Assembly: GCA_921293015.1 (NCBI GenBank)
Contig: OV121091.1
Span: forward strand, 9,701,755-9,765,754
Length of the DNA: 64,000 nt
Direction: 5' to 3'
Origin: Phorcus lineatus
Lineage: Eukaryota > Mollusca > Gastropoda > Trochida > Trochidae
This document shows positions 1-64,000 of this stretch, in pieces (position 1 is the first letter of the stretch; each line of letters opens with the position of its first letter). Under the pieces are notes generated by a model, which worked only from the letters and a program-made list of their open reading frames with translations, made no database searches and was not told where the DNA came from. The translations under genes were made by a program, and so were the position numbers.

Positions 1-458
1 TTATATGTTATTATAGTCCATCGGATGAAAAAAACACCAAAAAAACCAACTGTTGTTTCTTAATGGTGTCTTTTGGGAATTCTGTCTTTATTTATCTGGG
101 CCGTTCTAATATTTTCAAAGGGTAGAGCCCATGTTACACATGATTAGTCAACCATGAAAAGTGTTGTTTTAAGTTTTCTGTCTTTTGGGACGATACTGTA
201 TAAAATTGTAGATATGGCTGCTTGTCTTGATTTATTCCCATAACCTTTACAACTGGTTCCACTTATTAGAGGTAGTCCGACAGTGTGTTTTCCTACCGAC
301 CAGCAGTAGTTGAAGACAATATGTTTCCTTTCATTTGCCAAATATTAGTCAGTTCAAGAAATGGATGCATGTTTCAGAAAGCATATTTGAAAGCTCCATC
401 AGGATATTAACAAGCTACAATGTATCAACACAAACCCTGATTCATATTATGATTCCAG

Positions 459-685
459 AATGTGGGTTGGAAGCCCGAGAATCACTGCAGACTGTGGTCA
501 AGTCAGATGACCGACAGGCCAGTCTCCACTCAGAGAGCACACTGGACCAAGGGAATGCTGACCACCTCTTGTCACCAACTCCAACCGGGGCACAAGGATT
601 AGTTAGACAACTTTCTACTTCCAGTAGGGGCCGCCAAGAGCATCCTGTTGAAACTAGTGATGATGAAGACAGGCCTAGCGATTGA
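459..685 (+). CDS. Probable 3' terminal exon of an unidentified gene
   Basis: An open frame ends at the TGA at 683-685 and follows a plausible acceptor (pyrimidine-poor, ending TTCCAG at 458). The encoded 75-residue tail is hydrophilic and rich in Ser, Asp and Glu, and ends in TSDDEDRPSD. The stretch is clearly richer in G+C than the DNA on both sides, which fits coding sequence in this AT-rich genome. The frame is open a further 124 bases upstream to 335, but that part looks intronic. The rest of the gene would lie to the left of the window. I do not recognise the protein. It could also be a chance ORF. Confidence 0.35.
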
Positions 686-2227
686 AGCCTGATGAAGAGA
701 AGTCTAATTCAGGCCTACCAAAGACAATCACATTTGACCATAGGTCATTATTTCCTGAATGAGATTTGTTAATGGCAGATTAAATACGTAATGTGGGAAA
801 CAGGTCAAAGGTTGCTAGTTTTGTGTGTCCAAGTTCTACACCATATCTAAGTCCAATATTATTCTATATCAAGGAAAGAGTTTTCTTTGGTAGGCAGGAA
901 TTCTAGAATTAATTATTCTACAGAATAGAGTTTCTTTGATAATTTATTCTGTCATAGGTAATTAAAAAATGAACCATAAAAATGACGTTCAAACTTTGCA
1001 TGCCGGACTCTAAAGTTACTGTATATTCAAGAATACTGATTTTCATAATTTTTTCACATCAAAAAACATTTGTCTCTCCCACCTCTTTTTTGAGACCTGA
1101 TTTGAAAATAAATATTTTAAAACTTTTTCATGGCAAAAATTTTAATTTCAAGTAATATTTACACATATTTTTCGATCAAGATAAAAACTGAAAGTCTAAC
1201 ATATTGCAGAGGTTTTTTTTGGTTTAACCGGGTATGAGAAACTGTAATAAATATGTGTAAGAATATAGGAAATGACGCAAAAATCAATGGCAAGTAATAA
1301 TACATGATTTGTGGTTTCCTTGTTGGAAAGTTGTTGACCTTCAGCTAGAAGTATTCACAGAAAACAGTTTCAAAAACCTATTTTGTACGAGAAGTTGTCA
1401 AAACTATTGGCCTTTTCTTTCCTTGCAGCAGAATTTTAATTAAGCTGATTGTAATATCTCGAGACACAATATCTGGGTATTAAGTGATCAGTTTCTGTTA
1501 AAACATCACTCTAATCTTGTTGAATTTTTAGGCTGAAAGATGGCTCAAAGTTGGAATCTTTTTGTTTGTTAATATGATATACATATATCATACAGTTATA
1601 TATTTCTTTACTCCGGAGGAAAGGCTTGATGAAAAAGAGAAATGTTTCTTGGACATTCGAATATCACCTTTTACCCATGTCAGTAACAATTTGTTATTTT
1701 CATTAAGAGTTAAAAACATCAACCTTTAACTTTGTCATTATCAAAAGTTAAATCAAATCAATTATGATCTCATAAGAATTGAGTGATAAGAAATGAGTGA
1801 GCTTCCATTAAGTAATTCCAAGCTTTTAATCAGTCAAGGATTTGTTCTCTCCTTTGTCATTTTGTGTGAAAACATAAAGAAATATAGAAACCTACTCCCT
1901 TCAAAGTTTGTTGGAATGTGTTTGCCCAAGAAACATTGAGCTTATTTATTGGAGCTATTAGAAATACAACAACTATTTTCTTCCCACAAATTCGTGTTAT
2001 AACTTTGACTCATGAACTATATAGCCGTATTCACTGCTCAGAACTGAGTGAATGGTGGCCTGGAAGATTGGTTATTATCCAGCTTTCAAGTAGTAGATAC
2101 ATGAAACCCCTACATGACCCACTTGGCTAGGGATGGCAACAATGTTTGGGCTTTTGTTTTCATTGGCTATGATAAGCGTTATTCTACCGTCAGAGACACA
2201 AGGGTTTAGGCCAGAATAAGTCTCAAG

Positions 2228-2271
2228 AGGAGCTGTAAGCAGATGCAAATACGCTGATGTAGCAGGATGGG
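2228..2271 (-). repeat. Solo, diverged end of the MITE family found at 5385-5644
   Basis: The segment ending GCTGATGTAGCAGGATG matches the right terminus of the element at 5385-5644, including CAAATACGCTGATGTAGCA and, more weakly, the GGAGCT block further in. No matching second end was found nearby, so it is a truncated or solo terminus. Confidence 0.5.
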
Positions 2272-4131
2272 GCTTGCTGTGTGGAAGAATATGCAATCCT
2301 GTTTCAGATATTTGGGTTGATTTAAAGAAGCAAAGCTAATATAGGCTTATGGCTAATGTAACAAATGACTTTACCTTGAAAATATATCTGTTAGATTGTT
2401 TGAATGTTTAAATTCTGTTGGACTGAAGAATTGTTACTTATGCAATGCATCTATGTACAAAGTTTAAAGATTGTTCTATGATTTACTGTGCCTTGTTACC
2501 CAAGTGCCTGATTAGTATCATAAGAGAAGTACTTGTGTTAATGCATACCATTCCAGACTGATCATTCAGGCTTATGGCATGGGTCTCTGATTGTTATGTT
2601 GCCCAATAATCATGGTCTTACATAAGTTATCAGCATAGTCAACTGTATATAACTTCAGTGCCATATTTGTATATACAAATGTTATATTTTTATTACAATT
2701 ATGATGGCATAGGTACTAATATTTGTTTTATTATGATTTGGTGTTGGCAACATTGCTGTTCAAGTCTTATCAAATCAACCTTGTTCCGAGGAATAAAAGT
2801 TTCAAAATATTAACTTTACCGGGATACAAAGTCGTTCCATTAGGTTTTTTTTCTTGTCTTATATTAAAGATCGAGCCACTCCGTGAGTCGTTGGAGTCAT
2901 ATATGCCAAACTTAATCAATAGTGTAATTTGATCGCGAGGTATCTACAGTTACAAAAAAGAAACATTTTAAAGCTAATTTGTTTTGTACAGTAGAATGTC
3001 GCAATTATGATCGAAAACTGGACAATGGCTCACGTCAAATAGCCAGGAGGGCAGTTAGGAGTAGATATCCACACCTCTGTGCATTTATAAGGCTGTTTTT
3101 AGATTTTCAAGTAAAACCAGTATTTGTCATATAAATGTCCTTTGGACATGAAAAGCTAAGATGTTTTGATTTTATATCACCACATATGACATTTAGCTTT
3201 GTATCAAAGGTATATAATATGTTATAAAAATCACGGAGTGGCTCTTTCACAGCAGCTTATACTGGTGTATGTCTAGAGCGGATTGACAAAGCCTAATCAT
3301 TAGCAGACCAGGCACATCATTACGCTGTGCCATGGCAGGGATCATGTAGAATAATAAATAGTTCGCAGGCGTTACCTGCTCCTATAGCTACTTATGCCTT
3401 GTGATTGGCAAGCTGTAGCAGAACATGCGACTAATTGGGTTGCCGTCAGACTGCATGGAGAGAAAACTCCTAATGAAACAGTGAAACATGTATCCCGAAA
3501 GAGTCAATATTTTGAAATTTTATTCCTCAGCACATGGTAGATTTAAGTCAGACTGATGATAATATATACAGCAATAACGTTGCCAAAGTTGATACATGAA
3601 ATCCTAGGCATAATATGTTCAATGAAATGTGCCTTACATTATCATATGAGTGATCTAGCTATAGTTCTTGTCACAGATGTCCGTACTCATACAGTAAATT
3701 GTTTTGTTTTGTTTGCATTTGGTGTTGAAGGCTTGGTTGAAGTGGTTTTGGGTTTGAGTACCACAGGTGAGAAGAGTGTTGTTGGTTGTGGTGTGTAACC
3801 CTAATGGTGGGAAACTCTCTCCAAGCAGTTGTATGTGAGTAACAAATGACACTCTAATACTCACCTACATTGCACCTTGGTCCTTCAAGTCAATTACCTA
3901 CAAGTACAACATTTCAAAGAATAGCTACCGCCATATGTCTGATTTTGACGACAGTGATTATGTAAACCATTATAAGCAGGGGATAATTATAATTGCCTGT
4001 CACATTTTGAATCTTGCCAGGCGAATTGTTGTGGGGGGAACCTGTCAGCATTCCGAGGTGGGTGTGACTCTGTAATGAAATCAGTGCAGGACCAGTCCTA
4101 CCAATGATAGTTAGTTTCAGCTTGCACTCAC

Positions 4132-4316
4132 AGGTTTCACTGAGATACATAACCACAGTGGTGAAGCAGGCTTTCCCCATACTTGATAAAGGATTCCTTG
4201 TGGTGAGATACTCTTGAAGGTTTCACTAAGATACATAACCACAGTGGTGATGCAGGCTTTCCCCAGGCTTAATAAAGGATTCCGTGTAGTCAGATACTCT
4301 TGAAGGTTGCACTGAA
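4132..4316. repeat. 86-bp tandem duplication, about 2.1 copies
   Basis: Copies start at 4132, 4218 and (partial) 4304. Each begins AGGTTTCACT or a variant, and contains ACATAACCACAGTGGTGA and CAGGCTTTCCCCA. The copies differ at a few scattered positions. No coding content is supported. Confidence 0.8.
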
Positions 4317-5384
4317 TCTCAGACACTTCAGCTAGCTTCACTCAAAACATGTAGGTAGATAGATGTACAGTAATTACCAAACCTAGTTCATATGTAAAAT
4401 GTTTTTTTCTGTTGTATAGCTGCCCATGCTTTGTATGTGAATACATTTGTATGGATTAACATTTTTAGTTATGCTTTAGTAGACTTGTATCTGGGTTAAT
4501 TATTCTTAAAAGTATATACTGTTCAAATTAATCATTCCCATCAGCATCTACTTACTTTCTCAGCTAATATGCAACACTTTACCTTTTGACTAACTGATAT
4601 CTATCACATATCCTTTATGATTTATAATTTTAGGGCATCATGGTGAGAGACGTGAGGGTCTATAATTTGTGTCCTGATTTCAGTTATTTGCATCTTGCTT
4701 ATTGTGTTGCACCGTCTTGAGTAACCACTGGACCAATTTTAATGAAATTTTCAAACTGTCACCCAAACACAAAGGTGCAGCCTTTTCTGACTTTGTAGGA
4801 AGATCAATTGTTTCGTCATCAGTCAAATGTCATCGGTTCATACTAGATTACCACTACACAGGTCAAGAAAAGCAGACAGTGTAACACTTTTACCAGGTGT
4901 ATTTTATACTTGTATTTTTGTGTGCTTTTATAGTTTTAGTTTTTCATTCTACTTTATGTGATTCTGTTCTACATATATATGTTTTGAAATTTAACTTTTA
5001 CAAATAAATAGACTAGACTGCTGAACATTGTATGCAGTTGTTTGTTACCTTCTGATCATTGTTTAACCATGTCACCTTGCAGTTAGGTTTTCCTCGTCTA
5101 TCAATAATTATCTGTCTATAAATTATCTGTCTATCAATTCTCTGTCTATCAATTCTCTATCTATCTATCAATTCTCTGTCTATCAATTGTCCATCCAACC
5201 TTGGCTTTGATTTTTGATTGGTGAATGTAGGGTCTTTGATATCTCCCAACTTATGACAACTTTGGGGTTTTTAAAACCAGCAACTGACCATATCTGCAAA
5301 TTGATATTGATAGACATATGATATACCTATTGTCGCCAGACCACTCAAAGGTGGTCATAGGTTAGAAGATGATCAAAATGGTGT

Positions 5385-5644
5385 CATCCTGCTACATCAG
5401 CGTATTTGTCTCCGCCTAGCTCCATCATCCTGCTTCATCAGCGTATTTGTCTCCGCCTAGCTCCATCATATACCCTGATGTCCTTTGACATTTCTTTGAA
5501 TTCTCATCCGGGTGGTGCCACTATTGCTGAATGCGAGTTATTTCATTGGCTTGCTATATTTAGCGAAACGAGCGTTTTAGGCCGAAGGATATGCGGGTAT
5601 ATGATGGAGCTAGGCGGAGACAAATACGCTGATGTAGCAAGATG
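5385..5644. mobile_element. Non-autonomous TIR element (MITE) with 9-bp target duplication
   Basis: A 260-bp element is flanked by direct repeats AAATGGTGT at 5376-5384 and 5645-5653. Its ends are inverted repeats of about 44 bp that begin CATCCTGCTACATCAGC on the left and CATCTTGCTACATCAGC (reverse complement) on the right. The left terminal repeat is itself tandemly duplicated (5385-5428 and 5429-5468), so the element has two left termini and one right. The interior has no transposase. A 9-bp duplication is typical of Mutator-like elements, but the superfamily is inferred only from that length. A related solo end occurs at 2228-2271. Confidence 0.85.
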
Positions 5645-5653
5645 AAATGGTGT

Positions 5654-7818
5654 ATCTTTAGTCCAAAATATGGTTAAATAACTTTACAAATGAAATGCAT
5701 ACTGTTTTGTTTATGTTTTCACTTAAGTGTGCCAATCTAGCAAGGTATTATATAATTTCCCTTTTTTGTAAACCATCCATCAAACAATGAAACGTTTCAT
5801 TCAATACCTTCAGCACTCAAATTCTTTAATTATCAAATCTTTTAAAAATGACCTAAAAAACTATACAACATTGGATCGTGCTTCTCATAGATTGTAAGAC
5901 TAGAGATCACTCCAAATGTGAAATATTGGGAGAGAAGTCGCTAAATATTGATGATCTTTGAATGGATTGAAATAAAGACAGCAATTTTCACTGTTTGGAG
6001 TGTTTTTAAGAATTCAGCTGTTATTTTAAATCGTTACAGAGGTACGACTTGATATATCTCTGGTTACATCTGTTGGTCCCTAGAGCGACCGGTCATTTAT
6101 TACAGGGGTATGGGTCGGGCTTGACACATTGCTCTAGTTTAAAATTCCATCAAAATACATGTCTTGCCCACATCATTCCACTGAATACTAGAAACAATGA
6201 CTTAAAAAATTGATAAAACTATGTAAGGACCATGGTTGACACGTGTTTAAGTTTCTTGATGCTAGCATCTATAGTTTGGTAGATAAGCGCTGGACAAAAA
6301 AGGTTAAATATCTACAAATACTTTGAGAGTAAAGGACCGAACACTGTAAAAAGGCAAATCTTAACATCAAAGGGATTAAATTATCAAATTTCATTACATT
6401 GATTTAAACAAAATTAAACGTCTTCATTAAGTCTCTAGCACAATTAACCTATAGAATTTTTAAAGTACATAAGTATGATAAAGCACATCTAGTAATCATA
6501 GACACTGCATATGTTACATTTGTTACATCTTACATAATATTAAACAATGAGTGTTTGAGCTATGAGAGGAACAAGAAACATGAGATATGGAAAAGGAGGT
6601 ATGGCAAATGTTCCCAAATTTTTAGTTATCAACGATTGAATTTATTTATCTAAATATGCATTTAGATGGGTCTTTTAAAGTATTACTATATTAATAAATT
6701 TGCAAAGATCAAGTGTTAAGGTTTCGTTATTTTGTATCATTGAGAAAGTTTAATATAATCATTCAGATATTAATAATTTGACTAGCTGTTTTCACGCCAA
6801 TATGTATTAAAAAAACTAAGCACTTAAAAAGGTTGAAGTCCTATCTTAATGTAATGTATAAATTCTGAAGTAATAACTAGTGAAAATGTCCAATCACTGA
6901 CCACGCCAACGTATAAAATTCATTGATACGTGTTATTTATATTCTCATGTACCACCATTTGTTGGTTGAAAAAAACAAACTGTTCTGTCAGTATGTCTTG
7001 AAATGTTGGAAATGAATTGTGATATGTTTAGCTCTGTGGAAAAGAAACTAAATTTAATGCAGTGGAGAGTGAGATTATTTCTTACATATGAAATTGCCAC
7101 CTTATAGTGTCGACGGTTTAAGTGACACAGATAGTATGTTTCACTGTTCCGTATGTTACTCAAAGAGCCAAAATACCATATGTTCAAATCACCTCGATAA
7201 ACGATATACAAATCACCTCGATATCAAAAGTATACTATTTATTTGCTTTCAATGATTATCGAAAACAGCGGTAAGAATGCTTAGAAATCGACATTTCATG
7301 TCTTGAGTACATGTTTAATTATAAATGACCCACTCAACATGTTTATTGTCACTACGCTCACCGATAAGCACCAAAGTGTTCATTGTCAGAAACAACCACA
7401 ACTTCTCGATTAGATAACCATTTATGACGTTTATAATATGTGACTCCAACAACATACTCTGTGTCCTCTAATACCTTCATTAGGCAATAGTTTTATGAAA
7501 GTCGATCCAATAAAGTACAACATTGACATTGGATTGGAATATGAACTCTCAAAATTTTAATATACTCATATGCACTGAAAACGCACCGACTTAATAATTG
7601 ATGTATTTTGAAAACATTCGAATTCGTATTAATCCATCTTGTTAAACCGATTGAAGGCACATCAGATCTCTGCAATATCATGTCAAAGTTGTGTATTACT
7701 GACTGCAGAAACGCGTCACTGAAAATTTTGCCGAAACACGAAAATGTGAACGTGGCTGAATGGGAATGTTGTGATGCACGATTTTTCCATGCAGACATAG
7801 GGTATAACATGTGGCCTT
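5654..7818. other. AT-rich intergenic stretch, no gene seen
   Basis: No splice-bounded coding segment, RNA gene or terminal repeat was recognised. Overlapping ORFs on opposite strands around 7493-7823 (105 and 71 codons) have no recognisable family features and were not called. Confidence 0.5.
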
Positions 7819-7830
7819 TATGAAACTAGG

Positions 7831-8145
7831 AGGAGGAGGAGAGTTGTTGTTTAATGCCGCTTTCAAGATTATTTCACTTATATCGCGGCTGTTAGTATTA
7901 TTGCAGGGAGAAAGCCCGCAACACCATTGTGGCTATGCATTGCGGTGAAACCTGCGAGCATCGGCTGGAACTAGCGAACCATGGGTGGTACTGCAGTGAA
8001 TTTCAGTGTAGCATTGCACCCAAATCTGACTGCGTGTAGAACAGTTCTCTACTGCAGACAAAGTTGCCGAGCCCCTGGCGGGATTCGAACTACGGACCTC
8101 CTGATCCGAAGCCGAAAACACTAACCACTGCACTATCCCGCCCCC
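7831..8145 (-). mobile_element. tRNA-derived SINE, full-length copy with 12-bp target duplication
   Basis: A 315-bp insertion is flanked by perfect direct repeats TATGAAACTAGG at 7819-7830 and 8146-8157. On the minus strand it begins with a tRNA-like head (8142 down to 8077) with A-box-like and B-box-like promoter motifs, followed by a body of about 245 bp. The same body recurs at 35086-35340 with roughly 90% identity by eye, which confirms a dispersed family. Its pol III head and target duplication mark it as a SINE mobilised by a LINE. It landed just upstream of the Tc1 transposase at 8198. Confidence 0.88.
8077..8142 (-). promoter_or_regulatory. tRNA-like pol III promoter head of the SINE
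   Basis: On the minus strand the segment opens GGCGGGATAGTGCAGTGGTT and ends GTTCGAATCCCGCC. The outer seven bases GGCGGGA and TCCCGCC can pair like an acceptor stem. AGTGCAGTGGTTAG resembles an A box and GTTCGAATCC a B box. The T-stem pairing is poor and no clear anticodon arm is visible, so this is a SINE head, not a functional tRNA gene. Confidence 0.75.
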
Positions 8146-8197
8146 TATGAAACTAGGGTCAGTACGATACCTACTGTTCTGTGGAAGATATAGTGTC

Positions 8198-9199
8198 ATG
8201 CCAAGATTGACACCCGAATACAGAGAACGCGCCATTGCGTTAATTCAGGAGGGATTGCCTAGCAGAGCCATTGCCCGAAGGTTTGGATGCCACCATTCGA
8301 CCATTGTGACACTGGCCAATCGTTTCCAGCAAACAGGGTCAACCTGGGATAGACCAAGACCGGGGCGGCAACGTGTAACAACGGCTCGACAAGACCGATT
8401 TATTGTCCGACAGCATCTACAGGACTGCACATTGCTAGCTACCCGTGTTGCTGCTGCTGTGAGAGGAAGGCTAGGGAACATCAGTGGTGACACTGTTCGT
8501 TGCCGACTACGATCAGCTGGACTACATGCCCGACGACCGTATGTTGGACCAATATTGACTCAGCGCCATCGAGATCACAGGATGGTCAAGACATCACCGG
8601 CAATGGCAAATTCAACGGTGGCATGGCATCATGTTCTCGGACGAATCCAGATTTCATCTCAGGAACGCTGACGGGAGGGTAAGAGTGTGGCGTTGCCGGG
8701 GCGAACACTTTAACAATGACTGTATTGTGCAAACTGATCGTTGGGGCGGGGCAGTGTAATGGTTTGTGGAGGCATTAGCTACCAGCACAGAACAGAACTA
8801 CACGTGTGCAGAGGTAGAATGAATGCTGTCTACTACAGGGACAATGTGTTAAGGCATCATGTTGTGCCGATGTTCAGACGTCATCAAGATCTGCACACAT
8901 TTCAACAAGATAATGCTCGAGCACACACACCGCGCATCTCCATGGACTTCTTAGCGCAGAACAATGTGCCATTGCTCGAATGGCCAGCTCTCTCTCCTGA
9001 TCTTTCACCAATAGAGCATCTTTGGGACAACATTGGCCGCAATCTTCAACAGGGCCCCCAACTGCAAACTCAACTGGAAGCAGCACTGCAGCGAGAGTGG
9101 CAAAGGATCACACAAGCGACTATTCAAAGGCATATCACCTCCATGCGACGACGTTGTATGGCTTGTATTGATGCTAGAGGAGGGCACACCCGATACTGA
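8198..9199 (+). pseudogene. Tc1-like DDE transposase, frameshifted
   Basis: Tc1/mariner transposase of the DD34E type, about 330 residues when intact. The start ATG at 8198 gives MPRLTPEYRERAIALIQEG, the beginning of the paired helix-turn-helix DNA-binding region, with CHHSTI in the recognition helix. The first catalytic Asp lies in FSDESRF (codon at 8640). The second is in FQQDNARAHT and the third acidic residue is the Glu of SPDLSPIEHLWD; 34 residues separate them. Two frameshifts disable it, one near 8582 (before the FSDESRF block) and one near 8745 (before SVMVCGGIS), where the usual Trp is Cys. It ends at the TGA at 9197-9199. Terminal inverted repeats are weak: GTCAGTA near 8159 and its complement near 9190. 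Confidence 0.92.
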
Positions 9200-10314
9200 C
9201 TTTTCAGTCTGTACCCCCTTTGCTTATCGATGACTTTAATTAAAGTTCTTAAGAGTCTCTGAGAGTTGTTGTTGCTTTTCTTACATCGGTAAATGGACGG
9301 CCTACAAGCATACAACAAATAAGGTTTCAGTTGCATTATGTCTCACCGGCACATTCAATCGAAGTTGGTGGTGCGTTTTCAGAGTTTATAAACTGCGCAT
9401 CTGAGTATATAAACTGAAAAATAAAGTTGTCATTATATTGTTATTAATCTAATGAATCGACGAATAAAGGTAGATAATTGAAATATACACACTATACTTT
9501 AAAACATTGAATCCCTATTATTTGACAATGATTAAGTTTTTCATTTCGACAATCCAAATTCAGCTGGAGTCAGAAGCAGGTGTTCATTTCAATGTTTTCA
9601 ACTGACACAACGTGTGATTTTAGCACTAACATGAACGCGTCAGGCCATGTTTTAACACGTTCCAAATCTAGCTGGCTGATCGAAATGAAAACGTAATCTT
9701 ACTTGGAATCTTAGCTCCCATGTTTGTTTATTCCGTGACAAAGTTGAGAGCTTATTTCGCTCACTATAAAGCTAAATACCAATTCAAATCACTTTGAAAA
9801 TAAGTTTTAGAAAAAACCTTACCCTCTGTGTTACAAATTATCGTTCATTTCACTTATTCACTTATGACAGCTTATTATTACCAGTCAATTAAGTAAACAA
9901 TTGACCCTGCTATCCCCTCTACAAACTCATCTTATCGTCTTTGGTATTACTGGATCATGAGTTGATCGGCAGAAAAAACCAGGAAAGAGTCCATTTTCAC
10001 AAAGTATATAGTTAATTTCTTTGCCATGTCTTGAAATATAAAATATGTCAACAAGAGCTAATAACAATTACTTGTTTTAATTGGTGGCTCCAGAGGGGGC
10101 GGGGTTAACTAACTTGAAACTCGAGACAACGTAAGGGCGCACACCAACCAAACAAAAATATATGCCCTTGAATATCTGAGGCTTTTTGGTACATAATGTG
10201 TCGATTGGATAACATGTATAATATCTAAATTTAAATTAGTTTAAAGTTTGAAGTTTAACACTAAATCACTCACTCATGACGCATGACACTGACCCAGGCG
10301 AATTTGCTGCATCG

Positions 10315-10388
10315 TCCGGCTGCATGGTGGTTCGAACCTAGTTCCCTTAGAATCGGAACTAACTGTACAATCACTTTGCTTATCTATG
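10315..10388 (-). repeat. tRNA-like remnant, probable second SINE family
   Basis: On the minus strand the segment holds an A-box-like AGTGATTGTACAGTTAGTTC and the B-box-like GGTTCGAACC about 30 bases further on. The spacing fits an internal pol III promoter. The sequence beyond it (down to about 10260) includes the GAGTGAGTG motif. The pairing is too poor for a working tRNA. SINE origin is inferred; only one copy was found. Confidence 0.35.
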
Positions 10389-10390
10389 AG

Positions 10391-10477
10391 CATCTTCCTA
10401 CGCAAAGCTTAACTATTGCCAGTCCCGAAGTTGGACAGTTCGAGACTGGCAATAGTTAAGCATTGCGTTGGAAGATG
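10391..10477. repeat. Near-perfect inverted repeat, 39-bp arms
   Basis: Arms 10391-10429 and 10439-10477 are reverse complements with 3 mismatches and a 9-base loop (GTTGGACAG). The core of each arm is GCTTAACTATTGCCAGT on one strand. Weaker complementarity continues outward for some 30 bases. No target duplication was identified, so it may be a hairpin MITE or a local inversion. Confidence 0.85.
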
Positions 10478-11742
10478 ATCTAAGAGAAATTGTTAACGAA
10501 CTCAAGCGGTCAAAGACTTTATTTATAATTTCTCAAACAAATAATATACAGATATAAAAAACATTTGTTCAAAAAGCCTCTTAACAATAAAATGTTTAAA
10601 ACACAGTAAGTTTTTAAGAATTACTTGCTAGGACAATGAATAATGCACTCTTACTCTTCTCCAAAATCACTTTAAGGCGTTATTGTCACGAGGAACAATT
10701 CGTCGACTTTGCTCTAGCGTCAGATATAACAACAGTAATGATTATGTTACTTTTATAAATAAGCAAGTGTGTTCAAAATGATCATTACCCGAGGAAGAGC
10801 TTCATGTTATTGTATCACGACTTTCAAGTGGAATTGTATATCATCGTGCGAAAGGTTTATGCTTAAATTTGCACACGTTCATTTATTTAGATAATACACT
10901 TTTATTAATATGGATAAACGTCTCATGAAAATAACCTGCATCCCTTTCATCAAACTGCTGCATTGATGTCACTAACACCTTTATTATTCAGTATTACCCG
11001 ACGAAATGCTGGATGTCACCCTGAACCATCCTGGCATGTAAAGACAGAAGACTGCATGCATGATTGGCACGATGATGTGAAAACTCTGTCATGCCGATAC
11101 CTGACCCCACGGTACGATATGTCTTCAGAAAAGGTTGTAATGTTCATTCATGTGCAGGCTGGAATCAAAGCTATAACGAACACATACATTACTACACTTT
11201 ATGTGTGTCATTTCCTTGAAAATAGAACTGCCTGTTACTTCAAAAGGCTGTTGGTGTCAGACATGCTGACAGTGTCCATCTGACGTGCACAAGTGATTAC
11301 TGTGTGACATTAAAAGTGAAACGCGAAGCACAGCTTCAACATAGAAGAACCTCGCTGCAATGAAAACAATACAAACTATCGACATTCTAACACACTTTAC
11401 TGAGTAGTAGTCTGTCAAATCGCCAGTGGTGAAAACAGATTTACATTGATACTTATATGATCACACTATCTGCATAAGTAAGACACCTTACCATCACTGA
11501 CTGTACCAAAAGCTTCTCTACTCGGCCACCAAAACCTTGACACAAAACGGTTCGCCAACAAGTTCACATATATGAAGTTACGGATTCTGAGTTGTATGTA
11601 TCCTGAATTTTAGGTTTTAAGGAAACGAAGACTTGAAAAAGGATTCCCACACTCAAACATTACGTGATTCATCTACGCAGCAAATGGAATGATTCCTCGA
11701 GTTTTATAGAACATATGTATCATAAATAAAATTATGCACGAC

Positions 11743-11748
11743 TTTATT
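11743..11748 (-). terminator. Probable polyadenylation signal of chitin synthase
   Basis: AATAAA on the minus strand, 108 bases after the TAA stop of the chitin synthase gene at 11856. It is the first well-placed consensus signal downstream of the stop. Confidence 0.45.
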
Positions 11749-11855
11749 TTGACATTTATAAAAAATCAGAAGATAATTTTAACAGATGGCTTAAATCCAA
11801 ACTAATGGATTTATTCTCGGAACAACTCTGATAAAGGTTAATGTTCACTTTCCTG

Positions 11856-13087
11856 TTACAGTTTTGTTTCCTTGTCAAGATCGTCTACATTAACCTCGGT
11901 ATTTATTCCAACAGAACTGGAGCCCGTGCGAGAGGAAGACGGGGAGGGGGTGCCCCTGTGCTCATCTGATGGAACTGAGGTCGAGAGTCGGACCATGGGA
12001 CTTCCTCTGGTCCTGTTTTCTCTTTTAGCAGCTTCGGGACCAAGAACATTGAATTCTGATGTCCTGTGAACGGAATCGGCGGCTGATTTCACCGGGACCG
12101 GTTGATGAGACGTTGGCGAGACTCTGTTTCTTGACTCGAGCCTGTTTCTTCTCTCATGGTTGTTAGTAGGGACGGCTGATCTAGAGTTTTCCTGGTGAGG
12201 TGTTTGGGTAGGCAGCATTCTTTGGACTTTTTGGGCTGCTCTTCTGTTAGCTTTCCTTACATTTGTAAACCTTGATGTGTGATTTTGATTAACGTGACCG
12301 AATATTTTTTTAATGCATGACTGTGATGCCTTTAATTTTTTTGCTACCATGAATAACGAGAGATTTCCTTCCTCTGAAATAGCAATGTCCTCACAAAGTC
12401 TATCCCTGACTCTATCGAATACAGGCACAGAGTCATCCCCGCTGTCAGAACTCTCATCGCTGTCCTCTGAAGTGGCATCCTGGTGTAGGTTGTGATGTAG
12501 CAGGTACTTGACGATCCTCACTTTGGTCTCCCCATCGACTTCCTTTGAACTGCCATCACCTGCTGTCACCGCGTCAGGTTCATCTTCAACCATAGCTCTT
12601 TGCGACGGCCTTTTATCTTTCCGTTTGAATGGGTTTGGGATCTCTGTTGTTGCCATAATATGTAAAAACGTTGTCAGTCGATGCCACAACATACCAAAGA
12701 ACTGGATCACGAGCAGTATTCCAAAGATGAGCATGAAGACGACTGATATTGGTTCAATGTCCTCACCGACAAAGTGCCCAACAGAACATGGGAGCTGGAT
12801 TGAGAATACCTGATTCATCTGTAGAGTGACCACGAGGACGATGAGCAGACTGTTGGTCACCAGGAAAAGCAGACAGACTTTGTTCCTCAGCTCCTTTAGG
12901 TCCTGTCTTGCCTTGTCCTGGTCCTTCAAATGCTCGACCTCTGGACTTAGGTACTTCTCCAGCAACTCCTTCCAGAACAGCCTTTCTTCCTCGTCCATCC
13001 GTTCGTTCCGTTGTCTCACTCTTTGAAAGCATAAATCTTCTGTCCAGTGACACCTTAGTTGGTTGCTTTTATTTAGCTGTCCAGAAC
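11856..13087 (-). CDS. CHS: Chitin synthase exon 14 (last membrane spans and cytosolic tail)
   Basis: Encodes LRCHWTEDLCF, FWKELLEKYL, two final membrane spans (LLFLVTNSLLIVLVVTLQM and the VVFMLIFGILLVIQFFGML region) and a hydrophilic tail of about 250 residues. The tail holds an acidic Ser/Asp run (SEDSDESSDSGDDS), a basic block and a Ser/Thr-rich end, stopping at TAA 11858-11856. The acceptor is TTTTAACAG at 13088. Such a long tail suggests regulation by phosphorylation or partner binding, which is inference. Confidence 0.95.
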
Positions 13088-16000
13088 CTGTTAAAATAAG
13101 TTAACATTGTAAACATCAACACAATATTTCGTAAACATTTTTATAACAACATTAAATCATGTGTATCAAGGACAAAGGCAAATAAAACAAGACATTAGAG
13201 TCGAAGTTTTAGAATCATCATTTGATGACCACATAAAGTTTTCTCAGAAGGTGGCTCTTTTTTATAACAATGTTAGAACTAAAAGGAATTCCTAATAGTT
13301 TTCCATATTCATACATATGCAACTATACGTCATAAGACATGATCACGGTGTTAACAAGAAATTTCTACATACATGTACCTCTACTATCAGATGTGCCCAC
13401 CATTCTTTCAATTCTATCTAGTCTCTCAATTATTCTATCTTCACTTTCAGTGTTGAAAGCCAAACATCTGCAGAGGTTGTTCCCGATGTTCCTCCAACCA
13501 TCGTCCCCCTGCTTTCTCGACCCTCTGGCAAGGGGTACCTCTCTTGTGCCCCATGATACGTTGTTAAGGTTACACAGTGAGTAGATTATGAGCAGCATGG
13601 ACATTGTAGGCGTGAAGAAGAAGAATATGACGCCAGCAATGATGCATGAAAATTCCTGAGGGTGTAGGAGGGCCGCAATGAAGAAGATCCCGACAACCCC
13701 AATTAGGAAGGAGGTCGTGGTTGAACACACGCCATGTTTGGCTGCCTGGAGCAGGAGGCCCACAAGAACCACCATCATGGACAGGATGTAGAACACGGAC
13801 AGCAGACCTGCGTACTGGATCTGGGAACAGGAACAACTGATGTAACTGGTGATTGTTCTGAATATAATGAAGGATGATGAAGGATGATGTTGAATATCTA
13901 GTGTCAAAGTAGAACTCACTAGATCCATACTTCATCCTACCTGAGTTTTGGTGGAGGTCCAGAGACAGACGACTATGAAGGAGCCAACAAGGATGAGGTT
14001 TAAGATGAGAGCTGCGTAGAGAGGTATTGCTGGGAAGGCCAGGTTGATGGCCCCGAGGATGAGCAGGAAGATGGTCCCGGGAGTAAAGAGGAGACAGACC
14101 ATGAGGGCGGTCTGGTACAGCAGGAAGAGAGACGAGATGTTGTTGTTCTTCTTTGTCAGGTGGCTCCAATTCTACGCAACAGGAGATATTCCGATAAAGA
14201 GGTATGTTGTATAAATTAATTGACTTCAACAGCTTCAACATAAATTTGTATAATATTTGTTTACAGAGAAAAAAGGTCTCCTAACTCTTTGGTAAACATC
14301 CGATTACACAAAGGGTGTGATGTATACATTTTAAGTGAAATAAATTGCACCTTCCTTAAAGTTACAACAATAAACTAGTCTTTATTTGTAACACAAAAGA
14401 TGTTGGTTCTCCAAAAAGCACTGAGGCAACATAGTTGCCAAATAAATGATATAAATAAATAGTTGCTATAAATGAAAGTATTTGCTTTAGAGACTATTTA
14501 TAAGATCCTAAGATTGTAGGAAGTTTTGGCGTTTTCTCTTTGTGATGGTTTGCTGTTCATCATTAAAGCAAGTCAGCTGTGACCTTTCATAAAACATGAT
14601 AATCAGACAAAAATAAAACTTGTTGTGACGCTACCGACATCAGATTGAGAGAGTTTGACTCAGTAACTTCCAGTGACTTTCTTTATTATAATCTTCTCCT
14701 GCCTAAAATCCCCAAAAGTAAGCAGGGAATTATTGAAGATGGACTTTCAAAGGTATGAAATTATTCTATTGAGCACAGAAAGTTTCGTTCAATTGCAACC
14801 TCTCTTGTTGACAGGTTACAATCAATGGTTTGCAATAAGCAGACAGACAGTATTGGATATCCTAAAAAATAGGAATTCAATAGGAATTTGAATAGAGGTA
14901 ATTTATTTTAAAAAGATGCCCTTGGCATGTTGACGAGTAACAGAGTCTATGAATTTGGACAGGCTTTCCCTGGACGAGAGGTGACATGCTGAACAGTTTA
15001 CCGTGAGCAGGTCCAGAGTGTTGGACATGGTGGAGGGGCTCCAGCGCTTCCTCTGGTTGAAGAACTCGCCGAACGCTTCCGGGGCAAAGGTGAATGAGTC
15101 TGAGGCTGCGCAGTACTCGATCCTGTGACCTCTCTGGAGCAGCAATGTGCACAGCCATCGGTCTTCACCTGCAAACCACAACGTAGTTGAAGTAATGGTT
15201 CCTAGTAATGGTTCTTAGGCTATCAAGAATAGGGTTATTGGGCTTACATTATATGTTATCAGGGATCAAATATAGGCTTCATAGACTCCAGGGATGAGGT
15301 TGTTTGTAAAGGACTAAATGGGGATTCAAGCTAGAGTATCAAGACCAGGACTTAGATTTTCGAAGCTCTCTTAGCATTGAGATTGTTTTATAAAGTACTA
15401 TCCGTTATCATTGTACAAAATAAAGTACACACAACATTAAATTTGTAAGTAAAGTCTCACACCTTTTTTGGAAGTTTTTTAAAATGTAAAGTTCTTATGT
15501 ACTTTAGTTAAAAGGTTGAGAGAGTTTTCAGTAGATGAAAACAATTCCAATAGGCGGTGTTAAGATCATTAACCATCTTCCGCTTGATCATTACATGGTA
15601 AATATTTAATGGATCTTCTTTAAGTCTTCGATGCTGATCTTGACGAACCTTGATCATACTGGACAAAGTGTTTCGACTGTGTAGACGGGGTCGCATATTT
15701 CCTGATGACGTCTTTGTCCATCAAGGCTGATGCCCGAAATAGGCTGAAACATCCGGGGCTACAGAGGACACATCCAGTCACGTGTTCCGTCGCCTTCTGT
15801 AGCCAATGACTGACGGCATACTCAAACTTCTGGTACCATAGGATCGGGCCTGCTCAGATATACATATCTCAAGTTAAACTTGCTGAAAAGTATTGGTGAA
15901 TGACTTTTGACTTTTGTATTAATTCTTGCTGAGGTAACCGAGCTGTACAAAAAATCCTACATCAAATGTTTGTCATTGAAACTCATATCACTCTCATTTT

Positions 16001-19000
16001 TCAATGGTAGTCATAACGTACCCTTTACAAATGTTAGCCTTCACTAGCCTTTACTGCACCACTTACTAATGGGCGGTTCAACTTGCCTTTACCGCACTCT
16101 TTACAGACTATTTATACTGAATAGTATATTCACATCAACCACATGAACGTCTACTTACCCATGATCCCCCCCTTACCTCAAAGCAGTTTCCACCTAGCCA
16201 TGCCACCCCTCTTTATTCAATGCAGTTTCCACCTACCAATGGCACGCCCCTTTAATCAATGCAGTTTCCAGTAACAAATGCCACATCTCTTTACTCAATT
16301 CAGTTTCAATTGCCACGTCCTTTAACTCAATGCAGTTTCCATTGCCACGCCCCTACAGTCAATGAAGTTTCCATTTAAAATGCCCCTTTCCCAATGCAGT
16401 TTCCATTGTCACGCCCCTTTAGTCAATACAGTTTCCACTGCCACGCCCTTTTACCCATCGCAGTTTCCACTAACATATTAAACGTCCCTTTACTCAATAA
16501 AGTTTCCATTGCCACGCCCCTTTAGTCAATGCAGTTTCCATTGCCACGCCCCTTTACTCAATGACGTTCTATTGCCACGCCCTTTTACCAATCGCAGTTT
16601 CCACTAACATATTACACGCCCTTTACTCAATGAAGTTTCCACTGCCACGCCCTTTTACCCATCGCAGTTTCCACAAACAGATACCACGCCCCTTTACTCA
16701 AATGAGGTTTCAAATAGCACAATACCACGCCCATTTATGTAATGACGTTTCCATTGCCACGCCTCTTTACTCAATGAAGTTTCCATTGCCACGCCCCTTT
16801 ACTCATACAGTTTACATTGCAACGCTCTTTTACCCATCGCAGTTTCCACTAACATTACATATTCAATGGTGTTTCCGCTCACACATACCACGCCCCTTTA
16901 CTCAATGCAGTTTCCACTAACACATACCACGCCCCTTTACTCTAACCCAAACCATGCCCCTTTACTCAATGCAGTTTCCATTGCCACGCCCCTTTACTCA
17001 ATACAGTTTCAACTGTCCCAAATAACGCCCCTTTTCTCAATTCAATTTCCATTGCCACGCCCATTTACTCAATTAAATTTTCATTGCCACGCCCCTTTAC
17101 TCATAAAGTTTACATTCACCCATTCCACGTCTACTAACACTTGGAACGCCCCTTTACTAACATATACCACGCCCCTTTACTCATATAGTTTACACTAACC
17201 CATTCCACGTTTACTAACCCATGGAAGGCCCCTTTACTAAATACAGTTGGCTTCATGACTTCAACTTACCACTGATAAAAATGTCAGGCTTCATTAATCA
17301 TGCCTTGTCATATTATCTCAAACTAGTTCAAGACATCTTCTAACTTACCCATACCAGTACCAACTGGATGTATCCTACCACAAGCCGCACCCACTTCCGG
17401 ATCCGCCGCCATACGATCTAGCAACTTGCGTAGCGCATCCTCCTGAAAGTCGACATCCCCATCCAGGGCCAGAATATAGGTGCTTTTACTCCTTTGTACC
17501 TCCTGCTCAGTTGTGTTGGACATCCGGTAGCCTAGCAGGTAGTATAGGTACATCACCTACCAAACAGCCACGTCTCTTTGTGTTATAATGCTAAATGCAA
17601 ACAGATCCAATGTTCGCTTGCTTACAGTACGGAAATAAATATATGTTACACCTACCAATACCGCCCCTTACGCAAAGCACTGTATGTATCATACCTAACA
17701 TATCTAGGTGATCATCATCGTATTTTAGATTTAGATATGATATCAAATCTTTACTTTCGCAACCTGAAAAACTCGTTTATCATAATTTCAGAACTAAAAT
17801 ATTATTAAAGCCAAGTTACTGTACACTTTTCTTTTATTTTTGCAGAACTGTTGGTGAGTAGAGGAAAATACTTGGTGTGTTTTTCTGTTTGTCTGTTGGT
17901 CATTTTAAAATTCATAACAACCCATCTAGTTTCAATAACAAGAATGAAGAATGTTCAGTCCGATACCAGCTGTGAGGAAGTTTGCTAAATTGATATATCG
18001 CCAATTATTTTAAAATATAACATCTACTGAATTTAAATTATGTCCAACTATATTGTATCGAATTATCCACTACTGGTGTAAATGAGCCACTAACCTGACT
18101 CCAGCGCTTCTTGTGCCTGACCCTGGTCTTATCCTTAAGGTACACCGAGAGGGGGGTGCCCCCGGGGAGACGCCAGACTAACATCCCCCCGAACGGAGTC
18201 TCGCTACCCACGGGTTTTCGGGGCCGCTTGATAGCTGGGTTCTTCTCTCTGCGGCAAGATGTCACAACACATACATCATATCAGTTAATTCAACCTTTTT
18301 AACCATCCAACATGTTCATGTTTATGCCTCGTTGTTTTTTATCTGTAGAATATTTAAAGTATATGGTATGATGATAGAAATAATCCATTAGCAAAAATAG
18401 ATTATTGCGAATCCGGCTGGGTTCGTTTGTCAACAGAAATAACTTTGATGTGTTCAAGTTTTATTAAAACTACACATAGGTCACATATATACAAAATAAA
18501 GTTCTTCCACTAACATTTAGTCTTCCCGTGACCACTGTCGTCCTGATGAAATATTCTCGTTATCTCAGTGTATGTCTAACAAGAATTCACAGGTTTAATA
18601 TTTCAGGAAATCCTTTATAGGGGCTTTGAAGATTTTATTTAAAATATTCTTACTATATTAACTTTGTTGTATTGTAATTTAGTAGTCTTTATAAGTTTTG
18701 TAATGTTTTTGTTCACTGCTTAATCTCTGAATCAATGAAAACATACACCTCACCAGTCACTAAACATTACCTCAAACAAAGGTGAGTTTCTCTGACGACC
18801 CGGATGAGCTGTCTACACCACATGTTGAGATGACAGGCCCCATCCTCGCCCGTCTCGAACGCGTCGTCTAGGAATATGTTTACTGAGAACACAATTATGA
18901 ATCAGATGTTACTTGAGATATAAATCACACATGCAATTATAAAGACAGCCGACGTTTTGAAGGGGTTATACGGCTTTTGAAAGACGTTCCAAGGGAAACT

Positions 19001-22000
19001 TCCATTGGTGCATTTATGGAATCCTAAGCAATGTGTTCCAGTGTGGACTGTGTCATAATCGTCGTTCATTTGTCCCTTTCAGAATGGGCACTTGTTGAAA
19101 TCAACAAAATGATTTAGTTTACAGTATCAGAACAATGGCATTTTGACTTAGAGAATCGTTATCGAACTCAACATATAACAGTTTAAAAACCTTCCAAATC
19201 ATAGCCACGCTCCTGCACCAGTGACCTCGCATACCGATCTGTGTCCAATCTGTCAAAGAATGTAATAAGTCTCACAGTTATAAATTCAATAAAAAATCAT
19301 TAAAAAGTGTTCAGTGGTAATGGTTGAATTTATAGCTCAGAGAATGATTTACCGTCACACGAGCAAAGCGTCACACTTGAATGCTATTTTTTTTTAAATG
19401 GAGTTTGAAGTTGATTAACCTTTTCTCATTGGTCACACAAAATTTTAAAATTAATATCAAGTAAAAGAAAAGAAACAACTATGAGTTGACAACTAAACTA
19501 GAGAGTCAGAGACACACAAGACAAAATATGACAAATCATTTTTAGAAAAAACGACACAAAGATTATATGAACGCTTAAAAAAAATAAAATACGGATACAA
19601 GTTTGAAATATGAATACATTGTGAAATTTAAAGTCGGACTCTTCTTTGCAGGCATTTTAATACATATGAATACTGACACTTAATAAAATACAATTGTTCT
19701 ACAATTTCTAATGTTCAAATTAATAATTTTATCCATGAACAATGTGCAGTAGGCCTATGTGAATGGAAACATTGAAGGTCTATAGAACATTTGATAATTT
19801 ATAGCCTATATAAGGGAGATTTGGTAACCATCCTGTTTGTTTGAGAATTAACCATTGCACCTTACTGACCGAAAGATGAGTTCGCCATTATAACGCGTTC
19901 TACAGATAAGAAGACAACTGCCTTGCCCTATTTGCAACAATTATATACCCAACGCTTTACCCCTTGTTAGAGGTTAGATTCTTCGATCACTTAAATCTTA
20001 GCACCCCTTTACCCAGAGTTCTGTTCTATTCCATGTTGCGTTAATGAAATATTGTGCTAATCAAAGAGTCATTTCCACATTGCTACCCTCCCGTCTCACC
20101 TGTATATAGACTTGAGTACCTGAGTCATCTCTAGTTCCGTCTCGTGCCACATGGTGGCGCACACGATCACCTTGGGGGTTGGACTGTGGATCTCCGCTTC
20201 ATCCTCCTCGCCCCCTCTCTTCTCGAGTTAGTAACAGATCATTACTATCAATCCGATCAGCATGGATCAATGTTGTTATCATAACCGTTAAAATGAGGAA
20301 ACAATGAGACTTGCTCAAGAAAAAAATTAGATTGTAGACACGGCTACTTTATATCACGCAGTCATGAGTACGACTATATGCACAACATGGACCCTTGAAA
20401 AGCACACTTATCTTCTTGTCAACGCACGAAAATGTGTTTCAGGATTTGCAAACAAATTCATTTAAAAAAAGGGTGTATACCTCAGGTGATGAGGCCCGTT
20501 GTCGGGACAAGGCTAGAGACTCTACCAAGGTGATGCTGCAGTACATGGGCTCGCTGAACAGTCTGAAGAGAAGATACCGCAGTCGTAATGGCAGAACTAA
20601 TCCTTGAATATCATAACGTGGTAGTAATTGTTCTTGTTACAAAAGAAACAAACTAGATACAAAACACCATTGGTGCTAATTAAAGTTAAAATGACCTCAA
20701 CTTCAAATTCATAAAATGGTTCTTAAATTGATTGCATTATGACAATGTTTTTTCTTTCAATGGAAATCCTGGAAATGTCTAACAAATTTAAGGAGCCGAA
20801 ATAACACTTCCAATTTACATGTATATTTGACATTTAAGCTATCGCACACAACAAAATCTTCTCTCTCTTTCATCTATATCATAGATATGTTTCAATGTTT
20901 TGTCACGTTGACAAATTGGCTTGTCTTTTATCACAGAAACGTACTTGTTTCAACATGGAATACAACAATAAGGAGTAACTTTAGCCGCTAATAAATATGT
21001 ATGGATGGTAGACTCACCTCTCACGATTTGTCATGGCTTCATCAGTTGAGATCCACACATGGCGGGACACCAGGCAGAACAGTATCCAACTAAACACATA
21101 GCTGATCAGCAGCGCCGTCTCAACGCCTATGACGTCTTGCACACCGTTACCAAGCAACGTATCTTTGATCAAGCAAACGGAAAAGGTTGAAGAGTTATAG
21201 TGGTAGATGAGAGTGATTGCTGCGACGGTTGCTGGTAGCGATGTCACGATGGGGAGAGAAAAGCAAGGGACGTGAAGGTTTGCCTTGCACGCCGCCACTG
21301 ATGTAACGTAGCTGAGGAAGGCACTGCCGACTCCAATTGCTGCCAATACAAACTGAATATTGTACAAGCATTCTTTGCTCGTTACATCCTGTATTGATAA
21401 ATCATATGATCCCCATATGGAGCAAGAACTGGAGTTTTTATGAAGATAAAACAAAGTTCTGATACACATATATTCGTTGCTATAGCCATATATGATCAAT
21501 ACTCCAAAGAATGATGTAACTATTTTTAAAAATGACACAACCAAATTGTGTAAGGGATGCTGGGAGTGATGACTATGGCCAGTGTAATTGTTCCACCACT
21601 TGATAGAGATCATCACGACGGTGAGAGGAAGTGTTATTGTCACCAAGAGACCCTCCTTCTCATACACCACATAACTGACCACGGCTACAACCACCACGTA
21701 GGTGACGGCTATGATGCTATTGAGGACGTTCCAAAGCACGTGTCTGCCCTCCCTCCCCCACTCGGCATATACACAGAGCAAGGAGGGGACCACGCCCACT
21801 AGAGAGAGGAGGAGAGAGCCTGACACTGGTCTGAAGCTTGGCAGGACGAGGAACACGAGTAGCAGGGTGCCCACAGAGTGCAGGACCTCCACCAGGCCCC
21901 TCTGAAAGAAGGAAATATCTATAAATGGAGTGGTAAGGAGAGGGGACTAATCTTTGATATAGTCGTAAGGAAGGGATTGACAAGAATCTAAAAGCAGAAA

Positions 22001-23697
22001 CGATTTTAAATCAAGTAATCACTTTTATTATCACAACTTTTTAGTAATCGCGTACTTTTGTCACTTAGATGCCAATGATCCACTATAAAAGTATAAAACT
22101 CACCACAATCAGTCCACAGCAGAAGAACCCCTGGTTCTTGTCCCTGTTCTTGAAGCACAGCTTCCAGGCACTGACGACCACCGTGATGACGGACGGCGCG
22201 ACGATGCAGATAAACGCTGACCAGACCCAACCGACGTCAACAGAACTGACCTCGCCATTGACTGCCCTGTCGGGGCGCCCTAGACGACTGACGATGCCGA
22301 GGATGGTGAGTCTGGATACGACGAAGGACGAAAGGAGGACACAGGAGAAGAGGATAGAGACGAGGAGTCTGCAGATGACGTCACGCCTCCGCTTCAGATC
22401 GAGATTCCTGGCCGAGGAAGAGATGATCTTTGTCTTCTTCTTCTCGAATCTGTCCCACTTACTGCGCGAACTGATTGAACACGGACATAGAACGGATTAA
22501 TTGTTATCTGGTTGTTTTTATTTAGTGAACAGTGATTGTTAATGCACTTTAAAATGATTATATAGGCCGACGTGTGTGTTAATAGATGATAGTGTCATTT
22601 TTTCAAATGCTGATTACTTATGGTTGTTTGATTACTAGTATATGCTTCAATGTATAAGGGTTTGTTCATTTTGTAATTTATGTTTGACTTATAATTATTT
22701 GTTGATGTTTGAATTTTTATCATAATTTTGAAAATTATGGAAAAAGGGTTCTAGAAGAAATTCCTCATTATATTATTGAATGAACATCACAGTCCCCTTG
22801 AAACGATAGCTTGCAGTTTCATAATGAAAAGAATTAAACCAATTAATCGTTCTTTGAATGTTTGTACATAAGCCTCAACCATTCATTTTGCTTATACCCG
22901 ACGTTCAGTGTACATGGTTGTTACGAAACATGACGTAATAAGTGATATATAACATATCCACTTCATCTTATTGCTGTTTGTTCAAAATATTTATATGAAG
23001 CATGAGATGAACCTATCAGGTGAGATAATTATAGATGTATTCCAACAGCTTTATATTTAGAATCATTTAGAATTTCGTTTGGATTTGAATCCCTGACAAG
23101 AAGTTCCCAGTTATCCATGTATACATGACCTTTGATTCTGGTTAACTATTCACTGTGAAATTTAAATGAAAAATACAGTTTTTGCATAATTATCATACAT
23201 AAAAATAACTGCGTGGAAGAGGTTAACAGTATCTTCTCAAGCAATAACACCAACAAATAATGAATGGACGCTATGGTTTTGTAACCATGCCAGAATGTTA
23301 ATGTCATAAAAACTTTGAAAGATTATCAAACTTTGATGATCTAGACCGTTTTTGAAAATTGACACAGGGGAAGCCTATGTCATTGGCTAGGAACGTAATG
23401 TAATTGATAGCATTGTGACCTACAAAAGATATTTGGGACTCACAATTTTAATTATAAAATATAGATAATTCCCGGTGACCTTTGGCAAAGCATCACTTGG
23501 ACTGATGTCACTCAAGACAACATTCACACAAAAAAAAAAGAACTTAGATTTGATTTTGAAAAAGTTGAGCAAACTTTTGGGAAGCAAGTAAGTAAGGCGA
23601 ACCTTTGTATCCCCGTATCCTCACGACTGTTATTTACGGTACCATCGTCAGACTCGAAGCCAGTGTTCACTATACCGGATCTGCGTCTTGAAGCCAT
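11856..23697 (-). CDS. CHS: Chitin synthase, complete 14-exon gene, 1,448 residues
   Basis: Membrane family-2 glycosyltransferase that polymerises UDP-N-acetylglucosamine into chitin and extrudes it. Coding exons, 5' to 3': 23697-23603, 22461-22104, 21901-21018, 20562-20481, 20221-20100, 19249-19191, 18882-18771, 18248-18095, 17556-17349, 15849-15649, 15168-15002, 14171-13941, 13820-13379, 13087-11856. Every junction is GT-AG with matching phase; the total is 4,347 nt. Motifs in order: CATMWHE (494-500), FLDDAF (537-542), LDGDVDF (653-659), GRIHPVG (682-688), EDRW (760-763), QRKRW (797-801) and SWGTRE (980-985). N-terminal and C-terminal membrane clusters flank the catalytic core. Several lophotrochozoan chitin synthases carry an N-terminal myosin motor; here the gene starts at a short 31-residue exon with MASRRRSGIV and no motor is seen. 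Most animal members have QRRRW where this has QRKRW, so the QxxRW signature is kept. Confidence 0.96.
13379..13820 (-). CDS. CHS: Chitin synthase exon 13 (SWGTRE and short coiled coil)
   Basis: Opens IQYAGLLSVFYILSMMVVLV, carries three hydrophobic spans, LLHPQEF and then NNVSWGTRE, the extracellular loop motif of chitin synthases. Residues 1016-1032 (ESEDRIIERLDRIERMV) have heptad-like Ile/Leu/Met spacing, resembling the short coiled coil that follows SWGTRE in insect class A enzymes. Donor G|GTACAT, phase 1. Confidence 0.94.
13941..14171 (-). CDS. CHS: Chitin synthase exon 12 (first post-catalytic membrane segments)
   Basis: Starts NWSHLTKKNNNISS and encodes two to three hydrophobic segments (LMVCLLFTPGTIFLLILG and the LYAALILNLILVGSFIVVCL region), ending WTSTKTQ. 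These belong to the five-span cluster that forms the chitin channel. Acceptor GTTGCGTAG, donor CAG|GTAGGA, phase 0. Confidence 0.92.
15002..15168 (-). CDS. CHS: Chitin synthase exon 11 (EDRW and QRKRW motifs)
   Basis: Encodes EDRWLCTLLLQRGHRIEYCA (general-base Asp in ED) and then FNQRKRWSPSTMSNTLDLLT, the product-binding QxxRW site. Lys replaces the usual middle Arg of QRRRW. Acceptor TTTGCAG, donor ACG|GTAAAC, phase 0. Confidence 0.96.
15649..15849 (-). CDS. CHS: Chitin synthase exon 10 (core with CSPGCFSLFR)
   Basis: Encodes WYQKFEYAVSHWLQKATEH, then GCVLCSPGCFSLFR and HFVQYDQ. This is the most conserved block of the catalytic core. The exon is isolated between a 1.5-kb repeat-rich intron and a 480-bp intron. 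It is symmetrical (phase 1 at both ends, 201 nt), so skipping it would keep frame but remove the core. Confidence 0.95.
16040..17260. repeat. Degenerate minisatellite in chitin synthase intron 9
   Basis: About 1.2 kb built from a unit of roughly 30-36 bases with consensus CCACGCCCCTTTACTCAA followed by TGCAGTTTCCATTG. Copies vary in length and are interspersed with AACACATACC spacers. It fills most of the intron between exons 9 (ends 17349) and 10 (starts 15849). The open frames across it (119 and 110 codons) are a by-product of the repeat. Confidence 0.9.
17349..17556 (-). CDS. CHS: Chitin synthase exon 9 (DGD metal-binding motif)
   Basis: Encodes VMYLYYLLGYRMSN, then YILALDGDVDF, the acidic motif that coordinates the divalent metal and UDP, and ends at GAACGRIHPVGTGM. 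Donor G|GTAAGT, phase 1. The minisatellite of intron 9 begins about 90 bases further along the minus strand. Confidence 0.96.
18095..18248 (-). CDS. CHS: Chitin synthase exon 8
   Basis: Encodes TPFGGMLVWRLPGG and RVRHKKRWSQ, equivalent to the family's TPYGGRLVWTLPG and RHRKRWSQVMYMYYLLG. Acceptor TTGCCGCAG, donor CAG|GTTAGT, phase 0. Confidence 0.95.
18771..18882 (-). CDS. CHS: Chitin synthase exon 7 (DDAF motif)
   Basis: Encodes NIFLDDAFETGEDG and continues to RVVRETHLCL. The DDAF block is conserved in animal chitin synthases. Acceptor TTCTCAG, donor AG|GTAATG, phase 2. Confidence 0.93.
19191..19249 (-). CDS. CHS: Chitin synthase exon 6 (59-nt micro-exon)
   Basis: Encodes LDTDRYARSLVQERGYDLE, the KSI-x-RLD-x-DR-Y segment that follows CATMWHE. 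Acceptor TTTGACAG; the donor leaves one base, completed by TA in exon 7 to give Val. Confidence 0.9.
20100..20221 (-). CDS. CHS: Chitin synthase exon 5 (CATMWHE motif)
   Basis: An acidic linker followed by VIVCATMWHETELEM, which begins the family-2 glycosyltransferase domain and helps bind the nucleotide sugar. The acceptor sequence ACTAACTCGAG lacks a strong pyrimidine tract, so the first codon is the least certain part. Confidence 0.9.
20481..20562 (-). CDS. CHS: Chitin synthase exon 4
   Basis: Codes for RLFSEPMYCSITLVESLALS and a short Ser-rich tail, the family's RLF-x-P-FYSS-LV-SL segment. The acceptor is TCTTCTCTTCAG at 20563. A longer open frame upstream would break phase with exon 3, so this acceptor decides the boundary. 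Confidence 0.88.
21018..21901 (-). CDS. CHS: Chitin synthase exon 3 (N-terminal transmembrane cluster)
   Basis: The longest uninterrupted coding segment before the catalytic domain (residues 152-445). It opens RGLVEVLHSVGTLLLV and encodes a series of about seven hydrophobic segments with short polar loops, ending near STDEAMTNRE. This is the membrane cluster that precedes the cytosolic glycosyltransferase domain. Acceptor TTTCAG, donor GTGAGT, phase 2. Confidence 0.95.
22104..22461 (-). CDS. CHS: Chitin synthase exon 2 (first membrane segments)
   Basis: Begins in the conserved KWDRFE region, then a basic stretch and two hydrophobic segments (ICRLLVSILFSCVLLSSFVV and the VWSAFICIVAPSVITVVV region). 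It ends CCGLIV before the donor GTGAGT. KWDRF near the N-terminus and the RGLVEVLHSVGTLLLV motif that begins the next exon are hallmarks of animal chitin synthases. Confidence 0.93.
23603..23697 (-). CDS. CHS: Chitin synthase exon 1 (start codon, residues 1-31)
   Basis: ATG at 23697-23695 in the context CAGAGGATGG, followed by a short basic and hydrophilic N-terminus. The donor AG|GTTCGC leaves two bases of a codon, completed by the single T that opens exon 2. An alternative upstream start or a 5' non-coding exon cannot be excluded. Confidence 0.85.
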
Positions 23698-24984
23698 CCT
23701 CTGAACCGTCTAGCATCTAGGCTTGGACTCCTAACATGGAATTTGAGGCGCATGTATCATTTATACATTGTACACTCTCAAGGATCTTTGTCTTGTAACC
23801 ACTCACGTAAAATTTCTTTTATATGAAAGATTATCGAAGGCGAAACTAATTTTCAGAAATTAGTGCAATTAATTGTAAGATCATGATGCACAGTTGCTGT
23901 CATTACTCATAAGTCATTAAGTAACAAGTATCACTCACCTAATTCATGGCTTGTCAATAAATCTCCTAACGGTGCATGAGTTTCAGTTATTTTTTAAACA
24001 TTCTACACGTACATCTTCATATCAAGGTAACAAGCGCTGGCCAAGATGTTGGCCTTGTCTCACACTCCTGGTAATACAGACTCTTTAAAGTATATAGGAC
24101 GAAGACCATGCATATCTATGATAATGATATTCGGTCATAACATTTCCTGTAGCAATATTCTGGAGAATTAAGATATCACTTTCATGTGGACCTGTGTGTA
24201 TGTTACTGGACTACAAAGAGTCGACCTACGGACGGTAAACCGATAGCTGAGATAAACAGAAGACGACCCTCTTATGCAGTGTAGTTATGCAGTGCATGCA
24301 GCTACTGAAATCTGAGCCTCAATTGTTGTGTATACAGTCACAATGGAAACCACGTCGGATCACCGCCATTCATCTATATTTGGGCTCTTATTGTTATGTG
24401 CATTTCACATTTTTTTTTATTCCTTATTAATTTTGAAAATAATATTGTTGATTCTTTTAGCAATTATTTTCCTCTGATTAAATGTTAAGTAAATCTTAAT
24501 CCTGAAATGTAAAGTAATGTAATGTAAATCTAAAGAGGTTCATATGTTATTCAATAATGTCTTAATCCTGATAAACAAACTACATGGAGTAAATATTTTC
24601 AAAAATAAAAATGTTCAATTTGGCAATCAGTCAACTGGGGAGCGAACAGTAACAGGGCAATACATCTTCTCGTGACATTGTATCGAACTTAACAGGAACG
24701 CCAATAGTATGATTGTCTAAAACCAAGATTTCCAGCCGGGCGGGTATTTCGAGAGCTAAAATGGCACTAGGTCTCTGAAAACTTATTCTCGAACTCATTA
24801 CTTTATCATAAACAGACTTGCTTTAATGCGATGACATGTTTTACAGTAGGGAGAGTTCAATGTGAACTATAGTCTTGGGCGTGTACGTCACTCGGTATTT
24901 TAACAGTTTCTTTCAACAACTGAAAGTCCATAAATGGTCATATAAAAGAAAATCTTCTTGGTATTATAGGGTGTGTGAATTGTA
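23698..24984. other. Upstream flank of chitin synthase; promoter not recognised
   Basis: This should contain the 5' UTR and promoter of the minus-strand chitin synthase gene. No convincing TATA box or initiator was identified, and no other gene is seen. Confidence 0.4.
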
Positions 24985-25513
24985 AAAAGGTTGAACATTC
25001 ATGGAAATAAGGAAGTGTTAGATTATTGCGCTCAAATTAACCGTGCTAAATTCCTTGATTTATGTCTTCAAGTACTAGATACAAGAGACAGACAAAAGTG
25101 GCACTCTGATATGTTTAATGACAAAGGTAATGGAAATGGAAATAAACTAAGAATATTTAGGACATATAAACAAGATATAGAAACTTCAAATTATGTAAAG
25201 ATGTTTCTCACTAGACAACAAAGACGTTTACTAGCCTCATTACACTGCGGAAACCTTCCCCTTCTAGTAGAAAGTGGCAGGTATACCAAGCCTGTAACCC
25301 CCCTAGAAGATAGACTCTGTCAACTATGTCATGGACAGTGAATTGTATAAAGATCTACGACAATGTTTGATTGATAAATGTAATATTTTCTATAATCTCT
25401 GTGATTTATCTCCGCTAGATAAATATAAGTGGATAATATCCTCAGAAGTCATCAGTTTGAATTGCCAAGATGTATTAAAAAAAATGTACCATAAAAGGCA
25501 ACTTGCTCTATAA
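24985..25513 (+). pseudogene. LINE pol 3' fragment, same family as the copy ending at 34480
   Basis: The carboxy-terminal part of a non-LTR retrotransposon polyprotein. WHSDMFNDKGNGNGNKLR, LTRQQRRLLASLHCGNLPL and GRYTKPVTPLEDRLCQLC closely parallel WYNDLFNDKGQQNGNKLR, LTRSQRSVLSKLRCGTLPL and GRYTRPKTPLENRICKFC at 33984-34230. The block ends in a Cys-x2-Cys zinc-binding motif. A frameshift and small deletion near 25330 remove the middle of that motif, and the reading continues as YKDLRQCLIDK. The copy is 5'-truncated and dead. Confidence 0.85.
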
Positions 25514-25783
25514 TAATTCCCATAGTGTATCCCTTAATAAATGTTAGTATCATTTTTCAATCAATAAATATGACAAATATATTGTATGTATGAAGTATTA
25601 TACATGTATTTATGCTATGTATGAGTTTACATGTATACATTATGTGTGTATATATTCTTTGGGTTAGCATGTATGCATGTGTGTTTGTATACAATTATAT
25701 ACATGTAGCTGTGTAAATTAGATGTTTAAATGTTTGTTGAATGGGTATGTATGTCTGAATTTGTTTGAATATATAACTGATTG

Positions 25784-25870
25784 GGTATGCATGTTTGTTT
25801 GATTGTGTGTGTGTGTATGTATGTGTGTGTATGTATGTATGGATGGATGGATGTATGCATGCATGTGGCT
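25784..25870. repeat. TG/TATG-rich simple repeat
   Basis: Runs of TGTG, TATG and GGATGGATGG in an otherwise AT-rich stretch. It may derive from the 3' tail of the LINE fragment ending at 25513. Confidence 0.7.
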
Positions 25871-26026
25871 TTTTGTGAATATATATCTATGTATGTATTT
25901 GAATAATTATTTTAGAATATTTTTATTGCATTTAATGTATTAGTATGTGCTTGAGGTGTCATCTCGGCCTCTTGAGGCCAGGTGTTTGTATGTATTTATC
26001 TGTATAATGAATGTTTTGTTATATTA

Positions 26027-26142
26027 TCATTATTATTATTATCATTATTATCATTATTATTATTATTATTATTATTGTTATTATTATCATTATTGTTATT
26101 ATTATTATTATTATTATTATCATTATTGTTATTATTATTGTT
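26027..26142. repeat. (ATT)n microsatellite, interrupted by ATC and GTT
   Basis: About 116 bases of TTA/ATT triplets with periodic substitutions. Open frames here encode runs of Tyr, Leu, Asn or Ile and are not genes. Confidence 0.95.
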
Positions 26143-27698
26143 ACTAATACTGTACTGCGCAAGAGAGAGATGTAAAAAAAATAAAACAAGTAATTGATAC
26201 CTAAAGTTGCAACAACAACACACTGATACAGCAAGTTGGATGTTTACTGTGGGTTTTCCAAACAAGTAAATTATTGCTGATTTTGATGTTTTTGATTGCA
26301 CCAATATAGGAGGTCAAGCAAAATGGGGATACTCATACTGAAATATAATAGGACCTAATTCCTGAAAGATACTATAAAAGTACTAAGTTAAATTAAGACA
26401 GTAAACCACCTGCATTTATATCATTTTATACTTGTGACCAACTTCCCCTCGTAGGTATGCAAAGTTGTATGGATTCATTTTGTATACACAGTTGTTCATT
26501 CAATGAAGTAGGTGGGGTCCAAAAAACTTGTTTGTAGTAACAGTGCCGGTTTGTCATGTATCAGTTGGGTCGGACGCCAACATTTATCAGGTGATACACT
26601 TTAAAAAGACATTAGCTATGTCAGTTGATTCCATATTGTTATTGATTTTGATGAATACAAGATTGCAATAGCTGTTCTTCCTAATTGCTTTCTTAAGAAA
26701 ATCGTGGTTTGTTTCTCTAAAAATTCCAGCGACATGAAGTAGTTTGAAATCATGCATTGTATGTTTACTAAAACAAGTCATCTGAACATCAAATGAAGAA
26801 CATGAAGGTGCATAATACATGTTTCAAATTCTTATTAAAAGTTTCTTAATGTTCATACTGATACAGTCTTAACATGTTTGGGCTTTTGTGTTTCCTTACC
26901 TTTCCCTGTGTCTTGAAGTTTACCTGTACATGTGGCTTGAGTTTACCTGTACTTGTGGCTTGAGTTTACCTGTACTAGTGTCTTAAAGTTTACCTTGACT
27001 TGTGTCTTGAAGTTTAACTTCCCTCTAACTGACACTATTTAGTTGTGGTGTCCCAGACGACAGAAATGCTGTGTTCAGTAGAACATTGTCTAACAAGTCG
27101 TAAACTAAAATCTTTCCGCTTTACTAACTGAACAGGAGCTGACGATTGTGAAGGAATAATGGGGAGACACTCGTTGAATGGCTAAGTCGGAAAACTTACA
27201 CACTCAAACAGTATGGTAGCGGATTAGTTACGTAAGAAGAAAAACGTGTTTAGAATGTACCAGATCTTATCAGTGGCCACAAAAAAATGCCTATTTGACA
27301 CCAGCACGCAATCGTTATACGGTTTAGTAATTTACTAATGAATAAAACGTTTATAAAATAATATTGCCTTTTAGGACAAGTAACCATACATTACCAAATG
27401 AAGAAGACCCTTTTCAAAATATACCCTTACGAAAGAATATGTACTAAGTTGAACTCCGGCTACACTATCTATGATGTTGTAATGCATAGACATATCAACG
27501 ATTTTTCTGACAAATGATTATTATTTTCAGTGTGTTTCTTCTTTATTTCAGTATAAAAAACTGATGTGTTAAAATGAAATAAAATTGTCACGCTTCATTA
27601 AAGACATACGAGTATGTTGCTGTAAATCATATGTTTGTTGTATTCACAATTGTGTATATTACGTCACAAGGTAGCACAGGTTTTGATTTAAACATATT
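26143..27698. other. No gene seen; contains a short 26-bp tandem repeat
   Basis: Around 26910-27015 there are about five diverged copies of a 25-26-base unit with consensus GTGTCTTGAAGTTTACCTGT. The remainder is AT-rich with no supported exon. Confidence 0.5.
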
Positions 27699-28055
27699 TT
27701 ATTCACAAAAGTGAAACGGTTGATTAAGAGGCGTGTGACACCTGCATCTCTTTGTTTCTTGAAAATACACATGTACATGCTTGAATATGGATTCGTTCTC
27801 ATAAAGAAATAGATCTGCATGGCCATTAAGGACTAAACTAACATCTAAGGGCACTCTCCCTAGAGTAACATTTGATACCTTATTTAATTTTCTATTGTGC
27901 TGAGCTTGAAAAAATGTACAATCAAAGATATAACGAAGGGCATTTTCACATGGATTTCCACATAAACAGCTGGGGTCGTTGACTAAACCTACGCTTCGGC
28001 GATTTACATCGGGCCGATTGAGGAGCTCTTTCTTCAAAATGAGTATGTTAGAGAG
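27699..28055 (-). pseudogene. 3' end of a LINE pol, different family
   Basis: The C-terminal segment of a non-LTR retrotransposon polyprotein. It has the zinc-knuckle-like CLCGNPCENALRYIFDC, then VSLVLNGHADLFLYENESIF and HVYFQETKR, a tail found in many I/Nimb or Jockey-type LINEs (family assignment from memory of the motif). Reverse transcriptase is absent, so the copy is strongly 5'-truncated. Confidence 0.7.
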
Positions 28056-29144
28056 TAATGTAGCTAATCAGCATTTGTATTGTTTAATGTCGAAGATACA
28101 GTGATACGTATATTATCTCCAGGTGAAATACAACATCACCACAATTGCCCAGTGTCACAATGCATAAGACCAAGATGAGTTTAAATAATTTTGAAGAAAA
28201 TCGATCAAAACAAATCATATTCCTAAAATCGTGATACAAAATGGAGCTTTTGGGGAGTAGCTAAATTTTGACTGATTTCCACGCTCTTATATATTTGCTC
28301 TCATCTTATATTTTGTAAAAACATTTTTGTAAGCACTAAATGCATTTTTAAAAAAACAGCTAAAAACATTATTGAAATCAGCCACATTTTATTTTTGCCA
28401 ACATTCCACCCTACTTTGTTGACCATCCATCCCAAATACATAAAACTCTTACGACACTATCTCTCCTCCTGACCACTGAATACACATCAGATTGATACTG
28501 TGATCACTGAAATCACGAGATTACGGGTGTAGAGTTTCCCTACCACTCCATTCACGGACGGGACACACATCCACTACACAGACAGACAGATATTTTATTA
28601 TAGTCTCACCTCGTTACAATGATTCATGTATAAACACATAAAAAGATAATATATACAGATATAAGTCAAATCACGAAGTTAAAAAAGCATATAACAAGAA
28701 ACAACAGAGATCAGGTTATGGTCTAACCTACAGATACAGCCTTCATGCCGAGAGAAATATTTCAATGGTTTTATTTTCCTCTCTAATTGTGATAGAGACA
28801 TGATTTTAGGATTATCGGAGAACAAGCTTCCAGAACAATATGAATGCTGAAAACATTTCACATCAAGATTTCACCTAGGGGGTCAGCTCAATTTACATGT
28901 CATTAAATTTTCTACCAACCTAAATACTTCACAGAGATTGCATCATGTAAGTCATAATACAGTCTTTAAAACATACTTAAAAACCAACACATGAAAAAAT
29001 ATTAATATATATCACGATTTAGGATTTATACGATTATGAGAGACAATAGGAGATGGAAACAGAATTATTAATGAGTTTCGTCTTACATCGACGGATATGT
29101 TTAGTCAATACTGGATTCGCCTTTAGATTCAAGCTCACGGTATG
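28056..29144. other. AT-rich spacer between LINE fragments
   Basis: No supported exon. A 60-codon ORF at 28679-28861 (-) has no recognised motif. Confidence 0.5.
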
Positions 29145-29964
29145 AATATTATATCCATGCAGTTCAATCAATGTATGAAAGCACCTTTGCTCGGGTACGT
29201 GTTAATGATAGCTTCACAGATACTTTCGGTGTAAACTCTGGTGTAAGACAAGGCTGTGTAATGTCTCCAACGCTGTTTTCAATTTATGTAAACGATCTTG
29301 CAAAGGAAATTAATAATTTGCACTGTGGAATTGATATAGATGGTTCTATGTTAAGCTTATTTTTGTACGCTGATGACATCGCCCTAATTGCCCCAGATGA
29401 GTTGTCGTTGCAACGTATGCTTGACTGTGTTGATCGTTGGTGTGAGCGTTGGAAGCTCTTGGTCAATATAAGTAAAACCAAAGTGGTCCATTACCGTCCT
29501 CCCTCTGTCTTCGGAATTGATATTTACTATTGGCAGTAATCACATTGAATACTCTCATGCTTACAAATACTTGGGTGTTTGGTTTCAGGAATTTTGGATT
29601 TGAACTTTACAGCTCGAGAAATTGCTAAATCTGCAAGTCGTGCACTTGGTATTATTATTTGCAAATTTAAAGCTGTTGGAGGCTTCTCTTTTGAGGTTTA
29701 TAATACATTGAACAGAAATTTGGTCCTACCTATCTTAACTTACGGGTCAGCAAATGGGGTACCAGGCAGTTTAATATTATCAATTCTGTCCAGAATCGGG
29801 CTTGCAGATTCTTCCTTGGTATGAGTTGTAAAACCCCAAATTTGGCTGTACGTGGAGAGATGGGCTGGGTTTTGCCTTTTACAAATAAAAAAATTGAAAT
29901 TTTGTCCTTTTGGAGTAAGCTTAAAAAAAATGGACTGTTCTAGATTACCTCATCACATCACACG
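29145..29964 (+). pseudogene. LINE reverse transcriptase fragment, left part of an interrupted copy
   Basis: The palm and thumb part of a non-LTR reverse transcriptase. VRQGCVMSPTLFSIYVNDL is the region-4 motif and FLYADDIALIAP the catalytic YADD motif, followed by CERWKLLVNISKTKVVHY. Frameshifts near 29530-29580 and 29750 break the frame. The last codons read DCSRLPHHITR and stop abruptly where the antisense LINE at 29965-33836 begins. The copy is 5'-truncated near 29145 and its right part resumes at 33837. Confidence 0.92.
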
Positions 29965-30163
29965 TTTATTACTCAAAAATTATCCACCTTCGGTGGTACA
30001 TGAGTAAACAAATATAACATTTTAACATGTACAACAAGATAACTGCATGAATTAAATTAACAATCAAAGTGGTTACAAACAGTCTTAATGAACTTGGAAA
30101 GTTTTTTGAGAGTTGAAATATTACTTATGAAAAGTTTACGAAACTTATACATACTAGGCCAGG

Positions 30164-31015
30164 TTATATAATATTCTTGAACAATGACCTACGTAGATCT
30201 GCAAAGTAGTGACATTTAAATAAATAATGAAACTCATCTCCAATCAAACGTGAATCACATAAATTACAGAATCTCTCTTCTCTTGGGGTATTTTGCCATC
30301 TACCAGTTTCTATTGGAAGTTTGTGATTGCAAGTTCTAAATTTTAGGATTGGTTTAGAGATGTCTTCTGATAAGAGTAGATATTGTTCAAATTGTGGAGA
30401 AGACTTCAGAATTTTATAATAAATTCCTTTCGAAGATTTTTGTATATCGCTCATCCATGATTGTAAGAAATTATCTTTTAAAATACGGTCTACCTTATGA
30501 ATGATCCATGAGTTTGAATAACGCTGAGGATAATCAAAAACATCCGGAACACCGCACTTACAAAGAATGTTTTTAATGTGATTTACCCAGGCATAGTGAG
30601 ATAGCGTTTTGTTTTCATTTGTAATGTATTGAAGGATAAACGTTGCTATTTTATTGTTTGGATGTGAAAATATCAATTTACACCAGTATGAGATAAATCG
30701 TTTCGAAATTTGAAGCTGAATAGGTTCTCTACCGAGTTCCCCATACACCATAAAGTTTGGTGTATTAAACCGTAAACCAGTAGCTAATTTAAGAAATTTG
30801 AGATGAACTTATTCTATTATTTCGGTGTTCTCATATCCCCATATCTCACATCCGTACAACAAAATTGGTACAACTAATCTGTCAAATGCAGAAAGAAGTA
30901 GGTCTAGTGGCAGTTTAATATTTCTAGCACGTTTCAATAATGCTATCGATGCCTTCATGCCAAGATTAGCAATATACTTAACAGCGAAGTTCATACGTCC
31001 ATTTCTATGTAGCAC
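30164..31015 (-). pseudogene. LINE pol C-terminal domain with zinc-binding motif
   Basis: Continues from the RT with VLHRNGRMNFAVKYIANLG and LLSAFDRLVVPILLYGCEIW, the thumb and connecting region. After an in-frame stop at 30809 it goes on to ERFCNLCDSRLIGDEFHYLF followed by KCHYF, a Cys-Cys-His-Cys zinc motif typical of the 3' end of CR1/L2-like and related LINEs. Confidence 0.88.
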
Positions 31016-31058
31016 AGTTCCTAGGTATTTATAAGTGTTGACAACTTCAATTTTCTTA

Positions 31059-31964
31059 TCATACAGTGAGAATGTTTTTTTTGTAACTAGCTGCTGGTCC
31101 GGAACCGAATATAATTATCTTTGTCTTGCTAGTGTTTACTTGAAGTTTCCATCTGTCGCAATATTCAGCAAACGAATTCAAAGAATTTTGCAAATCATCA
31201 TGAGTTTCTGAAAGGAGAACAGTATCGTCTGCATAGAGTAGGACAAGTAGTTTGAAATAAATAATAAAATCATCGTTGTGCGTTTCTAATTCAACACCAA
31301 CACACGATTGATTTGATAGGTGACATTCTAGATCATTTAAAAATAAGGAAAATAAAAGAGGAGACAAGTTTTCTCCTTGTCTAACTCCTGAGAGACAATT
31401 GAAGAAATCAGATTTTTCTGACTCTATCATAACGCAAGATTTTATATCATCATACATATTTTGTATCAAATTCAATACTTTCCCTTAGATACCAATTTGT
31501 CTTAATTTAGTCCACAATCCAATTCTCCAGACTTTATCAAAGGCTTTTGAAAAGTCTATAAAGGCACAAAAGAGTTTCTTTTTATATATCTTCAATCGAT
31601 GCATCAAATTATGAATAATGAATACATTATCAGTTGTAGAAAAACCCTTTCTGAAACCAGATTGGGCATGTGATATTATATCATTATCGTCGCAAAATTT
31701 AGTTAATCTTTCATTTAGGATGCTAGTAAATAGCTTACCAAAGCAACTCAAGATAGATATAGGTCTATATGAGGCGGGATCCTTACGGTCTCCTGATTTC
31801 TTATAGATAGGTTTTATTGTGCCGGTAAGCCATGCTTGGGGCATTATTCCAGTTTGTAGAACAGCGTTAAAATATTCAACATAAAAAGGCAATAAAGTTG
31901 GTAAGGCTGAAGACAAGTACTCATTCACAATCAAGTCTAAACCAGGTGTCTTGTTTTTCTTCAA
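31059..31964 (-). pseudogene. LINE reverse transcriptase domain
   Basis: Continuation of the same polyprotein. KKNKTPGLDLIVNEYL, GTIKPIYKKSGDRKDPASYRP, SGFRKGFSTTDN, FIDFSKAFDKVW, LSGVRQGENLSPLLFSLFLND, and LLYADDTVLLS with the YADD catalytic pair are the ordered RT motifs. An in-frame TAA at 31485 interrupts it between motifs, and a frameshift near 31050 ends it. Confidence 0.94.
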
Positions 31965-32113
31965 TTTCTGGAGAGCAAAAACTATTTCATGCGCAGATAT
32001 GTCTTCATTGAGTACACTAACATCATAATGTGGCGGGTCTTTTGTTTCACTTAAGTCCGCGTCACCATCAATAATGCTTTCATTTATGTTTTTGAAGTGA
32101 TCATAAAAATCAT

Positions 32114-33571
32114 CTAAAGAGATTGGGTATTTATTGTCTCTCTGTTTACCTTAAGAAGTCTCCAGTAGTTTTTAGGCGATAATTGCTTTTCTTTACGTAA
32201 CTGGGTTCTTATAAAATCATTTTCTTTCTTTATGTACTTATTCATGGTTTTCTTATATTCCTTACTTGCTTTACGGAAAAGAGTTTTATTAGTGTCTGTT
32301 TTGTTCTTATAATAACATGCTTTTGACTTATGAAATGACTTCCGTTTCTTCTTACAATCTGGTCCATACCAAGGTTTAGAGTGTACGTTCCTTTTACTAC
32401 GAGTAGTGGTATTGACCTTATAAGGAACTTCACCAAATGCTTTACGTGCAGAATAGACCAGCACGTGCGTGACCTCTTGCGCTATTTCATTCACAACCTC
32501 TACTGGGTTACCTTGACCTTCCCTTAATGACCTTGCTCTCCTGCACAATTTGATGACACAATCATTTGGAATGTTTTTAAGGAATATATCTACTTTATCA
32601 TGATTACATTTACCTGGTTTGCTGACAAAATGTTTTGTATCATTAATAGCTGGAGTCTGTCCATGTCCTATTTCATGACAGTTGGTTTCTGATATGTGTA
32701 GACTGAAATGAATTGGTTTATGTACATCAGATAGCATAGGACAGAATTCTGAAACACTAAAATCATTGAATAAGGATAATGAATTTGGGGATGAAATGAC
32801 ATAGTCTACTGTACTGACGTCTTTACAAGTTGTTTTACCAATGTGCTTATCCTTACCAATTCTACCATTACAGATTAACAAATTGTGACTTTTACAAATA
32901 TCAATTAATCTAAATCCATAATTATTTGGCTGACCTATATCCTGGGATGTTCTTTCTACTGGGATACCAAGATTTTCAAGCATTAATTCTGAGTCAAGTT
33001 CTGATCTCAGTTCATCAATATCTAGTTCCTTTGATAGATGTTCATCAAAAGTACAAAAATCAATTACGGACTTAGTCCTAGCATTGAAATCCCCATTAAG
33101 AATAATATTGTCAGTATGGGTTGAAATTAAAGTAAGATCATGTTCAATACATTCAAACATTTCTTCACTTGAGAATCTAGAGCATTCAGGTGGTATATAC
33201 ACAATACCAAGGTATAAATCTTGAGGTGAGTTGAACAGATAGCCTGCTAGTTTAACCCATAAAACAGCCTCATTTTCTAAGTCTACTAGAGTAACATAAG
33301 GAAACAAGTGGTCTTTAACAGCTAATCCTATTCCACCAGAACGTCTTATGAAGTTTTTTCTATTTTTCAACAAGACTTTATAACCTGGTATTTCAATATC
33401 ATCTAGTGCATCTGTTTTTGTTTCTTGAAGACATATTAAATCATGTTTCTCAATAAGTTCTATAAAGTCAGGGTACTCAAGTCTTTTTCTTAAACCACAA
33501 ACATTAAGACAAACAACTTTTAGATCAGTATTTGGTTTTTCACTCTCAAAGTGATCCTGAAAGTCACTCAC
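32114..33571 (-). pseudogene. LINE APE-type endonuclease domain
   Basis: Residues 1-290 match the apurinic-like endonuclease that nicks target DNA in target-primed reverse transcription. VVCLNVCGLRKR gives the Asn, LICLQETK the catalytic Glu, GIVYIPPE the Tyr, NGDFNAR the Asp/Asn pair, and STVDYVISSP with LSDVHKPIHF the final Asp/His. The following 190 residues are the linker towards the reverse transcriptase. The frame ends at 32114 because of an apparent 2-bp AG duplication near 32140; in the other frame the sequence continues as RDNKYPISLDDFYDHFKN. Confidence 0.93.
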
Positions 33572-33589
33572 ACTACCACCGACGTCCCC

Positions 33590-33835
33590 CTAGCTCCTAG
33601 TGGGTCTGGCTGTCAGGGTGGGAGTCTTTAGGTTTGCTGGAACTCTGTAGGGTGGAGGAGTGGGCACAGGAGATAAAACATTATCAACATACAATTTGTC
33701 AATCACAATATGAGCCTGTTTATTTTGATTTCTGGCTTCTCTCTGTAGAGTCATAAGAACTTCTCTCCTGTAGGAGCTTATCTCCTCAGGGAACTGTTCA
33801 AATATGCTGTAGGGTTTACCTTTCAGTTTGACCAA
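33590..33835 (-). pseudogene. LINE ORF1 C-terminal fragment
   Basis: Encodes LKGKPYSIFEQFPEEISSYR and REARNQNKQAHIVIDKLYVDN, resembling the C-terminal domain of L1-type ORF1 nucleic-acid-binding proteins (the QFP-E-I and KLY-D blocks). It stops 19 bases before the endonuclease frame. The N-terminal coiled coil and RRM are missing because the element is truncated here. Confidence 0.75.
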
Positions 33836-33836
33836 G

Positions 33837-34480
33837 TTTGATATTCAGATGGTCGGGCCAATATCCTAAGTCTTGGAACAACACAGTCATGAAACTCGTT
33901 GAAAATCTTAATCTGCCTTGTGATTTAAGTGATATTTCTGGAATTGATTTCTCTCATATCAGAACTTGGATGAAATCCCTTGATAGTCAAAGTTGGTACA
34001 ATGATTTATTTAATGATAAAGGCCAACAGAATGGTAATAAATTACGTACTTACAGATTATTTAAGAAACTTTTGACACCAGAATTTTATGTTACTACTCT
34101 GTTAACAAGGTCTCAACGTAGTGTTTTAAGTAAGCTGCGCTGTGGCACATTACCACTGGAGGTAGAAGTCGGCAGGTATACCCGCCCAAAAACGCCTCTA
34201 GAAAATAGGATTTGTAAGTTTTGCAATCGCAGTACTATTGAAGATGAAATACATTTTCTTGCTGAGTGTGACTTTTATTCTGATCTTAGGTATAATTTAT
34301 GACAGGATATTTCCCGTGTAAATCCTTTCTTTGCTCAGTTGTCCTCCCCCGCCCAATCTGTATTCTTATTACGTAATGAGAGGTTTGTAAAGCCACTTGC
34401 CGCTCTATTAATAAAAATGTGTAATAGACGAAAACACGCTATTAGCCAAAATATAACTTAAACAACTTAAATAACCTTAA
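33837..34480 (+). pseudogene. LINE pol C-terminal part, right half of the interrupted copy
   Basis: Resumes the polyprotein broken at 29964, starting LIFRWSGQYPKSWNN. Then come WYNDLFNDKGQQNGNKLR, LRCGTLPLEVEVGRYTRPK and RICKFCNRSTIEDEIHFLA with ECDFY, the C-terminal zinc motif. It ends at 34302 with a nonsense codon after LRYNL and continues open-looking to about 34460. The family is the same as at 24985-25513. Confidence 0.9.
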
Positions 34481-34649
34481 ACTCTTGTATATGTTTGTAT
34501 TTAAATGTACATCTATATTTTATACATGACTATTTTAAGATGTTCATGTGTCTCATAGGCCTTATGGTCGGGTGGTACGATCTTTTACAGATTTTACTAC
34601 ACGTTGTACCCAATCGACAAAATGTACCACGTGACACATTAATAAAATA

Positions 34650-34678
34650 TTTTTCTTCTTCTTCTTCTTCTTCTTCTA
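34650..34678. repeat. (CTT)n microsatellite
   Basis: About nine TTC triplets, probably the simple-repeat tail of the plus-strand LINE that ends just upstream. Confidence 0.8.
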
Positions 34679-34974
34679 TTATAGGGGGAGTAGCAGGAAG
34701 TCGACACTTAGAAAATCCAAAGTAGCATAGAGTCGACAGGCGGCAGACTTTGATGTTTTTTGTTTTTTCAACACAGGATTAATTTCACGGTTAGCTAAAA
34801 ACTCGGATTTAATCACACCCTGCGGGAAAAAATGCGAAAAGGCTGCCATAAAGAGAAAATGTTACTGAAATCAACAAATTATTGAAATAGGCATATTTAA
34901 GTGCGAAACAGTTCTGTCAACAGACTGCCAAAAAAAACTAAAGTTAGCATATTCAATCATAATCAGGGATGTAC

Positions 34975-35085
34975 TCACAAATGTAGACAATAATAAAATG
35001 TGTTCACCAATTTAGACACTAGTGAAAATGTGTTCACCATTTATATCAATAGTGAAATTGTGTTCACCAATTCAGAGACTAAGTG
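34975..35085. repeat. Three diverged copies of a roughly 35-bp unit
   Basis: The unit contains GTGTTCACCAATTTAGACACT and AGTGAAAATGTGTTCACCA in varied form. The last copy supplies the left target duplication of the adjacent SINE. Confidence 0.75.
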
Positions 35086-35340
35086 AGGAGAGGTGAGGTG
35101 ATATGGGGTTTAACACTGCTTTCAAGATTATTTCACTTATATCATGGCTGCTAGAATTATTCAGGGAGAAAGCTCGCAACACCATTGTGGCTATACATTG
35201 CGGTGAAACCTGCGAGCATCGGCTTGAACTAGCGAACCATGGGTGGTACTGCGCTGAAATTCAGTGTAGCATTGCACCCAAACCTGACTGCGTGTAGAAC
35301 AGTTCTCTACTGCAGACAAAGTAGCCGAGCCCCTGGCGGG
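35086..35340 (-). mobile_element. Second SINE copy, 5'-truncated, with 14-bp target duplication
   Basis: This matches the SINE at 7831-8145 over its body but lacks the tRNA-like head; the copy stops at GAGCCCCTGGCGGG. Flanks TCAGAGACTAAGTG (35072-35085) and TCAGACACTAAGTG (35341-35354) form a 14-bp duplication with one mismatch. The truncation is at the 5' end of the minus-strand transcript, as expected for target-primed reverse transcription. Confidence 0.85.
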
Positions 35341-35354
35341 TCAGACACTAAGTG

Positions 35355-36074
35355 TAAATAGATAAGTGTTACTATAAAAGTGATACAGAGGATGGAAACG
35401 ATTACTAGATGGCAAATGCAAAGTTAGGTTTCACATTCATTCCAACTTCTCGAGGCGGTCGTTAACTGTGTATGGGTGACCACATGTACTGGTTAAATAA
35501 GACACGAGGTGATGAGTTGATATTCTGAACGATAGGCGACATGCCTGACGATCCGAGGTGTCATCAACTCGCCGACTACATAACCAACATCTGGACGGAA
35601 GGCGACCTTCCGTTAGAAACAAGGAACCACAACACAACTATTTAGAGGACTACAGACGATTATGAGCAATCATGAGCTCATCCCAATGTTTTTAAAAGGG
35701 TGATGCATGCTGGGTAGGAGAGAGGACGTGTTTCGGGAGCTCCCGACGCAGTGAAGAAAAAATGATGAAATTATACCAGAAATAAGTGATACTATTGTCT
35801 AAAATCTATATGACCTGAATGTTGCACCTTTATTGAACTATATTCTATAAAAAATACAGACGGATGATACTTCGCTTGGATTTTATAGACGGATTCAATT
35901 TTGTGAATCCGCCATATGCATTGTTCGGATGTGATCAAAGTGAATGTGTTCTTTGGAGAATTTCTAATTACGAGTAAGTAATCACATACTTCACCTGTAC
36001 GCTTCGTGAAAAAATTGATACGATTTTGGAAAATAAATGTGAACACTGAACATAACTTTTTCAAAATATGTCCG
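35355..36074. other. Flank upstream of the split ORF1; possible LINE 5' UTR
   Basis: If the ORF1 start at 36075 is correct, part of this stretch would be the 5' UTR and internal promoter of that element. No boundary was found. Confidence 0.35.
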
Positions 36075-36089
36075 ATGTCTAAACAATAT
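36075..36089 (+). pseudogene. First codons of LINE-type ORF1, cut off by a DNA transposon
   Basis: ATG TCT AA plus the 7-bp ACAATAT. Read across the removed element (with one copy of ACAATAT deleted), the codons continue as MSKQYQPKRRRSSD into the ORF1 at 38798-39712. The element thus split the ORF after five codons. Confidence 0.75.
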
Positions 36090-38790
36090 TAGGGAGGTCG
36101 CGTCGAGCAACCTACCTCTCTCTTCGATCCTATACAAAATGATTCGACTGCGGCTGTGACGTCACAGCAAAGTTGTGACAATTTTCGTAATCTCACGTGC
36201 CTTCACGTGCAAGTCGCGAGAAATTGACATGCATTCGACTATAAAAGTTCGCTTGAAAAAATCATTTTTTCTCTTCGGATATTTTAATATTTTTGTGGGA
36301 AGATCTTCCGACAGCTTCAAGCCAAGAAATATGATTAAGTCGAATTACTCTTCTTCACATATTTACGGGAATATTGAATGCTAGCGATTTCATTGGTCAA
36401 CTTTTCATGTGTTGTCAATTAGATTACCATATCCACATATTTTGCTTATATCACACTTTACTGTCCACAAGCATTCTTAAAAACCTGTACATAGATTTAT
36501 GTCAATATTTTACGTATTTTGCTTCATCTAAAAATCTTGCTTGAGGCCAGTAAAACAATTGCTTACGTTTTTTTTCTACATACAGCCATTTCCGGTCATT
36601 ATAAAATGTAACGCAAACGACGGAAAGGAATTTTACAATCCGGAAAAATGTACTTTGTAAACCATATTTAATTGTTATCTTATACTTACATGTGTGTAAA
36701 CTTTATACGTTGCAAATGTGTATTTATTTGTAAGATATCGTTTTTAAGTTCTTTTCCGTCATTGACATCTTCTTCTTCTCTTCAGATGTGTCAATGATTG
36801 TTATTTACGAAATATCAATGAAAACACATTGGAAATTAGTTTTGTATCTTAATAACTCGTAATCAGGAGAAGATTGTCTTTAAAATGTCAATAAAATACC
36901 TCATATGTTATTTGTATCTTTCTTTTGAAAAGGTCCTAATTAAGAGATAAATAAAATCATAATGAAGACCCATCATAATAATAATTTTTTTTAATACGTG
37001 ATTACGAGGCAAAATTTTGACAGTTGTACTTTTATCTTTGCAAAAAGGGGATTACCTAATTTTTTTTCTTATTAAAAATTAGTTACAACACTTTTTAAGC
37101 CATTAAGTATTTCATCTTTGCAAAATATTTTGTACGTTACATGAACTCGTAATAACGAGGTTTTACTACCCCATTTGCAATTTGTATTGTATCTGTAAAA
37201 ATATTTACTTTCCACTTGAGGAAATCTTTCCGTACAAGAAGTCTTTATAACATTAAAACTCTCTTACTATCGCATTTTCGTTTTCTACATCTCTCTTTCC
37301 GCTAAGAATTCTTATCTTCTTACGATAAAGCTTTCTCGGAAAAAGTGTTCTGACACTGTCAATATCCATCATCTTAATTAAGGGTTCTCGTCATAACCAG
37401 TTATTACACACAAAAATAACAATTTCCAATGTGTTACAATAGGTGTGTCGTAGTTATAATGACATACACATTTACCGTTTCATACTGAATTGGCATGCGC
37501 AATTCTTAACAATTGGCATATTCAATCTTTCAAACTGTTTACTTGTGTACTGTACAATATAGATTAACTTTGTCAAATAAGTAAAGAGTGTTTTTTAAGA
37601 GGATTTGAAGGGTTTTTTTTAGGATTGTCAATTTCTGTATTTATTCAAACCATGAAATTGGCAACCGCATTCTTGGAATAACAAACGTTAAAACATTCAC
37701 CCAACTCTAAGCGATTCTTTCATAGGAAACTTTATCGTATATACATTTTAGGCAAAGCAATATGTTTCCAAAGATCGTTCGGTAATTTTTAAAAATAAAT
37801 GACAACCGAATCGTGCCTAATATTAATTATATAAGACTTTTGGTACACACTGCTGCAGAAGACTTCTTTTCCGGCGAAATTGTTCTTCGTGCGCAATGAT
37901 ATGTTGAAACCAGTTTGCCACTACGTACACTAGTTTCGTGATAATTGGGTGACGTTTCAGTGAAAAATTCTTGGAATTTTCAACTTTTAAAATATATTAT
38001 ACAGATACAAAACATAAATATGTATATTAATGAACATGACATTGTTGTTGGAGTTTTTACATGTAGGGAATGGATGATTGTTTGCCCTTGCAAGTGAATT
38101 CTGCCTAGCGTATTTTATGTTCGCTTCAAATTTATTACTTAAATCTCGGTGTGTTTGATGATCTGTACGTGTAAACTCTATTAAAAAGGCTGTTACAAAT
38201 GGAAAAAGTTACAATTAATGATAAACGTTTTACCAGTAATGAGATATGTGCTTGTCATTAAATGTGATATTTGTGATAAAAAGTATTATTTGTAATTAAA
38301 GGTGTAAAACGTATTTTTTCTGTAAAATAAATTAGTTATATATATATTCCAATATGTTATATTGTAATGGAATTAAACACATAAACCCTGAAAAGTTATT
38401 TGTTTTATTTGTGAAGTCAATGTATGAAACAAAACATAATGAAAGTTACAAGTGGATGAAAGCATGACGCATATTAATTGAAGCTCCATAAAATGCAATA
38501 TTACTGTAAAGGAATACTTCGTTTCGTAAGGACGTTAAAATTTTACATAGCACAATCTATATTTAGGACTTCCGGAATAAACACGGCGGGTCAGCCAGCC
38601 ATTTTGACGAAACACATTTGAAGTTGTTCGTGAGAGCGAAAGTAAATGATGGATTAAAACGTTCACTTAATGAGTACACACTCATTAAGGTATTGAAAGA
38701 CTTTGTAATGATAAGCACTTTTATCCGCCACCAATTTCAAAACTGTTGGCTCAAGGGTTTGTGTTATAGGAATTTGACGCGACCTCCCTA
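36090..38790. mobile_element. 2.7-kb non-autonomous TIR DNA transposon with 7-bp target duplication
   Basis: The ends are TAGGGAGGTCGCGTC at 36090 and its exact reverse complement ending at 38790, with one further match after a mismatch. The flanking direct repeats are ACAATAT at 36083-36089 and 38791-38797. The 2,701-bp interior is AT-rich and holds no recognisable transposase. It also holds an imperfect inverted repeat with AACACATTGGAAATT near 36825 facing AATTTCCAATGTGTT near 37421. The insertion lies in the fifth codon region of an ORF1. The superfamily is not assigned; 7 bp is an uncommon duplication length. Confidence 0.9.
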
Positions 38791-38797
38791 ACAATAT

Positions 38798-39712
38798 CAG
38801 CCAAAACGTCGCCGAAGTTCTGACTCCCCTGTGGTAGACTCCCCTATTTCATTCTTTAAACGAACGAGGTCATTCTCAGACAGCTCCGTCTTTCTACCAA
38901 GTGAGGACTTGAATATGGCATCTAGTGTTAAATGTCCAGAGAACATTGTTGACCAGATAATTGAAGCCTTTAAATCTCCCCAAGTCATGGTCATTGTTGG
39001 GCAGTCATTGGCTAATAATATTCTCCCTCAGATAAATGCTATCATTGACGAGAAGCTCAGCCCCCTCACTAACATCGTAGATGAAAATCAGTCCAAAGTG
39101 AAAGCCCTTGAAAATAATGTCCAAGAACTCGATGATAAAATCCTCTATAAGAGTATGCAAATAGATGAACTATACCAGTATAGCAGGAGGAATAATGTGC
39201 GGATCTTTGGAGTTGATGAAAAGAAGGGTGAAGACACAGATGAAATTGTCTGTAAACTGGCCCATGACATCGGTGTCAAGCTGAATATAGACGATATAGA
39301 TCGGAGCCACAGGACCGGGGACCCTAAGATGTACACAGGGAACAGAAGTCGTCCCATTATTGTTAAATTCCTGTCTAACAGGGAAAAGCGCGAACTGATG
39401 AAAAGTATCTCCAAACTTAAAGGCAGAAAACCAAAGATTTTCATAAATGATGATCTAACCAAGGAGCGATCACGTCTCGCATCTGAAGCTCGTACCCTCG
39501 TCTTTAAGAAACGCCTAGCTGGAACCTGGGTCAGGGATGGCATAATATTTGACAAGAAGTTAGACGACAGGGTTGTTCTGATCACTAAGCGGTCACAGTT
39601 TGACCAACTCATCGAGTCGTTGCGGCTCCGAGTCAGGATCCGTCTGCCCTATGATTCACGTCAACTGCGTGAATACACCGACCAGGAGGATAATGACGAG
39701 GATACAGGTTAA
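38798..39712 (+). CDS. LINE-type ORF1 protein, open over 305 codons; start split off by the insertion
   Basis: An ORF1-like nucleic-acid-binding protein. The frame is open from 38798 to the TAA at 39710-39712. A hydrophilic N-terminus (SFFKRTRSFSDSS) leads to an amphipathic region with heptad character (IVDENQSKVKALENNVQELD), then YSRRNNVRIFGV, an RRM-like block, DIDRSHR and RPIIVKFLSNREKRELM, and a C-terminal domain with NDDLTKERSRLASEAR. It ends in an acidic tail (QEDNDEDTG). This order (coiled coil, RRM, C-terminal domain) is that of L1-type ORF1 chaperones. No endonuclease or RT follows in the next 3 kb. The body has no stop or frameshift, which suggests it is young or was constrained until recently. 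Confidence 0.82.
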   Translation, partial: QPKRRRSSDSPVVDSPISFFKRTRSFSDSSVFLPSEDLNMASSVKCPENIVDQIIEAFKSPQVMVIVGQSLANNILPQINAIIDEKLSPLTNIVDENQSKVKALENNVQELDDKILYKSMQIDELYQYSRRNNVRIFGVDEKKGEDTDEIVCKLAHDIGVKLNIDDIDRSHRTGDPKMYTGNRSRPIIVKFLSNREKRELMKSISKLKGRKPKIFINDDLTKERSRLASEARTLVFKKRLAGTWVRDGIIFDKKLDDRVVLITKRSQFDQLIESLRLRVRIRLPYDSRQLREYTDQEDNDEDTG

Positions 39713-42700
39713 GTCTTGATGCATGTGGCAACTCCGCGTATTCTGATGTGTAATTTTTACTACGGCCACGTGCTCCTTTTTGTAAACATTGTTACTATAA
39801 ACATTATGCTTGTTGACTATTGGTTGAAGGTCACGTGTAGTTGTGACGCAAGATCACAAATAACCAATGAACACACTGCTCCTAAGGCATTGACTGTAGT
39901 CGCATTGATTACATGCAAAAATCGTGCTGACTTTGACGGTCGCGTCGATTGTGAATTGTTACCGATTATGTAACTGTTAAGTTGTTGATTTCAGTTGATG
40001 TGATTGATAGATTGTTCTTAGAAATGATGTCAGTTACTTGATTAATCAGAAGTTAGAAACTGGCTTCGAACAAAAAACGTCGGTGACATTTCCTTCAAAT
40101 TTGTTTTGTTGTAATGTTTTTAATGACTGATTTAATGCTGGTGTTAGGTCATACACACAGTATTACACAAGGTCTGGGCTACATAACTTATTTACATTAG
40201 GGTTGGGTTCTCCCTGGCACTCCTTGTTTTCATTTTGCACACACTGATAGAAACTCTCTATCGACAATTTTTTGTTTTCTTTTTTCTTTTATGTTTAAAC
40301 AAAATATCAAGATATTGTTACATACTTAAAACAGTGACAAACTCTGTTAACTCCAACATCATGCCATTTATCATTACTAGACAAAGCATACACGCTGACC
40401 AATATGACAAGCATGACACAAACATAGATATTTCTTGCCTTCAAGTACATGTACCCCTTTTCTTACAAACATCTGTATTTTCAGATCTCTAGATGGGGGT
40501 TGACATAACACAATATCGCCAGAGAATCGGGGTATATCATTGTAAGTCCTTTAATAGAAAGCAGGGTAAAATAGACGGTTCATTACCGCGAAGGCAACAT
40601 TTGTGATGTTTAAACAAACAGACCAGGGGATTAAGCAGGGATGTTCAAGCCGACTGCCTTCAGAGAACAATGGAGCTAAAGTGTGATTTAAGCACATGGT
40701 TGATACTAAATTGTGAAGTGGTAAAAAACCGAATTTCCCACATTACGTTACTCGAAATTTGCTTGTTTGTTGTTACACCCTTCCATGTCTCGACGCCCTG
40801 CGACATAACCATTATAGGTCCCTAATATAAAACGTTAATCCATCAGGAAAATAATATCTGTTAACTATTACAACATATCATTTAAGAAGAATGTTGGTAA
40901 AATATCCTTTTGGTTTTGTTAGGTTTAATAATAAATGAGGGAAGAAAAACTTCTAATGAAAAAGAAAGTTGATTTTGTGCTTTATTTAACCAAGGTTTTG
41001 ACAAAGTTATTCATTTTAAACTTTCATGTTCATGTTATTTGGAAGAACGACAGAAATTTATACCACACCAATTGGTAGAATAACAACAACGGATGCATAT
41101 ATGCCTGTGTTACAAACTAGTTAGGAACTCATCATTGTACAAATATCTGTGTATATAAAGCATGCATTAGCAACAATCACACATATCGCGACACTATAGA
41201 CTTTTAATATTGAAACAATTTAATTTCGTAATAGCAGCAATTTATACTATATGACATAAATAAAAAACTGCTACACCGAAATTTGGATCATCACATCTTT
41301 CGAAAAACATGCTAACAGTATCCAACCACTACATGGCTGATAGGGCAATAATTAAACCACTGGCATAAAAAAAAGTTCAATAATTAAACCACTGGCATAA
41401 AAAAGGACAATTATTAAACCGCCCAATTCACTCACAATCAGTGATTCGAATAACATTTGGTTCCAATAACAGTGATACTTCATTTTTTGTAGCTCATCTG
41501 GTCTTATGGCGTGATGTGGCGTCCGTCCGTAAGCTTTTAAATATTTCATCTTATTCTTATTGACTCAGTAGAGCTAAAGTCTTGTACACAGACTCATTTA
41601 CTAATGAGGTTTTTAATTTATAGATTTGGTGTCCCATTGACCCCTACTATGGCCATGCCCTAAGACCTATTTCCATCTTCTTCTCAAGAAGCAAGCGGTA
41701 TTGAAAACTGAAACCTTGTGGATATGCTCCTTAGCTTAACGGGATTCTAATCTATAGATTTGGTGACCAAGGGGCCCCTAATAAAGGTCACCGAAACCAT
41801 GCCCTAAAAACTATACAATTTGCCCATACAAGTTAAAACCTTGTATACATATTACTTAGCTAATCGGGATTTTGATTTGTCGATTTTGTGATCCATTATT
41901 ATATTATATTGTCAATGAATAATCAAACCCGAATGATTTATGTTTAACACATACGCGTAAGTTATTTGAGTATAATCAACATTTGAGTCATATAATTATA
42001 ATATAGATGTATCATAGATTTCAATCACTTTTCTCGGACTGAACATGGTCAGGAGCATGCGTTCAACACATTCATGGAGACCTTGCACTCTCCCGTTTCA
42101 GTGTAACTCACAACGATAGTGATATACACTAGCTCTCAGTTCCGAATAACCTCCTCAAAGATACATGGACAGAGTTGCCGACACCTTACACATGGTCAAT
42201 GGTGACAGACGTGGGATCTTCTTTCTTATGAAGTGCCTAGTTCCATGGCTAATCACTTCATTAGATGTTTCGTGGGTATACTGTATGGAGAAAATGTACG
42301 TTCCTTAAAAGAATTATTCTAGATACACCCATTCATGATATAATGGAAATATTAATTATATGTACTAGCGGTATGCGTTGTATGTGTTTTTCTCTGTTTA
42401 TATCATTTGGAGATGAATGGTGCAAAGTGTTTTGAATTCATATCACCATATACATGGCTAGCATTACGGCTCGCATCAAAGCCATGTATAACACGGAGTG
42501 TCTCTTTGAAGGCATTCATTTTTCAAAAAATGTGTTGTAAATTTATAATTGTATATGATATGTATCCATCAGTATTTAAAAAAAGGCTAACAATAGTATG
42601 CAATAAAGTCTTAAAAACGATGCTTTAAACCACAATGCGAAATGAATAGGTAGGACAAATATTAAAAGCATTTATTTGATGTTAAATGCAATCCAAGGGA

Positions 42701-42838
42701 CATAACCGTAATCGGATTAAATCATCCCTCGACCTCCAATCGTGTCATTCTTTACATCGCCCTAATCTTGTTCATTTTCTTAACGCACCAATGAAGCTTT
42801 CCCTTTCATAGGGCTTCAGTATTGTCCTTAGAAACAAC
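39713..42838. other. No gene seen; AT-rich with short direct repeats
   Basis: Near 41350-41420 the phrase TTAAACCACTGGCATAAAA is repeated twice, and it recurs at about 47977. Diverged segments containing GATTTGGTG and TTGTATACA near 41570-41900 look like remnants of a dispersed repeat. No exon was supported. Confidence 0.45.
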
Positions 42839-42897
42839 ATGGCGGAGAAAGGTGGATGGGACTGTCAGGAAAATACGTATGATGAGAGTGAGGCTCG
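42839..42897 (+). CDS. Candidate first coding exon of an unidentified gene
   Basis: AACATGGCGGAGAAAGG is a strong start context. The codons read MAEKGGWDCQENTYDESEAR and end at the consensus donor CG|GTAAGT, phase 2. Composition rises in G+C around it. The exon is phase-compatible with the segment starting at 46070. I do not recognise the protein, and no conserved domain can be judged from 20 residues. Confidence 0.4.
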
Positions 42898-45800
42898 GTA
42901 AGTTTTAGAGGTGTCGTCCCCTTCTGACGAACGAGTGTGAAATGTAGAGGAAATGTGACACCATTCACGAGTTGTTCCAAGCCGGAGAACAGCCCATATT
43001 AAACTGGGCCGATTAGAGTTCTAGCACTGGTACCAGTAGCAGACGACATTGTGGAACTCGAACATTTAGTTTCAAACCTTTTGCGTTTTATGAATAATAA
43101 TTATTTATCTTTCATTCGTATGAATCCAGTGACATAGTTGTCAATATCTGAAGACTACAAATGAATTTTGTTTCCACAAAAAATATCTTGATAGGCCTGT
43201 CATTTTAATTAGCATTACCAATTCGAACATGACATGTAAACAAATTGCATGTTTTTTGTTATCATTTTGAAGAAAGTTTGAAAAGATCTTGGGTTGTAAT
43301 AATTTTGAGCTAATAAAATATTCTAATAAAGAACATAGCTTCCATAGTTATGATATTTAATCTTAGTGACAGTGGAAGATAAATGTTCATACTGCATAAG
43401 CATTTTGTTTGTATCAACAAAATGATACATTTGATATCAAGTGATAACATTGTACATTATGTGCATACATCCCTTTAGAAATAAAGAATATCAGTGTTAT
43501 TTATATTTAACAATGTTGAACAAAAGAAAAAAATGAATTGCCCTCTTTTGAACAATTTGAAGTATGATAGAATGATAAATGTTTTGTTGAAAATCAGGAG
43601 ATCAGTCCAGCACTGAGTAAGTGTCACTCTAACAATAGTCTCATGTGTCAGCACCACTGTCCTTTTCTCTTCTTTTTAAAGAGAAGTAAATCTGAAATTT
43701 CTAATCAATAGCTCAAAAGGTGGTTAAGTAATAAGCATTTGAAGTTTGTGACATTCTCAGTAAAAGAGCATTTCTGCTTTCGTAACCCCAAGTTATTAAG
43801 AGATACCTCTTTGTGCACATTATTTATATATAACTCAGCACTAGATTGACGGCCTGAAAATAATTTCTTATAAAGTTATAATCATATCAAATACTGGAAG
43901 GAGCCTCAGACAATTGTGACTAAGAGGTTTTGATCCCAAATGTAGACCTCCTTTTTAGGAGGCTATGTTTCGGGTCAGGGGAAATATAGATAAGAATTAG
44001 TCTTTTGGTTAGAATAAGTCAGCACTTGTCAAGATTTCTTTTTAAAATATCACCAAACCGAGAGAACATAAATAAAAAAAGTGCTTAAAGGAAAAGAAAA
44101 CCTTTCATATTTTAGTTGAATCAAAATCCAAATGAATGTATAATCTTGTTACTATATGCATGTTTCTATTTTTCTTAACATCTTGCCTCAAACTGGGTGG
44201 TTGATCATACATCAATGGCATAAATGCTGAAAGCGAACCCCCCTCAAATCATTACATGATAACAACCCTGGTCACATTGGCCCTTATGACTTGAAAAAGT
44301 TGACAGTGTTAATCTGAAAGTAACTATTCTTTTACTCCTTTTGATTTTATTTTGTATCAAATCTTAATCAAAATTTCTAATTCATTATTTTCAGGGACTG
44401 TATATTAGTCTAAGAGTTCACTTCCAAAGTTTGATACACTTACATCGTGAAGGTTATGTTGATTAATCATGGAAACTTGACAGTATCTCTGATACGGTAG
44501 GCAAGGCTCACAGAGTGATTGTTGATACAAGATTGGGGCTGTACATTTCAATCGCTTGTGTCCCACATAGGTTGGGTGGTACAGTAACTGTAAGTGGTGG
44601 GTGGGTGTATTACTTACACTGTGTTGATTGTCCACCTTCACAATATGTTCTTAATGATTTATCATGTTGTGAGATAGTGTCTTCTGATAATATTATATTA
44701 CAAACTTTCTTATTTCTCTCTTGTACATGTAATTTCATTCACAAAGACTAGCATTCTATGACACCTTCGTAATGTGATGATAAAAGATCTTTGTTTTGTG
44801 TTCTTTCTAGATGTATGTCATCACACTATCGACAATGTCAGTGATGTTTTTAGAATCGACTCTTATGTCACAATAGTGACTTTGGGATTCATTCAGTTGA
44901 TTTAATGTGTGCATGATTTCACTTTGAATTTCTGAAATTTGGCAATAAACAACAAAATATACAGACACCGGCTAGTTTTCAATAAGTAACATAATGGAAA
45001 AGCTGATCTAGTCACTGAAGCTTTATATCATGCCGCCCAATGTATTTCTGGTGCTGCCTTGTGCCTATGATTAGAGAAGACAGTTTTTTATTACCTGCGA
45101 GGGCAATCATATTGGGGTTCATATTTTCCATACAATAGCCTGGGGCAAAATATCCCTTTTTGTGACGTCACGTCAGTAACAATACTTTGATGTCACAGTT
45201 CCTCTATGACGTTGCGTTCCCAAAGCGTTGACAGCGGGAAATCTGATGTTGAATTTGATTATTTTCATTGATTTTGTGACTTTGGTACTAAACAGAATAT
45301 CATGTTTGTGTCCATGACATGACTCATGCCTAAATATCAGTATATCCCTCGCTCGCGCTCGAGAAATACTAATATTTAGGTACTCGTGTCGTAAACATAC
45401 CCCATCATGGACACTCTATTAATATTTTCTATGTATTCTGACCTTTGAACTGCTGATTTAGATACATATCTTCACTAAACTACTGAAATCTTCAATGAAT
45501 CAATGAGGTAAGTAACCAGCTGGTCTGTTTCTATGTGCCGATCACAAGGCCTTCAATATATATACAGTGTCACTGTGACGTGCTAGAGCACAATATGTTT
45601 CTAGCAAAATAATGTCACAACGTATGAGTCAATATGAATGAACATGTCTTTAGCTTTCATTTACTCTTTCTCTCTTAATTAGTTAATTTTTCAGTCATTT
45701 ATTATGTATGTTCTTTTTTTCTATTGCAACAGAATTTAGCAATGCTGTAATCGATATTAAAAACTAAATCCAAAATTGTCAGTTGATCATTTCCTAGATG

Positions 45801-46069
45801 AGTTTGTTTTTGAGCATTTTCTTTTTCCATATTTTGAATTTTTTTTAATTCAACAATCTATCGTTAAACCTTTTGAATTTATAGCATCTTTTGTTCAGAT
45901 TCTTGACATTTGTCAATTTGTATTAGAAAACAGGTGGTATATTTTATCTGCTCATACTCCCTTTTAATAATGTTCACCCCATATCCTCAGCACTCCTACA
46001 CCCTCCCCATCCCTCCCTATCCCTCCCCATCCCTCCCCATCCCTCCTCATGAATGAGGGCATGCTACAG
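42898..46069. other. Probable intron or intergenic stretch
   Basis: AT-rich, with an imperfect palindrome near 45325-45405 (ATGCCTAAATATCAGTATAT facing ATACTAATATTTAGGTACT around a CTCGCTCGCGCTCGAG core) and a CCATCCCTCC repeat at 45995-46048. No exon was supported. Confidence 0.45.
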
Positions 46070-46383
46070 GTCTCCCAACCCAGCAGATGCCATGCGGAGG
46101 CACACAGACTGGTCCATCTTGAACCAGCCAGGGGTGTCAGGTTTCTCTGCTACTCAGCCCATGGTTCCTCCATTTTGGCCAAGAAGTGTTCCGGTTTGTT
46201 GATATCCCGAAGTCTGTGTGTGACATTGAAGGTTTCAGTGAGAGACCTGTGTCACCAGATGGGGTAGGTGGAAGGTTGTTGTGGGAGAGAGCAGTGCCGT
46301 CATCTAGGGATGGTACCCCTGTGAGGTTGTTTGTTACAGCTGGTCAATCATTTGTTAGTGGAGTCATGGAAGTACTGTCATAA
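46070..46383 (+). CDS. Candidate exon(s) of an unidentified gene, with an apparent frame change
   Basis: After the acceptor-like GCTACAG at 46069 the frame reads SPNPADAMRRHTDWSILNQP and on to PPFWPRSVPVC before TGA at 46200. An overlapping frame then reads FRFVDIPKSVCDIEGFSERP and stays open to the TAA at 46381. Both halves look protein-like, with little low-complexity sequence. One base more or less near 46185 would fuse them, so this is either a decayed exon, a sequencing indel or chance. The first half follows in phase from the exon at 42839-42897. Confidence 0.25.
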
Positions 46384-46567
46384 CAACAATCAATGCCTTT
46401 GTGGTTCACAAGAGTTATCAAGCACAGAGGAAAATCAACTCTCAATCTTAGACATTGTCAAAATGTGACAACAAAATTCAGAGCTGTTGTCTTTCTTAAG
46501 GTCTCTAATGCTTGTTCACCAAATGACAAGAATTTATGAGTGGAAGTCAAAACCCTGAACCAGAGGC

Positions 46568-46699
46568 ATGATATCTGAAGACGGCCCCTCCCTGTACAGC
46601 ACTGCGGGGTGTGGCTTCTCCCGGGTGTTGTGTATGTGTTGCCTCACCCCCAGGCTGCTGCACCCATACAGGGAGGACAGCGGCGACAGTACAGGCGGG
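46568..46699 (+). CDS. Candidate alternative 5' coding exon of inversin
   Basis: An ATG at 46568 opens 44 codons beginning MISEDGPSLYSTAGCGFSRV and ending DSGDSTGG at the donor G|GTAGGT. The phase is 0, and the next inversin exon (47166) is open in the matching phase, so a longer N-terminus is possible. It may equally be a 5' UTR exon or noise. The local G+C is high. Confidence 0.25.
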
Positions 46700-47165
46700 G
46701 TAGGTTACAGACATGCATGCTTAAAGTAGCAGGCTAGGTAGGTGGATATCATCATGGTTGTCTGCGCCTAGTGGTGGAAGGATTATGATGCTTGCAGAGT
46801 ATTGAATTGTGTCATTTAAAAGTTCATAAGGCTGGTTTAGTTTAGATATGGTCCAAATGAACAGGTCTGACAGATTATTTTCAGTATGCACATGTATATA
46901 GTTTGTTTGGGGGATGGATTATTTCACTAATGTAAGTTACTCAAATTAGCTTGGAAATTAAGAGTACCAGAAATATTGACAAATATAAGTATAATAGTTG
47001 TTGTGTACATAAGTCTTAGGTAAGTGCCAGAGCTAAGAAAAACAAGAACCCACAGCTGGCAATATGGTCAATACATGATGGACCACTGCAGCTGTACAGC
47101 TGTTTTACATGCCAAGAGTGTACAACGGTATAACAGGTTGTGACGCTTGTTTATTGTGGCTGTAG

Positions 47166-47222
47166 GTGTGTGTGAGTGAGATGGCAGCAGTAGCCGGCCC
47201 CTCCAGCTCTAATGTTCCTCAG
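47166..47222 (+). CDS. INVS: Inversin exon 1, start codon at 47181
   Basis: The acceptor GGCTGTAG at 47165 implies an upstream non-coding or alternative exon. ATG at 47181 begins MAAVAGPSSSNVPQ, and the donor CAG|GTAGGT is phase 0. The five codons before the ATG (VCVSE) are also open. Confidence 0.75.
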
Positions 47223-50200
47223 GTAGGTCAACACACCACACACAAGCACCTTACCCGCTTTTTGAAGTGTTTCCCCTACATTATAAGACGACAAATTGTG
47301 ACTTCAAGGGAAGATATAGGAAATCATATGCAGAGCCATGTTGCACTGAACCTTAAACCACTGAGGTAACTTACCTTAATGAGAAAGACAGTATATGAAT
47401 GTTTTACTACAATTTTTTTTTAACCACATATGAATGGAATCAATCGGTTGATAAATGTTTCATCTACATCATGATTTATGAATTATATATGAATATCAGA
47501 CCAGCATATCAAACACGTCAGCTTGGTTATAGTCGTAACAAATTACATTTCTTCTTTCAGATTGTTATATTAAAAATGTTTGTACTTGAAATTCTTGAAA
47601 AGAATAACCAAAAAAATGTTCACGCATAAAAGAAACATGATTGACACAAGGGGTTACACGAATTTTCAGCGAGATATCAGTAATAACAAGCTGATATTTT
47701 GTATACACTTACTTGTGTGCGCTCTCATGTATCTAGTTGTCAAATCTAAACCAACCAAAACGTTACCCTCAGTAACATATTTCATCTTGGTTATGTTCTG
47801 ATAATTTACTAATAACATACTTGCATAAACGGACATGTCCCCTTGAATTTCGTTTCCACAACAAATACTTTTTAAGCGTTAAACATTGTTTAAAATTGGC
47901 ATTATAGAAATAATCTTGATGTAAAGAATGTTGTATGCTTTAAAGTTGATAGTAACGACTGGCATATAAAAGTGCAGCAATTAAACCACTGGCATATAAG
48001 GTGAGGTGAGTTGGTGTTGTAGTTTTTTCAAGCCAGGTTTGCTTGAGATACTGCTTTTTTGGTCCAACCCTAACTTATCAGCAAACCGCTGCCAGGAATT
48101 GAATGCTTCAACCATTGCTAATGATTGATAACAATGGATTTTGCACTATTATAAAACATGTTAAACTGTTTAATGATTCATTAATTCAAAGATTAAAGAT
48201 TTCAATGAAAAAATAAGGTCAAATGTTCTCAATCTTTAGTTCAGATATGTTCTCAATCTTTAGTTCAGATATGTGTGGACTGTAACTATTGAAATTGAAA
48301 AATGCTTGTTTGCAATCTTTAATGGGTTGATTTAATAGACTTGAAAACCGTTTCAGGCGGAGACCCCTAAAGGTCCATTTGGCAATGGAAGCACCGGTCG
48401 GCTGGAGAGTGTGACTCAGCTTCACGCTGCCGCAGTCAATGGGGACAAGCAGATGCTCACCAGACTGATAGCAGGTGGCCTTGCCTTAAGAATCATAGCA
48501 AATTGTTGCTAGTCAGTAAACTGGCTACGATCAGAGTCCCATGACATAGATGGGTGTATATAAAGCTTAATACTCAAGTCGGAGCAATCCTCATTAACTA
48601 CTTCAAAACATACACTTGTTACTTTTGTGGTGGTGTTGTGGTTTTAGAGGCTACATCTCCTGCGCGCCAAATTTGAATGAATTCATTTACAAAGTGTTTC
48701 TCAAAATGTAATCACGACTTTCAAATGTTTTGTTTTCAAATTAATTAGAATTCATGAAGGGAAGAAAGTAGCAGGTGGAGGTATGTCAAAGATGCTCACT
48801 TTTGCTTTGTCCATTGTGTAAGGGCATGTAAATGTCTTAAGTTTGACAGCTGTACTGCCACTTTACAAATGAAAATAGAATGTATAACTTTCCTTGATAC
48901 AAACCCCCTATGTGAATAACCACATCTCCTGTGTGTATCCCAGCATGCCCGGGGGAGCTTGACGATGGCGACCAGTTTGGCCGGAGTCCACTGATGTTCT
49001 GTGTGCTGGCAGACAGACTGGACTGTGCTGAGGCCCTGCTGAAGGCTGGAGCCCAGGTCAACCTGAGGGACAAGGGAGGCCGCACCGCTCTTCACTGGAG
49101 TGCACATAAGGTAGATGCTGCCTCACTCGAAGCATAAGTTCTTCATCAACCTAAAGGTCATATTTATGTTGTTTTCAGTGTTTTTTCAGCTTTTGATTGC
49201 TCAACATTCTCCTGCTGACCAGACTACAGATGTTTGTGATTACTGTGTTGTTCTTGTGGCAGGGTAACTACCAGCTGCTGAAGCTTCTTCTGACCAGACT
49301 TTAAAAGATGTTTGTAAATACTGTGTTGTTCTTGTGGCAGGGTAACTACAGGCTGCTGACCAGACTACAGATGTTTGTTAATACTGTGTTGTTCTTGTGG
49401 CAGGGTAACTACCGGCTGCTGACCAGACTACAGATGTTTGTTAATACTGTGTTGTTCTTGTGGCAGGGTAACTACCGGCTGCTGACCAGACTACAGATGT
49501 TTGTTAATACTGTGTTGTTCTTGTGGCAGGGTAACTACTGGCTGCTGACCAGACTACAGATGTTTGTTAATACTGTGTTGTTCTTGTGGCAGGGTAACTA
49601 CCGGCTGCTGACCAAACTACAGATGTTTGTTAATACTGTGTTGTTCTTGTGGCAGGGTAACTACTGGCTGCTGACCAGACTACAGATGTTTGTTAATACT
49701 GTGTTGTTCTTGTGGCAGGGTAACTACCGGCTGCTGACCAGACTACAGATGTTTGTTAATACTGTGTTGTTCTTGTGGCAGGGTAACTACCGGCTGCTGA
49801 CCAGACTACAGATGTTTGTTAATACTGTGTTGTTCTTGTGGCAGGGTAACTACCGGCTGCTGACCAGACTACAGATGTTTGTTAATACTGTGTTGTTCTT
49901 GTGGCAGGGTAACTACCGGCTGCTGACCAGACTACAGATGTTTGTTAATACTGTGTTGTTCTTGTGGCAGGGTAACTACCGGCTGCTGACCAGACTACAG
50001 ATGTTTGTTAATACTGTGTTGTTCTTGTGGCAGGGTAACTACCGGCTGCTGAAGCTGCTGCTAGGGAAGGGTGCTGACTGTCGGGAGAAGGACAATGAGG
50101 GGCAGACCGCGCTGCACCTGTGCACTCGACACAAGCTGCCCAAGTGCATGGCCCTCCTCCTAAGACAACTCAACCCCGGGGAGATGGACGACCAGGACAA

Positions 50201-53200
50201 GAACAAGGTACCTACAGGTCTTTAAAGCCTGTCATAGATGTGATTATTACCTCATATTCAGAAATATATCTGGCCAAATACTATGTTCATCTCATTTAGT
50301 TAGGCAGAAAGTTGATATCATATAATTGAGAGTGAGATCACTTATGACTTTTAAGAACCATAGCTTCTGCAAATGATAATACTCTGACAAATAGCATTAC
50401 CCTATAATGGAAAAACACCTGAAGGGTGATCTGTAAACAGATTGTTTTTAAATTCTGGTTCCCTCTTACAGAGAACAGCTCTCCACTGGGCAGCCTCTTA
50501 TGGAAATCTGGAACATGTCAAAATGCTCATTAAACAGGTACGTTAACTTTTAAGGCAGTAGTTTCCTTCTCATAATATCCATCCCAGTGCAAAATGTCAC
50601 CATAGAATAGAATATAGCACTGACCTTCTTGAAGCAACTGCCAGTCAGGGCTTCTCCATTCTTTACATAGCCTAATTGTCTGCGAAGCAGGGAGAGGGGA
50701 TATATATTCAGCTCCGACAGTAGGTTTGTCCCGTTCTTGTTAGCCCGATATCTTGTTAACCACTGCACCATGAGTCTTCAGATTTGGTATCAGACTTCAT
50801 TTGAGGAGTACCCAGACAACAGTCGATTTGGGTGACCATTTGCAAGGTCACTACAAGACTATGACCAAGTTTTAAAATGTTGTTAGCGTAATATCTCATG
50901 AACCATGCACCAAGAGTCTTCACCTTTAATATCAGACTTCAGTGGAGGAATACTCAGACACCAAGACACGGCCAGTCTATTTGGGTGACCTTGATGTCAT
51001 TTCAAGGTCACTACCATACCTTGACCATTTAGCATAGTTTCAATTCTAAAAATTCAGCATTTACATGTATACCAGTTAAATGACCTACTAAGCAATATCA
51101 ATAGAGGTTATTTACAGCGGCAGACCTTTTTTGGCAAAATGAATGCAGAATGACATTGTATGATAAAGAGGTTATCATTCTCGTATGTTTTGGGATGTAA
51201 ATATCCTGCATTAGGAATAAACATTGTATTTTGCGAGCCTTGGCTCATACAATGTTATTCTGCATTCATTTTGTCAAAAAAGGTCTGCTGTCAATACTGA
51301 AGCTGTAGAAGTTATCTTCAAATGTGTGCAGTGATATATTCAAATGAACAGCCTAATGATATCCACGGTAACTTTACATGAAATCAATCCTCCACTCTTT
51401 GGCTTTGAGGCAACAGAGTTGTTGTGATGGCATGATCTAAATGTTCCAGTTGGTCTTAAATATGTTTCTTAATAGAAAAGATGTAAACGAAAATAAATAA
51501 GCGTTTTGATGGTAGATTTGAACCTGAATGCTTTCGCCTTTGCATTCACATGTAATCAGGCGGCGAGCGTATCTCGCTTAGAACAAGAGTTCCTTCCCTT
51601 TTCAAAATGCAAATGGCAGCTTTTGTAAACGCAGCGTTACGGATAGATTAACTAATACTTACTCTACTTATTTTCCGAAACCCAATAAATGATGAAAACA
51701 TGTATGATACATCGAAGCTAAATATGAGGTCACTGAACATGTGACTCAATCTGTCTTGGGTTCCCGTGAGTAAATGATAGCTCAGTTCATTCATTAAAAT
51801 AGGCCAGGGATCGTATAGAATAGGCATATGTATTTCGGTAGATTTCAACCAGCTATGTAATTGAGTTATTTTGCACTGCTTGATCATGAACTTCACGAAA
51901 CAGCTGGACAAAGTCTGCTTGTCATTTCTTCAACTTAATTTTGATTCATTAGATGCTGAATAATTTGCTGAAGCCATCTGTTGTGCAGGCATTCCAAATG
52001 ATAAAGCGTGTGACGTCATAGTAATTTTCAGAAAAAGTTCCGGCACTTGACCTCTGTAATTTGTATCGGTATCCGCATATGACCCCAACGAATATCAAAA
52101 TAATATCTGTTGACTTTATTATGCCGAGAACACTATCCATTGTATGATAAAACTATTTACCATAACCATTGTCCATTTTCTGATAATAAATCTCGACTAT
52201 TTTCCTGTTTTTTGTCACTGTGAATAACTGTGCTAACTGATAGGCATTGAGATGTTAATATTCTTAAACAACCTCAACTTGTTGTTGAAATAACACCATT
52301 TATGAAGGTACCCTTATGTGACCCCAACAACATACTCAGTGCCCCTTTCAACATGAAGTTTGAGTTTCTTTGAGGGGCATTTTAGAAGCTGATTTGATGA
52401 AGAAGAAGTTCTTATGGATGACAGATTAGGAAGAAAATGCCTCGCAGACAGCCCCCTTTATGCTGGTCCCGGAAGGTTGATAAAAAGCTTGTCATGATTA
52501 ACCAGTCTGACGACCCAAACTAACTCCTTAACCACCTTAAGTGCCTCATTCCCAGGATGAAATTCACAATGGAAGAAGAATAAGACAACAAACTACAATT
52601 CCTCGACATCATGGTAGTAAATTTAAGGAACAACAACCAACTTATAGACAGCGTCTACAGGAAGCCGACCCACGTGGACCAGTACCTCCACAACACCTCC
52701 AACCACCCCCTGCAAGTAAAGAAAGGATTTAATCCATCCAGATCATACTCCAACGGCAAACCAGCATCAACTGAGAAGGAAGGCCCAAACCGCCTTGTCT
52801 ACCACATCCCTTGTGATTGTGGAGTGTAACAACATTGGTTAAATGCCTCCCCCCCCCCCCCCCCCACCCTCGTCAACTTAAAAATCAAATGACACCAGAC
52901 CTCTGGACAAAAGAAAGATTCAAAATTTGCCATATCAGACCAAACCCAATCCTCATCCTAGGAATCCATTGTACTTTATAGCAGCTTCAATCTCTGAACT
53001 CAACCTTGTTTCCTACTTTAAATTCCTTATCAAAACAATATGTACATCAAACCAATTAATTGTAACAACACCATCTCATGTATGTATATAAATATTTGCC
53101 TTCATGGAATTAATTGCACGACGTCGGCGACATCACCCAATGGTGGAAGCAGATGTTAAACTTCAAGCCAACAACAATTAATTGCATCACATGCTGGATA

Positions 53201-56200
53201 ATGGTGTCAGTATCTACACCAAAATGTTGCATTTTTTGCAATAAAGTTGATTATCCATAAGAACTTGTTTTTCTTCATGAAATTTTAGATTTTACAGTAT
53301 TCCATCTAGCCTCCTAACTCTCACTCTTTACAACTGATGTAAGCTGTGCTTGCAGGACTCAAACATCGGGATCCCGGACACAGAGGGGAAGACACCTCTG
53401 CACTGGGCGGCAAGCAGTAGGGATCATCAAGCTGTCAGCTGCGTCAAACTCATACTGGTGAGTGAAGGGAAGAGATCCTTAATGTTGCCCCTAAGATAAA
53501 GTTTTAATGTTGTAACAAAGCAATTCCAAAGTTTGGTCCAAGTTTTAAAAAATTCTTGAATCATTTAATTATGTTTTCTGTAAGTGGAGCACAAAAAGTC
53601 TCAAAGTTACTGAATAAATTTCCAGGTCACAATTCAATTGATAAAGACCTTAAGATGGTATAATATATAATAATAAAACAAGAGATTTTTGTGATTTTAC
53701 GGCAAAATAATACATGAAATAATATATATATATATATTTTAAGGCTTTACAAAAACATATGCAAATTTATTCAGTCAAAATATAATGGTTTTTTTTAAAG
53801 AGAACTGTTTATGGGGAGGTGGAATATGTATCCAGGTGTAAGGACGCATCGGTTTTAATGCTCATATGGTAGGTGACAGGCTACAAATCTTGGTCATCTT
53901 GTGGATTTGTTTTTCATCTTATCACAGCTGTTTATCTGTCTGTCTGTCCAGGAGACAACTCCAAGTGTGATCAACTGGCAGGACTACGAGGGTCGCACAG
54001 CTCTGCATCTTGCTGTTGCTGATGGAAATGAGAGTATCGTCAATGTGCTGGTAAGTTGACGTTTCAGATTTGTGTCTGGATATGTGTTCATTGTTTATCA
54101 TGTGTTTTCCTTGATGAATCACTTCTCACCAGTTGATGCATCTATACTCTCTCTTGCAGACAAGTGTAGTCAAGTGTAATGTTTCTGCGCTGGACAACAT
54201 GTTCCGCACCCCTCTACACTGGGCAGCGGTGCTCGGTGAGAGTTTAGGATATTTTCTTACGTCCTCCTGCTATAATGATAATGATAGGTCGATATGGTGA
54301 GCTGGTGTGTCCTCATATCAAGTGCTGAAATACAGGATGTTTACACCTGCTGTAAAGACTGAAGTATGTAATGTTTTAGCAAGATGTATTGATTCCTAAG
54401 TTTGTGCCTGGCATTGGTGCATGTAAGGAGATTTATCATCTTGTACATCATTTAATGCAAACCTGCTATTTTCAGATGACCATTTTGTAGTAACAAATAT
54501 ATGAAGACAGCCTGTTTTCCATGGAAGGTAATACAGCCACTGAAGTCTGACAATTCATTTCTTTCATAGGACATTCCAAAATTGTGGGTTTGCTTCTTGA
54601 TAGCGGTGCTGACTATGCAAGTTCGGACTCAAATGGTGCCACGCCTCTTCACTATGCAGCCCAGAACAACTATGATGTGGGTTTTTTCCCTTTTCAAATG
54701 ACATACTCTCTTTTTAAAAAGTCACTTCAATGAAGATGAGCTTTGCTGTTGTTTCAGTGGTAAAAGCTTAAAGTTTATTTGATGCTATTTAATTGGTTTG
54801 CTTAAAAAAAAGTGATTATTTTGTCATGGCACGGTCCGTCCATCCTGAAGAGGGAAGCCTGTCCTGAAAAATCAAGTCCACCCACAGTTTTTTATTAATG
54901 TTTCTAAAACTTACACTTGCTTATGATAAATGTCAGTGGTGGGCATAACCACTTTTGGCATGATGCAATTTCTATTTTGGAGTTGTGACCCTTTACTTAG
55001 AGCAGTTATCTTTCCAATTTCAGAATTTTAGTATCTTGTGAAATCAATTCCTCCCACAGTTTTTTATCAATCTTTCTGAAACTTTGCACATGCCTTGCAT
55101 ATACATAAGTGATACGTATATCAAAATTAGTTCTGTTTTTAATGAATTTTACTATTTGTGGCCCTTGAAGCACATGAACCAAGATTATTGGAAACTCCTA
55201 TATACTTACTGATAACTAGTAAATCTATAACCATTTCGTTCAAGGTTACAGGTCTAGGTCAAGGTCACATATCAAGTACATTTTTGTTAATGATGATACT
55301 GCATACATTACAAGTTCTTTTGAAATGCATGTTACATGTCTCATCAAGTAGATCCTTTATTTGTTGAGCATTTGGTACAGGTTACCATTTTGCTTATCGG
55401 CCTTGCTTTTCATGCCACCCTCATTTAACAATCAGCAGACCATCATTGTTGTGACTTAAGTTCTATCATAAAATCACATTGTTTGTTTTTGTGTTCCCTA
55501 GGACACAGTGGAGGTGTTTGTGAGTCGGAAAACTGTGACAGACGAGAGAGATATGGATGGACGGACGGCTTTCATGTGGGCTGCTGGGAAGGGAGCCGAT
55601 GATGTTATACGGGTCTTTATCAAACACGGTGCTGATATCAAACAAGAGGATAAGAATGGGGGTACAGGTGCGATAACCTTGATTTTCTAACAAATCAACC
55701 CTATTATGATTATTATTCCTGAAGCCATTCAGTTACGGGTTTAAATAATAAGTGTATATATAGAGATAACATTCATGATGGTAGCTGATGAATGTACTGT
55801 ATATTATTGTGTATAAGTCAACCTTGCACATAAGTCAACCCCCTTTCTCAGCCACCAAAGAGTGGTGAAAACCATATATCTCATGTAAAGGTCGACCCCG
55901 CTCCCCTTTCACTGCAATATTATGGAAGGGACAGGTCGACACGTCAGAAGGCCAACATACAAGTAAACACAAGTAGACTGTGTTGATGCCATAAACATTT
56001 GCTAAGATTAATTAGCTCCATCTTTTTCAGGAATAGACAAGTAGATCCTCTACTGGCTTCACAATTTTTTTGTCAAAATCATAGACCCTGCGTATAAGTT
56101 TACCTGACCCCCCTCTTTTACCCCTAAATTCTTGGTGTCAAAAAGTCAACTTATATGCAATAATATACGGTAGTGTGCTGATCAAATGTGATGATATCAT

Positions 56201-59200
56201 TCAAACTTGGTTCACTATTCACTCTAAGTATTTGGCCTGTTAGCATGATTTTCTTGTCAATCTAGAAATAATATATTATGTCAATTAAAGAGAATCTTGA
56301 TGAAGATGAATATTATGTTGTCATCTGTTTCTATCATGTAAATTAGTGATGTTATGTTTATCAAATTATATATTCTTTTGTTATTACGTATATGCACATA
56401 TGAATCGCTTTGTGAATCTTGAATGTAGACTAGGGCCTCCACTTCAAAATAAAGAGTAATTACTTGAAATCAACAATTCATCAAATTCCTACAGGTATTA
56501 CATATTTAATTATGACAATGACAATATGTTAATATTATGACAAACTGTTTTCTTTATTACATACTTGTCCAGATGATAAGATTATTGCCCACTTTTTAAC
56601 TTTTCAACTCTACACCCTTGCCCTCTGTATTGTATATTTGCCCTCTGTATTACAACCTTGCCCTCTGTATTATATATTTGCCCCCTGTATTACAACTTTG
56701 CCCTCTGTATTGTATATTTGCCCTCTGTATTATATATTTGCCCCCTGTATTACAACCTTGCCCTCTGTATTGTATATTTGCCCTCTGTATTGTATATTTG
56801 CCCTCTGTATTACAACCTTGCCCTCTGTATTATATATTTGCCCCCTGTATTACAACTTTGCCCTCTGTATTGTATATTTGCCCTCTGTATTATATATTTG
56901 CCCTCTGTTATATATATTTGCCCTCTGTATTGTACTGTCCTCTATATTATATATTTGCCCTCTGTGTTATATATTTGGCTTCTGTATTATATATTTGCTC
57001 TCTGTTTTGTATATTTGCTCTCTGTATTATATATTTGCCCTCTGTATTGTACTGTCCTCTATATTATATATTTGCCCTCTGTATTATATATTTGCTCTCT
57101 GTTTTGTATATTTGCTCTCTGTATTGTATTTTTGTCCTCTGTATTCCATATCCTCTCCCTGGCGTGAACAGCTCTTCATGCTGCTGCCCTGTCCGGTCAC
57201 ACCAGCACTGTTCGGATCATGCTGAGTTCAGGTGCTGACATTGACTGTGTAGACCTAATGAAGCACACACCACTGTTCCGGGCCTGTGAGATGGGACACA
57301 CAGACGTTGTGCAGGTGCTCATTGACTCAGGTGCTAAGGTGGATGCTCTGGATCAGGATGGCCGGTCTCCACTACATTGGTTAGTGCTTAGCGTATTAAA
57401 AGTTACCATGTGTCCGCCAGTTTGATATGGAGATATATCATGTGTCGGAGTGAAATATCAAACGTTAACGAATCTCATTTGATATTTCATTTGGACACAT
57501 GATATATCTCCATATCAAACTCGCGGACACATGGTAACTTATATATTTTGACGAGGACCCTGATTTTATGCTTATAATATGGCTTAAAAGATTGGATGGG
57601 TTAAAATGGCTGCTGATCTTGTGAGTGTTATTCATTTATTTATGAATTTACTAATATGATTTTTATACCACTGTGTAAAGCACAAAAACTACGAGACGGA
57701 AATTGCAGATTAACAAAATTAAATGAACATAATGAGTAATGCAGGGCTTTTTTAGGTTTGATTATTCGGGCACGTGACCTTGTGTATATGATCCACCTTG
57801 GAAACGTTCGATTTGAAGCGGCGTTAAAATCTCTGTAGATTTATAACTGTCGTGGCGAACGGTTGTGAGAGTAGCGAATGCATTTGACGCACAGAACATG
57901 CATGCATCACAGCATAATGCACAGGTTGGTTTAAAAGTTTAATATGAATGAAGAGTCGGCGATGACCTCGAATATAGATTGATTTTCCGGTTTACCATTT
58001 CCAACTCCAGCTCCAGCTCGCTGCGAGCGAGTGAACTGATAGGCCGTTGTCGACAAGTGACTTGTCAAGATTCTTTCGCTGCACCAACATTTCATTTGAA
58101 TAAGAGGTTACGTGTTCGAGCAGCGTGACCTTAGAAATGACTTTGATTATTTGGAAAACGCTGTGGATGTAGAGGTAGGGTTCCACAAACCAGCATAGCA
58201 TAGCCTTTGTTAACCTTAAAGTGGTACAAGGGAGATAACTCATGGCAGTACGTTGTCGCTCGTAACTAGGGACGCGCTGGCTCTCTCCTTCTATTTGTCC
58301 GTCTATTCCATTACTGTTTCTGTAGCAAAACACAAAAACTGTAAGTCCTACGTCAACAAAACTTGGCATGTGGATTAATCAGCATAGATGTTACTTTTGG
58401 CTTTTCATTTTCTTGCGGTAATTATTTTTCCATGCAAAGGAACTTCAAATTTTGTAGTCTGATCGGAACACAAAAACTGTAAGACCTAGGTCAGTGAAAT
58501 TTGGAAAGTGAATGAATTGATCAGCTTGTGCAGATGTGTCTTTTTAGGGTTTTCAATTTCTTTCGTTTTTATTTCTTGACGGTTTCCAAAATGTAACTTA
58601 AAGTTTAGTTTCAAAGGAAGATGTCTAAATCTGTAAGACGTAGCGATAAAAACTTTGTATGTGGATCAATCAGCAAGCTTAGTTTTTCCTTTTGAAGTTT
58701 TTAACTTCTTTGGATAATAATTTTAAGTGGTTTCAATAGAAAGATAGAATTTTTTCCACTGAAGATCTCAAAAAATGAAAAATTTAATAATTACAATAAT
58801 AATACATTATCACCCTGAAAGGAATTCATTTTGTATCATTACAGAGCTGGTGAACATACAGGAAGGGAAACACAGGTTACATGTGATACATAAACAAACA
58901 CATTCTATTAATTTCAAGATCATTTAACAGACGAACGCTGAAAGAAATGAATGTGATTTTAACTCTTTTTGTTTTAAAACAGGGTAATAGATATCTTCTG
59001 CCTGAAGCAAGCTGAACATATTCACCTTATAATACATGATCTTGATCAGACACAATCTTACTGGATAATTTTAAAACTCTTATTTCCTAAAGATATGATG
59101 AATTTGTAAAAGAAACACCGGCAATTTTCCCAGCAATTTGAAGAACTCTTTCCAAGTGAGACGTGTTAACAATAGATAAGGAACCATGGATTATGACAAT

Positions 59201-61688
59201 ATTTAAACTTGCAATGTTGATGAATCAGCATGTGTAGATGTGAATTTTCCGGTATTCAATTTCTCGAAACTTTTTTCTTGCTTTTTTTTGACTGTTTCCA
59301 TGAAAATGTAATTAAGGATTTTGTTTCGGGAGGAGAACTAAAAATTTGAGAACCTAACTTAATGAAACTTGGTGTGTAGATTAATCAACATGCATAGATG
59401 TGCCTTTTGGGGTTTTCAGTGGCTCCATTGGAAAGAAATGGACATGCACATTTTGCCCCATTATAACATAGTTTTAAGTACCAAGTACTCCGCAATCCGT
59501 GCTTGCTTCTGAAATTATTTCTGGAGTATTTCTTGTTAAGGATCAAAACCGAACTGAGTTTTTGTTTGAGAAAAGTAGCCCGCAGTAGAGGGAAATTGGG
59601 GAGGGCCAAAGGCCTTACCCAGTTTTTTGAGGCCACTCAAACTTATGCAGTGTGACTTTTAGAACCTGTTAGAGAGTTCCACAGTGATCCGACAAAAAGG
59701 ATGCAGGCAGAAACCTGCAAACAAGGCAGTACAATACTGCCGACTTGCATCTCAAGCTCAGCTATTGGTAGACTATTTTTAGATAGTTCATAGGTCATAA
59801 GTCACAGTGTGTAAGTTTTAGTGGGGTTATGTCCCAGGGGTTTATGAACCCTGAGATAGGATGAGAAAACAGCCATTAGTGTTATCGTTGTCTTTTGTGG
59901 CCGAGTCGGGAAATTGGCCGGTTAAATAAGCAAAGGCTGCACAGATTGAAATCGACAAGTTTGTGATATTTTATGATTCTATTTAATGGGAGGAAGAGTT
60001 GGGGTCATCTAACTTCAAACACGAATAATTTCCATTTAAGAGAAAATTCCTGAAGAAATCCCCAGGTGTTCCTAAAGAAATCCTAGGAAACTGACTACAG
60101 AGGTTAACCCGGTAAAAGAGAACCCAGTAGAATAATAGAGTGACTTCAGTAGAGGTTTATAAAAATAACTTTAAAACTCAAGGGCGCTTATTCAAGTCTA
60201 TTTCAATTGTATAACCATTTTTCATAACTAGTAAACTAATGACTTGTGGACAATTTGGTAGGCCTTTTACCTGTAGAGTGTTGATGTCTCATTAAGGCAT
60301 TACAACTTAAGGGTGCAAAAATTTGTTAATATATTTACCAAAAACAGGCTAATTTTTCCAAAGTATAACATTAAGACTTGATAACTACAAGATGTTTTGT
60401 GTGCTATTACCTGTTCCTTTACCTTTACCTGTCCAAATATGTTACATCACCTGTCTTCTTGAACATGATCCCCAGTCATTGATATAACTGACTACACATT
60501 TTTAAAATCTGTATTTGACATGAAGGCGGCCTAACTACAGGCAGGGGCAAGTGAGCTTCTATCATATGTTTTAATAGTCGTAATTGAGATTCTGACCCTT
60601 GTCTTGAGATGTATCAGATGAATATGTTCTGTTCGTCTTCTGATATCATTTTTTATTTCAATAAAAGATCTGCATATTTTAGATACAGAACTGCCACTTG
60701 TTTCCACTGTCATAGCATTGTGAGGTCATTATGTTATGGTGTCATAACATCATTATATGAAATCAAACCATGGCAGTGTCCTTGTTGAAGATGACAGGGC
60801 CTTGTGCATAACTTACTGTGAAAACATCTCACAGAAGCAATACCATCTCTTGAACACAGTTGTATGTGATGAATCATTATAAAGAATTCTCTTATCTCTG
60901 CAGAGGTACTTAATCTCTTTGTGCAGGATGAATGCTTGTGATTCTATCAAATTAATCAGATCAAAATGTTCTATAATGGAGGTACTACGCCTAGAGTGTG
61001 TAAAAATCATATTTATGTTATGATGATCTGCAGAAAAAAACAATGGTTAAGTTTATATCTTTCGACTTCAGGGCGGCTCTGGGAGGCCACGCTTACATCT
61101 GTCAGACACTCATCAGGTTTGGGGTCGACCCAAACGTCAGGGACCACACTGGGTATGTTGCAACCTTAGCCCTAACCACAATATCCCCTGATTTTATTAA
61201 CTTGTACTTATAATCCATATCTGCTGATCTGTCATCTTTACTTTTGGAAAACAATACGAATAAAGAATGAAATGTTTTTACGATAAAATGTCCTGCGATT
61301 TAATAAGTTTGATAAAAGTTTTTGGTTTTTGAGGTTAATCTTTGTTGTATGTTACCTACAAGACTAGAATCACTTGTTACCTACAAGACTAGAATCACTT
61401 GTTACCTACAAGACTAGAATCACTTGTTACCTACAAGACTAGAATCACTTGTTACCTACAAGACTAGAATCACTTGTTACCTACAAGACTAGAATCACTT
61501 GTTACCTACAAGACTAGAATCACTTGTTTCTGAAGCGAATGAATGTTGAGCACTGTGAACAATTTGGAAGTAAAGTTTGGTGGACCTGCAGGCGGAGCCC
61601 GATCCAGTGTGCAGCGTACGGAGGGTTCGTGAACTGCATGTCGGTGTTGATGGAACATAAAGCTGACCCCAGCACTCAGGACAACGAG
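47181..61688 (+). CDS. INVS: Inversin, 13 coding exons, first 501 residues; continues past the window
   Basis: Ankyrin-repeat scaffold of the inversin compartment in the proximal cilium; in vertebrates it acts in left-right patterning, kidney cystic disease (nephrocystin 2) and the switch to planar-polarity Wnt signalling. Exons: 47181-47222, 48357-48474, 48944-49110, 50034-50207, 50472-50537, 53356-53457, 53952-54050, 54160-54235, 54570-54676, 55502-55667, 57172-57379, 61072-61152, 61592-61688. All joins are GT-AG with matching phase and total 1,503 nt. Family-specific runs include QLHAAAVNGDK, PLMFCVLADRLDCAEALLKAGA, DSNIGIPDTEGKTPLHWAA, NWQDYEGRTALHLAVADGN, AFMWAAGKGADDV and KHTPLFRACEMGH, in the order of vertebrate inversin. 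The IQ motifs and C-terminus lie off-window. The start MAAVAGPSSSN is the first in-frame ATG of its exon; a longer N-terminus is possible. Confidence 0.96.
48357..48474 (+). CDS. INVS: Inversin exon 2 (start of first ankyrin repeat)
   Basis: Residues 15-53. TQLHAAAVNGDKQMLTRLIA is the characteristic inversin opening. Acceptor GTTTCAG, donor G|GTGGCC (weak), phase 1. Confidence 0.93.
48944..49110 (+). CDS. INVS: Inversin exon 3 (ankyrin)
   Basis: Residues 54-109, DDGDQFGRSPLMFCVLADRL followed by DCAEALLKAGAQVN and GRTALHWSAHK. Acceptor TATCCCAG, donor AAG|GTAGAT, phase 0. Confidence 0.96.
49211..50054. repeat. 63-bp minisatellite carrying 13 copies of the inversin exon 4 acceptor
   Basis: The unit runs from GGTAACTACCGGCTGCTGA through CCAGACTACAG and ATGTTTGTTAATACTGTG to TTGTTCTTGTGGCAG. 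It contains the pyrimidine-rich 3' splice site of intron 3 and the first seven codons of exon 4. Acceptor AGs end at 49262, then at 49340 and every 63 bases to 50033. Copies are nearly identical, with single-base variants such as TACTGG and ACCAAAC. Units 2-13 are open and in frame with exon 4. The first copy (from 49263) still has AAGCTTCTTCTG like the real exon and meets a TAA after 13 codons. Confidence 0.97.
50034..50207 (+). CDS. INVS: Inversin exon 4 (ankyrin); acceptor lies in a tandem array
   Basis: Residues 110-167, GNYRLLKLLLGKGADCREKD then TALHLCTRHKLPKCMALLL and PGEMDDQDKNK. Homology to inversin begins at GNYR, placing the ancestral acceptor at the last repeat copy (50033). Any of the 11 acceptors before it would add multiples of 21 residues in frame. 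Donor AAG|GTACCT, phase 0. Confidence 0.92.
50472..50537 (+). CDS. INVS: Inversin exon 5 (66-nt ankyrin micro-exon)
   Basis: Residues 168-189, RTALHWAASYGNLEHVKMLI then KQ. Acceptor CTCTTACAG, donor CAG|GTACGT, phase 0 on both sides. Confidence 0.95.
50740..51020. repeat. Two diverged copies of a dispersed repeat in intron 5
   Basis: Two segments about 130-150 bases apart share CCATGAGTCTTCAGATTT-like and ATCAGACTTCA, GAGGA, ATTTGGGTGACC and TTCAAGGTCACTAC blocks. Similar AAGGTCACAT phrases recur near 55260. Non-coding. Confidence 0.6.
51119..51290. mobile_element. MITE with 46-bp inverted repeats, inversin intron 5
   Basis: Arms 51119-51164 and 51245-51290 are inverted copies containing CAGACCTTTTTTGG and AATGAATGCAGAATGACATT with about three mismatches, around an 80-base centre. 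Outer complementarity TATTTACAG versus CTGTCAATA suggests the termini extend to about 51110 and 51295 with a TA target. No coding capacity. Confidence 0.8.
52540..52830 (+). pseudogene. Penelope-like element fragment (end of RT and start of GIY-YIG linker)
   Basis: LQFLDIMVVNLRNNNQLIDS then VYRKPTHVDQYLHNTSNHPL is the conserved FLD-x-YRKPTHTD-YL-HP block at the C-terminus of Penelope-type reverse transcriptases. The frame goes on to RLVYHIPCDCGV, equivalent to the VVY-IPC segment before the GIY-YIG nuclease. An in-frame stop upstream (near 52580) and truncation on both sides show it is dead. A C17-like run follows at 52849-52865. It lies in inversin intron 5. Confidence 0.85.
52849..52865. 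repeat. Poly-C tract
   Basis: An uninterrupted run of about 17 C residues, prone to length error in sequencing. Confidence 0.9.
53356..53457 (+). CDS. INVS: Inversin exon 6 (ankyrin)
   Basis: Residues 190-223, DSNIGIPDTEGKTPLHWAAS then RDHQAVSCVKLIL. Acceptor CTTGCAG, donor CTG|GTGAGT, phase 0. Confidence 0.96.
53952..54050 (+). CDS. INVS: Inversin exon 7 (ankyrin)
   Basis: Residues 224-256, with NWQDYEGRTALHLAVADGN, one of the best-conserved inversin repeats. Acceptor CTGTCCAG, donor CTG|GTAAGT, phase 0. Confidence 0.96.
54160..54235 (+). CDS. INVS: Inversin exon 8 (ankyrin)
   Basis: Residues 257-281, ALDNMFRTPLHWAAVL. Acceptor CTCTTGCAG, donor G|GTGAGA, phase 1. Confidence 0.95.
54570..54676 (+). 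CDS. INVS: Inversin exon 9 (ankyrin)
   Basis: Residues 282-317, GHSKIVGLLLDSGADYASSD then GATPLHYAAQNNYD. Acceptor TTTCATAG, donor GAT|GTGGGT, phase 0. Confidence 0.95.
55502..55667 (+). CDS. INVS: Inversin exon 10 (ankyrin)
   Basis: Residues 318-372, DTVEVFVSRK then GRTAFMWAAGKGADDVIRVF and DKNGGT. FMWAAGKG is diagnostic of inversin. Acceptor TTCCCTAG, donor G|GTGCGA, phase 1. Confidence 0.96.
55797..56170. mobile_element. TIR element with TA target duplication, inversin intron 10
   Basis: A 374-bp element between TA dinucleotides (55795-55796 and 56171-56172). The ends CTGTATATTATTGTGTATAA and (reverse complement) CCGTATATTATTGCATATAA match over about 26 bp with few differences. The interior repeats AAGTCAACC-like phrases and has no ORF. 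TA duplication fits the Tc1/mariner/pogo group; that is an inference from the target only. Confidence 0.8.
56619..57150. repeat. 20-bp minisatellite ending next to the exon 11 acceptor
   Basis: About 26 copies of a unit with consensus TTGCCCTCTGTATTATATAT and variants with ACAACC or GTATAT. Because 20 is not a multiple of 3 and the unit lacks stops, all three forward frames stay open and give the same periodic peptide; these are not genes. The array stops about 20 bases before exon 11 of inversin and supplies its pyrimidine-rich context. Confidence 0.95.
57172..57379 (+). CDS. INVS: Inversin exon 11 (two ankyrin repeats)
   Basis: Residues 373-441, LHAAALSGHTSTVRIMLSSG then KHTPLFRACEMGHTDVVQVL and DQDGRSPLH. 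Acceptor GTGAACAG, donor TG|GTTAGT (weak), phase 2. Confidence 0.96.
57400..57540. mobile_element. Hairpin MITE (63-bp arms) 20 bases after the exon 11 donor
   Basis: Arms 57400-57462 and 57478-57540 are inverted copies with 4 mismatches, beginning AAGTTACCATGTGTCCGC on each strand and separated by about 15 bases. Almost the whole element is palindrome. No clear target duplication was found beyond AT-rich flanks. Confidence 0.85.
57541..61071. other. Inversin intron 11, repeat-rich, no exon seen
   Basis: Contains several diverged copies (near 58330, 58475, 58625 and 59345) of a segment with AAACTGTAAG-like, AACTTGGCATGTGGATTAATCAG and GCATAGATGTG phrases. No ankyrin codons were found between exons 11 and 12. 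Confidence 0.55.
61072..61152 (+). CDS. INVS: Inversin exon 12 (ankyrin)
   Basis: Residues 442-468, WAALGGHAYICQTLIRFGVD then PNVRDHT. Acceptor GACTTCAG, donor GG|GTATGT, phase 2. Confidence 0.95.
61351..61525. repeat. 25-bp tandem repeat, 7 perfect copies, inversin intron 12
   Basis: Unit GTTACCTACAAGACTAGAAT plus CACTT, repeated without spacers from 61351. There are no unique spacers, so it is not a CRISPR-like array. It ends 66 bases before exon 13. Confidence 0.97.
61592..61688 (+). CDS. INVS: Inversin exon 13 (ankyrin), last exon in the window
   Basis: Residues 469-501, RSPIQCAAYGGFVNCMSVLM then EHKADPSTQDNE. Acceptor ACCTGCAG, donor GAG|GTACAT, phase 0. The expected next exon (GRTALHWS-like) was not found up to 64000. 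Confidence 0.95.
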
Positions 61689-64000
61689 GTACATGCACTT
61701 TAGTTTGCATTTTATTTCTCTAATGTCTTGTTAATGTTTAAACTTAAATTTCAATCATACAATTTCAAGACAATTCATGAATGGAACTTCAAAGTGATAG
61801 CAGCATTATTTTGAGCGCTGATGTGCAATCGTTTCAATAATATCTTGTCATTGCTAAATATTTTATATTTTTGTTTTTAATTGGGAATGGCCTTAATAGG
61901 GCCAATAATACAAAACACACTTTTATGAATGTTTGAGCTTCAGATGGTTAAATAATATACAATGTAAGTATCTGAAAGGAGCACTAGTTAGGAGATCCCT
62001 TAGAGAACACTTAGTACATCTTATATGTACATGTTTGTCTATATAATTTATAGAGTCTTGACACTACTAAATGACATCCTGGTTAATAATGTTTTTTTGA
62101 AACAAGTGAATGATTTGGTCTTTGACAAGTGAAAGCAAGTTAGATTCCAATACCATTCATGGGTGTCATGCTATTTAAGGGGACTGAGTTTAGTATTTTA
62201 TTTATTACTTGCTAAATTATAGCGTCAAAAATTGCAAGAAATTGCTAACATGATCACTGTGGTCGTTTCGCTAACATTGTGATATCATACTTAAAACCAT
62301 ACTGTCCCAATTTTGACCTGATTTCAATTTGAAGTAAATGCAAATCATAATTAAAACCAAAAAACATTTTTCTCGCCTGCAATAAAATTAAGGAATTATC
62401 GGGAAATTCTTCCGTTAACGGAAAGGACTTCCCCGCACTATTTTTTAGATATTTGACACCGTGTCCATATAAGGAAAGCGCAAACCGACCTTGACCTTAG
62501 AAAAAGTGAATACGGGACCAAGTCTGTAACTTCTGACAGATCACACGACCTCGCGTTTTTTTTCTCAATCAAATAAAACAACACGCCGAAACAAAGGTAA
62601 GTAAAGCATATGCATGTAGAGAGATGTTGTTATAGAGATGGGATAGAGAATTAATGCATACTAACAAATCTGGACCCCGTTTCACAAAAAATCGTAACCT
62701 AGTTTACGAGTGTTTTTCACACGTAACGTAGATCTACGATTTGGATGCGTTTCACAAAAAAGTGCAGGTGTAAACTAGTAGCGATATCAGTCGTAAATCT
62801 AGGGGTGCTCCTTTCCACTCGTAAGTCCTTGCGTGTGAAATTTATTGGTAATATTAGGGATTTTCACACACATGCAACAGGAAGATTTTGTTTTGTTTGG
62901 GAGAAAAACTTTCGTCCGAGTGACCGGTGAGATGTCAGTTTGTTGCCTGTGACTTTTAAAGGACTTTTGCACAAAACTCACATTTTATGTTGTCGTAAAT
63001 CATATTTGAGATAAAAGAAAGATACAACAAACAAGTAAATAAAACTTATTTTTTTCCTATCTACACTTAAATTGTCCTTGAATTCGTAGTTAGTAATGAA
63101 ATAAAAGAGTTGCTTCCCTTGAATTCTAGTGCCGTGCGAAATTAAGTCCTGTGAAAATTTATACCCAACGCAGACTAGAGCGAATCGATATTCTTTTTTC
63201 AACTAGAGCTATACGAAAACATACAATAGTTGTTATCCAAATAAAATGAAATAAATAATAAAATGATTATGTTAAATAGTACCGACAAATTACTGTTCAT
63301 GAATCATGATAGTGAGATATAATCAAAATAAAAAAAGGTGCGGCTAATCATTCAAGTGCATCTAACTTATGTAAATGAAATTTATAGATTTATTTATTTA
63401 TTTTATGTTTATGTTATTTTTTTTAACCTCTCTCTACTTGTTCACGTTTTGTCTTCAAATATTTAAATAAATTTTGAACATTATTAGAGGAGAGTTTTTT
63501 TAGTTGATACATGTGTTACCTATTCTTTTCCATGTGAATACTATATGAAGACCCAATTCAAATCAATTGTAAATCAAATTTTAAATATTATCTACAAAAA
63601 CCAAACTAAATAATCACAGGGAGAAACACTATGACATCATTGTTGCTTGGAATTGAATACATCTGCAACAAAAAATTACCAGTGCTTATTACAGTGACTG
63701 AAGCAGGTTGAAAATTCTTTACAACATTCTTTTCATGTTTCTCTTGATCCAAAAAATGCTCTCTTGTCCTTGGAATTGTTTATGACTTAACAGATTTCTG
63801 CCTATATGGCATTACAAATATGGGTTAACAATAAACATATATGTATATAATATCACATAAAAAATAACATGGATGGTTAATTGATTAAATCTATTTTATT
63901 TCAAAATTCAAATCAGTAAATTTTCCCACTTCATCGATACATATATTCAGCTTTGAAAATATTGTCAACTGACATGAAACTTATTCACCAAAAATGTCAC
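61689..64000. other. Inversin intron 13 up to the window end
   Basis: AT-rich. Near 62675-62830 there are CGTTTCACAAAAAA phrases repeated with AGTTTACGAG and GTAAACTAGT blocks, resembling a dispersed non-coding repeat. No further inversin exon was found. Confidence 0.5.

What the first reader, a model, noticed from the sequence alone, without database searches (positions are those of the whole stretch)
49211..50054. Tandemly amplified, frame-preserving 3' splice sites at inversin exon 4
Thirteen candidate acceptors exist. Twelve are spaced exactly 63 bases (21 codons) apart and each is followed by the same in-frame codons as the real exon. Using an upstream one would add up to 11 copies of a peptide containing FVNTVLFLWQ and GNYRLLTRLQ between ankyrin repeats 2 and 3 without breaking the protein. 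The very first acceptor instead leads to a stop after 13 codons. This could be a source of splice-length variation in a ciliary scaffold, or a neutral expansion in which only the last acceptor is used. The near-identity of the copies suggests recent expansion, so copy number may vary between individuals.
Basis: partly seen in the sequence, partly recalled or inferred. Interest (0 to 1): 0.85.

Follow-up and report, generated by a model that had tools for sequence, protein, structure and literature searches.

The report
Repeated splice acceptors in molluscan inversin
In a probable mollusc, the end of one intron and the start of the next exon of a cilia gene are repeated in a row so that thirteen splice acceptors stand in line, and a second such array sits later in the same gene; similar arrays are known from lancelets, and most likely only the last copy is normally used.

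Summary
The array is real: 13 acceptor-type sites, intervals 78 then 11 x 63 nt; 12 of 13 read in frame through exon 4, the first stops after 13 codons. The 63-nt unit equals the spacing of two CTGCTGA matches, one in intron 3 and one in exon 4. Tandem arrays over intron-exon boundaries are known in lancelets as "mirages". Here the source is very probably a mollusc (mitochondrial gene order). New: the gene carries a second array, 15 acceptors 42 nt apart, again open in the host frame except after the first acceptor. A detached relic of it on another chromosome is stop-ridden (26 of 35 units against 1 of 14 in the gene). A kinesin gene carries a third array, 0 of 4 upstream acceptors open. Best reading: mutation-driven mirages, last acceptor dominant; the open frames may reflect selection against leaky use, or chance. 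No RNA data were available. Known kind, apparently new host group.

The parts
48944..49110 (+). Inversin-like exon 3 (ankyrin), ends AAG|GTAGAT, phase 0
   Evidence: Pfam Ank E 3.4e-10 on 48946-49110; 72% identity to a recalled human inversin fragment over 50 aa; junction read
49111..49262 (+). Intron 3 up to the first acceptor (152 nt)
49212..49218 (+). CTGCTGA in intron 3, 7-nt match to exon 4 (50046-50052); 51 nt before the first exon start plus 12 nt after the exon start = 63 nt
49263..49340 (+). First, diverged unit (78 nt): exon-like start GNYQLLKLLL, then stop after 13 codons
49341..50033 (+). Eleven 63-nt units, each with exon-start codons, branch-point-like TTAAT, pyrimidine-rich tract and CAG; open frame GNYRLLTRLQMFVNTVLFLWQ (two units GNYW, one TKL)
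   Evidence: branch point by inspection
50034..50207 (+). Exon 4 proper from the last acceptor (174 nt, 58 codons), donor AAG|GTACCT
   Evidence: Pfam Ank; only this acceptor gives the protein that aligns with the recalled human fragment without an insertion
56618..57145 (+). Another array (20 nt x 26.7) ending 26 nt before the exon at 57172; no AG in 56618-57169
61350..61528 (+). Intronic array (25 nt x 7.2) 64 nt before the exon at 61593; does not cross the boundary

Best explanation
A minisatellite of the 'mirage' type: the last 45-51 nt of intron 3 and the first 12-18 nt of exon 4 were duplicated between two short CTGCTGA matches and then expanded and homogenised by slippage or unequal exchange, giving 13 locally near-identical 3' splice sites. 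In mature RNA the last acceptor, the only one that yields an uninterrupted ankyrin repeat and that lies 174 nt from the exon's donor, is most likely used nearly always; upstream sites are at most leaky and give in-frame length variants (or a stop from the first). Shown: sequence, unit, frame, second array, relic. Inferred: mode of expansion and splice choice.
For: Unit length equals the microhomology spacing. Copies 1 and 2 differ by 3 and 2 bases in the 51-nt core, copies 3-13 by 0 or 1: homogenised inside, diverged at the edge, as described for a lancelet mirage. Lancelet globin, Adh3 and troponin C mirages are reported not to disturb splicing (passages). A kinesin exon of this genome has a 42-nt array across its acceptor in which 0 of 4 upstream acceptors give an open frame, so upstream sites seem tolerable because little used. 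The preference for the upstream of two equal-strength acceptors is strong under intron definition and significantly reduced under exon definition (PMC9225289 section 9). Exon length is 174 nt from the last acceptor and 945 from the first.
Against: Acceptors overall show an upstream preference, and the intron-proximal rule (Reed and Maniatis as cited in PMC9225289) favours upstream sites; the first lies only 152 nt from its donor, within the intron-definition range, though it lacks the branch-like A at -23. Both inversin arrays are open in the host frame while the detached relic is not, which neutrality does not predict. No RNA evidence.
Confidence: 0.72

Rival explanations
1. Upstream acceptors are used at a real, low level and selection has kept only in-frame, stop-free units, so the gene makes a ladder of inversin isoforms with 21-aa (array 1) and 14-aa (array 2) insertions whose range varies with allele length.
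For: Both arrays in the gene have units divisible by 3 and open in the host frame: 11 of 12 and 13 of 14 upstream acceptors open. Rough chance per array 0.12-0.13 and 0.19. The detached array-2 relic on C37 has stops in 26 of 35 upstream units and only 2 of 35 open. In both gene arrays the only stop lies behind the acceptor farthest from the exon.
Against: Units within an array are not independent, so the relic contrast is one against one. The kinesin array is closed (0 of 4 open); at least 2 of 3 arrays open by chance is about 0.08 (my arithmetic from those rates). The 5' position of the stops also follows from homogenisation at the exon end. AlphaFold on the array-coded stretch, without an alignment, gave one long helix, pTM 0.26: no support for a fold.
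Confidence: 0.2
2. Assembly artefact: copy number inflated or collapsed in the assembly.
For: Units 49719-49971 (five) are identical; no reads available; PMC3087553 reports one lancelet mirage that was wrongly assembled in a draft.
Against: Variant units (49530, 49593, 49656) and diverged first copies are interspersed; three more acceptor-bearing arrays exist in the assembly.
Confidence: 0.05
3. Intron birth in progress: each unit also holds AGG|GTAACT one base after its acceptor, so units could be spliced out as 62-nt introns or act as stepping sites.
For: On a recalled human-like matrix the site scores 2.19, like the donors of exons 3 and 4 (2.09, 1.05). Mirages have been proposed as sources of new introns.
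Against: Other donors of the gene score up to 6.5 in the same call. AG and GT are not adjacent (AG-G-GT), so each step would leave one extra base and shift the frame; +5 is C; array 2 has no such donor by inspection.
Confidence: 0.03

Closest known systems
'Mirage' minisatellites of amphioxus (globins BflGb6 and BflGb9, PMC3087553; PGBD5, PMC3902484; Adh3 and troponin C as cited there). Passages read; Canestro 2002 not held
   Same: Tandem units spanning an intron-exon boundary, many with splice signals, homogenised inside and diverged at an edge
   Different: Here a probable mollusc; units 63 and 42 nt (BflGb6 150-160, BflGb9 157, Adh3 10-72), 13 and 15 acceptors (6 and 3 repeat units in the two BflGb6 haplotypes), units open in the host frame, two arrays in one gene; RNA and length instability not tested
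[quoted passage not shown]
   Same: Direct duplication of an intron end and exon start, inheriting branch site, pyrimidine tract and 3' site
   Different: There a new intron is in use; here no new intron is shown and copy number is much higher
Tandem (NAGNAG-type) alternative acceptors (recalled)
   Same: Several acceptors compete for one donor and can preserve frame
   Different: Sites lie 63 nt apart with their own branch-point-like and pyrimidine sequences, so the choice would fall at first recognition (distance classes in PMC9225289)

Membership tests
Mirage minisatellite | Tandem repeats whose unit contains an exon-intron boundary of a gene | tested here: met
   array 2
Mirage minisatellite | Homogenised inner units with a diverged boundary copy | tested here: met
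   copies 1 and 2 differ by 3 and 2 bases, copies 3-13 by 0 or 1 of 51
Mirage minisatellite | Normal splicing of the mRNA despite the extra sites | not testable with these tools
   no RNA data
Mirage minisatellite | Length instability between alleles | not testable with these tools
   one assembly; the relic on C37 has 36 acceptors against 15 in the gene, but it is another locus
Mirage minisatellite | Cephalochordate host (the named cases seen) | tested here: not met
   mitochondrial order COX3-ND3-ND2-COX1-COX2-ATP6 against rrnS-rrnL-ND1-ND6-CYTB-ND4L-ND4-ND5 equals the three-block order of early-branching molluscs. A matter of range, not of mechanism
Recursive (ratchet) splice sites | AG immediately followed by GT (recalled definition) | tested here: not met
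   AG-G-GTAACT in every unit

The most novel reading that the evidence does not exclude
Boundary-spanning minisatellites are a recurrent source of splice-site multiplication outside lancelets, and in this inversin gene two of them are held in frame by selection because upstream acceptors are used, so allele length sets the range of protein isoforms.
Probability: 0.2. Interest if true: 0.8.

Novelty: new member of a known kind. Interest (0 to 1): 0.5.

Why it matters
Thirteen acceptors with the same sequence from -22 to +9, one donor upstream and one donor downstream make a natural test of whether the spliceosome pairs sites nearest across the intron or across the exon. Finding such arrays in a probable mollusc, in two genes of a small sample, suggests that mirages are not a lancelet peculiarity. 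The gene array and its stop-ridden relic offer a way to ask whether extra acceptors are under selection.

Tried and rejected
Lancelet origin: the first guess because of the mirages; rejected on the mitochondrial gene order. Mobile element or dispersed repeat as source of array 1: not supported, unit at one locus. A second inversin gene as comparator: none found; the exon 4 protein gives its own locus and one weak 40% match on C32. RNA structure of two units: z -0.64, not notable. Protein fold of the array stretch: single-sequence AlphaFold, mean pLDDT 69.6, pTM 0.26, one long helix; the two Pfam matches that fall in the repeats are below their cut-offs. Rfam (gathering threshold) and tRNA scans of the window: nothing. 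Pfam on two plus-strand frames of L010: nothing; its protein genes are on the other strand. The 30 ankyrin loci were left out of the boundary survey because long exons of 99-nt coding repeats dominate them. On re-checking I found that my first survey reading 'no array at a donor' was wrong: L094 has a two-copy duplication across a donor, below the 30-nt limit.

Full report
Observation. The sequence at 49211-50054 is as described. There are 13 copies of TTGTGGCAG; the exon-side starts are 49263, 49341 and then every 63 nt to 50034. TRF gives one array, 49306-50052, period 63, 11.9 copies, 98% matches. With the first exon base as +1, the 13 sites are identical from -22 to +9. From 12 of 13 the host frame (phase 0 after AAG at 49110) is open to the exon end at 50207; from the first it ends after 13 codons. 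The unit is open in only one of its six frames, the host frame. The unit was found nowhere else in the assembly.

What gene and what animal. Exons 3 and 4 match ankyrin models. Fifteen exons from 48944 to C17:9771777 (window-extended coordinate 70023) were recognised: 13 by tblastn with a recalled human inversin fragment and the last two by reading; the best hits are collinear, so inversin is a sound but recall-based name. No second copy was found. The window lies in an assembly of 957.8 Mb, 74 contigs. Its mitochondrial contig C74 (19,115 bp) has two opposed blocks: COX3-ND3-ND2-COX1-COX2-ATP6 and rrnS-rrnL-ND1-ND6-CYTB-ND4L-ND4-ND5. ND4L is by reading, ND2 only by a shared antiporter model, ND6 below its Pfam cut-off, ATP8 not sought. 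Passages of PMC3704766 and PMC11488289 give this order for early-branching molluscs (chitons and Haliotis; solenogasters). The animal is therefore very probably a mollusc and not a lancelet (lancelet order recalled, not looked up). The species was not identified.

Origin of the array. Intron 3 holds CTGCTGA at 49212, 51 nt before the first exon start; exon 4 holds it 12 nt after its start. 51 + 12 = 63: the unit is exactly what an exchange between the two matches would produce. Copies 1 and 2 have 3 and 2 changes in the 51-nt core, copies 3-13 have 0 or 1, so expansion or homogenisation is most recent towards the exon. Arrays are common in the window: 17 merged TRF arrays, 5.6% of its bases.

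A second array in the same gene. Beyond the window, at extended coordinates 69244-69882 (C17:9770998-9771636), TRF finds 42 nt x 15.2. It holds 15 CTTACAG acceptors 42 nt apart, the last at the exon that with its upstream exon reads RKRAVEEYRRKEDVQHRRDVEERYV. In the host frame 13 of 14 upstream acceptors are open to the exon end; the first stops after 5 residues. So 2 of the 15 recognised acceptors of this gene lie in TRF arrays (score 50 or more).

A relic and a third array. The 42-nt unit also forms an array on C37. L095 shows 36 acceptors, then about 97 nt like the start of that exon, with no blastn match to the upstream intron or exons of the gene. In the same frame 26 of its 35 upstream units hold a stop and 2 of 35 are open, against 1 of 14 and 13 of 14 in the gene. 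As a survey I examined 53 exon matches: 30 myosin-head loci (30 of the 128 matches; many are close paralogues in one cluster) and 23 kinesin exons (of 131 matches). TRF and self-BLAST at the match edges found: one array across an acceptor, L089 (C15:43700300-43701257), 42 nt, 5 acceptors, 0 of 4 upstream ones open; one two-copy duplication ending at an acceptor, L091, whose upstream copy has no AG at the matching place; one two-copy 20-nt duplication across a donor, L094, both copies with AAG|GTAATA; and two short arrays near but not across an edge, L050 and L082. Profile edges are not exact exon edges and kinesin flanks were 350 nt, so arrays may have been missed. Thirty ankyrin loci were not counted.

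How it probably works. From the third acceptor on, each site has a branch-point-like TTAAT with its second A at -23, a pyrimidine-rich stretch and CAG (by inspection); the first two acceptors differ at the branch-like motif. Two rules pull apart. Across the intron the first site is nearest (152 nt); across the exon the last is nearest (174 nt against 237 to 945). PMC9225289 (passages and section 9) reports an overall upstream preference for acceptors that is strong under intron definition and significantly reduced under exon definition. Only the last acceptor gives an uninterrupted ankyrin repeat. Lancelet cases are reported to splice normally, and the kinesin array could hardly be tolerated if its upstream sites were often used. 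I therefore put 0.72 on a mirage with the last acceptor dominant.

The open frames. A unit divisible by 3 and free of stops has a chance near 0.12-0.13 for array 1 and 0.19 for array 2. Two open arrays in one gene, with the stop in each only behind the farthest acceptor, and a stop-ridden relic, hint at a filter against harmful leaky splicing. The kinesin array speaks against it, units within arrays are not independent, and polarity of turnover alone would put diverged copies at the 5' end. This is a hypothesis, not a result.

Known or new. Boundary-spanning minisatellites are known from lancelets as mirages, at both 5' and 3' boundaries. In the listings of my searches (20 of 1,236; 6 of 6; 2 of 2; 10 of 10; 20 of 24; 0; 10 of 16; open-access library only) no title named such arrays in a mollusc; apart from the papers cited these were seen as listings only, and the original Adh3 paper was not held. 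PMC4039745 (nematode intronic minisatellites and splicing) and PMC7931591 (gastropod hemocyanin introns) were checked by passages, which do not describe them. I file this as a new member of a known kind in a host group that seems new.

Noticed in passing
L042, window-extended 69244-69882 (G000:C17:9770998-9771636): Second boundary-spanning array in the same gene: 15 acceptors 42 nt apart, open in the host frame except after the first.
   Followed up: yes
L095 (G000:C37:15336200-15338700, minus strand): Detached relic of that array with 36 acceptors and about 97 nt of the following exon on another chromosome, stop-ridden in the host frame; how it moved is unknown.
   Followed up: partly
L089 145-363: Kinesin exon with a 42-nt array across its acceptor; 3 of 4 upstream units hold a stop themselves and none of the 4 upstream acceptors is open to the exon end.
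   Followed up: partly
L091 229-349: Two-copy duplication, 76 nt apart, beside a kinesin acceptor; the upstream copy lacks the AG, possibly a decayed mirage.
   Followed up: no
L094 481-526: Two-copy 20-nt duplication across a kinesin donor, both copies with AAG|GTAATA: a possible 5' mirage at birth.
   Followed up: no
window 56618-57169: 552 nt without a single AG (11.7 expected from base composition) directly before an acceptor, mostly a pyrimidine-rich 20-nt minisatellite.
   Followed up: partly
L010 6175-9200 (mitochondrial contig): About 3 kb of a very short tandem repeat that reads as alternating Met-Tyr in frames of both strands, in a mitochondrial contig of 19,115 bp.
   Followed up: no
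window 14903-15214, minus strand: Chitin synthase exon (PF03142, E 1.2e-9); neighbouring minus-strand frames (11856-13931) may be further exons.
   Followed up: no
window 8105-8671 plus strand; 32114-33589 minus strand: Tc3-type transposase helix-turn-helix frame and an endonuclease frame of LINE type.
   Followed up: no
window-extended 84224-84664: 72-nt x 6.1 array with AGGTAAAG in the consensus unit (donor-like); gene context not examined.
   Followed up: no
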